DNA of 64,000 nt from Burkholderiaceae bacterium (GTDB lineage: Bacteria > Pseudomonadota > Gammaproteobacteria > Burkholderiales > Burkholderiaceae_B): positions 1 through 64,000 of the forward strand of contig JAGOAJ010000012.1 in assembly GCA_017983955.1 (NCBI GenBank), read 5' to 3'. This document shows positions 1 through 64,000 of this stretch, one piece after another (the stretch's first letter is position 1; every line of letters starts with the position of its first letter). The translations under genes were made by a program, and so were the position numbers. Below the pieces are notes generated by a model, which did no database searches, was not told the DNA's origin, and saw nothing but the letters and a program-made list of their open reading frames with translations.

Positions 1-605
1 TCCCCTTACGAGCGCGACTCAAACAGCGACGCGACGCGCAAAGTCCTACGGATACCAGCCGTGGCGCCCTGCTGATACGCGGACGGCTGTTTACTTGGTT
101 GGCGTCTAACCGCACTCGCCTGCTGGAAGCTGGCAAGCCTGCGCCACAGCACATTGCTGCCTTCTGGGCCTTACCCGGCGAACCCGAGCTGCAAGCCCTG
201 CTGCACCAATGGGTAGAGGAAGAAGGTTATAAAGTGTCGCTGCCCGTTGTCACCACCCCCGACGCGCCTCTGGAGTTTCGCTGCTGGACGCCGGACGCGC
301 CCATGACCACTGGCGCCTACGGCATACAGGAGCCGGTGGGCGAACCTGCCCCCCAGCCCGACATCATTCTGGTCCCTACCTTGGGCTACACCCGCCAGGG
401 TGACCGCGTTGGTTACGGCAAAGGCTATTACGACAGGACGCTAGCCGCCCTGAAAGAGCGCGACCACCCCTTTGTCAGTATAGGCATCGCCTGGGCCACC
501 GGTGATTTATCCGGTGAAGACTACACCCCGGCGGCACATGACGTGAAGCTGGACAGCGTACTGACAGACAAAGGTTGGGCCGTACCGGCACCTGTGCTGG
601 CGTAG
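1..605 (+). CDS. 5-formyltetrahydrofolate cyclo-ligase, 5' end cut by window
   Basis: Converts 5-formyl-THF to 5,10-methenyl-THF using ATP in the cytosol, returning stored folate to one-carbon metabolism. The frame is open back to the first base, and the residues upstream of the TTG at 99 (PLRARLKQRRDAQS..., codon phase from position 3) look like the family's normal N-terminal helix, so the real start lies outside the window and the TTG is not the start. The family signature GYGKGYYDR sits near codons 138-146 of the visible frame, and TGAYGIQEP is the usual substrate-loop region. It ends 13 bases from the convergent metF, another folate gene. The family identity is clear. Confidence 0.93.
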   Translation, partial: PLRARLKQRRDAQSPTDTSRGALLIRGRLFTWLASNRTRLLEAGKPAPQHIAAFWALPGEPELQALLHQWVEEEGYKVSLPVVTTPDAPLEFRCWTPDAPMTTGAYGIQEPVGEPAPQPDIILVPTLGYTRQGDRVGYGKGYYDRTLAALKERDHPFVSIGIAWATGDLSGEDYTPAAHDVKLDSVLTDKGWAVPAPVLA

Positions 606-618
606 GCCCAATACAACC

Positions 619-1461
619 TTAGCTTAACCGTAACTGCTTCCACAGCGCCATGGTGACATCGGCGTTGTTCAAGGTATAAAAGTGCAGCCCTGGCGCGCCA
701 CCGTCCAGCAGACGCTGGGATAAATTACCTACAAAATCAATGCCAAAATCGCGTATGGATGCTTTATCGTCGCCAAAATCGCTAAGGCGCTGACGCACCC
801 AACGCGGCACTTCCGCACCGCACATATTGGAAAAGCGCAGCAACTGATTGCGGTTGGTGATAGGCATGATGCCCGGCACGATGGGGATGTTGGCCCCTTT
901 GTCCTGGGCGCGGCTTACAAAGTCGAAATAGGCATCGGCATTAAAGAAATACTGGGTGATGGCACTATTGGCGCCGGCCTGGACCTTGGTGACGAAGTGA
1001 TCCAGATCAGCGACGGCGCTGTCGGACTGAGGGTGGACCTCTGGGTAGGCAGCCACTTCAATGTGGAACCAGTCGCCACTATGCTCACGTATGAAGGCCA
1101 CCAGGTCGCTGGCGTAATGCAGCTCGCCTGCGTCACCGCCCATGCCCGAAGGCAGATCGCCGCGCAGGGCCACGATACGCTTGATGCCCAATTCGCGATA
1201 GGCATCCAGGGTTTCGGCCAGAAAGGTTTTTGTGGAGCCCACGCACGACAAATGCGGGGCGGTATCGCAGCCCAGGTTTTTTAGCAGGCGCACCGTTTCG
1301 GTGGTGCCGCCGCGGGTAGAACCGCCCGCCCCGAACGTGACGCTGACATAGGACGGGTGCAAGGCCAATAACTGTTTGGCCGAACGCACCAGTTTTTCCT
1401 GGGCGGCAATGTCACGGGGCGGAAAAAACTCTAGGCTAATAACGTTTTGCTGCTGACTCAT
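619..1461 (-). CDS. metF: 5,10-methylenetetrahydrofolate reductase
   Basis: Reduces 5,10-methylene-THF to 5-methyl-THF with FAD, supplying the methyl group for methionine synthesis. The start chosen is the ATG at 1461 (MSQQQNVISLEFFPPRD), giving 280 residues, the usual bacterial length. The frame runs on upstream but those residues do not fit the family. Glu11 in LEFFPPR corresponds to the catalytic Glu28 of the E. coli enzyme. TFGAGGSTR and LRGDLP are further family motifs. The start overlaps the stop of the upstream membrane-protein gene by ATGA, so translation is probably coupled. It is the last gene of the methyl-cycle cluster metK to metF. Confidence 0.95.
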   Translation of the reverse strand: MSQQQNVISLEFFPPRDIAAQEKLVRSAKQLLALHPSYVSVTFGAGGSTRGGTTETVRLLKNLGCDTAPHLSCVGSTKTFLAETLDAYRELGIKRIVALRGDLPSGMGGDAGELHYASDLVAFIREHSGDWFHIEVAAYPEVHPQSDSAVADLDHFVTKVQAGANSAITQYFFNADAYFDFVSRAQDKGANIPIVPGIMPITNRNQLLRFSNMCGAEVPRWVRQRLSDFGDDKASIRDFGIDFVGNLSQRLLDGGAPGLHFYTLNNADVTMALWKQLRLS

Positions 1462-1796
1462 GAAGACAATAATCCTGACAATAGCCCGGAAACCAGACTG
1501 TAAACTAGGGCGCCCAAGGCGGCCCACCAGAAGCCGTTAACGGTAAAGCCCTTCAATATGGAGCCGGCAAGCCAGAACAACAAAGCGTTCAGAACCAGCA
1601 GGAACAGACCCAAAGTCACTATGGTGATGGGCAAGGTCAGCAAGATCAATAACGGCTTGACCAAGGTATTAAGCAATCCCAATACCAGGGCGGCAATCAA
1701 GGCTGACCCAAAGGAAGCCACCGCAATACCCGGTAGCAAATAGGCTACGATCAGCAAAGAAACGGCGTTCAATATCCAGACAAGAAGTAAGCTCAT
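1458..1796 (-). CDS. Small four-helix membrane protein (YvlD / phage-holin-IV-like family)
   Basis: A very hydrophobic 112-residue protein starting at MSLLLVWILNAVSLL, with about four transmembrane segments and a Gly-rich end. It resembles the DUF360 / YvlD membrane family often labelled 'phage holin family'. Nothing phage-like surrounds it. The motif LLNTLVKPLLILLTLPITI (N-x4-P, then LPI) is typical of that family. It lies between ahcY and metF, overlapping the metF start by four bases. In Alcaligenaceae-type genomes such a gene is often seen in this position. Its role in the methyl cycle, if any, is unknown. The ATG at 1796 was preferred to an upstream in-frame start because the added residues are not hydrophobic. 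Confidence 0.8.
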   Translation of the reverse strand: MSLLLVWILNAVSLLIVAYLLPGIAVASFGSALIAALVLGLLNTLVKPLLILLTLPITIVTLGLFLLVLNALLFWLAGSILKGFTVNGFWWAALGALVYSLVSGLLSGLLSS

Positions 1797-1877
1797 GGTT
1801 AAGGCTCCGATGTAGGTGCTGCATAAACTGCCGAGACCCATGTCCCGGCAGAAAATCTACGGATGCAAAGCTACGTC

Positions 1878-3296
1878 TTAGTAGCGGTAGTGTTCAGGCT
1901 TATAGGGCCCGGCTACCGGCACGTTGATGTAGTCAGCCTGATCGGCTCGCAACTCGGTCAATTGCACGCCTAGTTTCTTCAGGTGCAAACGCGCAACTTT
2001 TTCATCCAGGTGCTTAGGCAATACGTATACCTGGCCTTTTTCGTACGCTTCACCACGGGTGAATAGTTCAATTTGGGCAATAGTCTGGTTGGTGAAGGAT
2101 GCGGACATCACAAACGAAGGATGGCCGGTGGCGCAACCCAAGTTGACCAGTCGACCTTGTGCCAACAGGATGATGCGTTTGCCGTCGGGGAAAATCACGT
2201 GATCCACCTGGGGCTTGATTTCCTCCCAAGGCAGTTCAGAAATCGAAGCCACGTCGATTTCGTTATCGAAGTGACCGATGTTGCATACGATGGCCTGGTC
2301 TTTCATGCGATCCATGTGCTCGCGCGTAATGACGTGGTAGTTGCCGGTGGCCGTGACAAAGATGTCGGCCAGGCTGGCGGCTTCGTCCAGGGTTACGACC
2401 TTGTAGCCTTCCATGGAAGCCTGCAAGGCGCAGATGGGGTCTACTTCGGTTACCCAGACCTGGGCACGCAAAGCCGACAATGCCTGGGCGCAGCCCTTAC
2501 CTACGTCACCAAAACCGCAGACTACGGCGACTTTACCGGCAATCATGACGTCAGTTGCCCGCTTGATGCCATCGACTAGGGATTCGCGGCAGCCGTACAG
2601 GTTGTCGAACTTGGATTTGGTGACGGAGTCATTGACGTTGATGGCAGGAAAAGCCAGTTCGTCTTTTTTGGCCATCTGGTACAGACGGTGTACGCCTGTG
2701 GTGGTTTCTTCAGTGACGCCCTTAACGGCAGCCAGGCGTACGGAATACCAATGCGGATCACGCGCCAATTGCGCTTTGATCGAGGCATACATCACGCGTT
2801 CTTCTTGGCTGCCGGGGTTATCCAACACAGAAATGTCAGTTTCAGCCTTGGTACCCAGATGCAGCAATACCGTGGCATCGCCGCCATCGTCCAATATCAT
2901 GTTGGCGTGCTGATCGTTAGGCCACTGGAAAATTTGATGAGCATAGTCCCAGTATTCTTCCAGGGATTCGCCTTTAACTGCGAACACTGGCGTGCCATTG
3001 TCGGCAATCGCGGCGGCGGCGTGGTCTTGGGTGGAAAAAATATTGCACGATGCCCAGCGGACTTCAGCGCCTAGGGCTTCCAGGGTTTGTATCAGTACCG
3101 CGGTTTGTATCGTCATGTGCAGGCTGCCTGCAATACGCGCGCCCTTCAGGGGCTGAGATGCTGCGTATTCTTCACGCGTCGCCATCAAGCCAGGCATTTC
3201 AGTTTCGGCGATGGCAATTTCACGATGCCCCCAGGGAGCCAGGGAAATATCGGTAATTTTGTAGTCAGTCAGGGCAGTATCGGCAAGAGTATTCAT
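1878..3296 (-). CDS. ahcY: Adenosylhomocysteinase (SAH hydrolase)
   Basis: Hydrolyses S-adenosylhomocysteine to adenosine and homocysteine using bound NAD, removing the product inhibitor of methyltransferases. The start is the ATG at 3296 ([20 protein letters not shown]), giving 472 residues, the bacterial length that includes the roughly 40-residue insertion. The NAD-binding motif GFGDVGKG, the catalytic stretch around [20 protein letters not shown], and the C-terminal PYKPEHYRY (which closes the NAD site of the neighbouring subunit) are all present. An SAH riboswitch lies upstream at 3405-3450, so expression should rise when the substrate accumulates. Confidence 0.97.
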
Positions 3297-3404
3297 GGCG
3301 GGTATCCAAAAAATCCGCACAGACGTGACCACTTACTGCGTATACGCAAACAGGGCTCATCTTCGCCTGGGCGGGGAATGATGAGCGCCGTTGAAACAGA
3401 AACA

Positions 3405-3450
3405 TCCTGAGCCTAGCGAGTGTAGTCACCCGTTGCAGCGCCCCTCAGGA
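3405..3450 (-). promoter_or_regulatory. S-adenosylhomocysteine (SAH) riboswitch aptamer
   Basis: Read on the minus strand, the segment begins CCTGAGGGGCGCTGCAACGG and ends GCTAGGCTCAGG. A 7-bp P1 stem pairs 3444-3450 with 3405-3411. The conserved GGGCGCTGCAACGG and AGGCTCAGG segments match the SAH riboswitch consensus known upstream of ahcY in beta- and gammaproteobacteria. It lies about 110 bases upstream of the ahcY ATG. A second possible stem between it and the gene pairs GCTCAT (3381-3386) with ATGAGC (3355-3360 region) and could be part of the expression platform. Identity rests on motif and context. A covariance-model search was not possible here. Confidence 0.85.
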
Positions 3451-3483
3451 AGCTTGAATTGTAGCGCAATTTTGCCGCTGGCT

Positions 3484-3687
3484 TTAGCCGTTGCGTCGCG
3501 GATAGCCCTGTTCGGTGATGCGCTGCCAAATTTGCCGTTTTTCAGTATCGTCCAGGCAAATCCAGTTTGCGACCTCGGTGATGGTCCGCCCACACCCCCT
3601 GCAGATATCGTCATACAGGGTAGAGCACACCGCCACGCAGGGTGAGTCCGTAGGCAGCAAGCTGCGGGAATCCCGATCACTGGTCAC
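3484..3687 (-). CDS. DUF1289 family small Cys-rich protein
   Basis: A 67-residue protein with the DUF1289 pattern: SPCVAVCSTLYDDICRGCGR followed by TITEVANW and a DDTEKRQIW segment. Four cysteines in C-x3-C...C-x2-C spacing suggest a metal or cluster site. The family's function is not known. The start is a GTG at 3687 that shares a base with the metK stop (TAGTG on the minus strand), so translation is probably coupled to metK. A different-frame reading that begins with ATG lacks the motif and was discarded. Confidence 0.8.
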   Translation of the reverse strand: MTSDRDSRSLLPTDSPCVAVCSTLYDDICRGCGRTITEVANWICLDDTEKRQIWQRITEQGYPRRNG

Positions 3688-4850
3688 TAAGCCGCCTTCT
3701 TAAGAATCTGGACCTTGTCAGTGGCTTCCCAGGTAAATTCGGGCTCTGGACGACCGAAGTGCCCGTAAGCCGCTGTCTTGGTGTAAATAGGCCGCAGCAA
3801 GTCCAGCATTTCAATAATGCCGCGAGGACGCAAGTCAAAGTGTTCGCGCACCAAGCGGGCAATCTGGTCGTCTGGAATAACGCCTGTGCCTTCAGTGTAA
3901 ACCGTGATGTTTATAGGTTCAGCCACGCCTATGGCGTAGCTGACCTGCACCTGGCACTGGCGCGCCAAACCGGCGGCCACGATATTCTTGGCCACATAAC
4001 GCGCCGCATAGCTGGCCGAACGGTCCACCTTAGAGGCGTCTTTACCGGAAAACGCGCCGCCACCGTGTGGGCAGGCGCCACCGTAGGTATCCACAATGAT
4101 TTTGCGCCCGGTTAAGCCGCAATCACCCTGAGGTCCGCCAATCACGAATACGCCAGTGGGGTTCACCAGGTATTTGGTGTTGGAGGTTAACAAACCGTCG
4201 GGGAAGCTGGGCCGTATGATGTGTTCCAGCACGGCGTCCTTGATATCGCTTTGCGAGATTTCAGGGGCATGCTGGGTAGACACCACCACAGTATCGACTT
4301 CTACCGGCTTGCCGTTCACATAACGGAAGGTGACTTGGGACTTGGCGTCAGGACGCAACCAAGACAAGCGGCCGTCTTTGCGCAGTTCGCTTTGGCGCTG
4401 CATTAAACGATGCGCGTACCAAATAGGCGCAGGCATCAGGTCTGGGGTTTCGTCGCAGGCATAGCCAAACATCAGGCCCTGATCGCCAGCGCCCTGATTC
4501 AAGATGTCTTCGGGGCTGCGGTCCACACCCTGAGCGATATCGGGTGATTGCTTGTCATAAGCCACCAGTACGGCGCAACCTTTGTGGTCAATACCGTAGT
4601 CGGTGTTGTCGTAGCCTATGCGCTTGATGGTGTCGCGCGCCACCTGTATGTAATCGATATTGGCAGTGGTGGTGATTTCACCCGCCAATATGACCAAGCC
4701 GGTATTGCACAGTGTTTCGGCAGCGACACGAGCCTGGGGATCTTGGGTCAGGATGGCGTCCAGGATAGAATCAGATATCTGATCAGCGACTTTATCGGGA
4801 TGGCCTTCGGAAACGGATTCTGAAGTAAAAAGAAAATCGGTATTTGCCAC
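3687..4850 (-). CDS. metK: S-adenosylmethionine synthetase
   Basis: Makes S-adenosylmethionine from methionine and ATP as a cytosolic tetramer. The 387-residue length is normal. The N-terminal motif [14 protein letters not shown], the signature [17 protein letters not shown] and the glycine-rich loop [17 protein letters not shown] (P-loop-like phosphate site) are intact. It starts the minus-strand methyl-cycle cluster and is divergent from the lpxL pair. DUF1289 overlaps its stop. The 247-base upstream gap may contain a small structured leader (see findings). Confidence 0.97.
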
Positions 4851-5097
4851 GGTAAGTTACCCTTGTCTTAGCAACTGGAACAAGCCAGCATATTGGTTGA
4901 ACAAAATGCGTGCACCTGAAGGTTGTAACTACGGCAAACCCGGCGCGACGCTTTAGCGGCATTTTTGCCCTTGGGTTTCCTGAAAAACATGGGCATCGCT
5001 CCGCAAGTTGTCGTTTAACTCAGCGATAAACCATATTTTAAGCGAAAATGGCGCAATCCGCCTATATCACCATGTATTCAATAAGGGTTCACGCGTT

Positions 5098-5961
5098 ATG
5101 CTCTTGGCATTATTTCGTTTGTTTGCACGGCTGCCGCTGCCTGTGCTGCACCGAATGGGCCGCGCGATAGGCCTGGCTGTTTACCTGTTTCCAGGCCGCT
5201 ATCGGACACGCCTGCAAAGCAATGCACGGCAAGCAGGCTATGACGATCCCGCCTTTGCCCGCCAGGCGGCTGCGGAAACGGGCGCCATGATAATGGAAAC
5301 CCCCAGGATTTGGCTACGCACTGCCGCCTGTTTACAGCAAACATACAGCGACGACAACGCCGTGGTGAAGCAGGCACTGTCCGAAGGCCGCGGCATTTTG
5401 TATCTGACGCCCCACTTGGGCTGCTTTGAAATCACAGCGCGCTATCTGATACAACATGGCCCCATTACCGTTATGTACCGGCCACCTCGCCTGGCGGCTC
5501 TGGAACCTGTCATGGAGCAAGCGCGCAATACCTCGGGATTAAAGGCCGTACCAGCCACCCTGCAAGGCGTGCGTGAATTCGTACGCGCCCTGAAGCGTGG
5601 CGAGGCCGTGGGGATGTTGCCCGACCAAGTGCCTGGCAGCGGTGAAGGCCTCTGGGCGCCTTTTTTCGGCAAGCCCGCCTACACCATGACGCTGGCCGCA
5701 AAGCTGGCCTTGCAAACCGGGGTGGCAGTTATCCTGATGGCCGGCGAACGCCTGCCGCATGGCCAAGGCTGGCGCATCCATTATGCCAGGCTGGACGAGC
5801 CCTTGCCCGCCACCGCCCCCGAACTGACTGTCGCCATCAATGCGGCCATGGAAAGCCTGATACGCCGTTTTCCCACCCAATACCTATGGGCGTATAACCG
5901 CTATAAAGTTCCGCACGACGCGCCGCCGCGCCCTGAGTACCCTAGCCATGAGACTAAATAA
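5098..5961 (+). CDS. Lipid A biosynthesis acyltransferase (LpxL/HtrB family), first copy
   Basis: An inner-membrane acyltransferase that adds a secondary acyl chain to the lipid A precursor from acyl-ACP. The start is placed at the ATG at 5098 (MLLALFRLFARLPLPVLHRM), with an AAGGGT ribosome-binding sequence upstream. A longer frame to a TTG at 5008 reads into leader-like sequence. The protein has 287 residues, a hydrophobic N-terminal anchor, and the catalytic HX4E variant of the family motif at H106-E111 (PHLGCFE), followed by VMYRPP. It overlaps the second lpxL-type gene by 14 bases. The two probably act at different positions or with different chain lengths, as the LpxL1/LpxL2 pair does in Bordetella. 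Confidence 0.88.
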   Translation: MLLALFRLFARLPLPVLHRMGRAIGLAVYLFPGRYRTRLQSNARQAGYDDPAFARQAAAETGAMIMETPRIWLRTAACLQQTYSDDNAVVKQALSEGRGILYLTPHLGCFEITARYLIQHGPITVMYRPPRLAALEPVMEQARNTSGLKAVPATLQGVREFVRALKRGEAVGMLPDQVPGSGEGLWAPFFGKPAYTMTLAAKLALQTGVAVILMAGERLPHGQGWRIHYARLDEPLPATAPELTVAINAAMESLIRRFPTQYLWAYNRYKVPHDAPPRPEYPSHETK

Positions 5962-6838
5962 GACTAAATTACTACGTTCTGTATTTTCCTATTTTGGCCG
6001 TGCCAGACCAGCTAGCCGCCAGCGGTGGGCGTGTGCTCTGGGGTGGTTAGCGCTACGCTTGATGCGGTCTCGTGCCCATATTGTGCGCACGAACTTAGCA
6101 CTTTGCTTTCCTGAACACAGCCCACAAGAGCGCGAAGCCTGGACCCGCCAGCACTTCAGACTGCTGGCACATTCGGTGGTGGACCGTGGCCTGATCTGGT
6201 TTGGCGAACGCAACGTCATTCTGGACACCATACACACTACTGGCCTGGAACACCTGGACAACGCGTTGGCAAAAAAACGCCGTATTATCTTGCTGGCTCC
6301 GCATTTCATCGGGCTGGACGCCGCGGCCACGCGCTTGACCCTAGCCCTACAAGAATCAGCCACCATGTACACCCCCCAAAGCGACCCCGATGTGGATCAA
6401 ATAGTCCATGCGGGACGTTCGCGCTTTAATACCGTGCATCTGGTCAGCCGCCACGATGGGGTACGCGGCCTGATTCGTTATTTGCGTCAGGGCATTCCAG
6501 TTTATTACCTGCCTGACATGGACTTTGGCATCAAAGGGGCCGTCTTTGTGCCTTTTTTTGGCGTGCCAGCAGCCACCCTACTGGCCACAGCGCAACTTAC
6601 CAAGGGCTGGGATGCCGTAGTCCTGCCCATCATCAGCCGCCTGGACATCAACACCGGCATTTATCAACTGGATGTTCTGCCGCCCCTACAAAACTTTCCG
6701 GGCGACGACAGCCCGCAGCAGGCTACAGCCAGGCTGAACCAGTTAATAGAAAGCTGGGTGCGTATCGACCCTCCACAGTACTACTGGGTGCACCGGCGTT
6801 TCAAGACTCGTCCCGATGGTCAACCCAGGGTGTATTAA
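5948..6838 (+). CDS. Lipid A biosynthesis acyltransferase (LpxL/HtrB family), second copy
   Basis: The 296-residue partner of the preceding acyltransferase. The family's HX4D catalytic motif is present at H119-D124 (PHFIGLD). The upstream segment NLALCFPEHSPQER is typical of LpxL proteins, and YLPDMDFG matches the family's later conserved block. The ATG at 5948 lies inside the end of the first gene, so the two are translationally linked. The pair differs at the acid residue (Glu in the first copy, Asp here). Which acyl chain each transfers cannot be read from the sequence. Confidence 0.9.
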   Translation: MRLNKTKLLRSVFSYFGRARPASRQRWACALGWLALRLMRSRAHIVRTNLALCFPEHSPQEREAWTRQHFRLLAHSVVDRGLIWFGERNVILDTIHTTGLEHLDNALAKKRRIILLAPHFIGLDAAATRLTLALQESATMYTPQSDPDVDQIVHAGRSRFNTVHLVSRHDGVRGLIRYLRQGIPVYYLPDMDFGIKGAVFVPFFGVPAATLLATAQLTKGWDAVVLPIISRLDINTGIYQLDVLPPLQNFPGDDSPQQATARLNQLIESWVRIDPPQYYWVHRRFKTRPDGQPRVY

Positions 6839-6878
6839 GCTCAGTACAATAAGCACATCACAAGGACTCCCTACGCTT

Positions 6879-7562
6879 ATGTCATCTTCCCCCCTGGCCG
6901 CCGACGATGTCGCGCGCTTTCTAAAAGAAACCCCTGAGTTCTTCACCGATCACGCAGAACTATTTTCATCCATGCGGGTGCCTCATCCCCACGAAACCCG
7001 AGCTATTTCCCTGGGTGAACGCCAGATATTGACGCTACGCGCCCGCAGCAAAGAAATGGAATGGCAGCTGTCTGGTCTAATCGAAAACGCGATGGGCAAT
7101 CAGAAAATCAGCAAAACCCTGATTGATTGGTGCAGCCATATGCTGGCCGAAGACAACGCCACCCAATTGCCCGGGCATATTGTCCAAGGACTCAGTCAAT
7201 TATTTGGCTTGCCCTCGGTGGCCTTGCGTCTGTGGGATTTCCCCACCCTGACCAACCCCGCCTACACCGCAGACATCACTGACAGCATCCAGGCTTGGGC
7301 GGCGACATTGGCACGCCCTTATTGTGGCCCTATGGACCAGCATGAAGTCGCCAACTGGCTGGACACGCCACCCGCGTCGCTAGCGGCTATTGCGTTGCGC
7401 CCCAGCCCCGAAAGCCCGCCCTTCGGTCTGCTGGTCTTGGGCTCCGACGATGCCGCGCGCTTTACCAGCGACATGGGCACAGATTTCCTGGAAACCATAC
7501 GCGATCTGACTAGCGCCAGCCTGTTGCGCCTGTCGACGCCACAGTTTCCAGCAAGTGCCTGA
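6879..7562 (+). CDS. DUF484 family protein (GAF-like)
   Basis: A 227-residue protein of the DUF484 family, which has a GAF-like fold and usually sits between dapF and xerC. The start is the ATG at 6879 (MSSSPLAADDVARFLKETPE). The opening VARFL-x8-FF matches the family. The molecular function is not established. It is followed by xerC after 12 bases, so the two are probably cotranscribed. The dapF gene that normally precedes it is absent here. Confidence 0.85.
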   Translation: MSSSPLAADDVARFLKETPEFFTDHAELFSSMRVPHPHETRAISLGERQILTLRARSKEMEWQLSGLIENAMGNQKISKTLIDWCSHMLAEDNATQLPGHIVQGLSQLFGLPSVALRLWDFPTLTNPAYTADITDSIQAWAATLARPYCGPMDQHEVANWLDTPPASLAAIALRPSPESPPFGLLVLGSDDAARFTSDMGTDFLETIRDLTSASLLRLSTPQFPASA

Positions 7563-7574
7563 TCCCTGGTCGTC

Positions 7575-8525
7575 ATGAGCGCCCTTCCTGAACCAGTACA
7601 GCAATGGCTGGTTTATCTACTAACCCAGCGGCGCTATTCCGACCACACCCTGTCAGCCTACCGGCGCGACATTCAGCACCTGCTGGATGCGCATCCGGGT
7701 GTCTTGCTGGACAGTCTGACCGAAAGTCACATCCGACTGGCCATAGGACGCCTACACAGCCGCGGGCTGGCCCCACGCAGCCTGGCTCGAGCCCTTGCGG
7801 CTTGGCGTGGCTACTATCAGTGGCGGGCCCCGACAGCCGGGCTGAGCAGCAATCCTGTAGCAGGCGTACGCGCACCCAAAGCACCACGCAGTCTACCCAA
7901 AGCTCTGTCAGTGGAACAAACACAGGTGCTACTCGATAGACCCGGTCTGCCCGAAGCACATACAGCACTGGAATGCCGTGATCAAGCCATGTTCGAGGTT
8001 CTGTATTCCAGCGGCATGCGCTTGACCGAACTGGTCAGCCTAGACTGGCGCTATACCCGCACGCCCGATTATGAATCCACTAGCTGGCTGCACTTGGCCG
8101 AAGGCGAAGCCGTAGTGCGCGGCAAGGGCAATAAAACCCGTAGCCTGCCTTTAGGCGGCAAAGCCATCACCGCTCTACAGCGCTGGCTAGATCTACGATC
8201 GCAACTAATGACTGAGCGCACAGTAGGACCAGATCATCAAGCCGCTTTGTTTTTGGGGGTACGCGGACAGCGCATTATTGCTCGCGTGGTTCAGTTGCAA
8301 CTGAACAAGCTGGCGACACTGGCGGGCCTGCCCGTGCATGTACATCCGCACAGCTTACGTCACAGCTTTGCCAGCCATATGCTGCAATCCGCTCAAGATT
8401 TGCGTGCCGTACAAGAACTGCTGGGCCACGCCAACATTTCCACCACGCAAATTTACACCCGTCTGGATTTCCAGCATTTGGCTCAGGCCTATGATATGGC
8501 CCACCCCAGAGCCAAACGAAAATAA
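7575..8525 (+). CDS. xerC: Tyrosine recombinase XerC
   Basis: A site-specific recombinase that, with XerD, resolves chromosome dimers at dif. It has 316 residues, with an N-terminal SAM-like core-binding domain (about 1-90) and a C-terminal catalytic domain. All six catalytic residues can be read: R149 (SSGMRLTE), K184 (GKGNK), H259 and R262 (HSLRHSF), H285 (LLGHANIS) and the nucleophile Y294 (IYTRLD). It directly follows DUF484. The neighbour arrangement (DUF484-xerC) argues for the housekeeping XerC and not a phage integrase. The 101-bp repeat begins at the base after its stop codon. Confidence 0.94.
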   Translation: MSALPEPVQQWLVYLLTQRRYSDHTLSAYRRDIQHLLDAHPGVLLDSLTESHIRLAIGRLHSRGLAPRSLARALAAWRGYYQWRAPTAGLSSNPVAGVRAPKAPRSLPKALSVEQTQVLLDRPGLPEAHTALECRDQAMFEVLYSSGMRLTELVSLDWRYTRTPDYESTSWLHLAEGEAVVRGKGNKTRSLPLGGKAITALQRWLDLRSQLMTERTVGPDHQAALFLGVRGQRIIARVVQLQLNKLATLAGLPVHVHPHSLRHSFASHMLQSAQDLRAVQELLGHANISTTQIYTRLDFQHLAQAYDMAHPRAKRK

Positions 8526-8626
8526 TTCCCTGTCTAGATCGAACGTGAGTTTTGTTGGCTTCGCTTGCCTTACGCTAGTAATGTCTGCGCTTCGCCGTCG
8601 CGCTCACGCTCGATCTAAGCAGGGAA
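8526..8626. repeat. 101-bp interspersed repeat, copy A
   Basis: A 101-bp element with imperfect 24-bp terminal inverted repeats (TTCCCTGTCTAGATCGAACG at the left; the right end read in reverse differs at three of the first 24 bases). The 46-bp core at 8551-8596 matches copy B (27304-27349, opposite strand) at 43 of 46 positions. The arms do not match those of copy B, but have the same lengths (25 and 30 bases). It fills the gap between the convergent xerC and znuA genes and could act as a transcription end. No transposase is nearby. It may be a MITE- or REP-like element. Confidence 0.85.
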
Positions 8627-8637
8627 CAAGACGGTGC

Positions 8638-9627
8638 TTATTTCAACGCGGTAATCAACTGGTCGGCATTCCAGCGCATCATGCCCAGGTAGGTAGAGGC
8701 TGGCTGACCGGTCTGCGCCAAAGCATCTGAATACAGGGTGCCGCCCACCACCGCGCCAGTTTCACGGGCGATTTGGCTGACCAGCTTGGCACTGCTGACA
8801 TTTTCGATAAATACAGCGGCGATCTGTTCCTGGCGAACCCTATCAATAATTGTAGCCACGTCCTTGGCCGATGGCTCGGCCTGGCTGGCCACGCCGGTCG
8901 CAGAAATAAACTGTACGCCGTAAGCCTGGCCAAAATAGGCAAAGGCATCATGCGATGTAATAACTTTACGGCGCTGAGGCGGTATTAAGGCTATAGCCGC
9001 CTTGATGTCCTGATCCATAACCTGAATGCGAGCGATATAGTTGCTGGCATTGGCTAGGTATTCTGCAGCATGAGCGGGATCGGCCCGGCTCAAGCCTGCT
9101 GCAATATTCTGTACATAAACCACCCCGTTTTGCAGGGACTGCCAGGCGTGGGGGTCAGTGTCACCGTGATTATGACCATGATCGTGATCGTGATCCTGAT
9201 CCTGATCGTGGTCCTGTTCCTGTTCCGACTCGCTTAGTTTTCGAGCCACGATGCCGGTAGAGGCTACAATTTTCTCGCCTTTAAACTGAGCAGACTGCAG
9301 CATGCCAGCCAGCCAGGTCTCGAAGTCCAGCCCGTTGACCACCAGAACCTGGGCGGCAGCCAGCGCTTTGACGTCACGCGGCGAGGGTTCAAAGGAATGG
9401 GCATCGCTGTCAGGACCGACGATGGTGGACAACGCAATGTGCTGACCACCCACTTCCTTGACCATGTCTGCCAATATAGAGAAACTTGCCACCACCCTTA
9501 AGGGCTGATCCTGGGCACTGGCTGTGCCCCAGGGGGCTACCAGCAGTAAAGCCATAGACAGCAAGACGGCAGTTAAGCGGGCATGCACCGGGCTATCGTA
9601 GGTAGCACGAAAAAAACGCCATATCAT
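8638..9627 (-). CDS. znuA: Zinc ABC transporter periplasmic binding protein
   Basis: The periplasmic receptor for high-affinity zinc import. It has 329 residues with a signal sequence (hydrophobic stretch about 16-38, ending ASAQD). It belongs to the cluster A-I metal-binding family: H77 in DSDAHSFEP and H160 in DPHAW are expected ligands. Between them (about 136-155) lies the His/Asp-rich flexible loop typical of ZnuA (QDHDHDHGHNHGD). The ATG at 9627 overlaps the stop of the permease gene (TAATG), so translation is coupled. It is the last gene of the znu operon, under the Zur box at 11423-11444. Zinc is preferred over manganese because of the loop and the Zur context. Confidence 0.93.
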   Translation of the reverse strand: MIWRFFRATYDSPVHARLTAVLLSMALLLVAPWGTASAQDQPLRVVASFSILADMVKEVGGQHIALSTIVGPDSDAHSFEPSPRDVKALAAAQVLVVNGLDFETWLAGMLQSAQFKGEKIVASTGIVARKLSESEQEQDHDQDQDHDHDHGHNHGDTDPHAWQSLQNGVVYVQNIAAGLSRADPAHAAEYLANASNYIARIQVMDQDIKAAIALIPPQRRKVITSHDAFAYFGQAYGVQFISATGVASQAEPSAKDVATIIDRVRQEQIAAVFIENVSSAKLVSQIARETGAVVGGTLYSDALAQTGQPASTYLGMMRWNADQLITALK

Positions 9628-10529
9628 TATTGTGACTCCGTAAAGCGCGACAGACGGCGTCGCCTGGCGCTGGCTTGGCGGGCGGCCTGCAGTAAGCCTC
9701 CCATAGGGCCGAAAAAAATCGAGAAAAAATAAACCAGACCTGCTGCCAGGATGATGGCGGGCGACGCCGGCACATTCACGTGATAAGAAAACAATAAGCC
9801 CGCATAACAGGCTAAAGCGCCTATGGCTGCTGACAACACCATTTGTCTACCCACCGAGCGCACCCAAAAACGCGCCGCCGTAGCAGGCAACATCATGATG
9901 CCCACCACCATCAAGGTACCCAGCACCTGAAACCCCGCAACCAAGGTCATCACCAGCAGCACCAGAAAAGTCATATGAACCACGGTGCCCATCCCGCCTT
10001 CGCCACGCAAAAACAAAGGGTCCAGGGTTTCAACCACTAAGGGGCGCAGGATTAAGGCCAAGGTCACCAAAGTGACACTGGACGTGATGGTGACCAGCAG
10101 CAGCGAGGCATCGTCCAGGCCTAGCACCGTGCCAAACAGCACGTGGATCAAGTCCATATTCGATCCGCGCAAGGACACCAACAAAACGCCTAATCCTAGA
10201 GAAACCAGATAAAAGGCTGCAAAGCTGGCGTCCTCGCGCTGTGGCGTCAAACGCGCCACCAGACCGGCCAGCATGGCGACCACCAAACCAGTAATCATGC
10301 CGCCCAGGGCCATGGCTGTCAGTGACAGGCCTGCGGTTAGAAAGCCCACCGCCACGCCAGGCAATATGGCGTGTGCCATTGCATCGCCCATTAGGCTCAT
10401 GCGACGCAACACCAGAAACACACCCAAGGGGCCAGCCGCGAAAGCTAGCGCGAACGAACCTGCCAAGGCGCGGCGCATAAAACCGTAATCGATGAAAGGC
10501 CCAAGCAGGATATCCAGCAACCAGCTCAT
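9627..10529 (-). CDS. znuB: Zinc ABC transporter permease
   Basis: An ABC-3 family inner-membrane permease of about 300 residues with multiple transmembrane segments. The start is the ATG at 10529 (MSWLLDILLGPFIDYGFMRR), which overlaps the znuC stop by ATGA. The family block VLRRMSLMGDAMAHAILPGV is clearly present (the coupling region to the ATPase). Its stop overlaps the znuA start. It forms the membrane channel with ZnuC as the motor and ZnuA as receptor. Confidence 0.92.
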   Translation of the reverse strand: MSWLLDILLGPFIDYGFMRRALAGSFALAFAAGPLGVFLVLRRMSLMGDAMAHAILPGVAVGFLTAGLSLTAMALGGMITGLVVAMLAGLVARLTPQREDASFAAFYLVSLGLGVLLVSLRGSNMDLIHVLFGTVLGLDDASLLLVTITSSVTLVTLALILRPLVVETLDPLFLRGEGGMGTVVHMTFLVLLVMTLVAGFQVLGTLMVVGIMMLPATAARFWVRSVGRQMVLSAAIGALACYAGLLFSYHVNVPASPAIILAAGLVYFFSIFFGPMGGLLQAARQASARRRRLSRFTESQ

Positions 10530-11236
10530 TGAAAGTCCCCAGCACACAGATGACGGGCCAGATGCAGGTTTTCGGGGGTAAGCACCTGCTCAGTCGGCCC
10601 CCAAGCCACCACCTGACGGGCCAACAGCAAGGTCTGGGGAAAATGCGCCCTGACCATATCCAGATCGTGCAAAACCGCTATCAGGGTACGGCCTTGCTGG
10701 TGCCAGCCCTGCATCAGCGCCAACAGGTCATCTGTAGTGTGGCGATCAACAGCGGCAAAGGGCTCGTCCAACAGCAGGGTCTTGGCATCGTGCATCATGA
10801 GGCGCGCAAATAAAGCACGTTGCAATTGCCCGCCTGACAGGGTGCCAATAATGCGCGCGCCAAAGTCCCCTAGACCGACAGCGTCCAAGGCCGACTGCAC
10901 GCGGTCATGATCCTTGGCGGCAAAGCCGCGCCACGGCCCCACACGACGCCAGGCGCCCATGGCTACCAAGTCATAGACGCTGATGGGGAAGCTGCGATCC
11001 AGTTCGCCGGCTTGCGGTAGGCAGGCGACATGATCCCGTGAGTCACCCCCTATGCGTATATGACCGCGCACCGGGCTGACCTGCCCCATAATGCCTTTGA
11101 TCAGGGTAGATTTACCGGCGCCATTAGGCCCTACCACTGCGGTCAGGGAGCCAGTGGCGAACACGCCGCTGATGTCTCGTACTGCAACACGGTCGCGCCA
11201 GCCTAGTGACACCTGGTCCAAAGCGATGGCCGTCAT
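10526..11236 (-). CDS. znuC: Zinc ABC transporter ATP-binding protein
   Basis: The 236-residue ATPase of the zinc importer. The start is the ATG at 11236 (MTAIALDQVSLGWRDRVAV). A longer frame upstream belongs to another gene. It has Walker A GPNGAGKST, a Q-loop at LPQAGELDRSFP, signature LSGGQLQR, Walker B TLLLDEPF and the switch His in VLHDLDMV. Its start overlaps the stop of a small upstream membrane-protein gene by ATGA, and its stop overlaps the znuB start, so four genes are chained by overlapping codons. Confidence 0.93.
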   Translation of the reverse strand: MTAIALDQVSLGWRDRVAVRDISGVFATGSLTAVVGPNGAGKSTLIKGIMGQVSPVRGHIRIGGDSRDHVACLPQAGELDRSFPISVYDLVAMGAWRRVGPWRGFAAKDHDRVQSALDAVGLGDFGARIIGTLSGGQLQRALFARLMMHDAKTLLLDEPFAAVDRHTTDDLLALMQGWHQQGRTLIAVLHDLDMVRAHFPQTLLLARQVVAWGPTEQVLTPENLHLARHLCAGDFQ

Positions 11237-11397
11237 AGTGCGGCGTTCCACCACCAACCCATAGCCCAACCGGTCAGCGCCCAAAGCAACAGCACCGCTA
11301 ACAACACGCGTGCCATGCGAGCCACAGACGAGTCCAGCAAGGCGGAGCCGCAATAAGGGCGTGTACTGCGGCGAAACGGCACAGGGAAACGGGGCAT
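11233..11397 (-). CDS. 54-residue single-helix membrane protein at the head of the znu operon
   Basis: A short open frame runs on the minus strand from an ATG at 11397 (MPRFPVPFRRSTRPY) to a TGA that overlaps the znuC ATG. Residues about 27-48 (ARVLLAVLLLWALTGWAMGW) form one strong hydrophobic helix, with a basic N-terminal region (inside by the positive-inside rule) and WWWN at the end. The exact ATGA junction with znuC and its position 26 bases downstream of the Zur box suggest a real first cistron. I do not recognise the family. It may be an accessory subunit or a leader peptide that couples translation. The protein's existence is inferred from sequence alone. Confidence 0.6.
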   Translation of the reverse strand: MPRFPVPFRRSTRPYCGSALLDSSVARMARVLLAVLLLWALTGWAMGWWWNAAL

Positions 11398-11422
11398 AAG
11401 GGTATATAGAGAAATTCGGCTA

Positions 11423-11444
11423 GAAGTGTTATGTTATAACATTC
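11423..11444. promoter_or_regulatory. Zur operator
   Basis: A palindrome with the core ATGTTATAACATAACA (read on the minus strand) lies between the divergent znu operon and zur. It closely resembles the known Zur box upstream of E. coli znuC (ATGTTATAATATCAC core). Its position 29 bases before the zur ATG and 26 bases before the first znu cistron suits repression of both directions when zinc is sufficient. Recognised by pattern. No binding data. Confidence 0.8.
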
Positions 11445-11472
11445 GCAGAATTTTTACCACAGGGATACTGCC

Positions 11473-11937
11473 ATGCCCCGCCCCCATACACATACGATAG
11501 TTACCGTGGCCAACCAGCTAGACACTGCCCAAGCCCTATGCCAGGAACGCGGCACCCGCCTGACGCCCATACGCCGCCAGGTCCTGGAAATACTGCTTAC
11601 CGAGCATCGCAGCTTGAAGGCCTATGAATTGCTGGACCTGATACGCAACGTCCAAGCCGGCGCCGCGCCCCCTACGGTTTATAGGGCACTGGATTTTCTG
11701 GTGGAACAAGGGCTTGTGCATAGACTGGACGCCATTAACGCCTGGTCTGCCTGCATGGATGCCGCTGGCGAGCCCCATGATTTGCTGGTGGTCTGCACCC
11801 GTTGTGGCGCGGTCGCTGAACTTAGCGATCCCGACTTAAAACACCAGCTGGCACAGAAGGTCGCTAATACCGGCTTTGTACTGTCCAGCCATGAAACCGA
11901 ATTGCGTGGCTTATGCCTAGCCTGCCATGAAGCATAA
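11473..11937 (+). CDS. zur: Zinc uptake regulator Zur (Fur family)
   Basis: A 154-residue Fur-family repressor that senses zinc and turns off uptake genes. The N-terminal winged helix includes RGTRLTPIRRQVLEIL and APPTVYRALDFL (recognition helix). The structural zinc site is formed by two C-x2-C pairs, C108/C111 and C148/C151. H102 in GEPHDLL lies in the sensory region. It is divergent from the znu operon over a shared Zur box, so it probably also represses itself. Confidence 0.92.
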   Translation: MPRPHTHTIVTVANQLDTAQALCQERGTRLTPIRRQVLEILLTEHRSLKAYELLDLIRNVQAGAAPPTVYRALDFLVEQGLVHRLDAINAWSACMDAAGEPHDLLVVCTRCGAVAELSDPDLKHQLAQKVANTGFVLSSHETELRGLCLACHEA

Positions 11938-12028
11938 AGATATTATCTTCATGCCTCATGGCACACAGGGGTCAAACAGTATATATTCGCTGATCTGCCT
12001 GTAACATGCTGGTAAAGTCGCTTGCCAA

Positions 12029-12056
12029 TTGATTGTTTTGGTGTTTGCTGTAATAT
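12029..12056 (+). promoter_or_regulatory. Possible sigma-70 promoter for the COG0523 gene
   Basis: TTGATT (12029-12034) and TAATAT (12051-12056) are spaced by 16 bases, about 117 bases before the start codon at 12173. The gap 11938-12172 otherwise holds a hairpin with 7-bp arms (GCAGGTG/CACCTGC, 12138-12156) shortly before the gene. No second Zur palindrome was seen there. Tentative. Confidence 0.3.
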
Positions 12057-12172
12057 CCGCGCTGTGCTGTAATCGCACGTTGAATTTTAGCGTGGCGCCA
12101 CCTGGCCTAAATGGCTTGCCGCCGCCACTACCAGCAGCAGGTGTTTATCACCTGCGTTTAGCGAGGTCTGTA

Positions 12173-13276
12173 ATGAAAGCCGCTATCAAACCTAACGACA
12201 TGGTGCCTGTCACAATACTGACGGGCTTTCTAGGCGCAGGTAAAACCACACTACTTAAACGCATACTGTCTGAATACCACGGTCGCCGCATTGCCGTTAT
12301 TGAAAACGAGTTCGGTCCAGAAAGCATAGACAACGAACTACTGGTTCAAGACAGCGACGAAGAAATCATCGAGCTCAACAACGGTTGCATTTGTTGCACC
12401 GTTCGTGGCGACCTGATGCGCACCCTTAACGAATTGCGTACCAAACGCCAAGCTGGCGACATCAACTTCGAACGCGTCATCATAGAAACCACCGGGATGG
12501 CCAATCCGGGGCCAGTGTGCCAGACGTTTTTCATGGACGACGATATCGCCGAGTACTACCGCCTGGATGCCGTAGTCACGGTGGTTGACGCCAAGCACGG
12601 AATGGCGACCCTGGATGCCCAGGAAGAAGCTCAAAAGCAGGTTGGCTTTGCCGATCGCCTGCTGGTCTCCAAAAAAGACCTGGTCAACGACATCGACTAC
12701 CAGGCCTTGCGTGCCCGCTTGGTGCGCATCAATCCGCGCGCCTCCATTACCCCCGTCAATTTCGGTGAAACCGACCTGACGGCACTGATGGATATCAGCG
12801 GCTTTAATTTGAATACCATCCTGGATATCGATCCCGACTTCCTGGCTGACGACCACCCCGACGCGGCCCATGATCATGACCACCATCATGCGCATGACCA
12901 TAGCCACGACGATCACGAACACGCTGGCGAATGTGGAGCCCATTGTGGGCATACGCATCACCACCACCCGGCGCACAATGACGAAATTTCCGCCTTCGTT
13001 TTCCGCTCCAAAAAAGCGTTCAATCCAGATCGCCTTGAAGAATTCCTTAACGGTATTATTCAAGTCTATGGGCCTGATCTGCTGCGCTACAAAGGCATCC
13101 TGTATATTAAAGGCGCAAACCGCCGCATGCTTTTCCAAGGCGTCCACATGATGATGGGTGCGGAGCCTGGAAAACCCTGGCTGTCCAGTGAAAAACCTAA
13201 TACCCGCATGGTGTTCATTGGCCGTAAACTACCCCAGGAAATATTTACCCGGGGTTTGGAACAATGTCTGGCCTGA
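12173..13276 (+). CDS. COG0523 (CobW/YjiA-type) GTPase, probable zinc metallochaperone
   Basis: A 367-residue G3E-family GTPase. The start is the ATG at 12173 (MKAAIKPNDMVPVTILTGF); the upstream frame is not conserved-looking. The P-loop GFLGAGKTT is at 18-26. The CxCC metal motif is at C72, C74, C75 (GCICC). A long His/Asp-rich segment (about 228-266, e.g. HDHDHHHAHDHSHDDHEH) ends in CGAHCGHTHHHH. These are hallmarks of zinc-related members such as ZigA and ZagA, thought to deliver zinc to client proteins in limitation. Its location between zur and dksA supports zinc over cobalamin metabolism. The substrate metal is inferred. Confidence 0.85.
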   Translation: MKAAIKPNDMVPVTILTGFLGAGKTTLLKRILSEYHGRRIAVIENEFGPESIDNELLVQDSDEEIIELNNGCICCTVRGDLMRTLNELRTKRQAGDINFERVIIETTGMANPGPVCQTFFMDDDIAEYYRLDAVVTVVDAKHGMATLDAQEEAQKQVGFADRLLVSKKDLVNDIDYQALRARLVRINPRASITPVNFGETDLTALMDISGFNLNTILDIDPDFLADDHPDAAHDHDHHHAHDHSHDDHEHAGECGAHCGHTHHHHPAHNDEISAFVFRSKKAFNPDRLEEFLNGIIQVYGPDLLRYKGILYIKGANRRMLFQGVHMMMGAEPGKPWLSSEKPNTRMVFIGRKLPQEIFTRGLEQCLA

Positions 13277-13346
13277 CCATAAGTCAGCCCACATGAGCTA
13301 CAGGCCTGGGGCAAACGCACCAGCATTACAAAAAAGAGGACACATC

Positions 13347-13790
13347 ATGGCAAATAAACCAGCCGCCGCTACAGACCAAAACTTGGTCCTGACAGAAGAA
13401 AAATTATTAGCCATGCCGGAAGACGATTACATGAACGAAGCACAACGTGCTTTCTTTCGAAATCGCCTTAAGCAGCTAGAAGCCGAGATTCTGGCTAACG
13501 CCGGAACCACAACGGAAAACCTGCGCGAAACCCAATTCGTGCCCGACCCAGCCGACCGCGCCACCATCGAAGAAGAGCACGCTCTGGAATTGCGTACACG
13601 CGATCGTGAACGCAAACTGCTCAAAAAGGTCCAGCAATCACTGGCCCTGATCGATTCAGGTGAATATGGCTGGTGCGAGGAAACTGGCGAACCTATAGGT
13701 TTGGCTCGTTTATTGGCCAGACCTACAGCGAACCTGTCGCTGGAAGCCCAGGAACGCCGCGAAATGCGTCAAAAACTGTACGGCGACTAA
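13347..13790 (+). CDS. dksA: DksA-type RNA polymerase-binding regulator with a degenerate zinc finger
   Basis: A 147-residue DksA that binds the RNA polymerase secondary channel and works with ppGpp. The start is the ATG at 13347, behind a good AAGAGGA site. The coiled-coil tip has the D67-x2-D70-x-A72 motif needed for activity. The C-terminal globular part keeps the finger spacing, but only the first of four positions is cysteine: C110, T113, S131, A134 (CEET ... SLEA). The zinc site is therefore probably absent, as in zinc-independent DksA2-type proteins. It is followed by a strong terminator. Neighbouring zinc genes make this relevant. Confidence 0.92.
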
Positions 13791-13822
13791 CACACTACGT
13801 CCGGTCGTCTATCTGCAGTAAC

Positions 13823-13856
13823 AAGGGGCGGCCTGATGGTCGCCCCTTGATCTTTT
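13823..13856 (+). terminator. Rho-independent terminator after dksA
   Basis: A hairpin with 8-bp arms AAGGGGCG (13823-13830) and CGCCCCTT (13841-13848), followed by GATCTTTT. It is placed 33 bases after the dksA stop and before hslV. Confidence 0.85.
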
Positions 13857-13894
13857 ACGGATCATCCCCAACTAGTTACTTCAAAGGAAGATCC

Positions 13895-14428
13895 ATGGAA
13901 CAATTTCACGCTACCACCATTATTTGTGTCCGTCGCGGCGATCAAGTCGCTATGGGCGGCGATGGCCAGGTCACTCTGGGCAACATCGTCATCAAGGGCA
14001 CTGCGCGCAAACTGCGCCGCCTATATCACGACAAAATCCTGGCAGGCTTCGCCGGCGCAACCGCCGATGCATTCACGTTACAGGAACGCTTCGAGGCCAA
14101 GCTGGAAAAACATCAAGGCAACTTGATGCGAGCTGCCGTCGAATTAACCCGCGACTGGCGTACCGACCGCGTCCTGCGCCGCCTGGAAGCCATGCTTATT
14201 GTGGCTGACCGCGAAAACACCCTGGTACTCACTGGCAACGGTGATGTGCTGGAACCCGAAAACGGTATTGCCGCTATCGGTTCAGGAGGCGCTTACGCGC
14301 AATCTGCAGCCCTGGCTTTGATTAAAAACACAGAGATGGCCCCAGCCGACATCGTCAAGAAGTCGCTGGAAATCGCAGGCGACCTCTGTATCTACACCAA
14401 TCAAAACCACATCGTCGAAACACTTTAG
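13895..14428 (+). CDS. hslV: ATP-dependent protease peptidase subunit HslV
   Basis: The threonine peptidase ring of the HslUV (ClpYQ) protease. It has 177 residues, starting at the ATG at 13895 behind AAAGGAAG. The N-terminus [17 protein letters not shown] carries a six-residue leader before the catalytic Thr, exposed by processing. [10 protein letters not shown] and KLEKHQGNL are usual family segments. It is followed by hslU after 30 bases. The frame is open further upstream over dksA but that part is not family sequence. Confidence 0.95.
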
Positions 14429-14458
14429 GCTCCTGCCTGCGCTACAGAGTACGTCATC

Positions 14459-15790
14459 ATGTCAGCTACCACCATGACTCCCGGAGAAATCGTCTCCGAG
14501 CTCGACAAGAACATTGTCGGACAGGACAGAGCCAAACGTTCCGTCGCCGTTGCCTTGCGCAGCCGGTGGCGTCGCATGCAGGTTCCTGAGCCTCTACGGC
14601 ACGAAATCGTGCCAAAAAACATTTTAATGATAGGCCCTACGGGTGTCGGAAAAACAGAAATTGCCCGCCGCCTGGCCAAGCTGGCCAACGCGCCTTTCAT
14701 CAAAATCGAAGCCACAAAATTTACCGAAGTTGGTTACGTAGGTCGCGATGTAGACACCATCATCCGCGACCTTATTGAAATATCCATCAAACAGACCCGC
14801 GACGTTGAAATGCGTCGTGTGCGCGCCCAGGCCCAGGACGCCGCTGAAGACCGCATCCTGGACGTGCTAATAGCCCCACCGCGTAACGCCCAAGGCGAAC
14901 CCGTACGCGAAGAAAACAGCGCCCGCCAGACCTTTCGCAAACGACTGCGCGAAGGCACCATAGACGATATGCAACTGGAAATCGATGTTGCCCAGTCAGC
15001 ACCGCATATGGAAATCATGGCGCCTCCCGGCATGGAGGAAATGACCGAACAGCTCAAAGGTATGTTCGCCGGCATGGGTGGCGAGCGCAAAAAAACACGC
15101 AAGATGTCGGTCAAGGAAGCCTTTAAGCTACTGACCGAAGAAGAAGCCTCCAAACGCATCAACGAAGATGACCTGCGCGGCGTAGCCATCACCAACGCCG
15201 AGCAAAACGGTATCGTTTTCCTGGATGAAATCGATAAAATCGCCAACCGCCAGGAACATTCCGGTGGCGATGTATCGCGCCAGGGGGTACAGCGCGACCT
15301 GTTGCCGCTGGTCGAGGGCACCACAGTCAACACCAAATACGGCGTAGTACGTACCGACCACATTCTGTTTATTGCGTCGGGCGCCTTTCACTTGGCCAAG
15401 CCTTCTGACCTGATCCCTGAACTTCAGGGGCGTTTTCCTATCCGCGTAGAGCTGGACTCGCTAACCGCCGAAGACTTCGTACGTATACTGCGCGAGACCG
15501 ATTCATCGCTGACCAAGCAATATGCGGCCTTACTGGCCACCGAAGACGTGACGCTGGACTTCACTGACGAAGGCGTCAAGCGGCTAGCTGAGCTGGCTTT
15601 TGAGGTCAATGAGCGTGACGAAAACATAGGCGCCAGACGCCTGTATACCGTCATGGAAAAGCTGTTAGAAGACTTATCGTTTGATGCCACCGCCAGCAGC
15701 GCCCAAACCGTGGTGGTGGACGCGGCCTATGTCAACAAACAGCTGGAAGAAACCGCCAAAAGCCAGGACCTGGCTCGCTACGTTTTATAG
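14459..15790 (+). CDS. hslU: ATP-dependent protease ATPase subunit HslU
   Basis: The AAA+ unfoldase that feeds HslV. It has 443 residues, the normal length. The N-terminus [16 protein letters not shown], Walker [10 protein letters not shown], the inserted I-domain (about 110-245), Walker [12 protein letters not shown], and the sensor/arginine-finger part ending DLARYVL, whose extreme C-terminus docks into HslV, are all present. It forms an operon with hslV. Confidence 0.96.
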
Positions 15791-15810
15791 GGCGCAGCCA
15801 CTCACTTAGA

Positions 15811-15931
15811 AAGCGTGTCGCGAGACATTTTCTTGCAAATGACTGCTACGCAGTCATTTACTTCGAAAGCTTGCCACGTGTCGTATGACATTTTCTTGCA
15901 AATGGCTGCTACGCAGTCATTTACTTCGAAA
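15811..15931. repeat. Tandem 63-bp repeat with internal hairpin
   Basis: Two direct copies with a 63-base period: GTGTCG at 15815 and 15878, each followed by GACATTTTCTTGCAAATG, then CTGCTACGCAGTCAT and TTACTTCGAAA. Each contains a hairpin (AATGACTGC/GCAGTCATT with a 3-base loop in copy 1; one mismatch in copy 2). The second copy covers the last codons and stop of the CusF-like gene (15921), so the first looks like a duplication of that gene's 3' end. A partial third unit (CTTAGAAAGC) precedes. It could terminate transcription from both sides. Confidence 0.8.
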
Positions 15932-16220
15932 TTTTGGTGATGATGTATTGGTCATTTTCACGTTTGGCGGTGAATTTGACCTTGTCGCCAGGCTGTATAC
16001 CTGCCAACAGAGCGGCATCAATTCTATACACCAGCGACATGGCCGGTAGCTGCAAGTCGGCGATCGCGCCGTGCTTGATGGTGATCTTCCCTGCCTGCGC
16101 GTCTACACGGCGCACCTCTCCACTAGCGCTGGCCTCTTGGGCCACGGCATTGACGGAATACGCCGAGGCCAAGGCCAGGCTGGCAGCCAATACCTGCATA
16201 GTTCTTGAGTTGTGGATCAT
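15921..16220 (-). CDS. CusF-like periplasmic copper-binding protein
   Basis: A 99-residue exported protein with a signal sequence (about 1-27, cleavage near AVA-QE) and a small OB-fold domain. The segment KHGAIADLQLPAMSLVYR followed by GIQPGDKVKF matches the CusF/copper-tolerance family (His and Met ligands; the aromatic position usual in CusF is not obvious). It probably buffers Cu(I) or Ag(I) in the periplasm. It stands alone, without a CusABC or copper ATPase beside it. An internal ATG seven residues later is an alternative start. Confidence 0.75.
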   Translation of the reverse strand: MIHNSRTMQVLAASLALASAYSVNAVAQEASASGEVRRVDAQAGKITIKHGAIADLQLPAMSLVYRIDAALLAGIQPGDKVKFTAKRENDQYIITKISK

Positions 16221-16331
16221 AATGTTGAATACTCCTTCCCGGACATCCGGTAATTACAGTAGCGCCACACGCTATCGTTAGCACTACTGTTGCAACAGCA
16301 TAACGCTAAAACTCTACTCAAGGAAATCACT

Positions 16332-16874
16332 ATGGCCACACGTCTTTCTGTTATTACTACCCGCGGCGGCGATGGCGGTACCACGGGCCTAGGCGATGGC
16401 AGCCGCGTACCCAAAGACGCGCCACGTATTGCCGCCCTGGGCGATGTCGACGAACTAAATAGCGTGATTGGCGTACTGCGCACCGAAGACCTGCCCCAGG
16501 ATGTAGACACACTATTGGCGCAAATACAGAATGACTTGTTTGATATGGGCGCTGAACTATGTATTCCAGGCCATGTCGCCATGGCCGAAAAGCATGTGCT
16601 GTTCCTGGATGCCAGCCTGGCTCATTACAACGCTGATCTGGGCAAGCTGGCAGAATTCATATTGCCAGGCGGCACCCGCGCCGCTGCCCAGGCGCATATA
16701 GCGCGTACGGTATGTCGCCGCGCCGAACGCGCTGTCATCACGCTGGAGCATAGCGGTGACGCTGTTAACGCTCCGGTCAAGCAATACCTGAACCGTTTAT
16801 CTGACCTGTGCTTCGTCCTGGCCAGGGCACTGAACAAGCACGCTGGTTCACCCGATGTGTTGTGGGGCCGTTAA
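16332..16874 (+). CDS. Cob(I)alamin adenosyltransferase, PduO type
   Basis: Transfers the adenosyl group of ATP to cob(I)alamin to make adenosylcobalamin. The start is the ATG at 16332 (MATRLSVITTRGGDGGTTGL), behind AAGGAAATC. The ATP-binding N-terminus TRGGDGGTTGLGDGSRVPKD, the DELNS segment and CRRAERAV ... YLNRLSDLCFVLAR are diagnostic of the PduO/MMAB type. It has 180 residues. No other cobalamin gene is near. Confidence 0.92.
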   Translation: MATRLSVITTRGGDGGTTGLGDGSRVPKDAPRIAALGDVDELNSVIGVLRTEDLPQDVDTLLAQIQNDLFDMGAELCIPGHVAMAEKHVLFLDASLAHYNADLGKLAEFILPGGTRAAAQAHIARTVCRRAERAVITLEHSGDAVNAPVKQYLNRLSDLCFVLARALNKHAGSPDVLWGR

Positions 16875-16875
16875 T

Positions 16876-16898
16876 TAGGGTCTGTTTACAGACCTAAA
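16876..16898. terminator. Bidirectional hairpin between convergent genes
   Basis: TTAGGGTCTG TTTA CAGACCTAAA forms a hairpin (GGTCTG/CAGACC arms) in the 19-base gap between the cobalamin adenosyltransferase and the convergent CMD-family gene, partly over the latter's stop. It is short and lacks a strong T run. Confidence 0.5.
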
Positions 16899-17421
16899 CC
16901 CTGGCGTCGTCGCTATGGATATGCAGTGCCTCTAGGAAACGCGACACCATGTTATAGGTCGCAATCGTAGCGGTCAGCTCTACCAGTTCGCGCGGTTCAA
17001 ACTTGGCTTTGACCGCGGCGAAGATGTCATCGGGAACCTGCACATGGCGGGTCATCGCATCAGTGTAATCCAACACTGCGCGTTGTTTTTCCGTAAACAA
17101 AGTCGACGAGCGCCAATCGTGCAGATCGTCCAACTGCTGCTGGGTCATGCCTTCCTGCAGTGCAATGGGCGCGTGCTGATCGGCTTCGTAGGGGGCACGA
17201 TTCAGCAAGGCAACCCGCATAATGACGAGTTCACGCAAACTGCCATCCAGCGAACTATTGTGTCGTATGCCAGTCAGGTGACTTAACCAACCACTGGCGA
17301 CAGGCGGGCTTTGCAGCAGCATTTGGTACAAATGCAACACGCTGCCGCGCTGCTCGACAATCTGGTCCACCAGGGGGCTGACCTCGGGAAGGGTCAAGTC
17401 AGCATAAGGTAAACGGGCCAT
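16894..17421 (-). CDS. Carboxymuconolactone decarboxylase (AhpD-like) family protein
   Basis: A 175-residue all-helical protein. The start is the ATG at 17421 (MARLPYADLTLPEVSPLVDQ). LRELVIMRVALLNRAPYEADQHAPIALQEG matches the CMD family core, with the E-x3-H pattern but without the CxxC pair of AhpD, so peroxidase-type redox chemistry is unlikely. The substrate is unknown. It follows the aminotransferase gene on the same strand with a 44-base gap and may be the last gene of the peptide-import operon. Confidence 0.72.
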   Translation of the reverse strand: MARLPYADLTLPEVSPLVDQIVEQRGSVLHLYQMLLQSPPVASGWLSHLTGIRHNSSLDGSLRELVIMRVALLNRAPYEADQHAPIALQEGMTQQQLDDLHDWRSSTLFTEKQRAVLDYTDAMTRHVQVPDDIFAAVKAKFEPRELVELTATIATYNMVSRFLEALHIHSDDARV

Positions 17422-17465
17422 AACGATTCCTTTTAAAAACATGCGCCGCATGAGCAGCAACTAAA

Positions 17466-18794
17466 CTATGCGCCAAACAGAACCTGTTCTATGCTGCTAA
17501 TAAAACGTGTCACGATTTCACTGATATCGTCTTCTGTGCAAATAAATGGCGGCGCCAGCAATACATGATCGCCATGTACGCCATCTATGGTGCCGCCCAT
17601 GGGGTACATCAACAAGCCATTTTTCATGGCCTGACGTTTCAGTTTGACATGAGTTTTCAGGGCTGGATCTAAGCTAGCCTTGGTGGCCTTGTCCTGTACA
17701 AATTCCACCCCCACGAACAAGCCACGGCCACGGATGTCGCCCACATTGGGGTGGGAGTCCAGAGCAGTACGCAACTCACTACGCAGCTGGTGTCCACGCG
17801 CCAACACATTGGGCAACAAGTTATCCTGGACTATCACTTTTTGCACGGCCAGGGCCGCTGCACACGCCGTGGCATGCCCCATATAGGTATGGCCATGCTG
17901 GAAAAAACCACTGCCGTTAACCACTGCGTTATAGATGCGGCTGCTGGCTATCATGGCGCCTATAGGCTGATAACCCGCACCCAAACCTTTGGCAATGGTG
18001 ATGATGTCTGGCGTCACTTGATCTTCGGCGCAGGCGAACAAATGGCCGGTACGCCCCATCCCTGACATGACTTCGTCCAGTATCAGCAACACCCCGTGCT
18101 TATCGCAAACCTGGCGTACTTTTTGCAAATAGGTTTTTACCGGCACCAAGGCGCCTGCGGTGGCGCCCACCACAGTCTCGGCGACAAAGGCCGCCACGTT
18201 TTCCGCGCCCAGTTCCAGGATTTTCTGTTCCAGCTCAGTAGCCAACCGTGTTGCATATTGTTCTTCGGTTTCATCCTGACGCTGATCCCGGTAGGCATAA
18301 CACGGCGACACATGATGGGCCGGCACCAGCAAGGGCAGAAAAGGCTCGCGCCGCCAGGCATTACCGCCTATGGACAAGGCGCCCAGGGTATTGCCATGAT
18401 AGCTTTGGCGACGGGCGATGAAATGACGGCGGCTAGGCCGTCTGGTTTCCACAAAGTACTGGCGCGCCAGCTTCATGGCAGCTTCGACAGCTTCCGAGCC
18501 GCCCGACACAAAGTACACATGATTAAGTTCGCCTGGCGAACGCTGCGCCAGAAAATCCGCCAGGTCTTCAGCCGCCTGAGTGGTAAAAAATGACGAATGC
18601 GCATAGGCAATCTGATCGAGCTGGTCTTTAATGGCCTGAATAATTACAGGATGCCCATGTCCCAAACACGACACCGCAGCCCCGCCAGACGCATCAATAT
18701 AGCTTTTATTATTCTGATCAAATAATTCTATACGCTGGCCGCTGACGGCGAAATCCAGGGCTTGTTTGGGATTGCGATGAAAGACGTGGCTCAT
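17466..18794 (-). CDS. Class III PLP-dependent aminotransferase
   Basis: A 442-residue fold-type I aminotransferase of the omega/ornithine group. The substrate-cofactor motif VYFVSGGSEAVEAAMKLARQ, the LILDEVMSGMGRTG block with its PLP-contacting Asp, and the Schiff-base lysine in TIAKGLGAGYQPIGA (about residue 267) are present. The substrate cannot be named. It lies downstream of the N-formylglutamate amidohydrolase in the peptide-import operon, suggesting it acts on an amino acid freed by that hydrolase or on an omega-amino acid. Confidence 0.85.
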   Translation of the reverse strand: MSHVFHRNPKQALDFAVSGQRIELFDQNNKSYIDASGGAAVSCLGHGHPVIIQAIKDQLDQIAYAHSSFFTTQAAEDLADFLAQRSPGELNHVYFVSGGSEAVEAAMKLARQYFVETRRPSRRHFIARRQSYHGNTLGALSIGGNAWRREPFLPLLVPAHHVSPCYAYRDQRQDETEEQYATRLATELEQKILELGAENVAAFVAETVVGATAGALVPVKTYLQKVRQVCDKHGVLLILDEVMSGMGRTGHLFACAEDQVTPDIITIAKGLGAGYQPIGAMIASSRIYNAVVNGSGFFQHGHTYMGHATACAAALAVQKVIVQDNLLPNVLARGHQLRSELRTALDSHPNVGDIRGRGLFVGVEFVQDKATKASLDPALKTHVKLKRQAMKNGLLMYPMGGTIDGVHGDHVLLAPPFICTEDDISEIVTRFISSIEQVLFGA

Positions 18795-18879
18795 GGCTAC
18801 TTTAGGTAAAAAAAGCTGAGAAGGGTACTGGCATCATATAGCAGGTGTGCAGCAATTAACATCCTGCTACACCCTTAAA

Positions 18880-19743
18880 CTACATTTGCAGTCGGATAAA
18901 TTTGGCTACCTCGACGCTAAGTTCACTTAGGGTAGCCTGCAAAGAATCAAAGCCCGGCGTTTTTTCGTAGGTGGTTTCATCCATATACAGCTTGCGATTA
19001 ATTTCTATTTGCAGGCTATAGCGATTTTTATCAGGCTGGCCCATACGTTGAATCAGGGCCACGCCCTTGAACGGGTCGTTCCGCGCCGCACTGTAGCCAC
19101 GCTCGCGCAGGAAATCTTCAATAACCCCCACCAGAGTCGGATCGCAGGTTGTGCCATCGCGATCGCCCAGTACAAAATCAGCCAGGGGTTTATTGGAGGC
19201 TATTTGCAGTATGTTGTACGAATCAGACGGCATGGAGTGCAAGTTTAAATGCCAGACACAGCCAAACGCCTTATAGGCTTGTTCGGCCAGTTCAGCCAAT
19301 GCCGCATGATACGGCTCGTAGTAAGTGCCTATCCGATCTTCGACCTCACCCACCCAAAGCTTACGGTCATACACAGGGCGGCCGCCAGCCATGCTCCATA
19401 GCAAGCCTATGCCCAGTCGCGACTTTTCTGTGGGATGCAATTCACCATGCGGCCAAGGCTCGGCCAGCATGTCAGGATCCAGATCGTCCAGCGTACGGTT
19501 AGGATCTATGTAGCTGCGCGGAAAATTCGCGGCCAGTAGACTGCCTCCAACCGATGGAATGGCCTGCCATAGCTCGTGTACCCAGGTGTCTTCGCCAGCA
19601 CGCAACAAGGACACGGGCAAACAGCTTTGAAAATCGGCGGGGTAAATCACGCCGCTATGGGGCGAATCGCACACCAGTGGTATGGCCGTGGCCGTGGGCA
19701 GACTCAGTTGGTAGGGATCAAACGGCGCATCGCTAAATCTCAT
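18880..19743 (-). CDS. N-formylglutamate amidohydrolase family protein
   Basis: A 287-residue zinc-dependent amidohydrolase of the HutG/FGase family. The N-terminal CDSPHSGVIYPADF holds the SPHSG motif, NFPRSYIDPNR and LHPTEKSRLG follow in order, and HLNLHSMPS provides further ligand histidines. The known activity is hydrolysis of N-formyl-L-glutamate to formate and glutamate in histidine breakdown, but no hut gene is here. The setting downstream of a dipeptide-type importer suggests an N-acylated amino acid as substrate. It is 17 bases downstream of the ATPase gene. Confidence 0.85.
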   Translation of the reverse strand: MRFSDAPFDPYQLSLPTATAIPLVCDSPHSGVIYPADFQSCLPVSLLRAGEDTWVHELWQAIPSVGGSLLAANFPRSYIDPNRTLDDLDPDMLAEPWPHGELHPTEKSRLGIGLLWSMAGGRPVYDRKLWVGEVEDRIGTYYEPYHAALAELAEQAYKAFGCVWHLNLHSMPSDSYNILQIASNKPLADFVLGDRDGTTCDPTLVGVIEDFLRERGYSAARNDPFKGVALIQRMGQPDKNRYSLQIEINRKLYMDETTYEKTPGFDSLQATLSELSVEVAKFIRLQM

Positions 19744-19760
19744 GATGTTTCCTTCAGCAT

Positions 19761-21941
19761 TCAGGGTGTCAGACCCTGAGGTTGTTTAAGTAACGCTGGC
19801 ATAAATGCTGCCAGCGTAGTTACATTCAGATGACAGGCGCTTAGGTGTCCAGCATCTGGACCCACGGCTTGCAGTACGGGTCTTTCGGTGTGACATACCG
19901 CCATAGCGTGCTCGCAACGCGGATGAAACGGGCAACCTGGAGGCGGTGCCAACGGCGAGGGTTGCTCACCTTTGATCGTGGCAAACTGTCGCTGTCCGGT
20001 ACGCAACACGGGTAGCTCCTTGATCAAGGCCTGGGTATAGGGGTGCTGGGCACGGGTAAAAATAGTGTCAGTATCTGCCACCTCCACGATACGTCCCAAG
20101 TACATAATGGCCACGCGATCCGAAATATGGCTGACTACCCCCAGGTTGTGACTGATAAAGAAATAGGTTAATCCGAACTCAGCTTGCAACTGCATAAAAA
20201 GGTTCAGCACCTGCGCCTGTATGGACACATCCAGTGCAGCCACGGCCTCGTCGCACACCAGCACCGAAGGGCGTAGCGCCAAGGCCCTGGCCACCCCGAT
20301 ACGCTGACGCTGGCCGCCTGAAAATTGATGCGGATAACGAAACCGCCAGGCCGGGTCCAGACCCACTTTATGCATCAGGCCAACAACATAATCTTCCTGA
20401 TCTGCTGATCTGACCATGCCATGTGCTACTGGCGCTTCACCGATGATGTCTATGACTCGCATACGTGGGTTCAACGACGAAAACGGATCCTGGAATATCA
20501 TTTGTATTGCCAGATGCTGTTGATGCCGACTGGCGGCATTCATGGCTGCTGCTGTCTGGCCTTTGTACAGAATATGCCCTGCCGTGGGCGTGAGCATCCC
20601 GGTCAGCATGCGCCCCAGCGTGCTCTTGCCGCAGCCAGACTCGCCCACTATGCCTATGACTTCACCCTGGGGAACATCCAAATCCACGCCCGCCACCGCT
20701 TGTAAAATACGTGAGGCGACCGGCCTGCCTATCCAGGCGCCTGCGCGCGACCACAGACCACCCGGCAACAGATAGTGTCGCTCCAGGCCACGCAGGGAAA
20801 TTAGCGGTGCCTTGATAGCACCTGAGTCTGCCAGGGGTGTCTTGATGCCTGGATCGGCGTCACCAAGAGCAGGCGCTGCCATCGGCTGTACAGAGGCCGT
20901 AACACTAACGGTGGCTGGCCCTTCTACGCCCTGATGCCAGCAACTAACCTGATGATGCTCACCCACCGTCTGCAACATCGGCGTCACTTCACAGGCTACA
21001 GTCGCCCGATAACAACGCGCCCGAAAAGCGCATCCAGGTGTCAGATCCAGCAAGGATGGCGTAGACCCCGGGATCTGGAACAACGGTCGACCCCGGGTGT
21101 GCATAGAAGGAATCGAAGCGATCAAGCCGTGGGTGTAGGGATGTTGGGGTACGCCTATCACCACAGGCGCTGGCGCCACTTCAACCAACCGCCCCGCATA
21201 CATCACCGCCAAGCGGTCGGCCAGCCCAGACACCACGGCTAAATCATGGGTAATCCAGATCAGGGCTGTGCCCATTTCACGACATAGCTTCTGGACCTCA
21301 TACAGGATTTGTCCCTGTATGGTCACATCCAAGGCCGTGGTGGGCTCGTCAGCAATAATCAATTTGGGTGAATTCAACAAGGCGATCGCAATCGCTACCC
21401 GTTGGCGCATACCGCCCGACAAATGATGTGGGTAGGCCCGCAGGCGTTCAGCCGGTGAAGTAATGCCTACCTTGCCCAGCATGCGTAAAGACCGTTGCCT
21501 GGCGACTTTGCGCGTCACCCGCTGATGCGCCAACACGGCCTCTATCATCTGCGTGCCTATGGTCAGCACCGGGTTCAGCGTCATCATAGGATCCTGGAAT
21601 ATCATTGCCAGGTCACGACCACGCAGTTGTCGGTACTGTTCAGGCGATAAGGCCTGCAGATCACGGCCATCGAAGTGCAAGCGATCGGCCTGCACATGAC
21701 AGGAGTCGTCCAACAATCGCATCAGGGCAAAACCAGTAACGCTTTTTCCTGAACCAGACTCGCCGACCAGCCCCAAAATTTCGCCCGCACGCAATTGCAG
21801 GGACAGGCCATCAACCGCCTTGACCACGCCCTCGCGGGTATGGAAGCTGGCCCGCAAGCCGCGCACATCCAGCAAGATGTCGCTGACAGCGTCATCCTGT
21901 ATAAGCGTGCCTAGGGTTTGGGGACTATTCACACGCGTCAC
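19761..21941 (-). CDS. Dipeptide/oligopeptide ABC transporter, fused double ATPase (DppD-DppF type)
   Basis: A 726-residue protein with two complete ABC modules. The first has Walker A GLVGESGSGKSV (about 57-68) and signature LSGGMRQR. The second has GIVGESGCGKST and FSGGQRQR. Each is followed by the oligopeptide-transporter C-terminal extension with Cys-rich CAFRARCY and CPFHPRCEHA segments (the cluster-binding tail of this class). The linker around residue 350-390 is Ala/Pro-rich. Fusion of the two ATPases in one chain replaces the usual separate dppD and dppF genes. It starts right after the stop of the second permease. Confidence 0.92.
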   Translation of the reverse strand: MTRVNSPQTLGTLIQDDAVSDILLDVRGLRASFHTREGVVKAVDGLSLQLRAGEILGLVGESGSGKSVTGFALMRLLDDSCHVQADRLHFDGRDLQALSPEQYRQLRGRDLAMIFQDPMMTLNPVLTIGTQMIEAVLAHQRVTRKVARQRSLRMLGKVGITSPAERLRAYPHHLSGGMRQRVAIAIALLNSPKLIIADEPTTALDVTIQGQILYEVQKLCREMGTALIWITHDLAVVSGLADRLAVMYAGRLVEVAPAPVVIGVPQHPYTHGLIASIPSMHTRGRPLFQIPGSTPSLLDLTPGCAFRARCYRATVACEVTPMLQTVGEHHQVSCWHQGVEGPATVSVTASVQPMAAPALGDADPGIKTPLADSGAIKAPLISLRGLERHYLLPGGLWSRAGAWIGRPVASRILQAVAGVDLDVPQGEVIGIVGESGCGKSTLGRMLTGMLTPTAGHILYKGQTAAAMNAASRHQQHLAIQMIFQDPFSSLNPRMRVIDIIGEAPVAHGMVRSADQEDYVVGLMHKVGLDPAWRFRYPHQFSGGQRQRIGVARALALRPSVLVCDEAVAALDVSIQAQVLNLFMQLQAEFGLTYFFISHNLGVVSHISDRVAIMYLGRIVEVADTDTIFTRAQHPYTQALIKELPVLRTGQRQFATIKGEQPSPLAPPPGCPFHPRCEHAMAVCHTERPVLQAVGPDAGHLSACHLNVTTLAAFMPALLKQPQGLTP

Positions 21942-22910
21942 CTAAAGATTGTTACGCGGATTAAGCACATCGCGCAGGTGGTCGCCCACCAGATTAATGG
22001 CCACCACCACCAAGGCCAGGGCAATACCGGGGAAGAATGAAATCCAGTAGGTGCCTGACAACAGGTATTCGAAACCATTGGCGATCAGCATGCCCAGCGA
22101 AGGTTCTGTCACAGGCACGCCCACGCCCAGAAAAGACAAGGTCGCTTCCAGGGCTATGGCATGGGCCAGGTCTATAGTCGCGATAACCATCAGGGGCGGC
22201 AGGCAGTTAGGAAAGACATGGCGGCGCAATATCCTGTGCCAGGACAGGGCCATACTGCCTGCAGCCTCTATGTATTCCTTGTTGCGTTCGACGATGGCAG
22301 CGCCGCGCGCGGCTCGGGCAAAATAGGCCCACTGCACGGCGATCAAAGCATAGATGACCTTATCCACGCCTTTGCCCAGCACCGCCAGTAAAATCAGCGC
22401 AACCAGTATGGCGGGAAACGAAAGCTGGATATCCACGATGCGCATGAACAAGGCGTCGATGTAGCCACCAAAATAGGCAGCAATCAGCCCGACAGCCGTG
22501 CCTATGGCAAACGCCACAGAAACCGACACCAACCCCACGAACAAGCTGGTGCGCAAGCCATATAAAATCGCAGACCACACATCGCGTGCCTGGCCATCGG
22601 TGCCCAGCCAATAGGTAATGGACCCATCCATGCTGGTGCTGCCTGGCGGCATCTTGGAGTCCATGATATCCAGCGTAGCCAGGTCGAAAGGATTCTGGGG
22701 TGCTATCCAGGGCGCCAACACGGCCATACCCACAAACAACAGCAGCAGGATCAGCCCAAATACTGCCATTTTGCTAAGGCAAAACTGCCGCACGAAAACG
22801 CGCCAGCGACGCTCTAAAGGCAGAGTGACCAGCGGGATGCCATAGTCCGTTACTGCCGCATGCTGCAGACGTTCAGTGGCGGCTGGCAGTACCTGTTCAT
22901 GTTGCGTCAT
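21942..22910 (-). CDS. Dipeptide-type ABC transporter permease (DppC-like)
   Basis: A 322-residue inner-membrane permease. The first helix FGLILLLLFVGMAVLAPWIAP and the EAA loop EYIEAAGSMALSWHRILRRH, which contacts the ATPase, are clear. The ATG overlaps the DppB-like stop by four bases. Together with the other permease it makes the channel for the substrate delivered by the periplasmic binding protein at 23898-25481. Confidence 0.92.
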   Translation of the reverse strand: MTQHEQVLPAATERLQHAAVTDYGIPLVTLPLERRWRVFVRQFCLSKMAVFGLILLLLFVGMAVLAPWIAPQNPFDLATLDIMDSKMPPGSTSMDGSITYWLGTDGQARDVWSAILYGLRTSLFVGLVSVSVAFAIGTAVGLIAAYFGGYIDALFMRIVDIQLSFPAILVALILLAVLGKGVDKVIYALIAVQWAYFARAARGAAIVERNKEYIEAAGSMALSWHRILRRHVFPNCLPPLMVIATIDLAHAIALEATLSFLGVGVPVTEPSLGMLIANGFEYLLSGTYWISFFPGIALALVVVAINLVGDHLRDVLNPRNNL

Positions 22911-23884
22911 GCCGCAGCCCCCTGTATGCGCACCCGAGGATCCAGCACCGTGTAGGCGATGTCTACCACCAGGTTAAGCAAGGCCAGGAACACCACTGTC
23001 AACATCAAATACGCCACCACCACGGGCCTGTCCAGGGTAATGATGGAATCTATCAGTAGCTTGCCCATGCCAGGCCACGAAAAGACAGTTTCGGTGACAA
23101 CAGCGAACGCGATGACCTGGCCGTATTCCAGACCGCCTATAGTGACTATAGGAATGAGTATGTTCTTGAGCAGATGCACGCCCAGCACTCGCTTTTCGTG
23201 CAGCCCTTTGGCGCGTGCGAAACGGATATAGTCCTGGGGCAGGCATTCACGCGTGGCGGCGCGGGTGACACGTATGATTAGCGCGCACTTAGCCACGGCA
23301 ATAGTGGCGGCGGGCAGTATCAAATGACGCAAGCCGTCGGCACTGAATACGCTAAGCTGTATAGGCCCTACCCACTGCAGCGGCCCGCGCCCGCCCGCCG
23401 GGAACCAGCCGAACAGCACGGCAAACAGCATGATGAACATTAGCCCCACCCAGAAATTAGGTAGGGAAAAACCCAGCACAGATCCCCCCATGACGGCGCG
23501 TGCCCCCAGACTGTTGGGTTTCAGACCGGCATACACCCCTAATGGCACTCCGATGACAAAAGCCAGCAACATCGCGAGCGTGGCCAGCTCCAGGGTGGCC
23601 GGCATGCGCTCTAGGATTAACACCATAGCGGGTTCGCCGGTTAAAAAACTGGCGCCAAAATCCATCTGCACAGCCTTGCCCAGAAAAATGGCGTATTGAC
23701 GCCACAGCGGCAGGTTGAGCCCAAAGTTTTGGCGTATCAGTTCACGCTCGGCCTCGGTGGCTTCGGGGCTGGCCAGCATAGAGACGGGGTCGCCGATCAG
23801 GTAAAGACCGGCGAACACCAAGGCTGACATCACCAGTACCACCGCCACCGTCTGTACCAGACGCCGGAATATGGTCGTCAACAC
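22907..23884 (-). CDS. Dipeptide-type ABC transporter permease (DppB-like)
   Basis: A 325-residue permease. N-terminal FRRLVQTVAVVLVMSALVF and the family stretch GDPVSMLASPEATEAERELI are characteristic of DppB/OppB. The EAA-like loop (RECLPQDYIRFARAKGLHEK) is intact. It follows the substrate-binding protein by 13 bases and overlaps the next permease. Confidence 0.92.
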   Translation of the reverse strand: MLTTIFRRLVQTVAVVLVMSALVFAGLYLIGDPVSMLASPEATEAERELIRQNFGLNLPLWRQYAIFLGKAVQMDFGASFLTGEPAMVLILERMPATLELATLAMLLAFVIGVPLGVYAGLKPNSLGARAVMGGSVLGFSLPNFWVGLMFIMLFAVLFGWFPAGGRGPLQWVGPIQLSVFSADGLRHLILPAATIAVAKCALIIRVTRAATRECLPQDYIRFARAKGLHEKRVLGVHLLKNILIPIVTIGGLEYGQVIAFAVVTETVFSWPGMGKLLIDSIITLDRPVVVAYLMLTVVFLALLNLVVDIAYTVLDPRVRIQGAAA

Positions 23885-23897
23885 GACAGGGCGCCGT

Positions 23898-25481
23898 TTA
23901 CTTGGCGATAGTCATGTATTGCGCCAGGGTCATCTGGTCTGAACGCCCGGCATAGTGCACATTTTTCTTCATGGCCCAGACCGATAGTTCAAACTGCAGC
24001 GGCAAGATACCGTAGTCCTCCATGACCAGACTGCTGGCCTCCTGGAGCAGGACCGACCGTTGGTCTTCATCCAGGGTTTGGGAAGCGTCAATAACCAGCT
24101 TGTCCAGTTCAGGGTTGCTGTATTTGCTCCAGTTGGTGGTGCCCAATCCCAGCTTGGGGTCTTTGGTCACCACAAGCGCCTTCAATGGATTAAGCATTTC
24201 ACCCGAGCTGACAGCCCAACCAGCCAGATAGGTACTAAAGGCGTAAGCGTCGCGCTGCTTGAAAAACACAGGTGGGGCCATGGTGTTTACTTCAGCCTTG
24301 ACACCTATTCGTGCCCACATGGATGCAACAACCTGAGCAATACGCTGGTCATTGGTGTAGCGCCCGGCGGGCGAACCCAGCGAAATGCTAAAGCCTTGTG
24401 GATAGCCAGCCTGGGCCAATAAGGCCTTGGCCTGATCCACATTCACATCAGCGGCCTTAGCATATTTTTCAGAGGTACCAAAGGCAGGATAGGCCAGCAG
24501 ATTCGCCGCAGCCTGGGCGGCGCCACCCATGACACGTTCCACAATAGCCTTGCGGTCTATGGCCAGCGACAAGGCCTGGCGTACACGTTGATCAGCCAAA
24601 GGATTTTTGCCATCGGTGCCTGTCATGCCCGGGGGGACTTCCTGCCCCTGGTTCAAGGCCAGATAGATAATGCGTACCGAGGGCGTTTCCTGCACATATA
24701 GTTCAGTGTTCTGCTTGAGCTTAGCCAAATCATCGGTGGGTGGATCCTCGATCACGTCCACATCGCCTGCCAGCAAGGCCGCCACCCGGGCTGCCGGGTT
24801 GGTGATGGGCCGATAAATAACACGGTCCCAATCGGGCTTGTCGCCCCAGTAGTGCTCATTACGTTCGAAAACAATTTCGGCGCCGCGTTTCCAGTGCACG
24901 AATTTATAGGGCCCGGTTCCTACCAGGCCATCGCCGCGATTCAGTTCGACCGTGGTTTTGCCCTCTGGGGCTGCGCCTGCCGCCGCCGTGGCGGACATAA
25001 TGGGCACCATGGACAAGTTAGCCAGTAAAACAGGCGATGGCCCTTTGGTGGTGATTTTTACGGTCAGCGGATCTACCGCTTCGACCTTGGCCACGGTGCT
25101 TAAGTACAGCGAATACGACGATGGGCTATTGGGCACCTTGGGAACGCGATCATAGGTAAAGACCACGTCGTTTGCCGTAAGCGGCGACCCGTCAGAAAAC
25201 TTAACCCCATCGCGCAGCTTAAACATCCAGACATCGCCATCCACTGTCCAGGACTCTGCCAACGAAGGGATGGGCTTGGCGTTGGCGTCAGTACGCACTA
25301 TAGGGTCGAACAAGGTTTCGGAAAGCTGGGTATTTGGAGTCAGCGAGTGGAATTGCGGATCCATGGAACTGGGCTCGGAACGCAAAGCGATGGTCAGATC
25401 GCGGGCCTGAGCCAGGGCACTACCGCCCAATAGCCCCACCACCAAAGCCGATAAAACAAATGTCTGGCGAACTAATTTCAT
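23898..25481 (-). CDS. Peptide-type ABC transporter substrate-binding protein (SBP family 5)
   Basis: A 527-residue periplasmic protein with a signal peptide (about 1-26, ending LAQA) and the family 5 segments LAESWTVDGDVWMFKLRDGVKFSDG and VGTGPYKFVHW. It is the receptor and first gene of the importer operon SBP-DppB-DppC-DppDF-amidohydrolase-aminotransferase. Family 5 receptors bind di/oligopeptides but also opines, nickel or glutathione, so the ligand remains open. The operon context suggests an N-acyl amino acid or small peptide. Confidence 0.9.
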   Translation of the reverse strand: MKLVRQTFVLSALVVGLLGGSALAQARDLTIALRSEPSSMDPQFHSLTPNTQLSETLFDPIVRTDANAKPIPSLAESWTVDGDVWMFKLRDGVKFSDGSPLTANDVVFTYDRVPKVPNSPSSYSLYLSTVAKVEAVDPLTVKITTKGPSPVLLANLSMVPIMSATAAAGAAPEGKTTVELNRGDGLVGTGPYKFVHWKRGAEIVFERNEHYWGDKPDWDRVIYRPITNPAARVAALLAGDVDVIEDPPTDDLAKLKQNTELYVQETPSVRIIYLALNQGQEVPPGMTGTDGKNPLADQRVRQALSLAIDRKAIVERVMGGAAQAAANLLAYPAFGTSEKYAKAADVNVDQAKALLAQAGYPQGFSISLGSPAGRYTNDQRIAQVVASMWARIGVKAEVNTMAPPVFFKQRDAYAFSTYLAGWAVSSGEMLNPLKALVVTKDPKLGLGTTNWSKYSNPELDKLVIDASQTLDEDQRSVLLQEASSLVMEDYGILPLQFELSVWAMKKNVHYAGRSDQMTLAQYMTIAK

Positions 25482-25528
25482 TTGATACCCTTTTTTATAA
25501 ATAATAGATGGGAAGCAACTGAAGGGGC

Positions 25529-25560
25529 AAAAAAAACCCCATATCGGAATGACATGGGGC
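25529..25560 (-). terminator. Terminator after the nirK-cytochrome c pair
   Basis: On the minus strand, GCCCCAT (25554-25560) pairs with ATGGGG (25537-25542) around an 11-base loop, followed by an unbroken run of eight T. It lies 60 bases after the cytochrome gene and upstream of the peptide-binding protein gene, separating the two transcription units. Confidence 0.85.
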
Positions 25561-25619
25561 TAGTGTAGCCAGCACTGCAAAGGAAATAACGAGGGGTTTT
25601 CCCCATTAACGGTTTCTAC

Positions 25620-25937
25620 TTATTGCGACTTGGACACCATATATTCAATAGCGGCACGTATTGCCTCGTCATCGGCTTTCATGGCGCCACCACGCGGCGG
25701 CATGGCGCCCTTGCCCTTGATGGCCACATCCAGCATGGAATCCATGCCTAGTTCTATCAAGGGTGCCCAGGCGGCCTTGTTGCCCAGCTTGGGCGCATTG
25801 GCCGCGCCTGTGGTGTGACACACCATGCAAGACGACCGATACAGTTTTTCACCGATAGGGTTGGGACTGGCAACCGCCGTTGCCGATAAACCCACCCCTA
25901 TCAACAGGGCCAGAACAACAGGGACAGTCTTGAGCAT
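25620..25937 (-). CDS. Periplasmic class I c-type cytochrome (c5-like)
   Basis: A 105-residue protein with a signal peptide (about 1-23, cleavage near AVA-SP). The heme-binding CMVCH motif is followed by TTGAANAPKLGNKAAW, and the distal Met comes from GAMPPRGG, as in cytochromes of the c5 group. It lies 16 bases downstream of nirK, so it is probably the electron donor to the nitrite reductase, receiving electrons from the bc1 complex. That pairing is inferred from position. Confidence 0.88.
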   Translation of the reverse strand: MLKTVPVVLALLIGVGLSATAVASPNPIGEKLYRSSCMVCHTTGAANAPKLGNKAAWAPLIELGMDSMLDVAIKGKGAMPPRGGAMKADDEAIRAAIEYMVSKSQ

Positions 25938-25953
25938 ACTATTCTCCGGTTAA

Positions 25954-27087
25954 CTAACTAACAATGGGGCCAGGGGCTTTAATTTGCTTCATCAGGTTGT
26001 CGTTCCATTTCCCTTCGACGACGACATGACCCGCAGCACCCAGCTCCATGGCTTCGATCAGGTTGTGGTTGACGTAGGCATACACCCCGGGCTGCTTGAA
26101 GGTGTACAGCGCCGCGCCAGCCGAACCGCCTCGTATAAACCAGGTTTCCAGGTTCTTTGCAGGGGCGTTGTCGAACTTGCCCAGTTCCCAGACCCAGTCG
26201 CCATGTCCGCCTATCAAGTGAGGACGCGTATCGCGGTTGGCCTGTGAATGTATAAACAACACGGTTTCACCCACATTGGCCTTCATGGCGCCGTCACCTG
26301 TCAGGGCGCCGACCTTGCCGTTGAACACCACGTGCGTAGGTATCAGTTTGCGCATGGCCTCAAGGCTGTCGGCGTAGCTGTCCGCCATATTGTCGTAATG
26401 CTTGTAATTGCCCTTTTCATCCTTGGGGATATATAGATCAAACTCGCCTATGGTGTAGGCTTTGTCATACTTCAGCGCATTGCCATCCGGATCGCGCAAA
26501 CCGGTACGCGGCAACACCATGACGGTGCCGTGCATGCCGGCCACTACGTGCCAGGCCACCATGCCTTCGGGTGCGCAGTGGTAGATAAATGTGCCACTAC
26601 GATCCGCCTTGAAACGCAGGGTAGCCTGTTCGCCCGGATTCACGTTAGTCAGCGATGCCCCACCCAGCGCACCGGTTGAAGCGTGAAAGTCGATGTTGTG
26701 CGGCATTTCGTTGCTGGCCGGGTTGATCAGCGTTAGTTCCAAGTAATCGCCTTCGTGTACTACCATGGTGGGACCAGGCATGGAGTCATCAAACATCATT
26801 GCCTGCATAGTCGTGCCGTCATCATCAATGATGATTTTCTTTTCAGTGATGCTCATGGTGAACTCAACCACACGCGGTGCGGGGCCTACCGACTGCTCGT
26901 GCTTGTGCACAAAGGGCGGCGCAACCAGATCCACCTTGATACGCTGTAGTTTGCCGATATCTGCTTCGGTCAAAGCAACGGAAGCGGCGGTGTCGGGTTT
27001 GCCCTTGGCGAAAGCCGGTACCGCGATTGCTGCCGTTCCTGCCATAGCGCCCAAACCTGCTGTTTTTAGAAATGAACGACGTTCCAT
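25954..27087 (-). CDS. nirK: Copper-containing nitrite reductase (NO-forming)
   Basis: Reduces nitrite to nitric oxide in the periplasm. It has 377 residues with a Tat-type signal ([17 protein letters not shown] ... AFA). All copper ligands are readable. Type 1 site: H130 (MPHN), C171 (YHCAPEG), H180 and M185 (AWHVVAGM). Type 2 site: H135 (DFHA), H170 and H341 (YVNHN). D133 matches the active-site Asp, and the [13 protein letters not shown] loop holds the catalytic His. Ligands and length indicate a functional class I enzyme. It is divergent from a Crp/Fnr regulator, with a cytochrome c downstream. Confidence 0.96.
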
Positions 27088-27273
27088 AATAATGCTCCGT
27101 TTATCAAAAGTTTTTGTGTTGCATGGCAGCCTCTGTGGCTATGTATCCATTTAACCTTTGATCCGGCCAGCCTTCTTTGTCGTAGCGCAAACTTCCAGCA
27201 TGTTAATTGGGGTTATCCCTAGATTTCAGGTGCATAACAGTGAAATGTTAGAATCCAGCCACGCCATTGGTAA

Positions 27274-27374
27274 TTCCATTACCAAAGCGATCATGAACGC
27301 GAAGGCGAAGCGCAGACATTACTGGCGTAAGGCAAGCAAAGCCGACAAAGTGCACGGTCGCTTTGGTAATGGAA
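27274..27374. repeat. 101-bp interspersed repeat, copy B
   Basis: The second copy, inverted relative to copy A and the same length. Terminal inverted repeats are perfect for 17 bases (TTCCATTACCAAAGCGA). The core 27304-27349 matches copy A at 43 of 46 positions, but the arm sequences differ. The element ends 12 bases before the start of the Crp/Fnr gene, so it occupies the intergenic region between nirK and that regulator and would form the leader of its transcript. TAA flanks both ends. In the other strand a chance frame reads VGFACLTPVMSALR, as in copy A. Confidence 0.85.
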
Positions 27375-27386
27375 TAAGGACATGTA

Positions 27387-28124
27387 ATGCCTACTAAACT
27401 TAGCCGGTCATTAATCAAAAATCTTGACCTGTTCCGGCGCATGTCTGATGACGCGCTGGATGCCCTGCTACCACTTGCCCAGACCCATCTACTGTCTACC
27501 GGGGATGCGGCCTTCCGCCAGGGGAATAATGCTGATCACTTCTATGTACTGCTGCATGGCAATCTGAAGGTGGTTCAAAGCACCCCTGATGGCGAACAAG
27601 TGGTAGTGCGCTATGTCGTTCCAGGCGAAGTTTTTGGGATTGCCCACGCCATGCGCCGCCCCACCTACCCAGCCACCGCCCAGGCCGTCCACGAAAGCTT
27701 GGTGCTAAGCTGGCCTTCCAGCACTTGGGACCAGTTCACCGCCGACAACCCGCACTTTGCCCTGAATGCCTTGCAAACCGTGGGGCAACGCCTGCAGGAT
27801 GCCCATGCGCGCATACAGCAGCTGTCCACCGAAGAAGTCGAGCAACGCGTAGCACGCGCCATTTTGCGACTGGTTGACCAGTCGGGCAAAGAAACTGACG
27901 AAGGCATAGTCATTAACTTTCCTATCACCCGTCAGGAAATTGCTGAAATGACCGGCACTACGCTGCATACGGTAAGTCGACTGCTTAGCGGCTGGCGCGA
28001 TCGGGGGCTGGTCAAATCAGGCCGCAAACGTATCGTCGTCTGCGCGCTGGACGAGTTGATACGACTGGCTGAAGGTCCTCAAATCGCAGCCAATACAACA
28101 AGCAACGATTCCCAGCCTGTATAA
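27387..28124 (+). CDS. Crp/Fnr family regulator, probable NO-responsive (Nnr/Dnr type)
   Basis: A 245-residue regulator with a cyclic-nucleotide-like sensor domain (about 20-130), a dimerisation helix (about 135-165) and a winged helix ending with PITRQEIAEMTGTTLHTVSRLLSGW as the recognition region. No cysteine cluster is present in the N-terminal part, so it is not an oxygen-sensing Fnr. Position between nirK and a nirV-like gene suggests NnrR/Dnr, which sense NO through heme. The start is an ATG behind AAGGACATGTA. I could not find a clear TTGAT-N4-ATCAA box in the nirK upstream region. Confidence 0.82.
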   Translation: MPTKLSRSLIKNLDLFRRMSDDALDALLPLAQTHLLSTGDAAFRQGNNADHFYVLLHGNLKVVQSTPDGEQVVVRYVVPGEVFGIAHAMRRPTYPATAQAVHESLVLSWPSSTWDQFTADNPHFALNALQTVGQRLQDAHARIQQLSTEEVEQRVARAILRLVDQSGKETDEGIVINFPITRQEIAEMTGTTLHTVSRLLSGWRDRGLVKSGRKRIVVCALDELIRLAEGPQIAANTTSNDSQPV

Positions 28125-28135
28125 AGCCATCAGGG

Positions 28136-28969
28136 TTAAATCTCCTGCACCAGCCTGAAGCCCAAATGATTAGGCGGTATGCCTACCGAGCAGGCACCCG
28201 ACTTGGGATCGCGTATGAAATCCGTGATATAGCTGATGTGACGGCCACCCAGGACACGCACCCCACAGTTTTCGCCGCTCAGGGCCAGGCCATCAGCGCC
28301 GATATCCTGATATTGGCGGGTATGGCAGTCCGTGGTCCATTCCCAGACATTGCCAGCGACATCCTGCAAGCCGGTTGACGACGTACCAAAATAGCCAAAC
28401 ACCTGCGGTATAGGGTTGGCGTCCGATTTACGCTGAGCCTCGAGCTTGTATTCAGCCAACCAGCGCTGGGCCGGATCGGTGCTGTCGTCAAACTCCAGCA
28501 CCGCGTCTTCTAGATAAGCAGACCCCGCGGCATGCGCCCATTCCGCATAACTAGGCAGACGATAGCTTTTTCCTGTGCGAACCGACAGCCAATGGGCATA
28601 AGAGCTAGCATCGCGCCAACTAATACCAACGGCGGGCTTATCCGGCGCGTGGGCGGCACGAAACCCCTTATCCAGCTCGCGACAGGCTTTTTCCGACACG
28701 CATTGGGCGTACTCTGCCTGGCTGACATGGCGCTTCATGATGACAATATCGTGGTCAAAACTCTGAGTAACACGCGCCGGGCTGACCGGCATGCCGTTAC
28801 GCAGGTATTCGCCCGGCGGCACATAAGTGACCGTGCCAGGCGGTATGCGCACCAGTTCTGTAGTGTCGGGCGGGCTACTATCCTGCCCCCCACCAAACGC
28901 CACATAGGTGACCCCACCGATCATGGCCAAGGCAAAGGCGACAGCAGTTAATGTGACGGATTTACGCAT
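28136..28969 (-). CDS. Formylglycine-generating-enzyme-like protein (NirV-type)
   Basis: A 277-residue exported protein. The start is the ATG at 28969 (MRKSVTLTAVAFALAMIGGV), with an N-terminal membrane or signal segment. The SUMF1 fold is shown by HVSQAEYAQCV, PAVGISWRDASSYAHWL, YRLPSYAEWAHAA, GLQDVAGNVWEWTTDC, VLGGR and LGFRLV. Members of this family named NirV accompany nirK in other denitrifiers, though their role is not known. It is convergent with the Crp/Fnr gene, 12 bases apart. The substrate-binding cysteine pair of true sulfatase-modifying enzymes cannot be confirmed. Confidence 0.83.
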   Translation of the reverse strand: MRKSVTLTAVAFALAMIGGVTYVAFGGGQDSSPPDTTELVRIPPGTVTYVPPGEYLRNGMPVSPARVTQSFDHDIVIMKRHVSQAEYAQCVSEKACRELDKGFRAAHAPDKPAVGISWRDASSYAHWLSVRTGKSYRLPSYAEWAHAAGSAYLEDAVLEFDDSTDPAQRWLAEYKLEAQRKSDANPIPQVFGYFGTSSTGLQDVAGNVWEWTTDCHTRQYQDIGADGLALSGENCGVRVLGGRHISYITDFIRDPKSGACSVGIPPNHLGFRLVQEI

Positions 28970-29079
28970 GATGGCACCCCTAAAAGCTGGTCCCTTATCC
29001 ACACGGATAAGGGTATAGCTCTATTGGATGCGATTATGGGCGGACGGTCTTTGTTGCAGCGCAAACAGCGCAGAACGAA

Positions 29080-30075
29080 TTAGCTAACCCCGGCGGCGCT
29101 GGCTTGTTCGTCGGCATGATAGGACGAACGCACCATGGCGCCTACGGCGGCATGGCTAAAGCCCATGGCATAGGCTTCACGTTCCAGCATCTTGAATATG
29201 TCGGGATGGGCGTAACGCAATACGGGCAGGTGGTGCGCCGAGGGCTGCAAATACTGCCCTATAGTCAGCATATCCACATTGTGGGCGCGTAGGTCGCGCA
29301 TCACTTGCAGGATTTCCTCGTCGGTTTCGCCCAGCCCCAGCATCAGGCCGGATTTGGTCGGCACGTTGGGATGCAACAGCTTGAATTCGGACAGCAGCTT
29401 CAACGAGTGATGGTAATCAGAACCGGGCCTGGCTTGCTTATACAAACGCGGCACAGTTTCCAGATTGTGGTTCATGACATCTGGGGGGCTAACGTTCAAG
29501 ATAGCCAAGGCGCGCTCTAGACGAGCACGAAAATCTGGAACCAGCACTTCAATGCGGGTGGAAGGCGACAGTTCGCGCACCTTCTGTATGCACTCCACAA
29601 AGTGGGCAGCACCGCCATCGCGCAAGTCGTCACGGTCTACGGAAGTAATCACCACGTAAGACAGCTTCATAGCAGCAATGCTGCGTGCCAGATTTAGCGG
29701 TTCGTCTACATCCAGGGGATCAGGTCGGCCATGGCCTACATCACAGAAGGGGCAACGGCGCGTGCATTTGTCACCCATGATCATGAACGTGGCCGTGCCT
29801 TTGCCAAAGCATTCCCCAATATTGGGACAAGAGGCTTCTTCGCACACGGTGTGCAAATTATGTTCGCGCAATATGCGTTTGATGTCGTGGAAGCGCGAAC
29901 CTGGGGCTGCTGCCTTGACGCGTATCCATTCCGGCTTTTTAAGGCGTTCGGCCTGTACAACCTTAATAGGGATACGCGACGTTTTATCAGCCGCCTTTTG
30001 CTTCTGAGTGGGGTCGTAAGCCGCCGGACGTACGGTGGGCTTACGGGTGACGGCTTGATCGGAAGAGGTAGGCAT
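29080..30075 (-). CDS. lipA: Lipoyl synthase
   Basis: A radical-SAM enzyme that inserts two sulfurs into protein-bound octanoate. It has 331 residues from the ATG at 30075 ([18 protein letters not shown]). The auxiliary cluster motif [12 protein letters not shown] and the radical-SAM motif CTRRCPFCD are present, followed by the [11 protein letters not shown] block. It lies downstream of lipB with an enoyl-CoA-hydratase-like gene in between and a 187-base gap. The longer frame upstream is not conserved sequence. Confidence 0.96.
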
Positions 30076-30262
30076 ACAGTATCCCGCAGACGATATGGCG
30101 CCTGCATACAAAAGTGACAAACGCACCCGCGGCACTATGTAAAGCCTGGCGGGCCGTAAAACATCTGGCTATTTTAACCCATAGGCCCTACGCCCTGCCA
30201 ATACCCCTGCCCTGCAAGCAGTCTTAACCGACCCGCCTGCCTGGCTATTCCTATGACCAGGC

Positions 30263-31048
30263 TTAGCGGCCCTTCCAGATAGGGGCACGTTTTTCCGTAA
30301 AAGCGTCTATGCCTTCGGCCACGTCTTCTGCCATCATGTTCACCGCCATCACCTTGCTGGCGTAGTCATACGCAGCACATAAGTCCATGCCGCGCTGCTG
30401 CTGGAACATGGACTTGCCTGTACGCACGGCCACGGGGCTTTTGAAGCAAATGGTTTGCGCCAAGGTATCGGTGGCCGCATCCAGTTCGTCGGCGGCTACT
30501 GCTTGGTTGATCAGGCCATTGTCCAGTGCCTCGGCGGCACTGATGAAACGGCCAGTGATTAGCATTTCAAACGCCCGTTTGGCGGGAACATTACGCGTAA
30601 GCGCCACTGCAGGCGTAGAACAGAACAACCCCACATTGATACCTGACACCGCAAACTTGGCCGTGTCAGCCGCAACAGCCAGATCACAACTGGCCACCAG
30701 TTGGCAACCTGCCGCTGTGGCCGTGCCCTGCACTTTGGCAATCACAGGCACGGGTAAATTCACTATGCTTTGCATGACGCGTCCGCAACGTGCGAACAAG
30801 TCTTCGTAATAGCCCTGATCAGGGTTGGCGCGCATTTGCTTCAAATCGTGGCCAGCGCAGAACGCCCGCCCATTGGCAGCCAATACTACGCACAACACGT
30901 CGTCATCCTGAGCGACAGCATCCAGGGCTTGCTGCAAGGCATCCAGTAGCTCTTCAGACAAGGCATTGAATTGCTGTGGACGGTTCAGCGTCAACGTCAC
31001 CACACCATTGTCTTTCTGGTTTAGCAACACAGGGCTGTCTGTTGTCAT
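30263..31048 (-). CDS. Crotonase-family protein (ECHDC3-like)
   Basis: A 261-residue crotonase fold. The oxyanion-hole segments AFCAGHDLKQM and GTATAAGCQLVASCDLAVA are intact. The block FAVSGINVGLFCSTPAVALTR resembles the ECHDC3 subfamily and lacks Glu at the first catalytic position (corresponding to rat Glu144), so hydratase activity is doubtful. It sits 19 bases after lipB and before lipA, in what looks like one operon dacA-dat-DUF493-lipB-this-lipA. Its link with lipoate synthesis is unknown. Confidence 0.82.
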   Translation of the reverse strand: MTTDSPVLLNQKDNGVVTLTLNRPQQFNALSEELLDALQQALDAVAQDDDVLCVVLAANGRAFCAGHDLKQMRANPDQGYYEDLFARCGRVMQSIVNLPVPVIAKVQGTATAAGCQLVASCDLAVAADTAKFAVSGINVGLFCSTPAVALTRNVPAKRAFEMLITGRFISAAEALDNGLINQAVAADELDAATDTLAQTICFKSPVAVRTGKSMFQQQRGMDLCAAYDYASKVMAVNMMAEDVAEGIDAFTEKRAPIWKGR

Positions 31049-31067
31049 AGTATGTCTCCGATAGTTA

Positions 31068-31727
31068 TTATTCAGGGCAACGTGCCGTCAGGGCAGCCAT
31101 TAGGGCGCTGGCCAGCAAGTCGCCTGCTTGTGTCACAGTAAGCTGTACGCCACAGCGACGCAAATCCACCGACTGTAAATCGACGTAGCCGCAGGGGTTA
31201 ATGCCATGGAAAGGCGATAAGTCCATGTCCACATTCAGCGCCAGGCCGTGATAAGCACAACCATGACGTATTTTTATGCCCAAGGCGGCAATCTTTGCCA
31301 GTTCGTCTGGGTTTCCAGGAGAGCTGGATGGCACAGGCACATACACACCCGGTGCCCCAGGCTTGCGGCATGCGCCATGCAAACCCAAATCCTGCAGGGT
31401 GCTGATCAGCACGCCTTCCAGTAGCTCGACGTATTCTTTGACGTACAGTTTGTAGCGGCGCAAATCTATTAAGCAGTACACCATGACCTGGCCTGGCCCG
31501 TGATAAGTCACTTGGCCGCCACGGTCGGTATAGATCACGGGGATATCCGCCGTATTCAGTACGTGTTCGGGCTTGCCAGCCTGCCCCAAGGTATAGACCG
31601 GCGCATGTTGGGTCAGCCACAACTGATCGGGCGTATCAGGCTGGCGCCTTTCTGTGAAGTCGCGCATGGACTGCCAGACCTGGTCATAATCGGCCGGACC
31701 AGGCAGCCACAGGGCACTGATGGCCAT
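31068..31727 (-). CDS. lipB: Lipoyl(octanoyl) transferase
   Basis: Moves octanoate from acyl-carrier protein to lipoyl domains. It has 219 residues, with the [20 protein letters not shown] motif and a cysteine/lysine active-site region ([15 protein letters not shown], where the invariant Lys and the acyl-Cys in INPCGY are expected). It follows DUF493 by three bases and precedes the crotonase gene. Confidence 0.95.
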
Positions 31728-31730
31728 GGC

Positions 31731-32012
31731 TTACAGAATCACAGACACCATGTGGTGTCCGTGCAAGCTGCGATAAAGTTCATCCAGCTGCTCACGCGAG
31801 GTCGCACGCACAGTAAACGTCAGCCCCAGATAGTTGCCGCTTTTGCTGGGACGCATTTCTATCGTGCTTAGATCAAAATCAGGATCGAACTGCAACACGA
31901 TTGCGGCCAGGGTTTGCGCCATTTCGGGGTGAGCCTTACCCATGACTTTAATGGGAAAGTCACTGGGATAGGTAATCAGCGATTGTTCGGGGGGTATATC
32001 ACCTGGGGTCAT
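31731..32012 (-). CDS. DUF493 (YbeD-type) protein
   Basis: A 93-residue ACT-like protein (LITYPSDFPIKVMGKAHPEM ... YRSLHGHHMVSVIL). The family is regularly placed directly before lipB, as E. coli ybeD is, and is proposed to be a regulatory or sensing domain. It is tightly packed between dat and lipB. Confidence 0.9.
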   Translation of the reverse strand: MTPGDIPPEQSLITYPSDFPIKVMGKAHPEMAQTLAAIVLQFDPDFDLSTIEMRPSKSGNYLGLTFTVRATSREQLDELYRSLHGHHMVSVIL

Positions 32013-32020
32013 GGTGTTTA

Positions 32021-32890
32021 TTATCCTTGCAAGGCCGCAATGGCTTGATCATAGCCCTGGCGTAGCGCGGCATATACCGAGCCCGGCTGGCCATTACCTA
32101 CGGGGCGGCCATCATACGACGTAATGGGTAACAGTTCTTTGGTGGCTGACGACAGCATTAATTCGTCAGCATTTTCCACTTCCTGGCGCGATACGGGTCG
32201 CGCATTAAACTCGATACCTGCCGCATCGGCTAATTCTTCCAACAAGCCATAACGTATGCCTTCCAGGATCAAGTTACTACGCGGCGGCGCCAACAACACG
32301 CCGTCCTTGGCCACCCAGATATTGCTTGCGGAACCTTCAGTCAGATAACCATCGCGAAACTGCAGCACATCATCCACCCCGGCATCCACGGCATGCTGCT
32401 TGGCCAACACATTGCCCAGCAAAGATACCGATTTGATTTCGCAACGCAGCCAGCGTATGTCTTCTATGCCAACCGCGCTTAGGCCCTGCTGACGCAACAA
32501 TTGAGTGGGGCGGGTAAACGGCGACACCATGCAGAAAACAGTAGGGCTGACATCGTCAGGGAACCCGTGGTCACGCTTGGCCACGCCACGCGTGACCTGA
32601 ATGTAAACCATGCATTCGCCCAGGCCAGAACGTTGCAGCATGCCTAAGACCAAGGCTTCCCAGTCGTGGCGCTGCAGGCCGGTTTCTATGCCTATGGCAG
32701 CCAAGCTGCGTTCCAGGCGAGCCAGATGACCGCTCATGCGAAACGGCTTGCCGTTATAGGCCGGCACCACATCGTAAATGCCATCGCCAAAAACAAAGCC
32801 ACGATCCAGGACAGACACTTTGGCGTCACCCAAACGTATGTAATCGCCATTCAGATAAACAATACTGTCGTTATCGACGTTAGGGATCAT
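32021..32890 (-). CDS. D-amino-acid transaminase (class IV)
   Basis: A 289-residue fold-type IV PLP enzyme. The Schiff-base lysine is K153 (EIKSVSLLGN). The sequence YIQVTRGVAKRDHGFP matches the D-alanine aminotransferase signature rather than branched-chain aminotransferase. TEGSASNIW is the phosphate-binding part. It makes D-glutamate/D-alanine interchange and would feed peptidoglycan synthesis, consistent with the upstream dacA. It is 10 bases downstream of dacA. Confidence 0.88.
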   Translation of the reverse strand: MIPNVDNDSIVYLNGDYIRLGDAKVSVLDRGFVFGDGIYDVVPAYNGKPFRMSGHLARLERSLAAIGIETGLQRHDWEALVLGMLQRSGLGECMVYIQVTRGVAKRDHGFPDDVSPTVFCMVSPFTRPTQLLRQQGLSAVGIEDIRWLRCEIKSVSLLGNVLAKQHAVDAGVDDVLQFRDGYLTEGSASNIWVAKDGVLLAPPRSNLILEGIRYGLLEELADAAGIEFNARPVSRQEVENADELMLSSATKELLPITSYDGRPVGNGQPGSVYAALRQGYDQAIAALQG

Positions 32891-32900
32891 GAGTCAGCCT

Positions 32901-34217
32901 TTATTCGAATAATAAACGGATTTTGTCCCAGATCCGACCAAAGAAGCCAGCCTCTTGGACATCGTCCATGACATAGAGTGAATTTTCACGCAAGGTTTTG
33001 CCATCCAGCGACAGCGTCAGGGTACCGACTTTAGTGCCCTTGGCCAGCGGGGCAATTAAGGGCTGGGTGTAACGCGCAACGGGCTCAACCTGAGGGCCCA
33101 TGCCGCGCGGCACAGTTACCCAAGTAGGCTGCAATGCGCCCAGGCCAACCGTCTCTGCTTTGCCTTCCCAAACGCGAGCGCTAACCGCCGGTTTTTCATT
33201 ATCGTAAAGTTTGATGGTGTCAAAGTTCTGGAAACTCCAGTTCAGCAGCTTAAGACTGTTTTCTGTGCGCGCCGCATCACTGGCGGCACCTACCACCACG
33301 GTCACAATACGTCGACCATTGCGATTGCCGGTAGCCACCAGGCAATAGCCTGCCGACTGAGTATGACCCGTTTTCAGGCCATCCACCGTTTCATCCGCCC
33401 ACAACAAACGGTTGCGGTTAGGCTGCTTGATGTTGTTGTAGGTGTATTCTTTTTGGGCGTAATAATGCAGATACTGCGGGTAGCGCCGCACCAAGTTACT
33501 GGACAGAATGGCCAGGTCACGCACCGTGGTCAGGTGAGTAGGATCGGGCAAGCCCGTAGAGTTCACGAAATGGGTGTCGCGCAAACCCTGACGCGCCGCT
33601 TCGTCATTCATCAAGGCGGCGAACGCAGATTCACTACCCGCCACGGCTTCAGCCAAGGCGACGGTAGCATCATTACCCGATTGCACAATCACGCCACGCA
33701 ACAAATCGTCCACAGAAACCTGGGTATTGGGCTTGACGAACATCCGCGAACCTTCGGTTTTCCAGGCGTTCTCGGAGATATTGACGGTTTGGTCCAGGCT
33801 TAGCCGTTTATCTTCTATGGCGGAAAATACCAAATACGCCGCCATCAACTTGGTCAATGAAGCGGGTTCGACGCGCTCGTCAGGTCCCACAGCAGCAATA
33901 ATCTGGCCACTATTAACATCCAGTGTCAGCCAGGCCTTGGCCGTCAGGTTAGGCGCAGGCACGGTTGCCAGTTCGCCCACGGTCGTAAAGCCGGCCATGG
34001 CGGCAGTCGATGAAGGGGTACTGATAGCCGCTGTAGATAGCGGCGCTGGAGTCGCGGCGCCAGGCTGGGTTGCTGTAACGGATGGACTATTGCTTGGGGC
34101 AGTCAGATTGGTCCCGGTCGCTTGGGATAGAACCAGAGCGGGCGCTATGGACAATGCCAAACCCGCCGCCAAGGAAGAGAAACGCAGGGGCAAAAAACGA
34201 AATAAAGTCATGGGCAT
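32901..34217 (-). CDS. dacA: D-alanyl-D-alanine carboxypeptidase (PBP5/6 type)
   Basis: A periplasmic penicillin-binding protein that trims the terminal D-Ala of peptidoglycan stems. It has 438 residues: signal peptide (about 1-32), then a low-complexity Ala/Ser/Thr/Pro stretch (about 33-78) longer than usual for the family, then the catalytic domain with SxxK (ASLTK, about 117), SGN (QSGND) and KTG (LKTGHT), and the beta-rich C-terminal domain with an amphipathic tail for membrane attachment. It begins the operon with dat, DUF493 and lipB. Confidence 0.93.
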   Translation of the reverse strand: MPMTLFRFLPLRFSSLAAGLALSIAPALVLSQATGTNLTAPSNSPSVTATQPGAATPAPLSTAAISTPSSTAAMAGFTTVGELATVPAPNLTAKAWLTLDVNSGQIIAAVGPDERVEPASLTKLMAAYLVFSAIEDKRLSLDQTVNISENAWKTEGSRMFVKPNTQVSVDDLLRGVIVQSGNDATVALAEAVAGSESAFAALMNDEAARQGLRDTHFVNSTGLPDPTHLTTVRDLAILSSNLVRRYPQYLHYYAQKEYTYNNIKQPNRNRLLWADETVDGLKTGHTQSAGYCLVATGNRNGRRIVTVVVGAASDAARTENSLKLLNWSFQNFDTIKLYDNEKPAVSARVWEGKAETVGLGALQPTWVTVPRGMGPQVEPVARYTQPLIAPLAKGTKVGTLTLSLDGKTLRENSLYVMDDVQEAGFFGRIWDKIRLLFE

Positions 34218-34263
34218 ATCAAGTTAGGGGCTCGTCGGGAAAAACAAACGGCACTGTAAACGT

Positions 34264-34269
34264 ATTATA
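34264..34269 (-). promoter_or_regulatory. Possible -10 element upstream of dacA
   Basis: TATAAT on the minus strand, about 47 bases before the dacA start, but no good -35 at 17 bases. A hairpin with 8-bp arms CTACGCAG/CTGCGTAG lies just upstream (34278-34300). Only a weak suggestion of a promoter. Confidence 0.25.
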
Positions 34270-34345
34270 GGCAGAGCCTACGCAGGCTTACACTGCGTAG
34301 CCAAGGATTACGTCATGAAACGCAAGCGTGTGCAACATCTGGAAA

Positions 34346-34990
34346 CTACATAGCAGCCAATCGCTGCTGGACTAGCCGCCTTAAGATAAGCAGCTTGCCG
34401 TGAAAGAAATGCGAGGCCTCGGGGATAACGACTACTGGCAAGGCACGCGGACGGGCAAAGTCCATAACTTCAGACAAGGGGACGACTTCATCCTGCTCGC
34501 CATGGATTAACAAGGTATCGTCAGGCAAGGTCAAATCGCCCTTACTAAAGCGACCTACCGCCGACCCCACCAGTATGACCGCATCCGGCACAGTTTGCTG
34601 AGTATTGGCCAGTTCAGAATACACCCGGGCGGCCACCCCTGTACCAAATGAAAACCCTGCCAGTACCCACTTACCCGCAGCGGCCTGTGGCTTGGCCTGG
34701 GTAAATTGCTGCACCAACTGCAGTATGTCAGCAGTTTCACCCACCGCATTATCAAACTCGCCTTCGGAAGTGCCCACGCCACGGAAGTTGGGACGCACAG
34801 CGATCAGGCCCTGTTCCAGGCAGGCCCGGGCGATAGTGGTGACCACTTTATTGTCACGCGCGCCGCCCTGCAAAGGATGGGGGTGCAGCACCAATGCCCA
34901 ACCGACAGGCGCATCAAATGGAATATCAAGGACGCAGTCTATGGCGCCAGCGGCACCCTGGAACGTGATTTTTTCAGTACGGGCTTGCAT
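34346..34990 (-). CDS. Alpha/beta hydrolase (COG2945 family)
   Basis: A 214-residue alpha/beta hydrolase. GxSxG-like nucleophile elbow AGFSFGTG, an N-terminal HPHPLQGG segment, FRGVGTSEG and a C-terminal HFFHG histidine region fit COG2945, whose substrates are unknown. It precedes dacA on the same strand with a 128-base gap. It is divergent from birA. Confidence 0.85.
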   Translation of the reverse strand: MQARTEKITFQGAAGAIDCVLDIPFDAPVGWALVLHPHPLQGGARDNKVVTTIARACLEQGLIAVRPNFRGVGTSEGEFDNAVGETADILQLVQQFTQAKPQAAAGKWVLAGFSFGTGVAARVYSELANTQQTVPDAVILVGSAVGRFSKGDLTLPDDTLLIHGEQDEVVPLSEVMDFARPRALPVVVIPEASHFFHGKLLILRRLVQQRLAAM

Positions 34991-35049
34991 AAGGCTTCAG
35001 CTCAATAAAGACAATGCCATAATACCCTACACGCCCCTTCTTTTTCATC

Positions 35050-35925
35050 ATGAATACATCAACCCGATACACCCAGCTACCCGATCCAGCCCAAATGCAC
35101 GCCGCGTTAACGGTTGCGCTACCCCACTTCCAGCAACTGGACTGGGTAGCCAGCACAGCATCAACCAACGCTCAGCTGCTGGCTCGCGCCCGTGCCAGCA
35201 ACGGCCCTTTGGCCCGCCCCTGGCTACTGGGTGCCCATCTGCAAGAACAAGGTCGCGGCCGGGCGGGACGCACCTGGCAAAATCGCATAGGCGCGAATCT
35301 CATGTTTTCCTGCGCATTCGATGTTTTTCTGCCGCCCCGGCAATTGCCCACGCTATCTCCGCTGGCAGGCCTGGTGGCCTGCGAAGTGTTGCGCACGTTT
35401 ATCAGACCAGAAAACCAACCGCGCCTGGCCATGAAGTGGCCTAACGACATACAGTGGCAGTCGGCCAAGCTGGCAGGCATACTGGTGGAAATTACCCGCT
35501 CCGGAGCCGCCAGACTATCGCCCGATCACCATGTAGCCATCATAGGCATAGGCATCAACCTTAATGATGCGCGTGCCCTAAGCCAATCGCTGAATCGTCA
35601 GGTCGCCGACTGGCAGGAAGTCAGCCACGAAGATACTCTGGCCGCCAGCACCCAGGTCACGGATATTGTGGCCGGAATAGCCCAAGGCTGGTACAACCGC
35701 CTTAACCACGTCACCGCATACGGTTTTGAAGACTTTCCTAGCCAGTATGCAGCGGTTGATGTCCTGGCAGGTCAGTCCATCAATGTGCTGGACGATGGAC
35801 GCATTGTCCATGCTGGCATAGCCTGCGGCGTCAACACCTGGGGCCAACTACTGGTCAAAGGTCCCGACGGCGTCAGCCCTGTCACCGTCGGTGAAATATC
35901 CGTGCGGCCGCAAAAACTTCTATAA
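35050..35925 (+). CDS. birA: Biotin--protein ligase (no DNA-binding domain)
   Basis: A 291-residue biotin ligase. The biotinyl-AMP loop GRGRAGRTW, the KWPNDI motif and the C-terminal SH3-like domain ending VTVGEISVRP are present. The N-terminus lacks a winged helix, so it is the monofunctional type without the repressor role seen in E. coli. It overlaps the 3' neighbour region of coaX (birA stop at 35925, coaX start at 35939). Confidence 0.93.
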   Translation: MNTSTRYTQLPDPAQMHAALTVALPHFQQLDWVASTASTNAQLLARARASNGPLARPWLLGAHLQEQGRGRAGRTWQNRIGANLMFSCAFDVFLPPRQLPTLSPLAGLVACEVLRTFIRPENQPRLAMKWPNDIQWQSAKLAGILVEITRSGAARLSPDHHVAIIGIGINLNDARALSQSLNRQVADWQEVSHEDTLAASTQVTDIVAGIAQGWYNRLNHVTAYGFEDFPSQYAAVDVLAGQSINVLDDGRIVHAGIACGVNTWGQLLVKGPDGVSPVTVGEISVRPQKLL

Positions 35926-35938
35926 GCCCGCTATCACC

Positions 35939-36787
35939 ATGACGCACGCCCAGGTCCTGCCCCCTGCTGTTCTTCTTATTGATGTGGGTAATACTCGACT
36001 AAAAGTCGGCTGGGTGCTACCCGCCAACGGCCAGCGTGAAACCAGCGCCATTGCGCTTAACCACACCGACATCGAACGACTGGCCGACTGGATATCAAAC
36101 CAGCCTGTGCAGCCCGTTGCAGCCATAGGGGTCAATGTGGCGGGTGATAGCCTGCCCCAGTCATTGGACGCCCTGCTGCTGCAACACCATGCCATTAACA
36201 TTCATTGGGTCCACAGCCAGCCCGTTGGCGCAAGCGTACGCAATGACTATGCGCTACCGGCCCAACTGGGCTCCGATCGCTGGATGGCCATGGTAGGCCT
36301 GACCGGGCAGCAGGACGACAGCAACACACCCATGATGCTAGCCAATTTTGGCACAGCCACCACCATAGACACGCTGGTTCGCTGCAGTGGGGATGGCCCA
36401 CGCTGGCGATTTGTGGGTGGCCTGATATTGCCAGGCGCTGAGCTGATGCGCACGTCACTGAACACCGGCACCGCCAGGCTGCCTGCCGCCCAAGGGGACG
36501 CTGTAGCTTTCCCGGACAGCACCCAACTTGCCATTAGCAGCGGCATTGCAGCGGCCCAGGCTGGGGCAGTGCTACGCCAATGGCTGGCTGTGCGGGATAA
36601 ATTTCAAACACCGCCTAGGGTCTTTAGTGCGGGCGGCGCATGGGCGACTTTGGAAACCGAAGTACAGTCATTACTGGCTACCATGCAGATCGCCCTGGGG
36701 TTGCCTGCCAGCCCCATACAGTGGCTAGCCTCGCCCGTATTGGATGGCCTGGCCCAACTAGCTTGTACGGATCAGCCCAGCCCGTGA
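35939..36787 (+). CDS. coaX: Type III pantothenate kinase
   Basis: The first step of coenzyme A synthesis. It has 282 residues, starting at the ATG at 35939 ([20 protein letters not shown]). [14 protein letters not shown] is the phosphate-binding N-terminal motif of this ASKHA-fold family, with [11 protein letters not shown] and [11 protein letters not shown] as the next family motifs. It is paired with birA as in other betaproteobacteria and convergent with galU, overlapping by 16 bases. Confidence 0.94.
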
Positions 36788-37605
36788 TACTTACGGCCCA
36801 GCTCCATGGTGGCCTTAAAAAAACCTTCTTTGCTGCCACAGTCATAGCGCAAGCCGTCGTACTGATAGCCATACACCCCCCGCATCTGCAGCAAGCGCGC
36901 AATCCCGTCGGTTAACTGAATTTCCCCACCCACACCGGCCTGGGTCTGACGCAGACAATCAAAGATTTCAGGCTCCAGCACATAGCGCCCCACCACGGCC
37001 AAGGTAGTCGGCGCCACAGACGGATCGGGCTTTTCAATAATGCCGCTTAAGCGTGTCGTTCTATCGTTGACGGCATCACCTGAAATAATGCCGTATTTAT
37101 TGGTTTGGGATCTATCCACATTCTGTATGGCCACCACGCTGCCATTATGCTGATGTGCAGCTTCCACCAGTTGCAGAGTCGCTGCCGTAGACGCATCGAT
37201 CAAATCATCCGCCAACAACACGACAAAGGGTTCGTTGCCCACAATAGGCGCAGCGCACAGCACAGCGTGGCCTAGCCCCAGCGGGGCATGCTGACGCGTA
37301 TAAATGCAGTTCACATGTGACGGTATGACATTACGCACCACATCCAACAGTTCCTGCTTGCCCTTGGCGGCCAGTTCCCGTTCCAGTTCCGGCGCTGTAT
37401 CAAAATGATCTTCTATGGGCCGTTTGTTGCGGCCTGTAATAAAAATCAAATCAGTAATGCCCGCCGCTATTGCCTCTTCGACAGCATATTGAATCAAGGG
37501 CTTGTCCACTATAGGCAGCATTTCCTTGGGCATGGCCTTGGTGGCAGGCAGAAACCGGGTTCCCAAGCCTGCAACCGGGAAAACAGCTTTACGTATGGGT
37601 TTCAT
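36772..37605 (-). CDS. galU: UTP--glucose-1-phosphate uridylyltransferase
   Basis: Makes UDP-glucose for surface polysaccharides and LPS core. It has 277 residues from the ATG at 37605 ([20 protein letters not shown]). The signature [20 protein letters not shown] and [27 protein letters not shown] and [10 protein letters not shown] are all present. It is inserted on the opposite strand between coaX and the small SPOR-N-terminus-like gene. Confidence 0.95.
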
Positions 37606-37699
37606 ATTCTGGTTGTTTTTCCAAAAAGAAGGAGGTTGCATCCGTAACTAGCCTTGATGCAGGTAAAATCATAATCGATATAGTCAACGGAGCTACGCC

Positions 37700-37873
37700 A
37701 TGCGCGTTGTGTTTTTTATTGCCCTGATCGCCAACGTTGCCCTGCTGGCATGGGGGCAAGGTTTTTTTGGCACGCCACCCAGCGAACAAGGTCGTGAGCC
37801 GCGCTTCCTGAATGAACGTAATCAACAAGCGATCACCGTAGGTGCTCCCTTGCCACCGACTGCGGCCCGCTAA
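37700..37873 (+). CDS. 57-residue membrane protein resembling the N-terminus of SPOR-domain proteins
   Basis: Too short for most gene callers. It starts MRVVFFIALIANVALLAWGQ (one transmembrane helix, residues about 3-19), then FFGTPPSEQGREP and NERNQQAITVGAPLP. It has a CGGAG site upstream. The membrane helix followed by 'GQGFFG..PPSEQGREP' resembles the beginning of SPOR-domain proteins that follow coaX in other Burkholderiales, but there is no SPOR domain here. It may be a shortened relative. Homology is from memory and needs checking. Confidence 0.6.
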   Translation: MRVVFFIALIANVALLAWGQGFFGTPPSEQGREPRFLNERNQQAITVGAPLPPTAAR

Positions 37874-37895
37874 GGCGGCCAGTCAACACAAGCAA

Positions 37896-39215
37896 TCAGC
37901 GCAAGCTAGCCAGACTGCTGATCACCCGTGCTACCGCACCTGCATGTTTTTGCACCCAGTGCGCGCCGGCTTCGCCCATACGACTTAAGCGTTGTGGCTC
38001 CTCCAGCAATTGCAGTGCCATCTGCAAGGCGGCGTCTGCATCTGTGCAACGTATTGCTGCACCCTCGTCGATGGCATCGACCACCGCCTGCTCGAAGTTA
38101 CGCGTGTGCGGCCCCACCACCACCGGCACACCCACGGCGCAGGCCTCGATAAAATTCTGGCCTCCCAGGGGTAGAAAGCTACCTGCCACAATAGCGACCT
38201 GACTGCCCGCATAGTAGCGCGGCATCTCGCCCAAGGTGTCACCTAACAATACGGTGGAGTCGGCGCAAAGGCGTGCAGCGACCTCGCTGCTATCGACTTT
38301 TTGGCGCAGCAAAGAACGTCGTATAAAAGGTAGCCCAGCCTGCGTCAACAGGCTGGCGGCTTCGTCGAAGCGTTGTGGGTGACGCGGAATCAAGCAAAAC
38401 AAGACCTCTTGCGACAAATCCCTGCCCTGGACCTGAGCACGTTTTATCTGACGGCTAATTGCCTGAATAAATAGCGCATCCTCGCCTTCACGGGTGCTGG
38501 CAATGGTTAGCATTTTGCGAGGCAAGGCAGCTGCAAACTGTCGGCCACGCAGTATGCATTCGTCCGGTAGCGTGACATCAAACTTGAAGTTGCCTGACAC
38601 CCGCACTGCCTGAGCCCCGGCTTGTTCAAGCCGTTGAGCGTCCTGCAGTGTCTGGGCATACACCACTGAAAAGCTGGCATACGCCTGACGCATCACACTG
38701 CCTATGCGCAAGCTTTGTCGCAAGGCATGGTCGGAAAAGCGTGCACTGGCCAGCATCATGGGCACACTCGCCTGACGCGCGGCCGCTAATAAATTCGGCC
38801 AGACTTCACGCTCTATTAGCACGCCCACCCTAGGTTGGTAATGCGCCATAAAGCGCCGCGTACTGCCGGGAAAGTCATACGGTAACCACTGCTGCGCCAG
38901 TTGACCACGCAAGATATCATCTTCGAAAGCGCGCGCGCCCTCGGCCAGACCAGTTACCGTCATATGGGTCAGCAAGACGTATTCGCCCTGATCCAGCAAT
39001 GCCCGGATAAAGGGTTGGGCAGCGCGGGTTTCACCCAGGCTGACCGCATGCACCCACACGGGTCTTGGTAACGGGCTGGGACTAGGATAGTGGCCAAAGC
39101 GCTCGCCTGAAAACATCCCCCAGGCTCCACCCGAACGACGGGCACGCAACGCCATCCAGGCCAACAGCCCAGGCGTCAGTGCACGTATCAATAGGGTGTA
39201 AGTCAGCCGGTTCAA
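37896..39215 (-). CDS. waaA: 3-deoxy-D-manno-octulosonic acid transferase (Kdo transferase)
   Basis: A GT30 glycosyltransferase that adds Kdo to lipid A. It has 439 residues with an N-terminal membrane anchor (MNRLTYTLLIRALTPGLLAW). The N-terminal domain contains VWVHAVSLGETRAAQP and a WPN-containing EREVWPNLL stretch. The C-terminal domain contains GGQNFIEACAVGVPVVVGPHTRNF. Its start overlaps the stop of waaC by ATGA. Confidence 0.94.
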   Translation of the reverse strand: MNRLTYTLLIRALTPGLLAWMALRARRSGGAWGMFSGERFGHYPSPSPLPRPVWVHAVSLGETRAAQPFIRALLDQGEYVLLTHMTVTGLAEGARAFEDDILRGQLAQQWLPYDFPGSTRRFMAHYQPRVGVLIEREVWPNLLAAARQASVPMMLASARFSDHALRQSLRIGSVMRQAYASFSVVYAQTLQDAQRLEQAGAQAVRVSGNFKFDVTLPDECILRGRQFAAALPRKMLTIASTREGEDALFIQAISRQIKRAQVQGRDLSQEVLFCLIPRHPQRFDEAASLLTQAGLPFIRRSLLRQKVDSSEVAARLCADSTVLLGDTLGEMPRYYAGSQVAIVAGSFLPLGGQNFIEACAVGVPVVVGPHTRNFEQAVVDAIDEGAAIRCTDADAALQMALQLLEEPQRLSRMGEAGAHWVQKHAGAVARVISSLASLR

Positions 39216-40165
39216 AACGCCAGCGCCTGTTCAATGGCGCTAAGTACGGTTTCAACCGACGGCGCATTGCCGCGCTCGCCCAGACTGGCGGTGTAAGACT
39301 CGCCCTCTAGGGGGGTGCGTACTGGTGTGGATGCTTTATAGATACCTATGGTGGGCCTTCCCAAGCCAGCCGACAAATGGGTCAGACCGCTGTCCAATCC
39401 CACCATAATACGGGCACCAGCCAACACATGGGCGACCTCGGTCAATCCCATGCGCGGCAACACGCTGGCGTTGGGAATACCAGCCACCAGATCAAGAGCA
39501 CGTTGGGTTTCGCTGGGGCTGCCCGACAACAGTTTAAGGCCCAGGCCGTGTTCGCCCAGACGCTTAAATACCGTCAACCAGGCTTCGCGATCCCAAAGTT
39601 TGTCGTCACGACTGGCCGAGGGCATGATGACCGCATAGGGCTGTATTTCAACACCATCCGTTATGGCCTGCAGGCCAAAATCCGGCGGGCCTTCCCATTC
39701 GTAGCCCAAAGCTGCCGCTGCCAGTTTGCGCTGACGTATTACCGCAGGCTGCCAGAACTCGACTCGGTGCTTTACATGATAGAAAAAAGACGCCAAAGGT
39801 TCACGGGCCGAACTCTTGTCCAAGCCGTGGCGCACACCCTGCGTCTGGCGCAACAACCAGACCGATTTCATCAGGCCCTGCATATCCAGCACGATGTCGT
39901 ACTGACGGGCCGCCAGGTTGCGTTTCAGCGCCGCGCGTTCCGCACGGGTTTGTGACGACCACCAGTGTTTACGCCAGCGACGGTGTGAAACCGGGATGAC
40001 CTCGTGAACCGCAGGATGCCAGGCGGGGATCTCGACAAAACTGTCTTCCACGATCCAGTCGATACAGGCGTCCGGCACATGGTGCGCAATGTCAGAGATA
40101 GCAGGCAACATATGCACTAAATCCCCCAACGAGGAGGTGCGGACAATCAGGATTTTTGTCGTCAT
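39212..40165 (-). CDS. waaC: Lipopolysaccharide heptosyltransferase I
   Basis: A GT9 transferase that adds the first heptose to Kdo. It has 317 residues. N-terminal KILIVRTSSLGDLVHMLPAI, then IDWIVEDSFVEIPAWHPAV, and the C-terminal donor-binding block GLDSGLTHLSAGLGRPTIGIY are present. It is coupled to waaA in a two-gene operon. Confidence 0.93.
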   Translation of the reverse strand: MTTKILIVRTSSLGDLVHMLPAISDIAHHVPDACIDWIVEDSFVEIPAWHPAVHEVIPVSHRRWRKHWWSSQTRAERAALKRNLAARQYDIVLDMQGLMKSVWLLRQTQGVRHGLDKSSAREPLASFFYHVKHRVEFWQPAVIRQRKLAAAALGYEWEGPPDFGLQAITDGVEIQPYAVIMPSASRDDKLWDREAWLTVFKRLGEHGLGLKLLSGSPSETQRALDLVAGIPNASVLPRMGLTEVAHVLAGARIMVGLDSGLTHLSAGLGRPTIGIYKASTPVRTPLEGESYTASLGERGNAPSVETVLSAIEQALAF

Positions 40166-40204
40166 GCGGCAATTATAAAGAGAAACCGTCCAGGCGCATC
40201 AAGT

Positions 40205-41095
40205 CTAGGCCCTACGGGCGCGCCACTCCACCATGCCTATGATGATGCCGCTGCTACAAATAATGGCGATACCCAACCATGTAAGCGCATCGGGGAACTG
40301 TCCCCATATCAACCACCCCAGGGCAGCTGCGCTAATGATTTGCAGGTAGACAAAGGGCTGCAGCATGGAGGCGGCAGCTTGTCGATAGGCCTGAATTTGT
40401 AATAAATGCCCTAACGCGCCCCAGAATCCAGTAGCTAACAGTACCAACCACTGCCAGACATGCAACTCCTTCAAAATCGGTAGCGCCTGGGGCAAGATAA
40501 AGGGTAAGGCCAGGGTCAGAGCGACTGCGCCAACGGCACCGCTCCAGATCAGGGTGGTTAAGGGATCTTCGCTGGCCACGCGACGCGTGACTATGTACTG
40601 GGCGGAGAACATGCAGGCCGTCAGCAAGCCAAACAGTATGCCTATGCCGTCCAGGCTGGTACCAGGACGGATAATGACAATGACACCCAAAAACCCGGCG
40701 CCGGCGGCGATCCAGCGCGAAATACGCATGGGCTCTTTGAGTACCCAGGGGGCCAGCGACAGCACGATAAGCGGTGCCAGAAAGTTGATGGCGGTGGCTT
40801 CGGCCTGCGGCAGGTGGTGCAAGGCGGTGAAAAACGAAAACGTGGATAGCAGCATAATCGCGCCGCGTAAGAACTGAACCTGCGGCCTAGTGGTACGCAA
40901 TACAGCCAGGCCACGCGAGGGCAGAACCAAGGCTAATACCAGCACCAGGTGTACGACATAACGCACCCAACACAACATCCACAGCGACACGCCTGCCGCC
41001 ATCAGCCATTTGCCGCTGGCGTCCAGCCCGGACAAGGCCCAGGTCGACGCCACCAGCGCAATGATGCCCAGCATAGGCGACGCGATAGTGCTCAA
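40205..41095 (-). CDS. EamA/DMT family transporter
   Basis: A 296-residue integral membrane protein with about ten helices in two EamA repeats, each ending near a PLIVLSL or LQPFVYLQII segment. Transported substrate unknown. Members export metabolites such as amino acids. Its start overlaps the stop of the gamma-carbonic-anhydrase gene by ATGA. Confidence 0.85.
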   Translation of the reverse strand: MSTIASPMLGIIALVASTWALSGLDASGKWLMAAGVSLWMLCWVRYVVHLVLVLALVLPSRGLAVLRTTRPQVQFLRGAIMLLSTFSFFTALHHLPQAEATAINFLAPLIVLSLAPWVLKEPMRISRWIAAGAGFLGVIVIIRPGTSLDGIGILFGLLTACMFSAQYIVTRRVASEDPLTTLIWSGAVGAVALTLALPFILPQALPILKELHVWQWLVLLATGFWGALGHLLQIQAYRQAAASMLQPFVYLQIISAAALGWLIWGQFPDALTWLGIAIICSSGIIIGMVEWRARRA

Positions 41096-41613
41096 ACAGC
41101 AACCAGCGCCGTCTTGTAGTAAGTGGCGCGTTTGGCGTAGTTTTCCGCGCTGGCTTTCAGGTTGGCGACTTCATCATCGCTAAGTTCACGCACGACTTTG
41201 GCGGGCGCGCCCAATATCAGGGAACGTGGCGGAAACACCTTGCCTTCGGTCACTATGGCACCTGCACCTACCAGGCTGTTTGCACCGATAACGGCACGGT
41301 TCAGCACCACGGCCTGTATGCCTATCAGGGCTCCGTCCTCTATGGTGCAGCCGTGTAGCATGGCCTGATGGCCCACAGTCACATTCTGGCCTATGGTCAG
41401 CGGACAACCAGGGTCAGTGTGCAGTACTGCGCCTTCCTGGACATTAGAACCTATGCCCACCACGATGGTTTCATTATCGCCACGGATAACCGCGCCCGGC
41501 CAGACACTGCTGTTTTCCAGTAAAACGGCCTTGCCGATTAAGGTGGCTTCAGCAGCGACGAAGGCGGTGTCGTGTATCTGTGGGGTGTCATCACCCAGTT
41601 TATAAATTGTCAT
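41092..41613 (-). CDS. Gamma carbonic anhydrase family protein (YrdA/PaaY type)
   Basis: A 173-residue left-handed beta-helix with hexapeptide repeats. The three metal histidines are in VLHTDPGCPLTIGQNVTVGH and AMLHGC. The N-terminal DTPQIHDTAFVAAEATLIGK and IRGDNETI are typical. Some members are carbonic anhydrases, others thioesterases. Function here is not certain. It is overlapped at both ends by the DMT transporter and the response regulator. Confidence 0.85.
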   Translation of the reverse strand: MTIYKLGDDTPQIHDTAFVAAEATLIGKAVLLENSSVWPGAVIRGDNETIVVGIGSNVQEGAVLHTDPGCPLTIGQNVTVGHQAMLHGCTIEDGALIGIQAVVLNRAVIGANSLVGAGAIVTEGKVFPPRSLILGAPAKVVRELSDDEVANLKASAENYAKRATYYKTALVAV

Positions 41614-42308
41614 TGCTGGTTTTTTTTGCGCAAGGAGTCTATGCCCAATTGCTTGAGCTTGCGATACAAGTGGGTGCGCTCCAGTCCGGTTTTTTCCGAT
41701 ACGCGCGTCATGCTGTTATTTTCGCGGATTAAATGATATTCAAAATAAATACGTTCGAATTCATCACGGGCATCACGCAATGGCTGGTCAAAGGAAATAC
41801 TAGCCAGCGGCGATGGCGCAGCGTCAGCCACAGCCTGATGTCCGGCCAATTGCCCGGCGGTAGTAAGCGGCTGTTGATGATGTGGGTTGGCATCACGCTG
41901 GTCTGCGGGCAAACGAGCTGCCGCCAACTGCGCCTGCGACACCACGGGCCTTGCCAAGCCGGCGGCCACGGTTTTCAACAGCTTTTGCAAGGTAATGGGC
42001 TTTTCCAGGAAATCGACCGCGCCTATCCGCGTGGCTTCGACAGCCGTGTCCACAGTCGCGTGCCCGCTCATCATGATGACCGGCATATCCAGCAGGCCTT
42101 GTGCGCTCCATTCCTTAAGCAGGCTTACACCATCCATATCTGGCATCCAGATATCCAGCAATACCAGATCAGGCCGCGTACGCAAGCGTGCCGCCCTGGC
42201 CTGAGCGGCATTTTCTGCCAGTTCTACCGTGTGTCCTTCATCGTAAAGAATCTCGGACAGTAATTCACGGATACCTACTTCGTCATCGACAACCAGGATT
42301 CTGGCCAT
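41610..42308 (-). CDS. NtrX-like response regulator lacking the AAA+ domain
   Basis: A 232-residue regulator. The receiver domain (about 1-120) has the acid pocket VVDDE, phosphoacceptor D52 (LVLLDIWMPDMDG), T/S switch (MMSGHA) and Lys (EKPI). After a roughly 60-residue linker the C-terminus (about 178-232) is a Fis-type helix-turn-helix whose FERIYFEYHLIRENNSMTRV is very like NtrX. The roughly 240-residue sigma-54-activating AAA+ ATPase normally between them is missing, so the protein should bind DNA but cannot drive sigma-54 promoters. It is the partner of the adjacent NtrY kinase. Confidence 0.88.
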   Translation of the reverse strand: MARILVVDDEVGIRELLSEILYDEGHTVELAENAAQARAARLRTRPDLVLLDIWMPDMDGVSLLKEWSAQGLLDMPVIMMSGHATVDTAVEATRIGAVDFLEKPITLQKLLKTVAAGLARPVVSQAQLAAARLPADQRDANPHHQQPLTTAGQLAGHQAVADAAPSPLASISFDQPLRDARDEFERIYFEYHLIRENNSMTRVSEKTGLERTHLYRKLKQLGIDSLRKKNQQ

Positions 42309-42328
42309 ATTAGTATCACCTACCTTTT

Positions 42329-44746
42329 TTACGCATTATCGTTTGCTTGCGGTTCCGCGTCTACTGCGTCAGCCTGATTAGCCAGACGGGTCAATAGTAT
42401 AGAGATCCGTGCTCCCCCTTCACGCCGGTTCGCTACATCAATCCGACCGCCGTGTTCCTCGATAATTTTCTTTACTATAGCAAGACCTAGCCCGGTACCC
42501 GTGGCTTTTGTCGTGACATAGGGTTCAAATACGCGATTCAGCACCTGCGGAGCAAAGCCGGGACCATTATCCGACACCGTCAAACGAACCGCTAAATTGC
42601 CGCTATCGTCATCCGCGCCAGCATGGGTACGCGTAGTCTGGACATAAACGCAGCCGTCTTCTGGCCCCCTGTCCTGACTGGCCGCATCACATGCATTGGC
42701 CAGCAAATTATGTATGACTTGTCGCAACTGGGTGGGATCACCCTCTATCATGGGCACATCTGCGTCAAACTGCACCTCGATGGGGACGCTTTTTCGGTCG
42801 CCCCGTACTGCGCCCTCAATCGGGTCCCAGCCATACAAGGCCAGCACATCCGCAATCAGGGCGTTGATATCAATATCCTGCATATGAGCGGGCGGCGTGC
42901 GAGCGTACTCGCGGAAATCATCCACCATTTGTTTTAATGATGCCACTTGATTGACGATGGTGTTGGTAGACCTTACCAGCAACGCCGCATCGGTTTCATT
43001 CAAACGCCCCTCTAGCTTCATGGCCAAGCGTTCGGCTGAAAGCTGTATGGGGGTTAGGGGATTCTTGATTTCATGAGCCAGACGCCTAGCCACTTCACCC
43101 CAGGCGACGGCCCGGTTAGCCGAAATGACTTCGCTGATGTCATCAAACACCACCAGATAGCCGTTGCCCCGCCCATCAACTTTTAAATGCGTACCACGTG
43201 CCAACAAGGTCACCACATGCTTTTGGGCTTCGTTGTCGCAGGCGTCTTCCAGTTCCAGTTCAAACTGCTGCTGCCAATAAGGACGTTCCGACCCCACGGC
43301 CAGATGTTCTGCAAACGCACCGCGTATGCGCTGCGCCAGCGTCAACGCACCATCTACAGTTTCCAGCGGCCTACCCTTAACCTGGCGCAAGTCCACATGC
43401 AATATGCTTTGCGCCCCCTGGTTAAACATGGTGACGCGGAAACCTTCGTCAAACACCAGCACCCCAGACGACAGATTACTAAGCACGGATTCCAGATAGA
43501 CATTGGATCGTTCTAATTGCTGACGGTTGTTCTCTACCATGTGACGCGCCTCGTCCAACTGACGCGTCATGGCATTAAATGAACGCGTCAGCTGGCCGAC
43601 TTCGTCTTTTTCAGGCGGTTCAGGCAAGGGGCGGTAATCCCCCACCCCGACTGCTTGAGTGCCCGCGGCTAAGCGCAGTAAAGGCCTTACCAGACGACGC
43701 GACACCGCCAGCGCGGCCACCACGGCAGCAAACACCGCCAGTATCAGTGCCAAGGTCAAGGTAATGCCATATAGCTTGCGCAGGCCCAAACGCGACAAGG
43801 CCAGTTCCTGATAATCGCGGAACCCTTCCTGGACCTGATTCGCATTACGGGCAATTTGATCGGGCACTGGCTGTATGACCTGCAACCAGCGCGTATCAGG
43901 CGCCACCCCCAGCGCCGCCGATAGACGATCTGGAGTACTAACGGGCAACACCACCCGGAGTTTCAGACCAGAAGGATCCACGGCACGTGGCGTAGGCGTG
44001 CTAACAGGGCTGTCCTCAGAGTCCAGTTGGGCAGGCGGCGTCACGACCTCGTTGGTTTCGGCCGCTGAATACAGACGCGACACCCTTAGCTGATTCATGA
44101 CATTGGGGGGCGGCATGTCGGGCAGCAATTGACCAAACCCCGACGAGGAAAAAGCCACCAAACGGCCATTGCCGGTAAACACCATGGCCTCGGACATGCC
44201 GCCGGTTTCGCGCAAGCCGGTGATAATCGACGCCATCTCCGTGTCGCTGACACGGCCCAACTGCCCTGCCATGGTTTTAGCGCGCACGTTCAGCTCGCCC
44301 AATTGGGTGTCCAGCGCGGCCCGACCCAAGTTCAACCCGGCCTCTAGGGCGCTATCTACCCTGACGTTAAACCAGGACTCGATAGAGCGCGACATAAACT
44401 GCACGGACAGAACATAGATCAGTGCCCCAGGCAAGATACCGATCAGTGTAAAAAACAAGGCAAACCGCGCCGTCAACCGGGCACCAAACTGCCTGCGCCT
44501 GATCTGGCGCATCAAGCGCGCAGACAAAGCCACCACCCATACCACCAGCGCCGCCGCCAGCACCCCGTTAAGGATTAATAAGGTGTCGTATTGCTGGGCG
44601 TAACGCGAGGCATTGCCCGTAGACCAAACCAGCAGGCCCAGCAAAGCCACGGCGCTGCCAGCGGCGATCGCCAAAGCAGCCCGCAAGCCCCAGAGGATTA
44701 AGGCTGGGGCTCGTTGACGGAGACGGAGAAAGTGAAGTTTTTCCAT
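42329..44746 (-). CDS. NtrY-type sensor histidine kinase
   Basis: An 805-residue membrane kinase. Several transmembrane helices occupy the N-terminus (about 15-130) and a second segment (about 330-355), followed by HAMP (about 350-405), a PAS domain and the HisKA H-box RRLAHEIKNPLTPIQLSAER (about residue 560), then the ATPase domain with a G-box DNGPGF and GTGLGLAIVKKI. NtrY senses nitrogen- or redox-related signals. It overlaps the end of DUF4390 by 49 bases and is 20 bases upstream of the NtrX-like gene. Confidence 0.92.
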   Translation of the reverse strand: MEKLHFLRLRQRAPALILWGLRAALAIAAGSAVALLGLLVWSTGNASRYAQQYDTLLILNGVLAAALVVWVVALSARLMRQIRRRQFGARLTARFALFFTLIGILPGALIYVLSVQFMSRSIESWFNVRVDSALEAGLNLGRAALDTQLGELNVRAKTMAGQLGRVSDTEMASIITGLRETGGMSEAMVFTGNGRLVAFSSSGFGQLLPDMPPPNVMNQLRVSRLYSAAETNEVVTPPAQLDSEDSPVSTPTPRAVDPSGLKLRVVLPVSTPDRLSAALGVAPDTRWLQVIQPVPDQIARNANQVQEGFRDYQELALSRLGLRKLYGITLTLALILAVFAAVVAALAVSRRLVRPLLRLAAGTQAVGVGDYRPLPEPPEKDEVGQLTRSFNAMTRQLDEARHMVENNRQQLERSNVYLESVLSNLSSGVLVFDEGFRVTMFNQGAQSILHVDLRQVKGRPLETVDGALTLAQRIRGAFAEHLAVGSERPYWQQQFELELEDACDNEAQKHVVTLLARGTHLKVDGRGNGYLVVFDDISEVISANRAVAWGEVARRLAHEIKNPLTPIQLSAERLAMKLEGRLNETDAALLVRSTNTIVNQVASLKQMVDDFREYARTPPAHMQDIDINALIADVLALYGWDPIEGAVRGDRKSVPIEVQFDADVPMIEGDPTQLRQVIHNLLANACDAASQDRGPEDGCVYVQTTRTHAGADDDSGNLAVRLTVSDNGPGFAPQVLNRVFEPYVTTKATGTGLGLAIVKKIIEEHGGRIDVANRREGGARISILLTRLANQADAVDAEPQANDNA

Positions 44747-45273
44747 GGGGTGGTCAGCGACCAGGCACTACTATTAAGGGCATCAATTTGAAAGGGGCGC
44801 GCCAACAGCGAGGTATCCAATCGCAAGCGTAAACGGCCATCGTAGACTTCATCCGGGTCCAGGTCAGCAACATTGGCCACAGCCCAGCCGCGGATATGGC
44901 GCACCAGCGACAAGGCATCGTCCAGCGACGCTTCTGGCAGGGAAAGATCACCCGTGCCCACCCGCCACTGCCGCGTCAAGGCGTTATATACGATACGCCA
45001 GGTCTGCTGTTCGTCAACAACCACCTTGTTGAACCACCACCAGCGCTTGGAGACAATTTCCAGGTCAGCGGTAAAGTAAATCGGTATGCCCCTGCCTGCC
45101 ATATGGCGTAAGTCGGGCGACAGCGTCATCTCGATATCGGCATCAATATACAAGCGTCCATCACGCAGCACAGGTTCAATGCGGGTGACCTGGTCGCCAG
45201 TCTGCGCGACGCTGGCGGGCGCCAGCGCGGTCAAAAACAGACAGGCTACTGCAACAAAGAAAATTCGTAGCAT
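44698..45273 (-). CDS. DUF4390 family exported protein
   Basis: A roughly 191-residue protein with a signal peptide (MLRIFFVAVACLFLTALAPA) and the DUF4390 segment GRGIPIYFTADLEI ... WWWFNKVVVDEQQTWRIVYN. The start is the ATG at 45273. It stands between rsmB and ntrY, its regular position in betaproteobacteria. Function unknown, perhaps connected with NtrY sensing or with the cell envelope. Confidence 0.85.
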   Translation of the reverse strand: MLRIFFVAVACLFLTALAPASVAQTGDQVTRIEPVLRDGRLYIDADIEMTLSPDLRHMAGRGIPIYFTADLEIVSKRWWWFNKVVVDEQQTWRIVYNALTRQWRVGTGDLSLPEASLDDALSLVRHIRGWAVANVADLDPDEVYDGRLRLRLDTSLLARPFQIDALNSSAWSLTTPWKNFTFSVSVNEPQP

Positions 45274-45324
45274 CAAGGGCGATTCGCATACCTGCAACCA
45301 GGAGGACCAACCATTTTGAATGGC

Positions 45325-46707
45325 TTATTGCGGCTTGGCAAACAGGGCGTAGAAAAAACCATCGCTGTAAACAGCGGCGGGCGACGTTTCAGACGGGGCA
45401 TCATTGCCTAGGGGCAGCAACTGCCCAGGCGCTGGCAAGCGTAAGGCTTCTGGGTGGCGCTGCATAAACTGCGTGGCCTGCAGCTCACCTTCCTGGGGGA
45501 AAATAGAACAGGTCACGTACAGCAAATGCCCTCCGGGCGCGACCGTAGTCCATAAGCCATCCACTATCCTAGCCTGTAAGGCCGCCGTTTTGGCAATATC
45601 GGCCTCGCGGCGCAACCAGCGGATATCGGGGTGACGACGCACTATGCCAGACGCTGTGCACGGCACGTCGGCCAGCACCGCATCAAACGGCACGCCATCC
45701 CACCACGAGGCCACATTGGCCGCATCAGCCCGCTGCAAGCCCACGTGTGGCCCATCCAACTGTAAACGCAACAGGTTTTCCCGCACCCTATACAAGCGAT
45801 CGCCATCCGTATCCAGAGCCAACATGCTGATATTGGCCTGCTCTAGCATATGGGCCGTTTTCCCCCCAGGGGCTGCGCAGGCATCTAAAACCCGCATCCC
45901 GTCAGCCAGCGGCAACAGTAGCCCTGCATACTGAGCCGCCAGGCCTTGCACCGACCAAAGCCCTTCGTCGAAACCCGGTATATGCTGCACAGGACGCGCC
46001 ATAGTCAGCACCAAACTGTGATCGGATGACTGTATGGTTTCTATGCCAGCATCAGTGAACTGAGCTTGCAGTTCCTGGATATCGACACGCTGTGTATTGA
46101 CCCGTAAGGTCATCGGCGCAGGGCGATTGGACGTTGTCAGTATCTCTTGCCATTGCTCTGGCCAGGCGCGGCGCACATGGGCTATCCACCATTTAGGGAA
46201 ATTCCAGACGGCCTCGGGGTTTTTACGGGCCTCTTGCAATACCGCCTCGCGTTCGCGCAAAAAGGTGCGCAGCACGCCATTTAACAAGCCTTTAAAAGAC
46301 TGCATCTTGCGGTCAGAAGCCACAGCCGTGACGGCCTGATCCACCAACGTGTGCGGTGCATACAAGGGCAAATCACCGCGTCGCGCCTGTACCCCGATAT
46401 CATCGGCATGTTCTATTGCTGTATCCAGCAAAGCCAGACTGACCAACAGCAAGGCGTCAAATAAGGGGTTGACGGGGGCCCTGGCCACTAGCAAGTTTTT
46501 GACTTCACGCGCTAGCCCTAGACGGCGCATTACGTGGAAACTGATGGCCTGGGTAGCCGCGCGCAACGGGGCAGGCGTGGCAGCCAGACTGACAGATAAA
46601 GATTGGCCTGCCAGCACGGCTTGCACATTGCGGGCGCTGGCCAGCAATGTATCGCTTAAGGCAACACGAGCGGGCGATGAAGATAGAGTATTAGTAATTT
46701 CAGACAT
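45325..46707 (-). CDS. rsmB: 16S rRNA (cytosine(967)-C5)-methyltransferase
   Basis: A 460-residue enzyme: N-terminal NusB-like RNA-binding domain (about 20-170) and C-terminal SAM domain with VLDACAAPGGKTAHMLEQ, the catalytic-cysteine motif ADVPCTASGIVRRHPDIRW and the second Cys in YVTCSIFPQE. It is normal length, first gene of the rsmB-DUF4390-ntrY-ntrX set. Confidence 0.93.
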   Translation of the reverse strand: MSEITNTLSSSPARVALSDTLLASARNVQAVLAGQSLSVSLAATPAPLRAATQAISFHVMRRLGLAREVKNLLVARAPVNPLFDALLLVSLALLDTAIEHADDIGVQARRGDLPLYAPHTLVDQAVTAVASDRKMQSFKGLLNGVLRTFLREREAVLQEARKNPEAVWNFPKWWIAHVRRAWPEQWQEILTTSNRPAPMTLRVNTQRVDIQELQAQFTDAGIETIQSSDHSLVLTMARPVQHIPGFDEGLWSVQGLAAQYAGLLLPLADGMRVLDACAAPGGKTAHMLEQANISMLALDTDGDRLYRVRENLLRLQLDGPHVGLQRADAANVASWWDGVPFDAVLADVPCTASGIVRRHPDIRWLRREADIAKTAALQARIVDGLWTTVAPGGHLLYVTCSIFPQEGELQATQFMQRHPEALRLPAPGQLLPLGNDAPSETSPAAVYSDGFFYALFAKPQ

Positions 46708-46792
46708 CCGAAAAAATAGTTTCGGGCATTATCACCCACATACGCGGTAAAATCTCTTTCTTTTCCGTGCCATAAGGCATTACGAGGTCCCC

Positions 46793-48118
46793 ATGAGTTC
46801 CCCAAAAGTCGGCTTCGTCAGCCTGGGCTGTCCCAAAGCGCTGGTTGATTCCGAACGCATACTGACGCAACTGCGTACCGAAGGCTACCTGATTTCGCCC
46901 GATTATGAAGGCGCGGACGTGGTGGTTGTAAACACCTGCGGGTTTATTGACAGCGCCAAAGCTGAGTCGCTGGACGCCATAGGCGAAGCCATCGCTGAAA
47001 ACGGCAAAGTCATAGTCACCGGCTGCATGGGTGTCGACGAGGCTCTGATCCGCGACGTACATCCTTCGGTGCTGGCCGTAACCGGTCCCCAGCAATACGA
47101 ACAAGTCGTGCGCGCGGTCCACGAAGCTGCCCCGCCCAATATCCATCACGACCCATATATTGATTTGGTGCCACCACAAGGCATCAAGCTGACACCGCGT
47201 CACTATGCCTACCTGAAAATTTCCGAAGGCTGTAACCACAGCTGCAGCTTCTGTATTATCCCGTCCATGCGCGGCAAGCTGGTCAGCCGTCCTATAGGCG
47301 ATGTCATGGGCGAGGCCGAACGCCTGGTCAAGGCTGGCGTCAAGGAATTGCTGGTCATCTCTCAAGACACCAGCGCCTACGGCGTGGACGTCAAGTTCCG
47401 CAGTGGTTTCTGGAATGGTCGCCCCATCAAAACCCACCTGACGCAATTGTCGCAGGCCTTGGGTGAATTTGGCGCCTGGGTCAGGCTGCACTATGTGTAC
47501 CCCTACCCCCACGTCGACGAAGTCATCCCCCTGATGGCCGATGGCAAAATACTGCCCTATCTGGATATTCCCTTCCAGCACGCCAGCCCACGCATACTTA
47601 AAGCAATGAAGCGTCCGGCATTTGAAGACCGCACCCTGGCACGCATTAAGAACTGGCGTGAAACCTGTCCTGACCTGACATTGCGCTCTACCTTTATCGT
47701 GGGCTTCCCCGGCGAAACCGAAGACGACTTCCAATACCTGCTGGACTGGATGTCCGAAGCTCAGTTGGACCGCGTTGGCTGCTTTCAGTACTCCCCGGTC
47801 ACGGGCGCACGCGCCAACGAACTGGCCGACCACGTCCCCGACGAGGTCAAGCAGGAACGCTGGGATCGCTTCATGGCACACCAACAGGCTATTTCCACAC
47901 AACGCCTGGCTGCCAAGATAGGCCGCGAAATTGACGTACTGATCGACGAAGTGGACGAAGACGGCCCCATAGGACGCTCTAGCGCCGATGCGCCTGAAAT
48001 CGATGGCAGTGTGTTTGTTAATAGCGAACGCACACTGGCGCCAGGTGATATGGTGAAGGTCAGAGTCACTGATTCGGATGAATATGACTTATACGGGGAT
48101 GTTATAGAAACACCGTAG
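46793..48118 (+). CDS. rimO: Ribosomal protein S12 methylthiotransferase
   Basis: A 441-residue radical-SAM enzyme that adds a methylthio group to S12 Asp88. The N-terminal MTTase domain has cluster cysteines ([27 protein letters not shown]), the radical-SAM motif [15 protein letters not shown], and a TRAM domain at the C-terminus. [16 protein letters not shown] near the start favours RimO over MiaB. A 400-residue frame runs antisense through it and was rejected as a shadow. Confidence 0.93.
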
Positions 48119-48155
48119 TGCTCCGTCCGATTGGTTCGTTAGGGAAGGGTCAGCC

Positions 48156-48782
48156 ATGCAACAACAGCTTTGGGACATATCGCCGCCGGTATCGGCAGCC
48201 AGCCCGGTCTTCCCTGGCGATGTAGCCTATTCCCAAGAATGGACCTGGAGCCTGGGACCTGGCTGCCCTGTCAACGTCAGTGCGATCCGCATGTCGCCCC
48301 ACATAGGGGCACATGCAGATGCGCCCCTGCACTACGCAGCAGGAGCGCCATCCATAGGTCAAGTTCCCCTAGAGCCATTTCTAGGGCCTTGCCGGGTCAT
48401 CCATGCCTTTAACTGCGGCCCCCTGATTCTGCCCGAACACCTGCAGCACGCCGTAGACAACTTACCCGCCCGTGTCCTGGTGCGTACCTCAGAGCACGCA
48501 CCCGATCCGTGGTGGACCAACGATTTCACCGCCTACGCACCACAGACCATAGAGTGGCTAGCCACCCTGGGCGTGACCCTGATCGGGCTGGATACACCCA
48601 GCATAGATCCGGCCACCAGCAAAACACTGGATAGCCATCACGCCATCTTGCGCCTGGATATACGCGTACTGGAGAATTTGCGCCTGGATCATGTGCCCCA
48701 GGACGATTATGAACTGATCGCCCTGCCCCTGAACCTGATAGACGCAGACGCCAGTCCGGTACGAGCCATATTGCGCAAGTAA
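48156..48782 (+). CDS. kynB: Kynurenine formamidase (cyclase family)
   Basis: Hydrolyses N-formyl-L-kynurenine to kynurenine. It has 208 residues. The metal-site motif H49-I-G-A-H53-A-D55 (SPHIGAHADAPLHY) is that of the bacterial cyclase family, and PGDVAYSQEW and IGLDTPSIDP fit KynB. It is followed after 46 bases by kynA, so the pair performs the first two steps of tryptophan breakdown. No kynU was seen in the window. Confidence 0.92.
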   Translation: MQQQLWDISPPVSAASPVFPGDVAYSQEWTWSLGPGCPVNVSAIRMSPHIGAHADAPLHYAAGAPSIGQVPLEPFLGPCRVIHAFNCGPLILPEHLQHAVDNLPARVLVRTSEHAPDPWWTNDFTAYAPQTIEWLATLGVTLIGLDTPSIDPATSKTLDSHHAILRLDIRVLENLRLDHVPQDDYELIALPLNLIDADASPVRAILRK

Positions 48783-48790
48783 TTCCTTTC

Positions 48791-48808
48791 TAGTTCAAGC
48801 GTGAACTA
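48791..48808 (+). other. Small perfect hairpin between kynB and kynA
   Basis: TAGTTCA (48791-48797) and TGAACTA (48802-48808) flank an AGCG loop. It is the only notable structure in the gap before kynA and might be an operator or attenuator. Its small size makes either speculative. Confidence 0.35.
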
Positions 48809-48828
48809 ACTTACTTTATGGTCAGAAT

Positions 48829-49677
48829 ATGCAAAACATACATAAGCCTGAAGACATCGTGCACGCCGAAGGCGCGCAGCTGGACTTCTCTAAAGACATG
48901 ACTTACGGTGAATATCTGCACCTGGATGACATCCTGCATGCACAACACCCACTGTCGCCCGACCACAACGAGATGCTGTTCATTATTCAGCACCAGACCA
49001 GCGAATTGTGGATGAAGCTGATGCTGCACGAAATGACAGCAGCCATACGCAATGTCGCCAATGACGACCTGCAGCCAGCCTTCAAAATGCTGGCCAGAGT
49101 CGGTCGGATCATGGAGCAATTGGTACAAGCCTGGAGCGTGCTGGCCACCATGACGCCACCAGAATATTCTGCAGTACGCCCGTATCTGGCGCGTTCCAGC
49201 GGCTTCCAAAGCTACCAATACCGTGAAATTGAGTTTCGGCTAGGTAACAAGAATGCCGCCATGCTCAAGCCCCACAGCCATAGGGCCGATTTACTGGCTC
49301 AGGTACAGACAGCCTTTGAAGCGCCTTCGCTATACGACGAGGCCTTGCGCTTAATGGCCCGCCAGGGCCTACCCGTACCGCAAGAATATGTAGAACGCGA
49401 CTGGCGATTGCCCTACGAAGTCAGCGACGGCGTCGAAGCCGCCTGGCTGATCGTGTACCGCGATCCCAAAACCTATTGGGACCTGTACCAGTTAGGTGAA
49501 AAGCTGACGGACTTGGAAGATGCCTTTCGCCTATGGCGGTTCCGTCATGTCACCACGGTGGAACGCATCATAGGCTTCAAGCGCGGCACAGGCGGCACAT
49601 CCGGCGTGGCTTATTTGCGAAAAATGCTGGATGTGGTTCTGTTTCCCGAACTATGGCGGCTACGCACCGACCTGTAA
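48829..49677 (+). CDS. kynA: Tryptophan 2,3-dioxygenase
   Basis: A heme-dependent dioxygenase that opens the indole ring of tryptophan. It has 282 residues, usual for bacterial [22 protein letters not shown], the substrate/heme region [39 protein letters not shown] and [13 protein letters not shown] are all conserved. The start is the ATG at 48829. The ribosome-binding site is weak. Confidence 0.95.
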
Positions 49678-49709
49678 ACCAGGCTGAAGACAGCAGGACT
49701 ATGGGACTA

Positions 49710-50666
49710 TCAGTTAGCTGGCACCGGCTGATGGGCCCAGCCCTGTACAAAGGCTGCCACGGGCTGGCGCTTACCGCCAGCTTTTTGCAGCTCAAGCAGG
49801 CGTAAAGTGCCCTGTGACGTGGCGATATCTATACCGGTGGCATTGCTATTGATCACAGTGCCCACAGCCTGGTCCGACTGTGTTTCCAAAGCCTGGGCAC
49901 GCCACACCTTGACCGGCTGATCCAAACCGGGCAAAACCATGGTAGAGCCCGGCACCGGATCAAACGCCCTAATCCTGCGCGCCAATTCGACCGCAGGCAG
50001 GTTGAAATCCAACGGCGCTTCAGCTTTATCCAGCTTTTCAGCGTAAGTCACGCCAACATCAGGCTGGGGCTGAGCCATCAGCACACCCCGCTTCAGGTCG
50101 GCAATGGCCTGAACTATGGCTTGTGCGCCCAAACTGGCCAGATCGTCATGCAAGCTGGCCGCGGTATGTTCCGATCTAATCGGCAGGACATGCGTGGACA
50201 GCATGGCGCCAGTGTCCAGGCCCTGATCCATCAGCATAATGGTGACGCCAGTGTCGGCATCGCCGGCCTGTATGGCGCGCTGTATAGGGGCCGCGCCGCG
50301 CCAACGGGGTAGCAAACTGGCATGAATATTAAAGCAGCCGTAACTAGGCAACGACAAAACCCATTCAGGCAGTATCAGGCCATAAGCTGCTACCACCATC
50401 AAATCAGGGGCTGCGGCTTCCAGGGCCTGTTTGGCAGCCTGGGCATCGTCGGGGTATTTACCATCTAGGCGCAAGCTGCGCGGCTGGGCTACTGGTATCC
50501 CTGCATCCAAGGCAGCCTGCTTAACCGGACTAGGAGTCAGTTTCAGGCCACGCCCTGAGGGCCGGTCAGGCTGGGTCAGCACCAAAGGCACATCGTGCCC
50601 GGCGTCCAGCAAGGCCTGCAAAGCCAATCGGGCGAATTCGGGGGTTCCAGCAAAAACAATACGCAT
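49710..50666 (-). CDS. fmt: Methionyl-tRNA formyltransferase
   Basis: Formylates the initiator Met-tRNA. It has 318 residues. The catalytic region [20 protein letters not shown] and the [16 protein letters not shown] block are intact, with the usual C-terminal OB-like domain. It is followed upstream by def on the same strand (65-base gap), the classic def-fmt pair reading minus. Confidence 0.95.
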
Positions 50667-50731
50667 AGCATAGCCAATTCAAAAGAAACAGCAGGCCATG
50701 ATACCAAGTAAGGTTTTGCCGACGTCCCCTA

Positions 50732-51244
50732 TCAGGCTTTCAAGGCCTCGCGTTCCTGTTTTTTAATACGGGATTTCAGGCGGCTTTGCTTGAGTTTTGA
50801 CAGATATTCGACAAAGACCTTACCTTGCAGATGGTCCAGTTCGTGCTGTATGCACACAGCCAGTAGTTCATCGGCTTCAAGCTCGAAGCGTTCGCCATGT
50901 TCATTCAATGCAGTCACCCGTACCTGTGCGGCGCGTTCGACTTCATCATAAACACCAGGCACAGACAGACAACCTTCTTCGAAAATAAGGGAATCGTCGC
51001 TTTTCCAAGTGATTTCTGGATTGATCAACACCAGCAGATCATTGCCGTCTTCGGACACGTCAATAACAACCACGCGTTCGTGGACGTCTACCTGAGTTGC
51101 TGCCAAGCCCACCCCAGGCGCGTCATACATGGTTTCAGCCATGTCGCGCACCAATTGACGGATACGATCATCAACCTGAGCCACGGGTGCAGCGACCTTA
51201 TGCAAGCGCGGATCGGGGTATTTAAGAATAGGAAGTAAAGCCAT
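50732..51244 (-). CDS. def: Peptide deformylase
   Basis: Removes the N-formyl group from nascent proteins. It has 170 residues from the ATG at 51244 ([18 protein letters not shown]). Metal and active-site motifs: [17 protein letters not shown] (Cys ligand) and [11 protein letters not shown] (two His plus catalytic Glu). The frame open upstream is not conserved. Confidence 0.95.
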
Positions 51245-51385
51245 AAAAAAATACTTGCGGGAAAACCCTGTACTGTAAAGCTCTATGATAATGCAAATAG
51301 GACATTTCCCATACCCTTTTGCTGTACAAGGCCTTGTTTTAACAATGACAATTACAGCCCGTCCACCCCACATTCCGTTGGCACT

Positions 51386-52585
51386 ATGTCACACTTAGGT
51401 ATGAGCACCCGATTATCAACCGAAGAAGTCACCGCCTGGATACGGCTGTCGCTGGAACCCGACCTGGGGCCGGCACAAGCCCGTAATTTGTTGGCTGCGG
51501 TGGGCCTGCCTCAGGACATCTATGCGTTGTCCAGCAGCGCCTTACAGAAATACCTGCCTGCGGATATGGCCCGCCAGCTCAAGGCAGCAGCGCCTGCCGA
51601 CGTGCAGGACACCATAGCCAAAACGCTGGATTGGCTGCAAGACCCACGCCATCATCTGCTGACTTTGGCTGACCCTGCCTATCCGCCGGTATTGCTGGAC
51701 ATCCACGACCCGCCCCTGGTGTTGTACGCTAACGGCAACCTGGATGCCCTGCAACGCCCAGCACTGGCCATCGTCGGCGCACGTAGCGCTACGCCTGCCG
51801 GGACAGACAATGCGCTGGCCTTTGCCAAACACCTGGCGGCTCAGGGCTGGTGCATTATCAGCGGTCTGGCTCTAGGCATAGACACCGCCGCCCATGAAGG
51901 CGCGCTACTAGCGGGTGGCGCGGGGGCCACCATTGCCGTTATGGGCACCGGCATGGACATAGTCTACCCAGCGCGCAACCGCTTGCTGGCGCATCAGATC
52001 GCCGAACACGGCCTGCTGCTATCTGAGTTTCCGCTGGGTACCCGTGCCCTGCCCTGGCAGTTTCCCAAACGCAATCGCATTGTCGCTGGCCTGTCCAAGG
52101 GCGTATTAGTGGTCGAAGCCGCCCGTCAAAGCGGCTCGCTGATCACCGCCCGCATGGCGTCCGACATGGGACGCGAAGTTTTTGCCATACCCGGGTCCAT
52201 CCATTCGCCCCTGTCGCGCGGCTGCCACGCGCTGATAAGACAAGGGGCCAAACTGGTAGAGTCCGCCCAAGACATCAGCGACGAACTAGGCCTGCCCATT
52301 GGGGTGGTAAAAACACCGCTGCTAGCCCCACAGTCAGCGACACCGCCGCTATCAGCCCCATCACTGAAACAGCCCCAGACCAGTGCGCCGATCAGTGATG
52401 CTCCGGGCTATGCCACCTTAATGACAGCACTGGGCCATGACCCCGTAGACGCCGACACCCTGCGACAGCGCACTAACTTGGACACTGGTGCCCTGCAGGC
52501 CTTGCTATTGCAACTGGAACTAGCCAATCACATTACACAACTGCCTGATGGCCGTTACCAACGACGGCTACCTCAATTAATATAG
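51386..52585 (+). CDS. dprA: DNA-processing protein DprA
   Basis: Loads RecA on incoming single-stranded DNA in natural transformation. It has 399 residues (or 394 if it starts at the next ATG, 51401). Rossmann-like core: [59 protein letters not shown], and a C-terminal winged helix (about 340-399). It is divergent from def, as is common. Confidence 0.92.
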
Positions 52586-52674
52586 GACCTGAATCACCAA
52601 GTGCTTTATGATTCAAGTAACCTACACTTATATATAGGCACATGTTGCAGGACATTTTCACAAGGAAGCATGCC

Positions 52675-53583
52675 ATGGCACTGCCAGAACAGGTAAAAAT
52701 CGTTGAGGTCTCGCCACGTGATGGGCTACAAAACGAAAAAGAATTCGTCCCTACCGCGGTCAAAATAGAGCTGGTCAACCGTCTTAGCGACGCAGGCTTC
52801 CCCAATGTCGAAGCGGTTTCCTTTGTGTCCCCAAAATGGGTTCCACAGATGGCGGACGGCGCTGACGTCATGGCGGGCATCAACCGCAAGCCTGGCACCT
52901 TATATTCTGCGCTAACCCCGAACCTGCGCGGCTTTGAGGCCGCCCTGGCAGCGGGTGTGGACGAAGTCGTTATCTTTGGCGCCGCCAGCGAAGCATTTTC
53001 CCAGAAAAACATCAACTGCTCGATTGCCGAATCCATAGACCGTTTCCAGCCTGTGGCACAGGCCGCGAAAGCCGCCGGATTGCGTCTGCGCGCCAGCATC
53101 AGTTGCGCATTAGGCTGCCCTTACCAGGGTGAAGTCCCCATCGCCGCCGTGATCGACGTCGTGCAGCGCATGCAGGCCCTAGGCGTAGACGAATTCGACA
53201 TCGCTGACACCATAGGCGTAGGCACGCCACTAAAAGTAGGCAAGGTCATGCGCGCCGTCACCGACATCATCCCGGCCAACCGCGTGGCCGGTCACTTCCA
53301 TGACACCTACGGTCAGGCGCTGGCCAACATCGTCGCCGCCATGGACGCCGGCGTGGCCATTTTCCATACCTCGGTCGCTGGCCTGGGCGGCTGCCCTTAC
53401 GCCAAGGGCGCCACCGGCAACGTCGCCACCGAAGACGTGCTGTACATGCTGCATGGCATGGGCATACATACCGGCATCAACCTGGACGCCGTTGTCGACA
53501 TAGGACAATGGATATCCGCCCATCTGGGACGCAAAGCCAACAGCCGGGCAGGCAACGCCCTGGCCGCCAAAAAAGCCGGCTAA
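52675..53583 (+). CDS. mvaB: Hydroxymethylglutaryl-CoA lyase
   Basis: Cleaves HMG-CoA to acetoacetate and acetyl-CoA, e.g. in leucine breakdown. It has 302 residues from the ATG at 52675 (MALPEQVKIVEVSPRDGLQN). EVSPRDGLQNE supplies metal and substrate residues, FHDTYGQALANI the metal histidines' region, and GLGGCPYAKGATGN the catalytic cysteine. The rest of the leucine pathway is not in the window. It is followed by a strong hairpin. Confidence 0.93.
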   Translation: MALPEQVKIVEVSPRDGLQNEKEFVPTAVKIELVNRLSDAGFPNVEAVSFVSPKWVPQMADGADVMAGINRKPGTLYSALTPNLRGFEAALAAGVDEVVIFGAASEAFSQKNINCSIAESIDRFQPVAQAAKAAGLRLRASISCALGCPYQGEVPIAAVIDVVQRMQALGVDEFDIADTIGVGTPLKVGKVMRAVTDIIPANRVAGHFHDTYGQALANIVAAMDAGVAIFHTSVAGLGGCPYAKGATGNVATEDVLYMLHGMGIHTGINLDAVVDIGQWISAHLGRKANSRAGNALAAKKAG

Positions 53584-53604
53584 GCGACTCAGCACATACA
53601 CCGC

Positions 53605-53634
53605 GTGCTGCCGTGGCAGCCCCACGGCAGCGCA
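53605..53634 (+). terminator. Hairpin after mvaB
   Basis: A 10-bp perfect stem GCTGCCGTGG (53607-53616) / CCACGGCAGC (53622-53631) with a 5-base loop, 24 bases after the stop. There is no T run, so it may attenuate rather than end transcription before the next gene. Confidence 0.5.
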
Positions 53635-53648
53635 CACAAAGGACCATC

Positions 53649-54119
53649 TTGGCAAGGCATACACAACCCAGCGAAGAAGAACAGTCGCAATTACTGGAAG
53701 ACATAGGCCCCTTGCCCCTGCAAGGCCTGGCTTGGCCACGACGCATCAAAATCCTGGCCTGGATAGTGCTGGCAGTGATAGGCGCCCAACTTATCGTCAC
53801 AGCGTCGGGCCCTAATGGGCAAAACATCAGTCCCCTGATTGCAGGCAGTGTTTTGCTGTGCTATCTGGGGCTGCTGGTGCTGGCTTGGTATATGCAAGTC
53901 TCGGTCACCACCATCACCCACGTAGGCATACACCAAACTTGGATATCCCAACGCGAAGTCGCCTGGTCCGACATACAGTTCGCCAAGTTCATACCGTTAT
54001 TCGCCTCTAAGCGGCTAATGTGCTTTACCGGGCGCGGCCGCCCTATCATTTTCCAGGCAGGCACCCGGGACCTGGAAATCGCGTTTGCGCGGATATCGTT
54101 GGTGTATAGACGGCGGTAG
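53649..54119 (+). CDS. Membrane protein with two helices and a PH-like C-terminal domain
   Basis: A 156-residue protein placed from a TTG at 53649, behind a good AAAGGA site six bases away. Earlier in-frame starts lie inside mvaB. Two adjacent transmembrane helices (about 34-52 and 67-84) are followed by a beta-rich part with VTTITHVGIHQTWISQREVAWSDIQFAKFIP resembling bacterial PH (DUF304-type) domains. I do not recognise a specific family. It follows mvaB and precedes a periplasmic binding protein. Confidence 0.65.
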   Translation: MARHTQPSEEEQSQLLEDIGPLPLQGLAWPRRIKILAWIVLAVIGAQLIVTASGPNGQNISPLIAGSVLLCYLGLLVLAWYMQVSVTTITHVGIHQTWISQREVAWSDIQFAKFIPLFASKRLMCFTGRGRPIIFQAGTRDLEIAFARISLVYRRR

Positions 54120-54207
54120 GCTACCATTTACTGCAGTTCCAAACCCCTATTCATCATTTCATCGCGATGCCCTCGTGGCATGCAACAACCATAAGAAAGG
54201 TACACCC

Positions 54208-54984
54208 ATGAGACACATATTCCGCATTTGTTTAGGTTTAGCCGCTGCATTGACGCTGGCCGCAACGGCCCAGGCGGGTCCCCGTTTAGATCGCATCATG
54301 GAAAGCAAAACCATACGTGTCGGTACGCCAGGTGACTATCGTCCCTTTGCCATCAAAACAGACCAAGGCGGCTTCGAAGGCCACGACATTGATGTCATCG
54401 AAGCCATGGCGACACAACTGGGCGTCAAGGTGGAATATGTACAAAGCTCCTGGCCCACCCTGCTGGCCGACTTGTCAGCCGATAAGTTCGACGTCGCCGT
54501 AGGCGGTATTACGCGTACAGCGGCACGCATAAGTAAAGTAGAAATGCTGCCTGGCTACGCCCCCTTTGGCAAAGTCGCCCTGGTACGCAAGGACGAAGCG
54601 TCCAAATACAACTCCGTCAACGATTTGAACCAAGCGTCAGTGCGTGTCATTAAGAATCCCGGTGGCACCAATGAAATGTTTGTCCTTGAAAACTTGAAGC
54701 AGGCACAAGTCAGTACCCATGACAAAAATGCTGAAATCCCGGCACTGATCGCCGAAGGCAAAGGCGATGTCATGATTACCGAAACCTACGAAGCGCTGCA
54801 CTACAGCAAAGCAGATCCTAGGCTTGCCGCCCGCTTCATTGACAAGCCACTGACACCCAAAAGCTATCTGGGCTTTATGTTGCCCGTGGACGATGCCGAT
54901 TATGTGCGCGTAATGAAATTTTCCTGGGATCTGGCCGACGAACGTGATGTGCTTGACGCAGCGGAAGAGCGCTGGCTGGATTAA
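54208..54984 (+). CDS. Periplasmic binding-protein-like protein (PheC/cyclohexadienyl dehydratase-like)
   Basis: A 258-residue exported protein with a signal peptide (MRHIFRICLGLAAALTLAATAQA). It has the family 3 solute-binding fold. IRVGTPGDYRPFA, a GFEGHDIDVIEAMA block, and NPGGTNEMFVLENL and MITETYEA resemble periplasmic cyclohexadienyl dehydratase PheC (NPGGTNE is a shared landmark) more than transporters. No permease or ATPase gene is adjacent, which also fits an enzyme. Its role, dehydration of prephenate/arogenate or amino acid binding, is unresolved. It stands alone behind AGAAAGG. Confidence 0.75.
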   Translation: MRHIFRICLGLAAALTLAATAQAGPRLDRIMESKTIRVGTPGDYRPFAIKTDQGGFEGHDIDVIEAMATQLGVKVEYVQSSWPTLLADLSADKFDVAVGGITRTAARISKVEMLPGYAPFGKVALVRKDEASKYNSVNDLNQASVRVIKNPGGTNEMFVLENLKQAQVSTHDKNAEIPALIAEGKGDVMITETYEALHYSKADPRLAARFIDKPLTPKSYLGFMLPVDDADYVRVMKFSWDLADERDVLDAAEERWLD

Positions 54985-55013
54985 GTCACAGATACAGTCC
55001 CGAATTAGTTAGA

Positions 55014-55059
55014 AACGCATTCACCGTAGCGCGACAAAAAACGCTGGCATGAATGCGTT
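55014..55059. terminator. Hairpin downstream of the PheC-like gene
   Basis: AACGCATTCA (55014-55023) pairs perfectly with TGAATGCGTT (55050-55059), with an inner AGCG/CGCT stem. It lies 30 bases after the PheC-like stop and may end its transcript; no clear T run on the plus strand. Confidence 0.5.
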
Positions 55060-55064
55060 AAAAG

Positions 55065-55099
55065 TATAGGGCGCGCAGTAGCAAACTGCGCGCCCTATA
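55065..55099 (-). terminator. Strong terminator of the minus-strand catabolic operon
   Basis: A 15-bp perfect stem TATAGGGCGCGCAGT (55065-55079) / ACTGCGCGCCCTATA (55085-55099) with a 5-base loop, read on the minus strand followed by ACTTTTAA. It lies 19 bases after the stop of the PaaG-like gene. Confidence 0.8.
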
Positions 55100-55117
55100 T
55101 ACACATTGCGATAACAA

Positions 55118-55903
55118 TTACTGACCGTTGAATTCAGGCGTGCGCTTATTCAAAAACGCATCCACTCCTTCTTTGTAGTCAGCAGTGGCACCCATTTCAT
55201 TTTGACTCTGTGCCTCTGCTTCAAGCTGCTCCTGTAAAGAATAGCGATAACTATGATCCAACAACACCTTCGCGCTTGCCAATGCTCGTGTCGGTCTTGC
55301 TGCTAGGTTCTCTACTAGGGCTTGCGCTTCTGCCTCAAGCTGATTGTCATCGACAGCCTGCCAAATCATGCCCCATTGCTCGGCCTGCTCCGCCGTGATC
55401 GGCAGCCCCAGCATGATCAAGCCCCGGGCTCGAGCATCCCCAACAAGACGTGGCAAATACCATGATCCACCGGTATCTGGTGTAAGCCCAATATTAGAGA
55501 ATGCCTGGATAAACTTGGCTGACCTTGCAGCAATCACGATATCGCACGAGAGAGCAAGATTAGCCCCAGCGCCAGCAGCGACACCATTGACGGCACAAAC
55601 AACGGGCTTGTTCATGGCACGGATAGCCAGTGCTAAAGGATTATAAAACTCCTCAAGTGTCTGACGAAACGACTGTACGGGCTTGCCTTCCGTCTTGGCG
55701 CGCTCAGCCAAATCTTGACCTGCACAAAAGCCCCTGCCCGCGCCTGTTATTAAAAGCGCACGACACTGCGGGTCTTCTGCTGCCTGGGCTAAAGCGGCTA
55801 ACAGTTCCTGCTTAAGCTCGGCGTTAAATGAATTCAAGCGATCAGGTCGATTCAGGGTAATCTTGCGCGACCGTTCAAAGACGTTAACTGTGATTGCATT
55901 CAT
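55118..55903 (-). CDS. Crotonase-family protein, PaaG-like (isomerase signature)
   Basis: A 261-residue crotonase fold. The oxyanion segments GRGFCAGQDL and AAGAGANLALSCDIVIA are intact. At the catalytic block FSNIGLTPDTGGSWYLPRLVG it lacks the two glutamates of true enoyl-CoA hydratases and instead has D143, as in PaaG-type 1,2-epoxyphenylacetyl-CoA isomerases (PD-x-GGSW-x-LPR). So it is more likely an isomerase than a hydratase. It is the last gene of the catabolic operon, overlapping the lyase gene by ATGA. There are no other paa genes here. Confidence 0.85.
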   Translation of the reverse strand: MNAITVNVFERSRKITLNRPDRLNSFNAELKQELLAALAQAAEDPQCRALLITGAGRGFCAGQDLAERAKTEGKPVQSFRQTLEEFYNPLALAIRAMNKPVVCAVNGVAAGAGANLALSCDIVIAARSAKFIQAFSNIGLTPDTGGSWYLPRLVGDARARGLIMLGLPITAEQAEQWGMIWQAVDDNQLEAEAQALVENLAARPTRALASAKVLLDHSYRYSLQEQLEAEAQSQNEMGATADYKEGVDAFLNKRTPEFNGQ

Positions 55904-56670
55904 TTCGCAGCAGGCCCGTCGTAATTGATTTCAGACAGGGGGATCTGGCGCCAACCAGGTTCACGTACCATTTCTTCGTGGGCGTGGGCGAAAAGACCTG
56001 CTGTACGAGGCACTACAATGCAAGCGCGAGACACCCTCCAGTCCAGGCCCAGATCAGCTGAAATCGCACCGACCGCCGCATCAATATTTGCACCAATTTT
56101 GCGCCCTCTTTTCTTTTCGATTGCCCGCTCAATTGCCTGAGTCATGGCAATATGAGCACCCGCAACGCCTTCCTTTTCGGCAAGCTCAAACAGCACAACA
56201 GTACGTGGATCGCCCGAGGGGTGCTGAGGATGGCCATATCCGGAAATACGCTTACGCGACGCCACATATTCCTGGGCTACCGTATCAAAGTCGCGTCCGC
56301 TTTCTTGAGCTTCAGATACAAGATCCATGATGTCGCGCGAGAACTCCTCGCCAGCTCCGCCGTGGATATCACCAAACATCATCACGCCAGCGGCGACAGA
56401 GCACTGAATGGGTACACCTGCGGCCTGAATAAAGCGCGTTACCGTGGTCGAGGGAGATATCCCATGTTCTGCGCAGCAGATAAACAATGCATTAATTACT
56501 TTGACCTGACCTTTTGTGGGTAATTTACCGGTCAGTAACAAATAGAACATTTCCACAAAGTCGACTTTGCCCACCAGGTCGGTAAGCATATCGTAGCCTC
56601 GAACGGTCAGCCCAGTATCGGTTGCTTCGGCAATCGCCGTTTTCCATGCATATTGTTTTCCATCACTCAT
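55900..56670 (-). CDS. Citrate-synthase-fold protein, citryl-CoA-lyase-like
   Basis: A 256-residue protein, about 60% of citrate synthase length. The catalytic triad of the superfamily is readable: H103 (DIHGGAGEE), H147 (SGYGHPQHPSGDPR) and D197 (GANIDAAVG), plus R222 in PRTAGLFAHAHEE. Its length matches stand-alone citryl-CoA lyases. It would cleave a C-C bond in a citryl- or citramalyl-CoA-like thioester by a retro-Claisen reaction. The start is the ATG at 56670 behind AGGAGATAA. It is between the CoA-transferase and the PaaG-like gene, which fits a lyase step of the same pathway. Confidence 0.85.
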   Translation of the reverse strand: MSDGKQYAWKTAIAEATDTGLTVRGYDMLTDLVGKVDFVEMFYLLLTGKLPTKGQVKVINALFICCAEHGISPSTTVTRFIQAAGVPIQCSVAAGVMMFGDIHGGAGEEFSRDIMDLVSEAQESGRDFDTVAQEYVASRKRISGYGHPQHPSGDPRTVVLFELAEKEGVAGAHIAMTQAIERAIEKKRGRKIGANIDAAVGAISADLGLDWRVSRACIVVPRTAGLFAHAHEEMVREPGWRQIPLSEINYDGPAAK

Positions 56671-56734
56671 TTTTTATCTCCTAATGATTAATAAAGAAAA
56701 ATTACTTTTTTGATTTAACTTAGAGCAGAAACAC

Positions 56735-57925
56735 TTAACTCAATAAAATATTCCGACGACGTAGATCATCTATTTCCTCTTGTGCATATCCAATCTCGGC
56801 TAGGATTTCTGCGCTGTGCTGGCCAAGTGCCGGTAAGTTGAGTTGGCGCCGTTGCTGGCCATCAATCCTTAGGGGCATGCTCACGCTTTTAAGGCACCCT
56901 TGCTCGACTGCAATTTCTTGCAGGGACTCGTTGTGTTGCACTTGTGGGTGTCCGGCCACCTGTGCATAGCTCAGGACATCGCCATAGATAATGCGCGTCG
57001 CTTGAAACAATGCCTTCCATTCTTCGGAGGTTTTTTGTAGGAACTTCCCTTGCAACAAGTCGTGCAGAACGGCCCGATTTTCGATCCGCACTTCATTGCT
57101 GATAAAGTCCGGGTGCTCAACCAGCTCCTTTAAATCAAGGATGCGACAAAGCTCTGACCATTGGTTGGGAAAGTAAGCGGATACGATAAGTGTTCCATCT
57201 TGCGTTTTGAACACTTCAGCGGGCGCACCCAGCGGTGCTTTGTTACCTGTTCGGCCAGGCTCTACGCCGCTCATAAGGTATTCAGTTAGCGGGACAGCCT
57301 GCATGTAAAGCGCCACGTCCATTAAAGACATGCGCATACGGCATCCTTTACCTGTTCGTAGCTTACCGACCAAGCCTGCCAGAATGGATTTTGAAACGGC
57401 GAAGCCTGCTGCAGCATCAACTGCCGTAAAACCAATCTTCAGTGGTTGACCGCTCTCCTCTCCGGTTATGGACATAATCCCGCTTTCCCCCTGCACAAGC
57501 AGGTCTACACCTGGACGTGTTGCCATGGGCCCATCTTCACCAAAGCCAGAAAAGGAAAGGTAAATAATGTCTGGTTTTATTTCGCACACCTGCTCGTAAC
57601 TTAGCCCCAAGCGCTCTATGACCCCAGGTCGGAACGCCTCGACAATCACATCACAGCTAGCAATAAGCCGTTGAGCAGCCTGCAAACCCTCCGGGGATTG
57701 AAGGTCAATTGCAATAGACCGCTTGCCTTTGTTGTAAGCGGCAAACGTGGCTGAAAACCCGTACTTTCGTGATTGCCCCATCCTGCGACTAGTATCTCCA
57801 TTCGGGGTTTCCAGCTTGATCACGTCCGCGCCCAATTCAGCCAACATGGATGTGGCGGATGGCCCAGCGATAAGCTGGGACAAATCCAAAACGCGTATCC
57901 CTTCAAGTACATATGTAGATAGCAT
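56735..57925 (-). CDS. Class III CoA-transferase (CaiB/Frc family)
   Basis: A 396-residue formyl-CoA/succinyl-CoA type transferase. The N-terminal GIRVLDLSQLIAGPSATSMLAELGADVIK, YNKGKRSIAIDLQ and VDLLVQGESGIMSITG block (with nucleophilic D141) are characteristic. It transfers CoA from succinyl-CoA or acetyl-CoA to a carboxylic acid, so it should activate the acid imported by the TRAP system. It follows dctM with an 8-base gap and has a good AAGGAA site. The substrate is unknown. Confidence 0.9.
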   Translation of the reverse strand: MLSTYVLEGIRVLDLSQLIAGPSATSMLAELGADVIKLETPNGDTSRRMGQSRKYGFSATFAAYNKGKRSIAIDLQSPEGLQAAQRLIASCDVIVEAFRPGVIERLGLSYEQVCEIKPDIIYLSFSGFGEDGPMATRPGVDLLVQGESGIMSITGEESGQPLKIGFTAVDAAAGFAVSKSILAGLVGKLRTGKGCRMRMSLMDVALYMQAVPLTEYLMSGVEPGRTGNKAPLGAPAEVFKTQDGTLIVSAYFPNQWSELCRILDLKELVEHPDFISNEVRIENRAVLHDLLQGKFLQKTSEEWKALFQATRIIYGDVLSYAQVAGHPQVQHNESLQEIAVEQGCLKSVSMPLRIDGQQRRQLNLPALGQHSAEILAEIGYAQEEIDDLRRRNILLS

Positions 57926-57933
57926 GATGTTCC

Positions 57934-59265
57934 TTAGGAGGCGATATTAGGAAGAAAAGTGATTATTTTTGGGAAGGCAATAAACAGCCCGATAATGAAC
58001 ATTTCCGTGACAATAAATGGGGCAGCACCACGGAAACCGTCAGCAGGAGTGACGGCACCACGTGAAGAACCTGCTACTACGTAAACGTTCATCCCTACAG
58101 GCGGACTTACCAAGCCGATTTCTACCGTCTTGACCACAATGATTCCAAACCAGACCGGGTCATAGCCTAGCTGCATGATTACAGGAAACAGCAGAGGCAT
58201 CGTCAAAACCAGAATTTCCAGCTGGCTCAGAAACATGCCAAGGATTAGCAGCAGTGCTACTGTGGCGATCAAGATCACCCACGGCTCGACATCCAGCGCA
58301 ATGATGGATTCGGCCACAACACGTGTTACGCCCGTGGCAGTCAGAAAATACGAAAAGAAGTAAGCACCGATCAGAAGACTGACGATCATGCCGGTCGTCT
58401 TCAAGGTCTGCAAAACTGACGAACTAAGATTTTCCCGGTCAAAGGAATTGAAGTCGCTCTTCCAGATTATTGACCCCGCAAACCACACCAGTAGCGTAGC
58501 GATCGCCCCTAACGCACCAGCTTCTGTTGTCGTGACTATGCCCGCGTAAAGTCCGACAAAAACCGTCGCTACAACCAGGACAAAAGGCCAGGCAGCACGA
58601 GACTCGCGCCAACGTGTGGACCACGTGGCTGCTGGTCGACGCTGAGGTGCTGCCTCCGGGTCGACTCGTAGCCATATCATCACGGTAATAACATAAGCAA
58701 TCGCCGTAATTACCCCTGGAATGATCCCGGCAAGCAAGAGCTTTCGAATTGATGTCTCGGTAATAATCCCATAGATGATAAGAATAAGACTTGGGGGAAT
58801 CAGCACCGAAAGCGTGCCCGCAATAGAAATCACACCGGCCGCCAGCGTACTGCGATAACCTGTTTCTTTCATTTGCGGGGCAGCAATACCGGCCATGGTT
58901 GCTGCGGCAGCCACACTTGATCCGGAGATAGCTCCAAAGGCAGCGCTTGCATAGACAGTTGCAATCGCAAGGCCACCCCGCATATGTCCGACAAAACTGT
59001 CGGCTGCGGCGAACAGCCTTTTTGTAATTCCGCTATGCGTAGCAAGTTCCGCCATGAATACAAAGGTGGCGATGGTGGTGAGCGTGTAGCTTGCTGTTGT
59101 TCGAAACGGCAGTGTTTCCAACATCCCTAAGGTGGGCCCAAGACCGAAGGTCATTAAAAGCCCGACAACTCCTCCTATGCCCAACGAAAAAGCCACGGGC
59201 AGGCCCGCAAACATCAATACGAAGAACAGGGCAATAGGTGCAAACAAGGAAAATTGATCAATCAT
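57934..59265 (-). CDS. dctM: TRAP transporter large membrane subunit (DctM)
   Basis: A 443-residue integral membrane protein with twelve or more helices and the family segments LMFAGLPVAFSLGIGGVVGL, ISGSSVAAAATMAGIAAPQM and SPPVGMNVYVV near the end. The start is the ATG at 59265 rather than a TTG at 59277 that overlaps dctQ's stop. It couples sodium to import of a carboxylate bound by DctP. Confidence 0.92.
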   Translation of the reverse strand: MIDQFSLFAPIALFFVLMFAGLPVAFSLGIGGVVGLLMTFGLGPTLGMLETLPFRTTASYTLTTIATFVFMAELATHSGITKRLFAAADSFVGHMRGGLAIATVYASAAFGAISGSSVAAAATMAGIAAPQMKETGYRSTLAAGVISIAGTLSVLIPPSLILIIYGIITETSIRKLLLAGIIPGVITAIAYVITVMIWLRVDPEAAPQRRPAATWSTRWRESRAAWPFVLVVATVFVGLYAGIVTTTEAGALGAIATLLVWFAGSIIWKSDFNSFDRENLSSSVLQTLKTTGMIVSLLIGAYFFSYFLTATGVTRVVAESIIALDVEPWVILIATVALLLILGMFLSQLEILVLTMPLLFPVIMQLGYDPVWFGIIVVKTVEIGLVSPPVGMNVYVVAGSSRGAVTPADGFRGAAPFIVTEMFIIGLFIAFPKIITFLPNIAS

Positions 59266-59273
59266 TTCTAGTC

Positions 59274-59771
59274 TCAATGTTCAGTGTAGGAAGATTTCTT
59301 GAACATCCAGGCTAGATGCGTAATAGCCGCTACCCCTGATCCAAGTGCAACAACGCCATAGGACAAAGCCGCCGGTATGCCAAAAGCGCCAATTGGACGC
59401 TGGTTTAGAACATATGCCTCATAAGCTCTTGCGCCAGCTTGCCAAGCAATTGCCCCCAAGAACAAGGCAATAAGTACTGCAAATAGAATGGCTACAGGCT
59501 TTTCGACTGGCGCAAGCCACTTATCCGCAAAGTCCACGCGAATATGGCCTGCGATGCTGGCCAAATAAGGTAGTGAGAAAAAAACGCAAGCAGGAAAAAG
59601 CAGCTCACTAACAATGTTCGAGCTCCCTTCTATGGGGCTGTCAAATAAGGTACGACCGATGATGTCCCCACCCGACACAATCAGCATGCCCACAAGGGCC
59701 GCGCCCGCAATGAAAGTCATTACCTTTATAACTGGACTTAAAATTCTTGTAACTGTCGTTCTGCAGCCCAC
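59274..59771 (-). CDS. dctQ: TRAP transporter small membrane subunit (DctQ)
   Basis: A 165-residue protein with four helices. The start is a GTG at 59771 (MGCRTTVTRILSPVIKV), with AGGAG seven bases upstream. GDIIGRTLFDSPIEGSSNIVSE is the typical DctQ N-terminal part. It precedes dctM with its stop next to that gene's start. Confidence 0.9.
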   Translation of the reverse strand: MGCRTTVTRILSPVIKVMTFIAGAALVGMLIVSGGDIIGRTLFDSPIEGSSNIVSELLFPACVFFSLPYLASIAGHIRVDFADKWLAPVEKPVAILFAVLIALFLGAIAWQAGARAYEAYVLNQRPIGAFGIPAALSYGVVALGSGVAAITHLAWMFKKSSYTEH

Positions 59772-59802
59772 AAGTTTCTCCTAGGTACACATTCGTTTCC
59801 TG

Positions 59803-59829
59803 CCTGCCCGCAAGTGCTCAGCGGGCAGG
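59803..59829 (-). terminator. Hairpin between dctP and dctQ
   Basis: A 9-bp perfect stem CCTGCCCGC/GCGGGCAGG with a 9-base loop, in the 90-base gap between dctP and dctQ. With no T run it is likely an attenuator or mRNA stabiliser that gives more DctP than membrane subunits, as in many SBP operons. Confidence 0.6.
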
Positions 59830-59861
59830 TTTGAAAGACTAGCGTCTCTGGACTCTAGTTT

Positions 59862-60911
59862 TTAATTGATGACGGGAAACGCTTCATTACCACTCTCATA
59901 GTCTTTGCGGAAGCCGTTGAATTGCTCAAAGAGTGCCTCAGCGTCAATATTTGCTGCCTTTGCCTTTTTGGTCCATTCTTCGCTAACACCATCAAGCGCT
60001 TTAACCAACTTGGCCTTGTCTTCATCTGACCATTCGTAGACCTGCAAACCTGCGGCCTTGTAGCGCTGCAGTGCTTCTGCATTCAGATTCGCAGCGGTTT
60101 CCGTGCCGATCTGTGAATACTTACGACCTAGGTCCTTAAGGACGCCACGTTGTTCTTCATTCAAACTTTTTAGAAAGCGCGGAGTGGTGACTACGGCCAG
60201 GCCCGTCGTCACCACGTTATTGCCTATCGTCGTGTGCTTGAGTAGCTCGTTCATTTTGAACGACTCCCAAGAAGAGAACGAGAAGATGGTCGAGTCGACT
60301 AAACCACGCTGCATTGCCTCGTATTGATCGGGAGTAGCTACTTCATATGGGGTGGCTCCCATACGCTTGATCGTTTCTACGTAGGTAGCACCAGGCGAAC
60401 GAAGTTTTAATCCTTTTAAGGAGTCAAACCCTGTCAATGGCTTATCTGTGGAATGAATTTCATAGGCCGGATTCGCAAAGACCATCAGCGGCACTATTCC
60501 CAGCCTATCCCACTCGTCTTTAATAATGCCCGGCGTCTGGATCGCACGCCAAAGGATCGCGGCTGCCGTTGTACCGTCTAATCCCAACGGCAGGTTTGCA
60601 ATTTGTGTTGCGGGCATTTCCTGAGCGTGATAAGTGAAGGTGACCCAGCCGATGTCTGCAATCCCAGATTGCAAAGTACGAATGGAGTCAGCCGCCTTGC
60701 CTAGTTGTTCAGATGGATAAGTTTGGATAACCAGCTCGCCGTTGGTACGCTCCTTGACCTCTTTGACAAAAGGCTCGATCGCACTTTTTGCATACACGTG
60801 TTGCGGGTTCAGATAGTAAGACAGGCGCGCGGCCCGCTCTGCATGGGCCGCAGCGCTTACGCACAACAGCCCCACACCGGCTAATACAATAGCTTTCAAC
60901 ATTGGCTTCAT
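59862..60911 (-). CDS. dctP: TRAP transporter periplasmic binding protein (DctP)
   Basis: A 349-residue protein with a signal peptide (MKPMLKAIVLAGVGLLCVSAAAHA). RLSYYLNPQHVYAKSAIEPFV and LKGLKLRSPGATYVETIKRMGATP contain the arginine expected to bind a substrate carboxylate in DctP proteins. AMQRGLVDSTIFSFSSWESF is the usual DctP ending of the binding site. It has a GAGGAGG-type ribosome-binding site. It is the receptor of the catabolic operon; the ligand is inferred to be an acid. Confidence 0.92.
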   Translation of the reverse strand: MKPMLKAIVLAGVGLLCVSAAAHAERAARLSYYLNPQHVYAKSAIEPFVKEVKERTNGELVIQTYPSEQLGKAADSIRTLQSGIADIGWVTFTYHAQEMPATQIANLPLGLDGTTAAAILWRAIQTPGIIKDEWDRLGIVPLMVFANPAYEIHSTDKPLTGFDSLKGLKLRSPGATYVETIKRMGATPYEVATPDQYEAMQRGLVDSTIFSFSSWESFKMNELLKHTTIGNNVVTTGLAVVTTPRFLKSLNEEQRGVLKDLGRKYSQIGTETAANLNAEALQRYKAAGLQVYEWSDEDKAKLVKALDGVSEEWTKKAKAANIDAEALFEQFNGFRKDYESGNEAFPVIN

Positions 60912-60945
60912 TGGAAGTCCTCCTCGATTGTGTAGTTTTGATTGT

Positions 60946-62097
60946 TTAATGGGAAGAGAGTCCCATTTCTCTGGCTACGACCATCGCCATTACCTCGTTA
61001 GCACCTCCTCCGATGCTTACAAGACGGCTATCCCTCATTAAGCGGCCCACTATGTTGTCCGCCATGTAACCCATCCCCCCCCAGAATTGCAAACAACCCT
61101 CAGGGATAGAACGAGCAAGTTTTCCTGTTTTTAGTTTCACCGCTGCAGTCAGCAAACGGGCCTGATCGCCTGCGAGAACCTCAACAACAGCTCGGTAAGT
61201 CATGGACTTGAGCGCCTCGATCTCCATTTGATACTCGGCCAGCGTGAATTGAATCCACTGATTATCTAAAATTGGCTTGCCAAAGACTTGACGCTGGCGT
61301 GTGTAATCCACGGTCAGATCAACACACTGCTGCAGTTGCGAAACGGTTCGGGCAGCGACGACCAAGCGCTCATCAGTGAACTGCCCCATTTGATAGATGA
61401 AGCCGCGCCCTTCCTCTCCGATTCTGTTTGTTATTGGTACTCGTACATCATCAAAAAACAGTTGTGCCGTGTCAGAACTGTGCATTCCCATTTTTTTTAG
61501 AGGCGCTGATCGCGAAACGCCTTTTACATTTAGGGGCACCACAATAAGAGACTTGTTCTTATGCGGTCCGTTTTCAGCAGAGGTATTGCACAGCAGGCAA
61601 ACCCAGTCAGCCTGCGCGCCGTTGGTAATCCACATTTTGCTGCCATTGATCACGTAATCGCCGCCATCACGACGAGCAGTGGTCTTGATGTTGGCCACAT
61701 CTGATCCGCCACCAGTCTCACTTACCCCCAGGCAGGCAACCAGGTCCCCCGCAATAGTCGGAGCCAAATACTCTTGTCTAAGCGCATCCGAACCATAGGC
61801 AGCTAAAGCTGGCGTGGCCATTTGACTGGTAATTGAAAGTCCGGTGGCAACACCACCTGCTGGGATACGGCCAATTTCTTCGGCCCAAACCATCGCATAT
61901 GAGAGGTCCAAGCCCATGCCGCCGTACTCTTCAGGACGGTTGATACCAAGGAATCCAGCATTGCCGGCTTTTTTGCAGATTTCGTGAGCAGGCCAAGGAC
62001 CGTTTTCCTCCCACTCATTCACAAAAGGAATAATCTCGCGGTCGACAAAACGACGAATAGCGTCGCGTATTTCTTCGTGAACGGGTCCGTAAATCAT
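60946..62097 (-). CDS. Acyl-CoA dehydrogenase (IVD/LCAD/AtuD-like active site)
   Basis: A 383-residue FAD enzyme from the ATG at 62097 (MIYGPVHEEIRDAIRRFVDR), behind AGGAG. CLGVSETGGGSDVANIKT and MWITNGAQADW bind FAD and substrate. The Glu of most family members near the C-terminus (YEGT motif) is replaced by IGGGANEVM, whereas E243 in FTDERLVVAAR sits where isovaleryl- and long-chain acyl-CoA dehydrogenases keep their catalytic base. It may therefore act on branched or long acyl-CoAs. It is the first gene of the catabolic operon. Confidence 0.9.
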   Translation of the reverse strand: MIYGPVHEEIRDAIRRFVDREIIPFVNEWEENGPWPAHEICKKAGNAGFLGINRPEEYGGMGLDLSYAMVWAEEIGRIPAGGVATGLSITSQMATPALAAYGSDALRQEYLAPTIAGDLVACLGVSETGGGSDVANIKTTARRDGGDYVINGSKMWITNGAQADWVCLLCNTSAENGPHKNKSLIVVPLNVKGVSRSAPLKKMGMHSSDTAQLFFDDVRVPITNRIGEEGRGFIYQMGQFTDERLVVAARTVSQLQQCVDLTVDYTRQRQVFGKPILDNQWIQFTLAEYQMEIEALKSMTYRAVVEVLAGDQARLLTAAVKLKTGKLARSIPEGCLQFWGGMGYMADNIVGRLMRDSRLVSIGGGANEVMAMVVAREMGLSSH

Positions 62098-62190
62098 GAG
62101 GTCTCCTAGTTTTAGCGTCTGTTTTCCGAGAGCACCAATTAAATTCTCGGACTCTGTTGTTTTAGGAGAATACGGATGCTGACATAAAGT

Positions 62191-62209
62191 GTCAACACTT
62201 AGTGTTAAC
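62191..62209. promoter_or_regulatory. Palindromic operator, distal copy
   Basis: GTCAACACTTAGTGTTAAC, a 19-bp palindrome with one mismatch between half-sites (GTCAACACT and AGTGTTAAC). It lies 94 bases upstream of the acyl-CoA dehydrogenase start and, with the second site at 62281-62299, between the divergent GntR gene and operon. Confidence 0.75.
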
Positions 62210-62280
62210 ATTAGGGTTAATCAGTAGTCGTCGTTTCCAACACGTAAGACCTCATGGAAATACGCGAGGCGCATGACAGT

Positions 62281-62299
62281 GTTAAAAGTAAGTGCTAAC
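62281..62299. promoter_or_regulatory. Palindromic operator, proximal copy
   Basis: GTTAAAAGTAAGTGCTAAC, the same 9-1-9 architecture as the distal site with half-sites close to GTTAACACT. It lies 90 bases from the first site and 100 bases before the GntR start at 62399, so the regulator probably controls both its own gene and the operon. Between and around these sites, 62098-62398 holds nothing else that I recognise. Confidence 0.7.
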
Positions 62300-62398
62300 G
62301 TTAAAATGCTTGAAAAGAGCATTGGCGACCACCCAAAATACTCAAGCCAAAATAAAGGCTGGAATTCTAAACGCCTAATAAGAAAGGATGAATGGCCA

Positions 62399-63082
62399 AT
62401 GTTGAGAACAGTAGGAATCAGCGGACTGAGAGAACAAGACGGCCAAGAACTTACAGTAGAAGATCTCGCCGTGTTGATCCGAGACCAGCTCGTTACCTGG
62501 CCCTTAAGGGGTGGCGAGCGAATTTTTGAAGCTCAAATTGCTCGTGATATGGAGGTCAGCAGACCCCTTGTTCGCGAAGCGTGCCGCGTCCTGGAAAGTG
62601 AGGGGTTACTTGTATATACCCAGAATAAGGGTTTTGCTCTTAAGCGACTGACGCGCGAAGAAGTACTCCACCTTGTAGAATTTCGTATTATTCTTGAAGA
62701 GGCGGCTTTTGTCGCTGCCGCCAGTCTGGAGGACCGTACCGAGGTCGTCGACCAGATGCGTAAGGCCTATCAAGGCATCGAAATGGCCTGTATTACCGAA
62801 GATCCGGCACGGCAGATTTCTGCTGATGTGGCCTTTCACAGAGTCGTGATAGAGCATACGGGCAATCCATGGATACTTCATTCGTTCGACCGAATGAGCA
62901 CACAGTTTCGCTATGCAATCCGACTCATGAGTCGATCTTTAAACGACTTTAAGGTTTATGCTCCATCGCATATAGTGCTGATAGACTATGTAGAGCAAGG
63001 TAACGCACAGCTAGCTCGAGAAGAAATCAATCGACACATCAGGATGTTCCTTCCCAACCTACTGAAGCGGATCAAGGAATGA
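62399..63082 (+). CDS. GntR-family regulator (FCD/FadR-like subgroup)
   Basis: A 227-residue regulator. The start is chosen at the ATG at 62399 (MLRTVGISGLREQDGQELTV); the longer frame reads back through the operator region. The N-terminal winged helix contains RGGERIFEAQIARDMEVSRP and LVREACRVLESEGLL. The C-terminal FCD-type all-helical domain (about 95-225) begins LVEFRIILEEAAFVAAA and has the metal-type histidines FHRVVIEHTGNP and NRHIRMF. It is divergent from the catabolic operon, which it most likely represses until an intermediate binds. Confidence 0.88.
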   Translation: MLRTVGISGLREQDGQELTVEDLAVLIRDQLVTWPLRGGERIFEAQIARDMEVSRPLVREACRVLESEGLLVYTQNKGFALKRLTREEVLHLVEFRIILEEAAFVAAASLEDRTEVVDQMRKAYQGIEMACITEDPARQISADVAFHRVVIEHTGNPWILHSFDRMSTQFRYAIRLMSRSLNDFKVYAPSHIVLIDYVEQGNAQLAREEINRHIRMFLPNLLKRIKE

Positions 63083-63103
63083 AAACTTTGGTTTGAGCCT
63101 GCA

Positions 63104-64000
63104 TCATTCCCCCGACAAGACCACCTGTTCCGGTCCAAAGTATGTCTTGTCGATAGCATCAATAGCGGCGGCGTCCAGACTATCGGCCGCCGCATACAGG
63201 GTCAAGCGCGCCAGCACGTATTCCAGGCGAGCCTGGGTAAGGTCTAGCTTGGCCCGAAACAATTGATCCTCGGCGTCCAGAATATCCACGATGGTGCGTG
63301 TTCCCGCCTGGTATCCCATTTCGATGGCGCCCAATGCTGCTGCAGTGGATTCAACGGCTGTCACCAGGGCGTCGATACGTCGTGCACCACTAACTACGGC
63401 CTGGTATTGTCGCGTCACTTCCACTGCTACGCCTTCCTGCACTGCAGCAAGTTCCAAAGCAGCACGATCCTTGTTATGGCGTGCCTGGGTAACTTGTGCA
63501 CTGGTTAATCCACCTGAAAAAATAGGTACAGCGATCTGAACCCCGAACGAGCTCACTGTACTATTCTGCAAACGGGTAGAAATTGTTTCACCCACGACCT
63601 TACGCCGTGCCGCAACCAGATCAACTGTGGGTAAATGTCCGCCAAATGCACGGTCGATTTCGTAGTCGGAAATCTGCACGCTAAGCTGAGCTGAGCGTAT
63701 TTCGGCGTTATCTGCGCGGGCTTTCGTTTGCCAGATATTCTGGTTGGGTGAGCTGACCGGCTGGGGCTGGAAATCGCGTTTGAGTGTAGTGAGCCGTTGC
63801 GGGGAACTGCCCAACATTTCCTGAAGCTCGCGCCGCGCCACGATAAGGATGTCTTCGGCGTTGATCACGTCGGCCCGCGACAAGTCTCGCCTGGATTTGG
63901 ATTCTCGCACATCAATGATCGTGCCCTCACCACCTTCGTAGCGGCGCTGCGCCACGATAATCTGCTTTTCGTTGGCTTTCAGCCGGCTCTTGGCAAGCAC
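63104..64000 (-). CDS. TolC-family outer membrane protein, N-terminus beyond window
   Basis: The last 298 or so codons of a TolC-family efflux channel. The frame is open to the window edge, so the GTG there is not the start. Long heptad-rich helices (AELIIVAQRRYEGGEGTIID-like stretches, e.g. IVAQRRYEGGEGTIID and QVTQARHNKDRAALELAAVQ) and MGYQAGTRTIVDILDAEDQL are family repeats, the latter present in both halves. It is likely the tail gene of a type I secretion or efflux operon that continues outside the window. It ends 21 bases from the GntR stop (convergent). Confidence 0.88.
   Translation of the reverse strand: MLAKSRLKANEKQIIVAQRRYEGGEGTIIDVRESKSRRDLSRADVINAEDILIVARRELQEMLGSSPQRLTTLKRDFQPQPVSSPNQNIWQTKARADNAEIRSAQLSVQISDYEIDRAFGGHLPTVDLVAARRKVVGETISTRLQNSTVSSFGVQIAVPIFSGGLTSAQVTQARHNKDRAALELAAVQEGVAVEVTRQYQAVVSGARRIDALVTAVESTAAALGAIEMGYQAGTRTIVDILDAEDQLFRAKLDLTQARLEYVLARLTLYAAADSLDAAAIDAIDKTYFGPEQVVLSGE

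Follow-up and report, generated by a model that had tools for sequence, protein, structure and literature searches.

A mobile hairpin family of Alcaligenaceae and relatives with TNA target duplications, a conserved core and compensated arm changes

The presence of two 101-bp elements on opposite strands of a 64,000-nucleotide stretch from a Burkholderiaceae bacterium (hereafter the window) raises the question of what kind of hairpin keeps its core and its pairing while its arms change sequence. The original prediction had described this pair, and its account was exact to the base: the cores match at 43 of 46 positions, the 24-bp ends of copy A are paired at 21 of 24 positions, and the pairing of the first 17 bases of copy B is perfect (Table 1). 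It had also taken the arms for different sequences. They do differ, but 15 of 25 and 19 of 30 positions are still identical, which makes the arms of the two copies diverged relatives rather than unrelated sequences. Core matches were absent from 100 dinucleotide shuffles of the window. The single-strand DNA folds of both copies, on both strands, are better than those of shuffled sequences (z from -3.2 to -5.0). The window also contains an SAH riboswitch on the minus strand (positions 3376-3452, 67.6 bits).

Table 1. Positions in the window of the two elements, their flanking triplets and the genes next to copy A.
Feature	Position	Strand	Remark
Copy A, mobile hairpin element	8526..8626	+	101 bp
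Core of copy A, conserved	8551..8596	+	46 bp; branched apical part of the hairpin
TAA, left TNA target triplet of copy A	8523..8525	+	also the xerC stop codon
CAA, right triplet of copy A	8627..8629	+	one base changed relative to TAA
xerC-like tyrosine recombinase gene	7575..8525	+	host gene; stop codon abuts copy A
znuA	8638..9627	-	convergent neighbour of copy A
Copy B, mobile hairpin element	27274..27374	-	101 bp
TTA, left target triplet of copy B	27375..27377	-	
TTA, right target triplet of copy B	27271..27273	-	same as left

The element is one copy of a small mobile hairpin family in Alcaligenaceae and their relatives. When up to 3 mismatches are allowed, the core occurs five times in the host genome (3.32 Mb in 62 contigs, 94% complete), at three places besides the pair first described. 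No two of these five copies have arms alike, and a GATC-containing stretch near TAGATC is common to three. One copy in this genome (L026) has a tandem duplication of about 20 bp within its left arm region. Of 101 genomes searched by pattern, 6 contained copies: the host's own and its relatives. We built a covariance model (R1) from a seed of 22 copies, having removed L026, L012, L020, L034, and L028 from 27 candidates. The model matched 16 of the 268 genomes of the host's family, in 10 of its 43 genera; at most 14 candidates were scored per genome, so that copy numbers are minimum values. In named genomes, a scan gave 19 stretches, from Corticibacter populi, Eoetvoesiella caeni, Pollutimonas harenae, Paracandidimonas soli, and other Alcaligenaceae, and four of these loci entered the model matching, three of them as duplicates. 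The 91 model matches, minus four duplicates (including L067, a repeat of L012), left 87 distinct copies for comparison. The tests on flanks used 85 of them, leaving out the partial copies L034 and L026. Plasmids, phages, and viral contigs gave no match to the element, the viral scan being one for exact matches to a single pattern.

Some copies depart from the common length. Three copies of 137 bp (L105, L109, L124), from two genomes of one genus (G034 and G246), have about 28 bp extra in the core (GATGGCAGCCACAAGGGCT...). A variant of 225-226 bp occurs in G195 (L127-L129), with an insert of about 120 bp that seems to be rich in small hairpins, and a fourth locus (L148) has a partial model match like that of this variant. 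We found no published description of the family in the main text of open-access articles on Alcaligenaceae and Bordetella repeats, MITEs, IS1031, and REPs.

The flanks of the copies reveal how they come to lie where they do. Next to the tips of the element, TTCC...GGAA, 73 of the 85 copies have a left TNA and 64 a right one. TNA stands on both sides in 56 copies, and the triplet is identical in 44 of these; 100,000 permutations gave 18 on average and 32 at most. Such matching triplets are a 3-bp target duplication, newly described here. In the window, copy B lies between identical triplets (TTA-TTA) and copy A between TAA and CAA, flanks that had not been part of the original description, nor had the role of this TAA as the xerC stop codon. 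TNA is missing from one or both sides in the remaining 29 of the 85 copies, and among the 56 with TNA left and right, 12 carry different triplets.

Comparison with related genomes revealed empty sites. The site filled by an element in G195 (L088), where the arrangement is TTA-element-TTA, is empty in the sister genome G031 and has a single TTA; in G195 this TTA ends, as a reverse-strand stop codon, an open frame 500 or more codons long. The element is also absent from the xerC-znuA gap of G001, the one genome of the same genus that was searched, and xerC ends in TAA there too. In G195, which shows signs of recent activity, the three near-identical variant copies with one common internal insert occupy three sites, each with TAA on both sides, and the fourth locus with the same partial match has TGA on both sides. 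Two further loci fit repeated insertion: the same gap is occupied in different genomes, but the copies sit at different points or face opposite ways. L089 and its counterpart in G031 were the one case seen of an orthologous site filled in both genomes.

The element thus has the features of a MITE: it is short (101 bp), has terminal inverted repeats (24-bp arms), lacks a transposase, makes a target duplication of fixed length, and shows filled and empty orthologous sites. Dispersed copies, the duplication, the empty sites, and the lack of a transposase in the element all support the proposal of a MITE-like family moved in trans. The same proposal had named REP-like elements, and this part of it is not supported, given the target duplication. 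To our knowledge, REP elements make no target duplication, and its presence argues against a REP-type single-strand transposase. A REP or REPIN element moved by a RAYT (Y1) transposase would be in keeping with the mobility of the hairpin and with its compensatory changes, which REPINs are reported to show too (available part of PMC3116915), but not with a 3-bp duplication, a 101-bp unit, and a conserved core instead of conserved REP ends. The combination of conserved ends without a target duplication was not found, and we consider this reading the least credible of all.

The target triplet often coincides with a stop codon. Copy A starts directly after that of xerC, and a frame of at least 100 codons ends exactly at the triplet in 48 of the 85 copies (31 on the left, 18 on the right on the other strand, one on both). 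With stricter gene calls, this number becomes 29 of 85. TAA and TGA both fit TNA, hence the element often inserts at a gene's stop codon, and the duplication of the triplet would keep the codon whole. We compared the placement with a random choice of TNA in the same gap. The test started from the 73 copies with a left TNA, minus 20 that the gene calls placed within a frame and 1 at an edge; the resulting 52 lie in 19 convergent, 29 in-line, and 4 divergent gaps. A stop codon is occupied in 24 of the 52, where 17.8 are expected, and 706 of 100,000 simulations were as high. We rejected the targeting of stop codons as such: the placement follows mainly from the TNA rule and gap size, with stop codons hit modestly more often than these would predict. 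The xerC-like recombinase next to copy A is a host gene, and any role in the mobility of the element is putative.

Copy B lies in a divergent gap, between a copper-oxidase gene on the minus strand (nitrite-reductase-like, nirK-like) and a gene for a Crp/Fnr-type regulator, as judged from their domains. The start codon of the regulator is 10 bases beyond the outer triplet of the copy. This triplet (TAA on the plus strand) and the following GGA form a Shine-Dalgarno-like TAAGGA (window 27274-27387). Copy B could alter the expression of the adjoining regulator.

The analysis of the stem asks whether the arms change together. Of the 87 copies, 57 have a length of 109-110 bp and at least 17 of 25 pairs and were used to tabulate mispairs; 6 failed the pairing filter and 24 are of other length. 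The covariation set comprises the 39 of these 57 that are 109 bp long. In these gap-free copies, a set that leans towards well-paired ones, 91.7% of cells are paired. Changes on both sides occur at 20 of 38 pairs, against a mean of 8.4 in shuffled alignments (0 of 500 as high) and 9-13 in slid controls. The number of cells changed on both sides is 84, against 21.7 in shuffled and 13-21 in slid controls. These values, far above both controls, strongly uphold the kept complementarity that had been read from two copies. In place of an isolated pair with arms drifting independently, there are more copies and strong covariation.

We compared compensated arm changes with core changes in 42 copies of 109 bp, taken without the pairing filter, counting changes against the majority consensus of related copies and not on a tree, and omitting six variable core positions and stem positions 21 and 26, by our own choice. 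Compensated arm changes show no correlation with core changes (rho 0.07, p 0.65), whereas mispairs do (rho 0.49, p 0.0009). In copies A, B, L013, L014, and L027, 3-6 compensated changes accompany 0-2 core changes; L049 combines seven of the former with five of the latter. Since compensated changes do not track core divergence and mispairs do, copies seem to carry new complementary arms on a kept core. The arms appear to be renewed with pairing kept, and then to decay through mispairs. A strong constraint on the core would likewise blunt the correlation between arms and core. When the copies are divided by whether their triplets are intact or decayed (21 each), the two groups show no difference in compensated changes (p 0.91), mispairs (p 0.10), or core changes (p 0.95), so that triplet decay and core divergence disagree as clocks.

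The type of mispair bears on the level at which pairing is maintained. Over the 57 copies there are 106 A-C and 51 G-T mispairs. Setting aside positions 8, 19, 21, and 22, whose mispairs we took as inherited, leaves 41 A-C and 43 G-T (added by hand). Because these four positions were chosen after the counts were seen, the lack of strand preference among the remaining mispairs only weakly favours a DNA-level process over selection on RNA. One such process is quasi-palindrome template switching, in which DNA repair copies one arm into the other and the structure is neither selected nor recognised. It would explain the lack of strand asymmetry after the exclusion, and also why some copies whose core is nearly intact have several compensated changes. 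The mispairs, however, persist and grow with core divergence, which indicates that correction in place is inefficient. We therefore consider template switching rather unlikely as the full account; it may be the step that renews the arms during mobilisation.

A sibling family extends the range of arms. A pattern search found a related core in 3 of the 268 genomes of the same family, with arms that are very different yet complementary. Its copies include L189 (two tandem copies), L190, L191, L192, and L203-L206. The tips of those in G031 and G195 are mostly near TACGG...CCGTA. In 5 of the 10 copies listed, the left triplet holds the stop codon of a frame at least 129 codons long, and L190, L192, and L210 have, by eye, the same TNA on both sides. 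The sibling family may or may not be, or be related to, the BRE of Bordetella.

Complementary arms this different could be host sequence, if the core inserted into the loop of pre-existing hairpins, such as terminators. At two of five sibling loci of G030, the sister genomes do hold a hairpin or palindrome like the arms. The other three sites are empty and have no such arms, and neither do the empty sites in G001 and G031. Furthermore, the window's family has consensus tips and arms, with the TNA duplication beyond them. We rejected insertion into existing hairpins, mainly because of the three empty G030 sites, and hold it to be very improbable.

The original prediction had further proposed that copy A, between convergent genes, could act as a terminator. 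This may hold for one strand of one copy. The 8 bases after the hairpin are T-rich on the znuA strand (TTATTTTC), a run that derives from the end of xerC; on the xerC strand they are CAAGACGG. Copy B, in its divergent gap, has no T-rich tail. At least 5 T in 8 bases follow one end in 14 of the 85 copies, and neither end in 71. By ends, this is 14 of 170, compared with 19 of 850 control octamers taken farther from the element, and the TTA triplet itself adds T. Terminator scans with loops of 3-8 bases gave one site, inside xerC, and none at the element, hairpins with longer loops being outside their reach. Judging from sequence, copy A may incidentally terminate the transcription of znuA; taken together, the members of the family do not resemble terminators.

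More generally, the hairpin might be a cis-acting RNA element (a terminator, an mRNA stabiliser, or an RNase III site), under selection in the transcript at each site and copied by duplication. The strong compensatory change would suit such an element, as would the many copies directly after stop codons, the few in divergent gaps (4 of 52), and the T-rich tails, including that of copy A. Set against this are the missing wobble-pair strand bias outside the four positions, the large majority of copies without a tail, the orientation relative to the gene (31 vs 18, p 0.085), the empty orthologous sites, and the target duplication. We judge an RNA element improbable.

The best explanation is a MITE mobilised in trans, which duplicates TNA and would be recognised by its core, tips, and pairing; we give it a probability of about 0.82. 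The non-autonomous element, about 101 bp long, would form one long imperfect hairpin, in which a stem of about 24 bp leads from the tips (TTCC...GGAA) to a branched core of about 46 bp. A trans-acting enzyme would cut a TNA triplet with a 3-base stagger and insert the element, leaving TNA on both sides. This enzyme would seem to need the core, the tips, and paired arms more than any arm sequence, in which case copies with new complementary arms could still move. The sibling family, with its related core, its placement at stop codons and its other complementary arms, adds to the case. Points that weigh against it are the CAA to the right of copy A, the copies that lack TNA on one side or have unlike triplets, and the disagreement between triplet decay and core divergence, as well as the failure to find a mobiliser.

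We searched for an autonomous parent by exact paired ends in eight genomes and found none, in a search that short or changed shared ends would escape. One clear pair of ends, about 1 kb apart in G246, encloses no evident transposase frame, as judged by eye. The IS5-type domain PF13340, which we take IS1031-type transposases to match, was found in none of the 16 genomes searched (15 carriers, all but G036, and G001). The element differs from the IS1031 subgroup in having no transposase gene. The 3-bp duplication of TNA is nevertheless what characterises this subgroup of the IS5 family, described in the accessible text of PMC12016507 with a TNA preference and an exclusive 3-bp direct repeat, and the transposase may choose its targets in an IS5/IS1031-like way. 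The ends given there for ISLrh, GAACCTGTCTAG..., differ from the tips of the present family, TTCCATTTCTAA....

How both arms would change together is a matter for more speculative proposals. The element may be known to its enzyme by core and shape, with both arms rewritten together during movement, e.g., by fold-back synthesis that copies one arm. Identity would then reside in the branched core and the tips and leave the stem sequence free, and the window's family and its sibling would be two branches of one TNA-inserting hairpin superfamily. We regard this as a tentative idea, doubtful as it stands.

The ERIC consensus is 127 bp long. With 101 bp and TNA, in place of 127 bp and TA termini, the family is set apart from ERIC by description. 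Its nearest published relatives, in the portions of the literature available to us, are MITEs of the ERIC and Correia type, REPINs, and the Bordetella BRE. Like the ERIC and Correia/NEMIS MITEs, it measures about 100-200 bp, forms one long hairpin, is mainly intergenic, and duplicates its target, and the mobiliser of such MITEs is usually unknown (PMC2229807). Unlike most of those, which have TA termini (table 1 of PMC2229807), it uses TNA, 3 bp, and keeps its core while its arms undergo compensated changes. The same source, in its available portions, reports that a match of ends between bacterial MITEs and an autonomous IS was mostly not sought or not found. REPINs are also mobile hairpins with compensatory changes on both hairpin sides; they keep their ends and vary the spacer, whereas this family keeps tips and core, varies the stem, and has a target duplication (PMC3116915, as far as available).

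Two other resemblances concern repeats of related hosts and stop codons. The BRE of Bordetella are repeats of 75-91 bp in Betaproteobacteria, usually intergenic, some in tandem, suspected of mobility and given no function in the accessible text (PMC3110155). They average 69% GC (PMC3110155), a comparison with this family by description only. Model R1, at E<=1e-4 and with stricter filters, had no match in 252 of the 268 family genomes, among which those of Bordetella were not identifiable. The termini of GTAG-tagged REPs often supply the stop codon of a flanking gene, as happens here; in those REPs, the element supplies TAG, whereas here the stop triplet is the duplicated target (PMC3733652, available portion).

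For most bacterial MITE families no mobiliser is known, and such families are defined by their ends. The present family has a precise target rule (TNA, often a stop codon), empty sites, and a stem whose pairing, not its sequence, goes with a conserved core. It offers a concrete system for asking whether a transposition enzyme reads DNA shape, and a repeat family useful for the annotation and typing of Alcaligenaceae.
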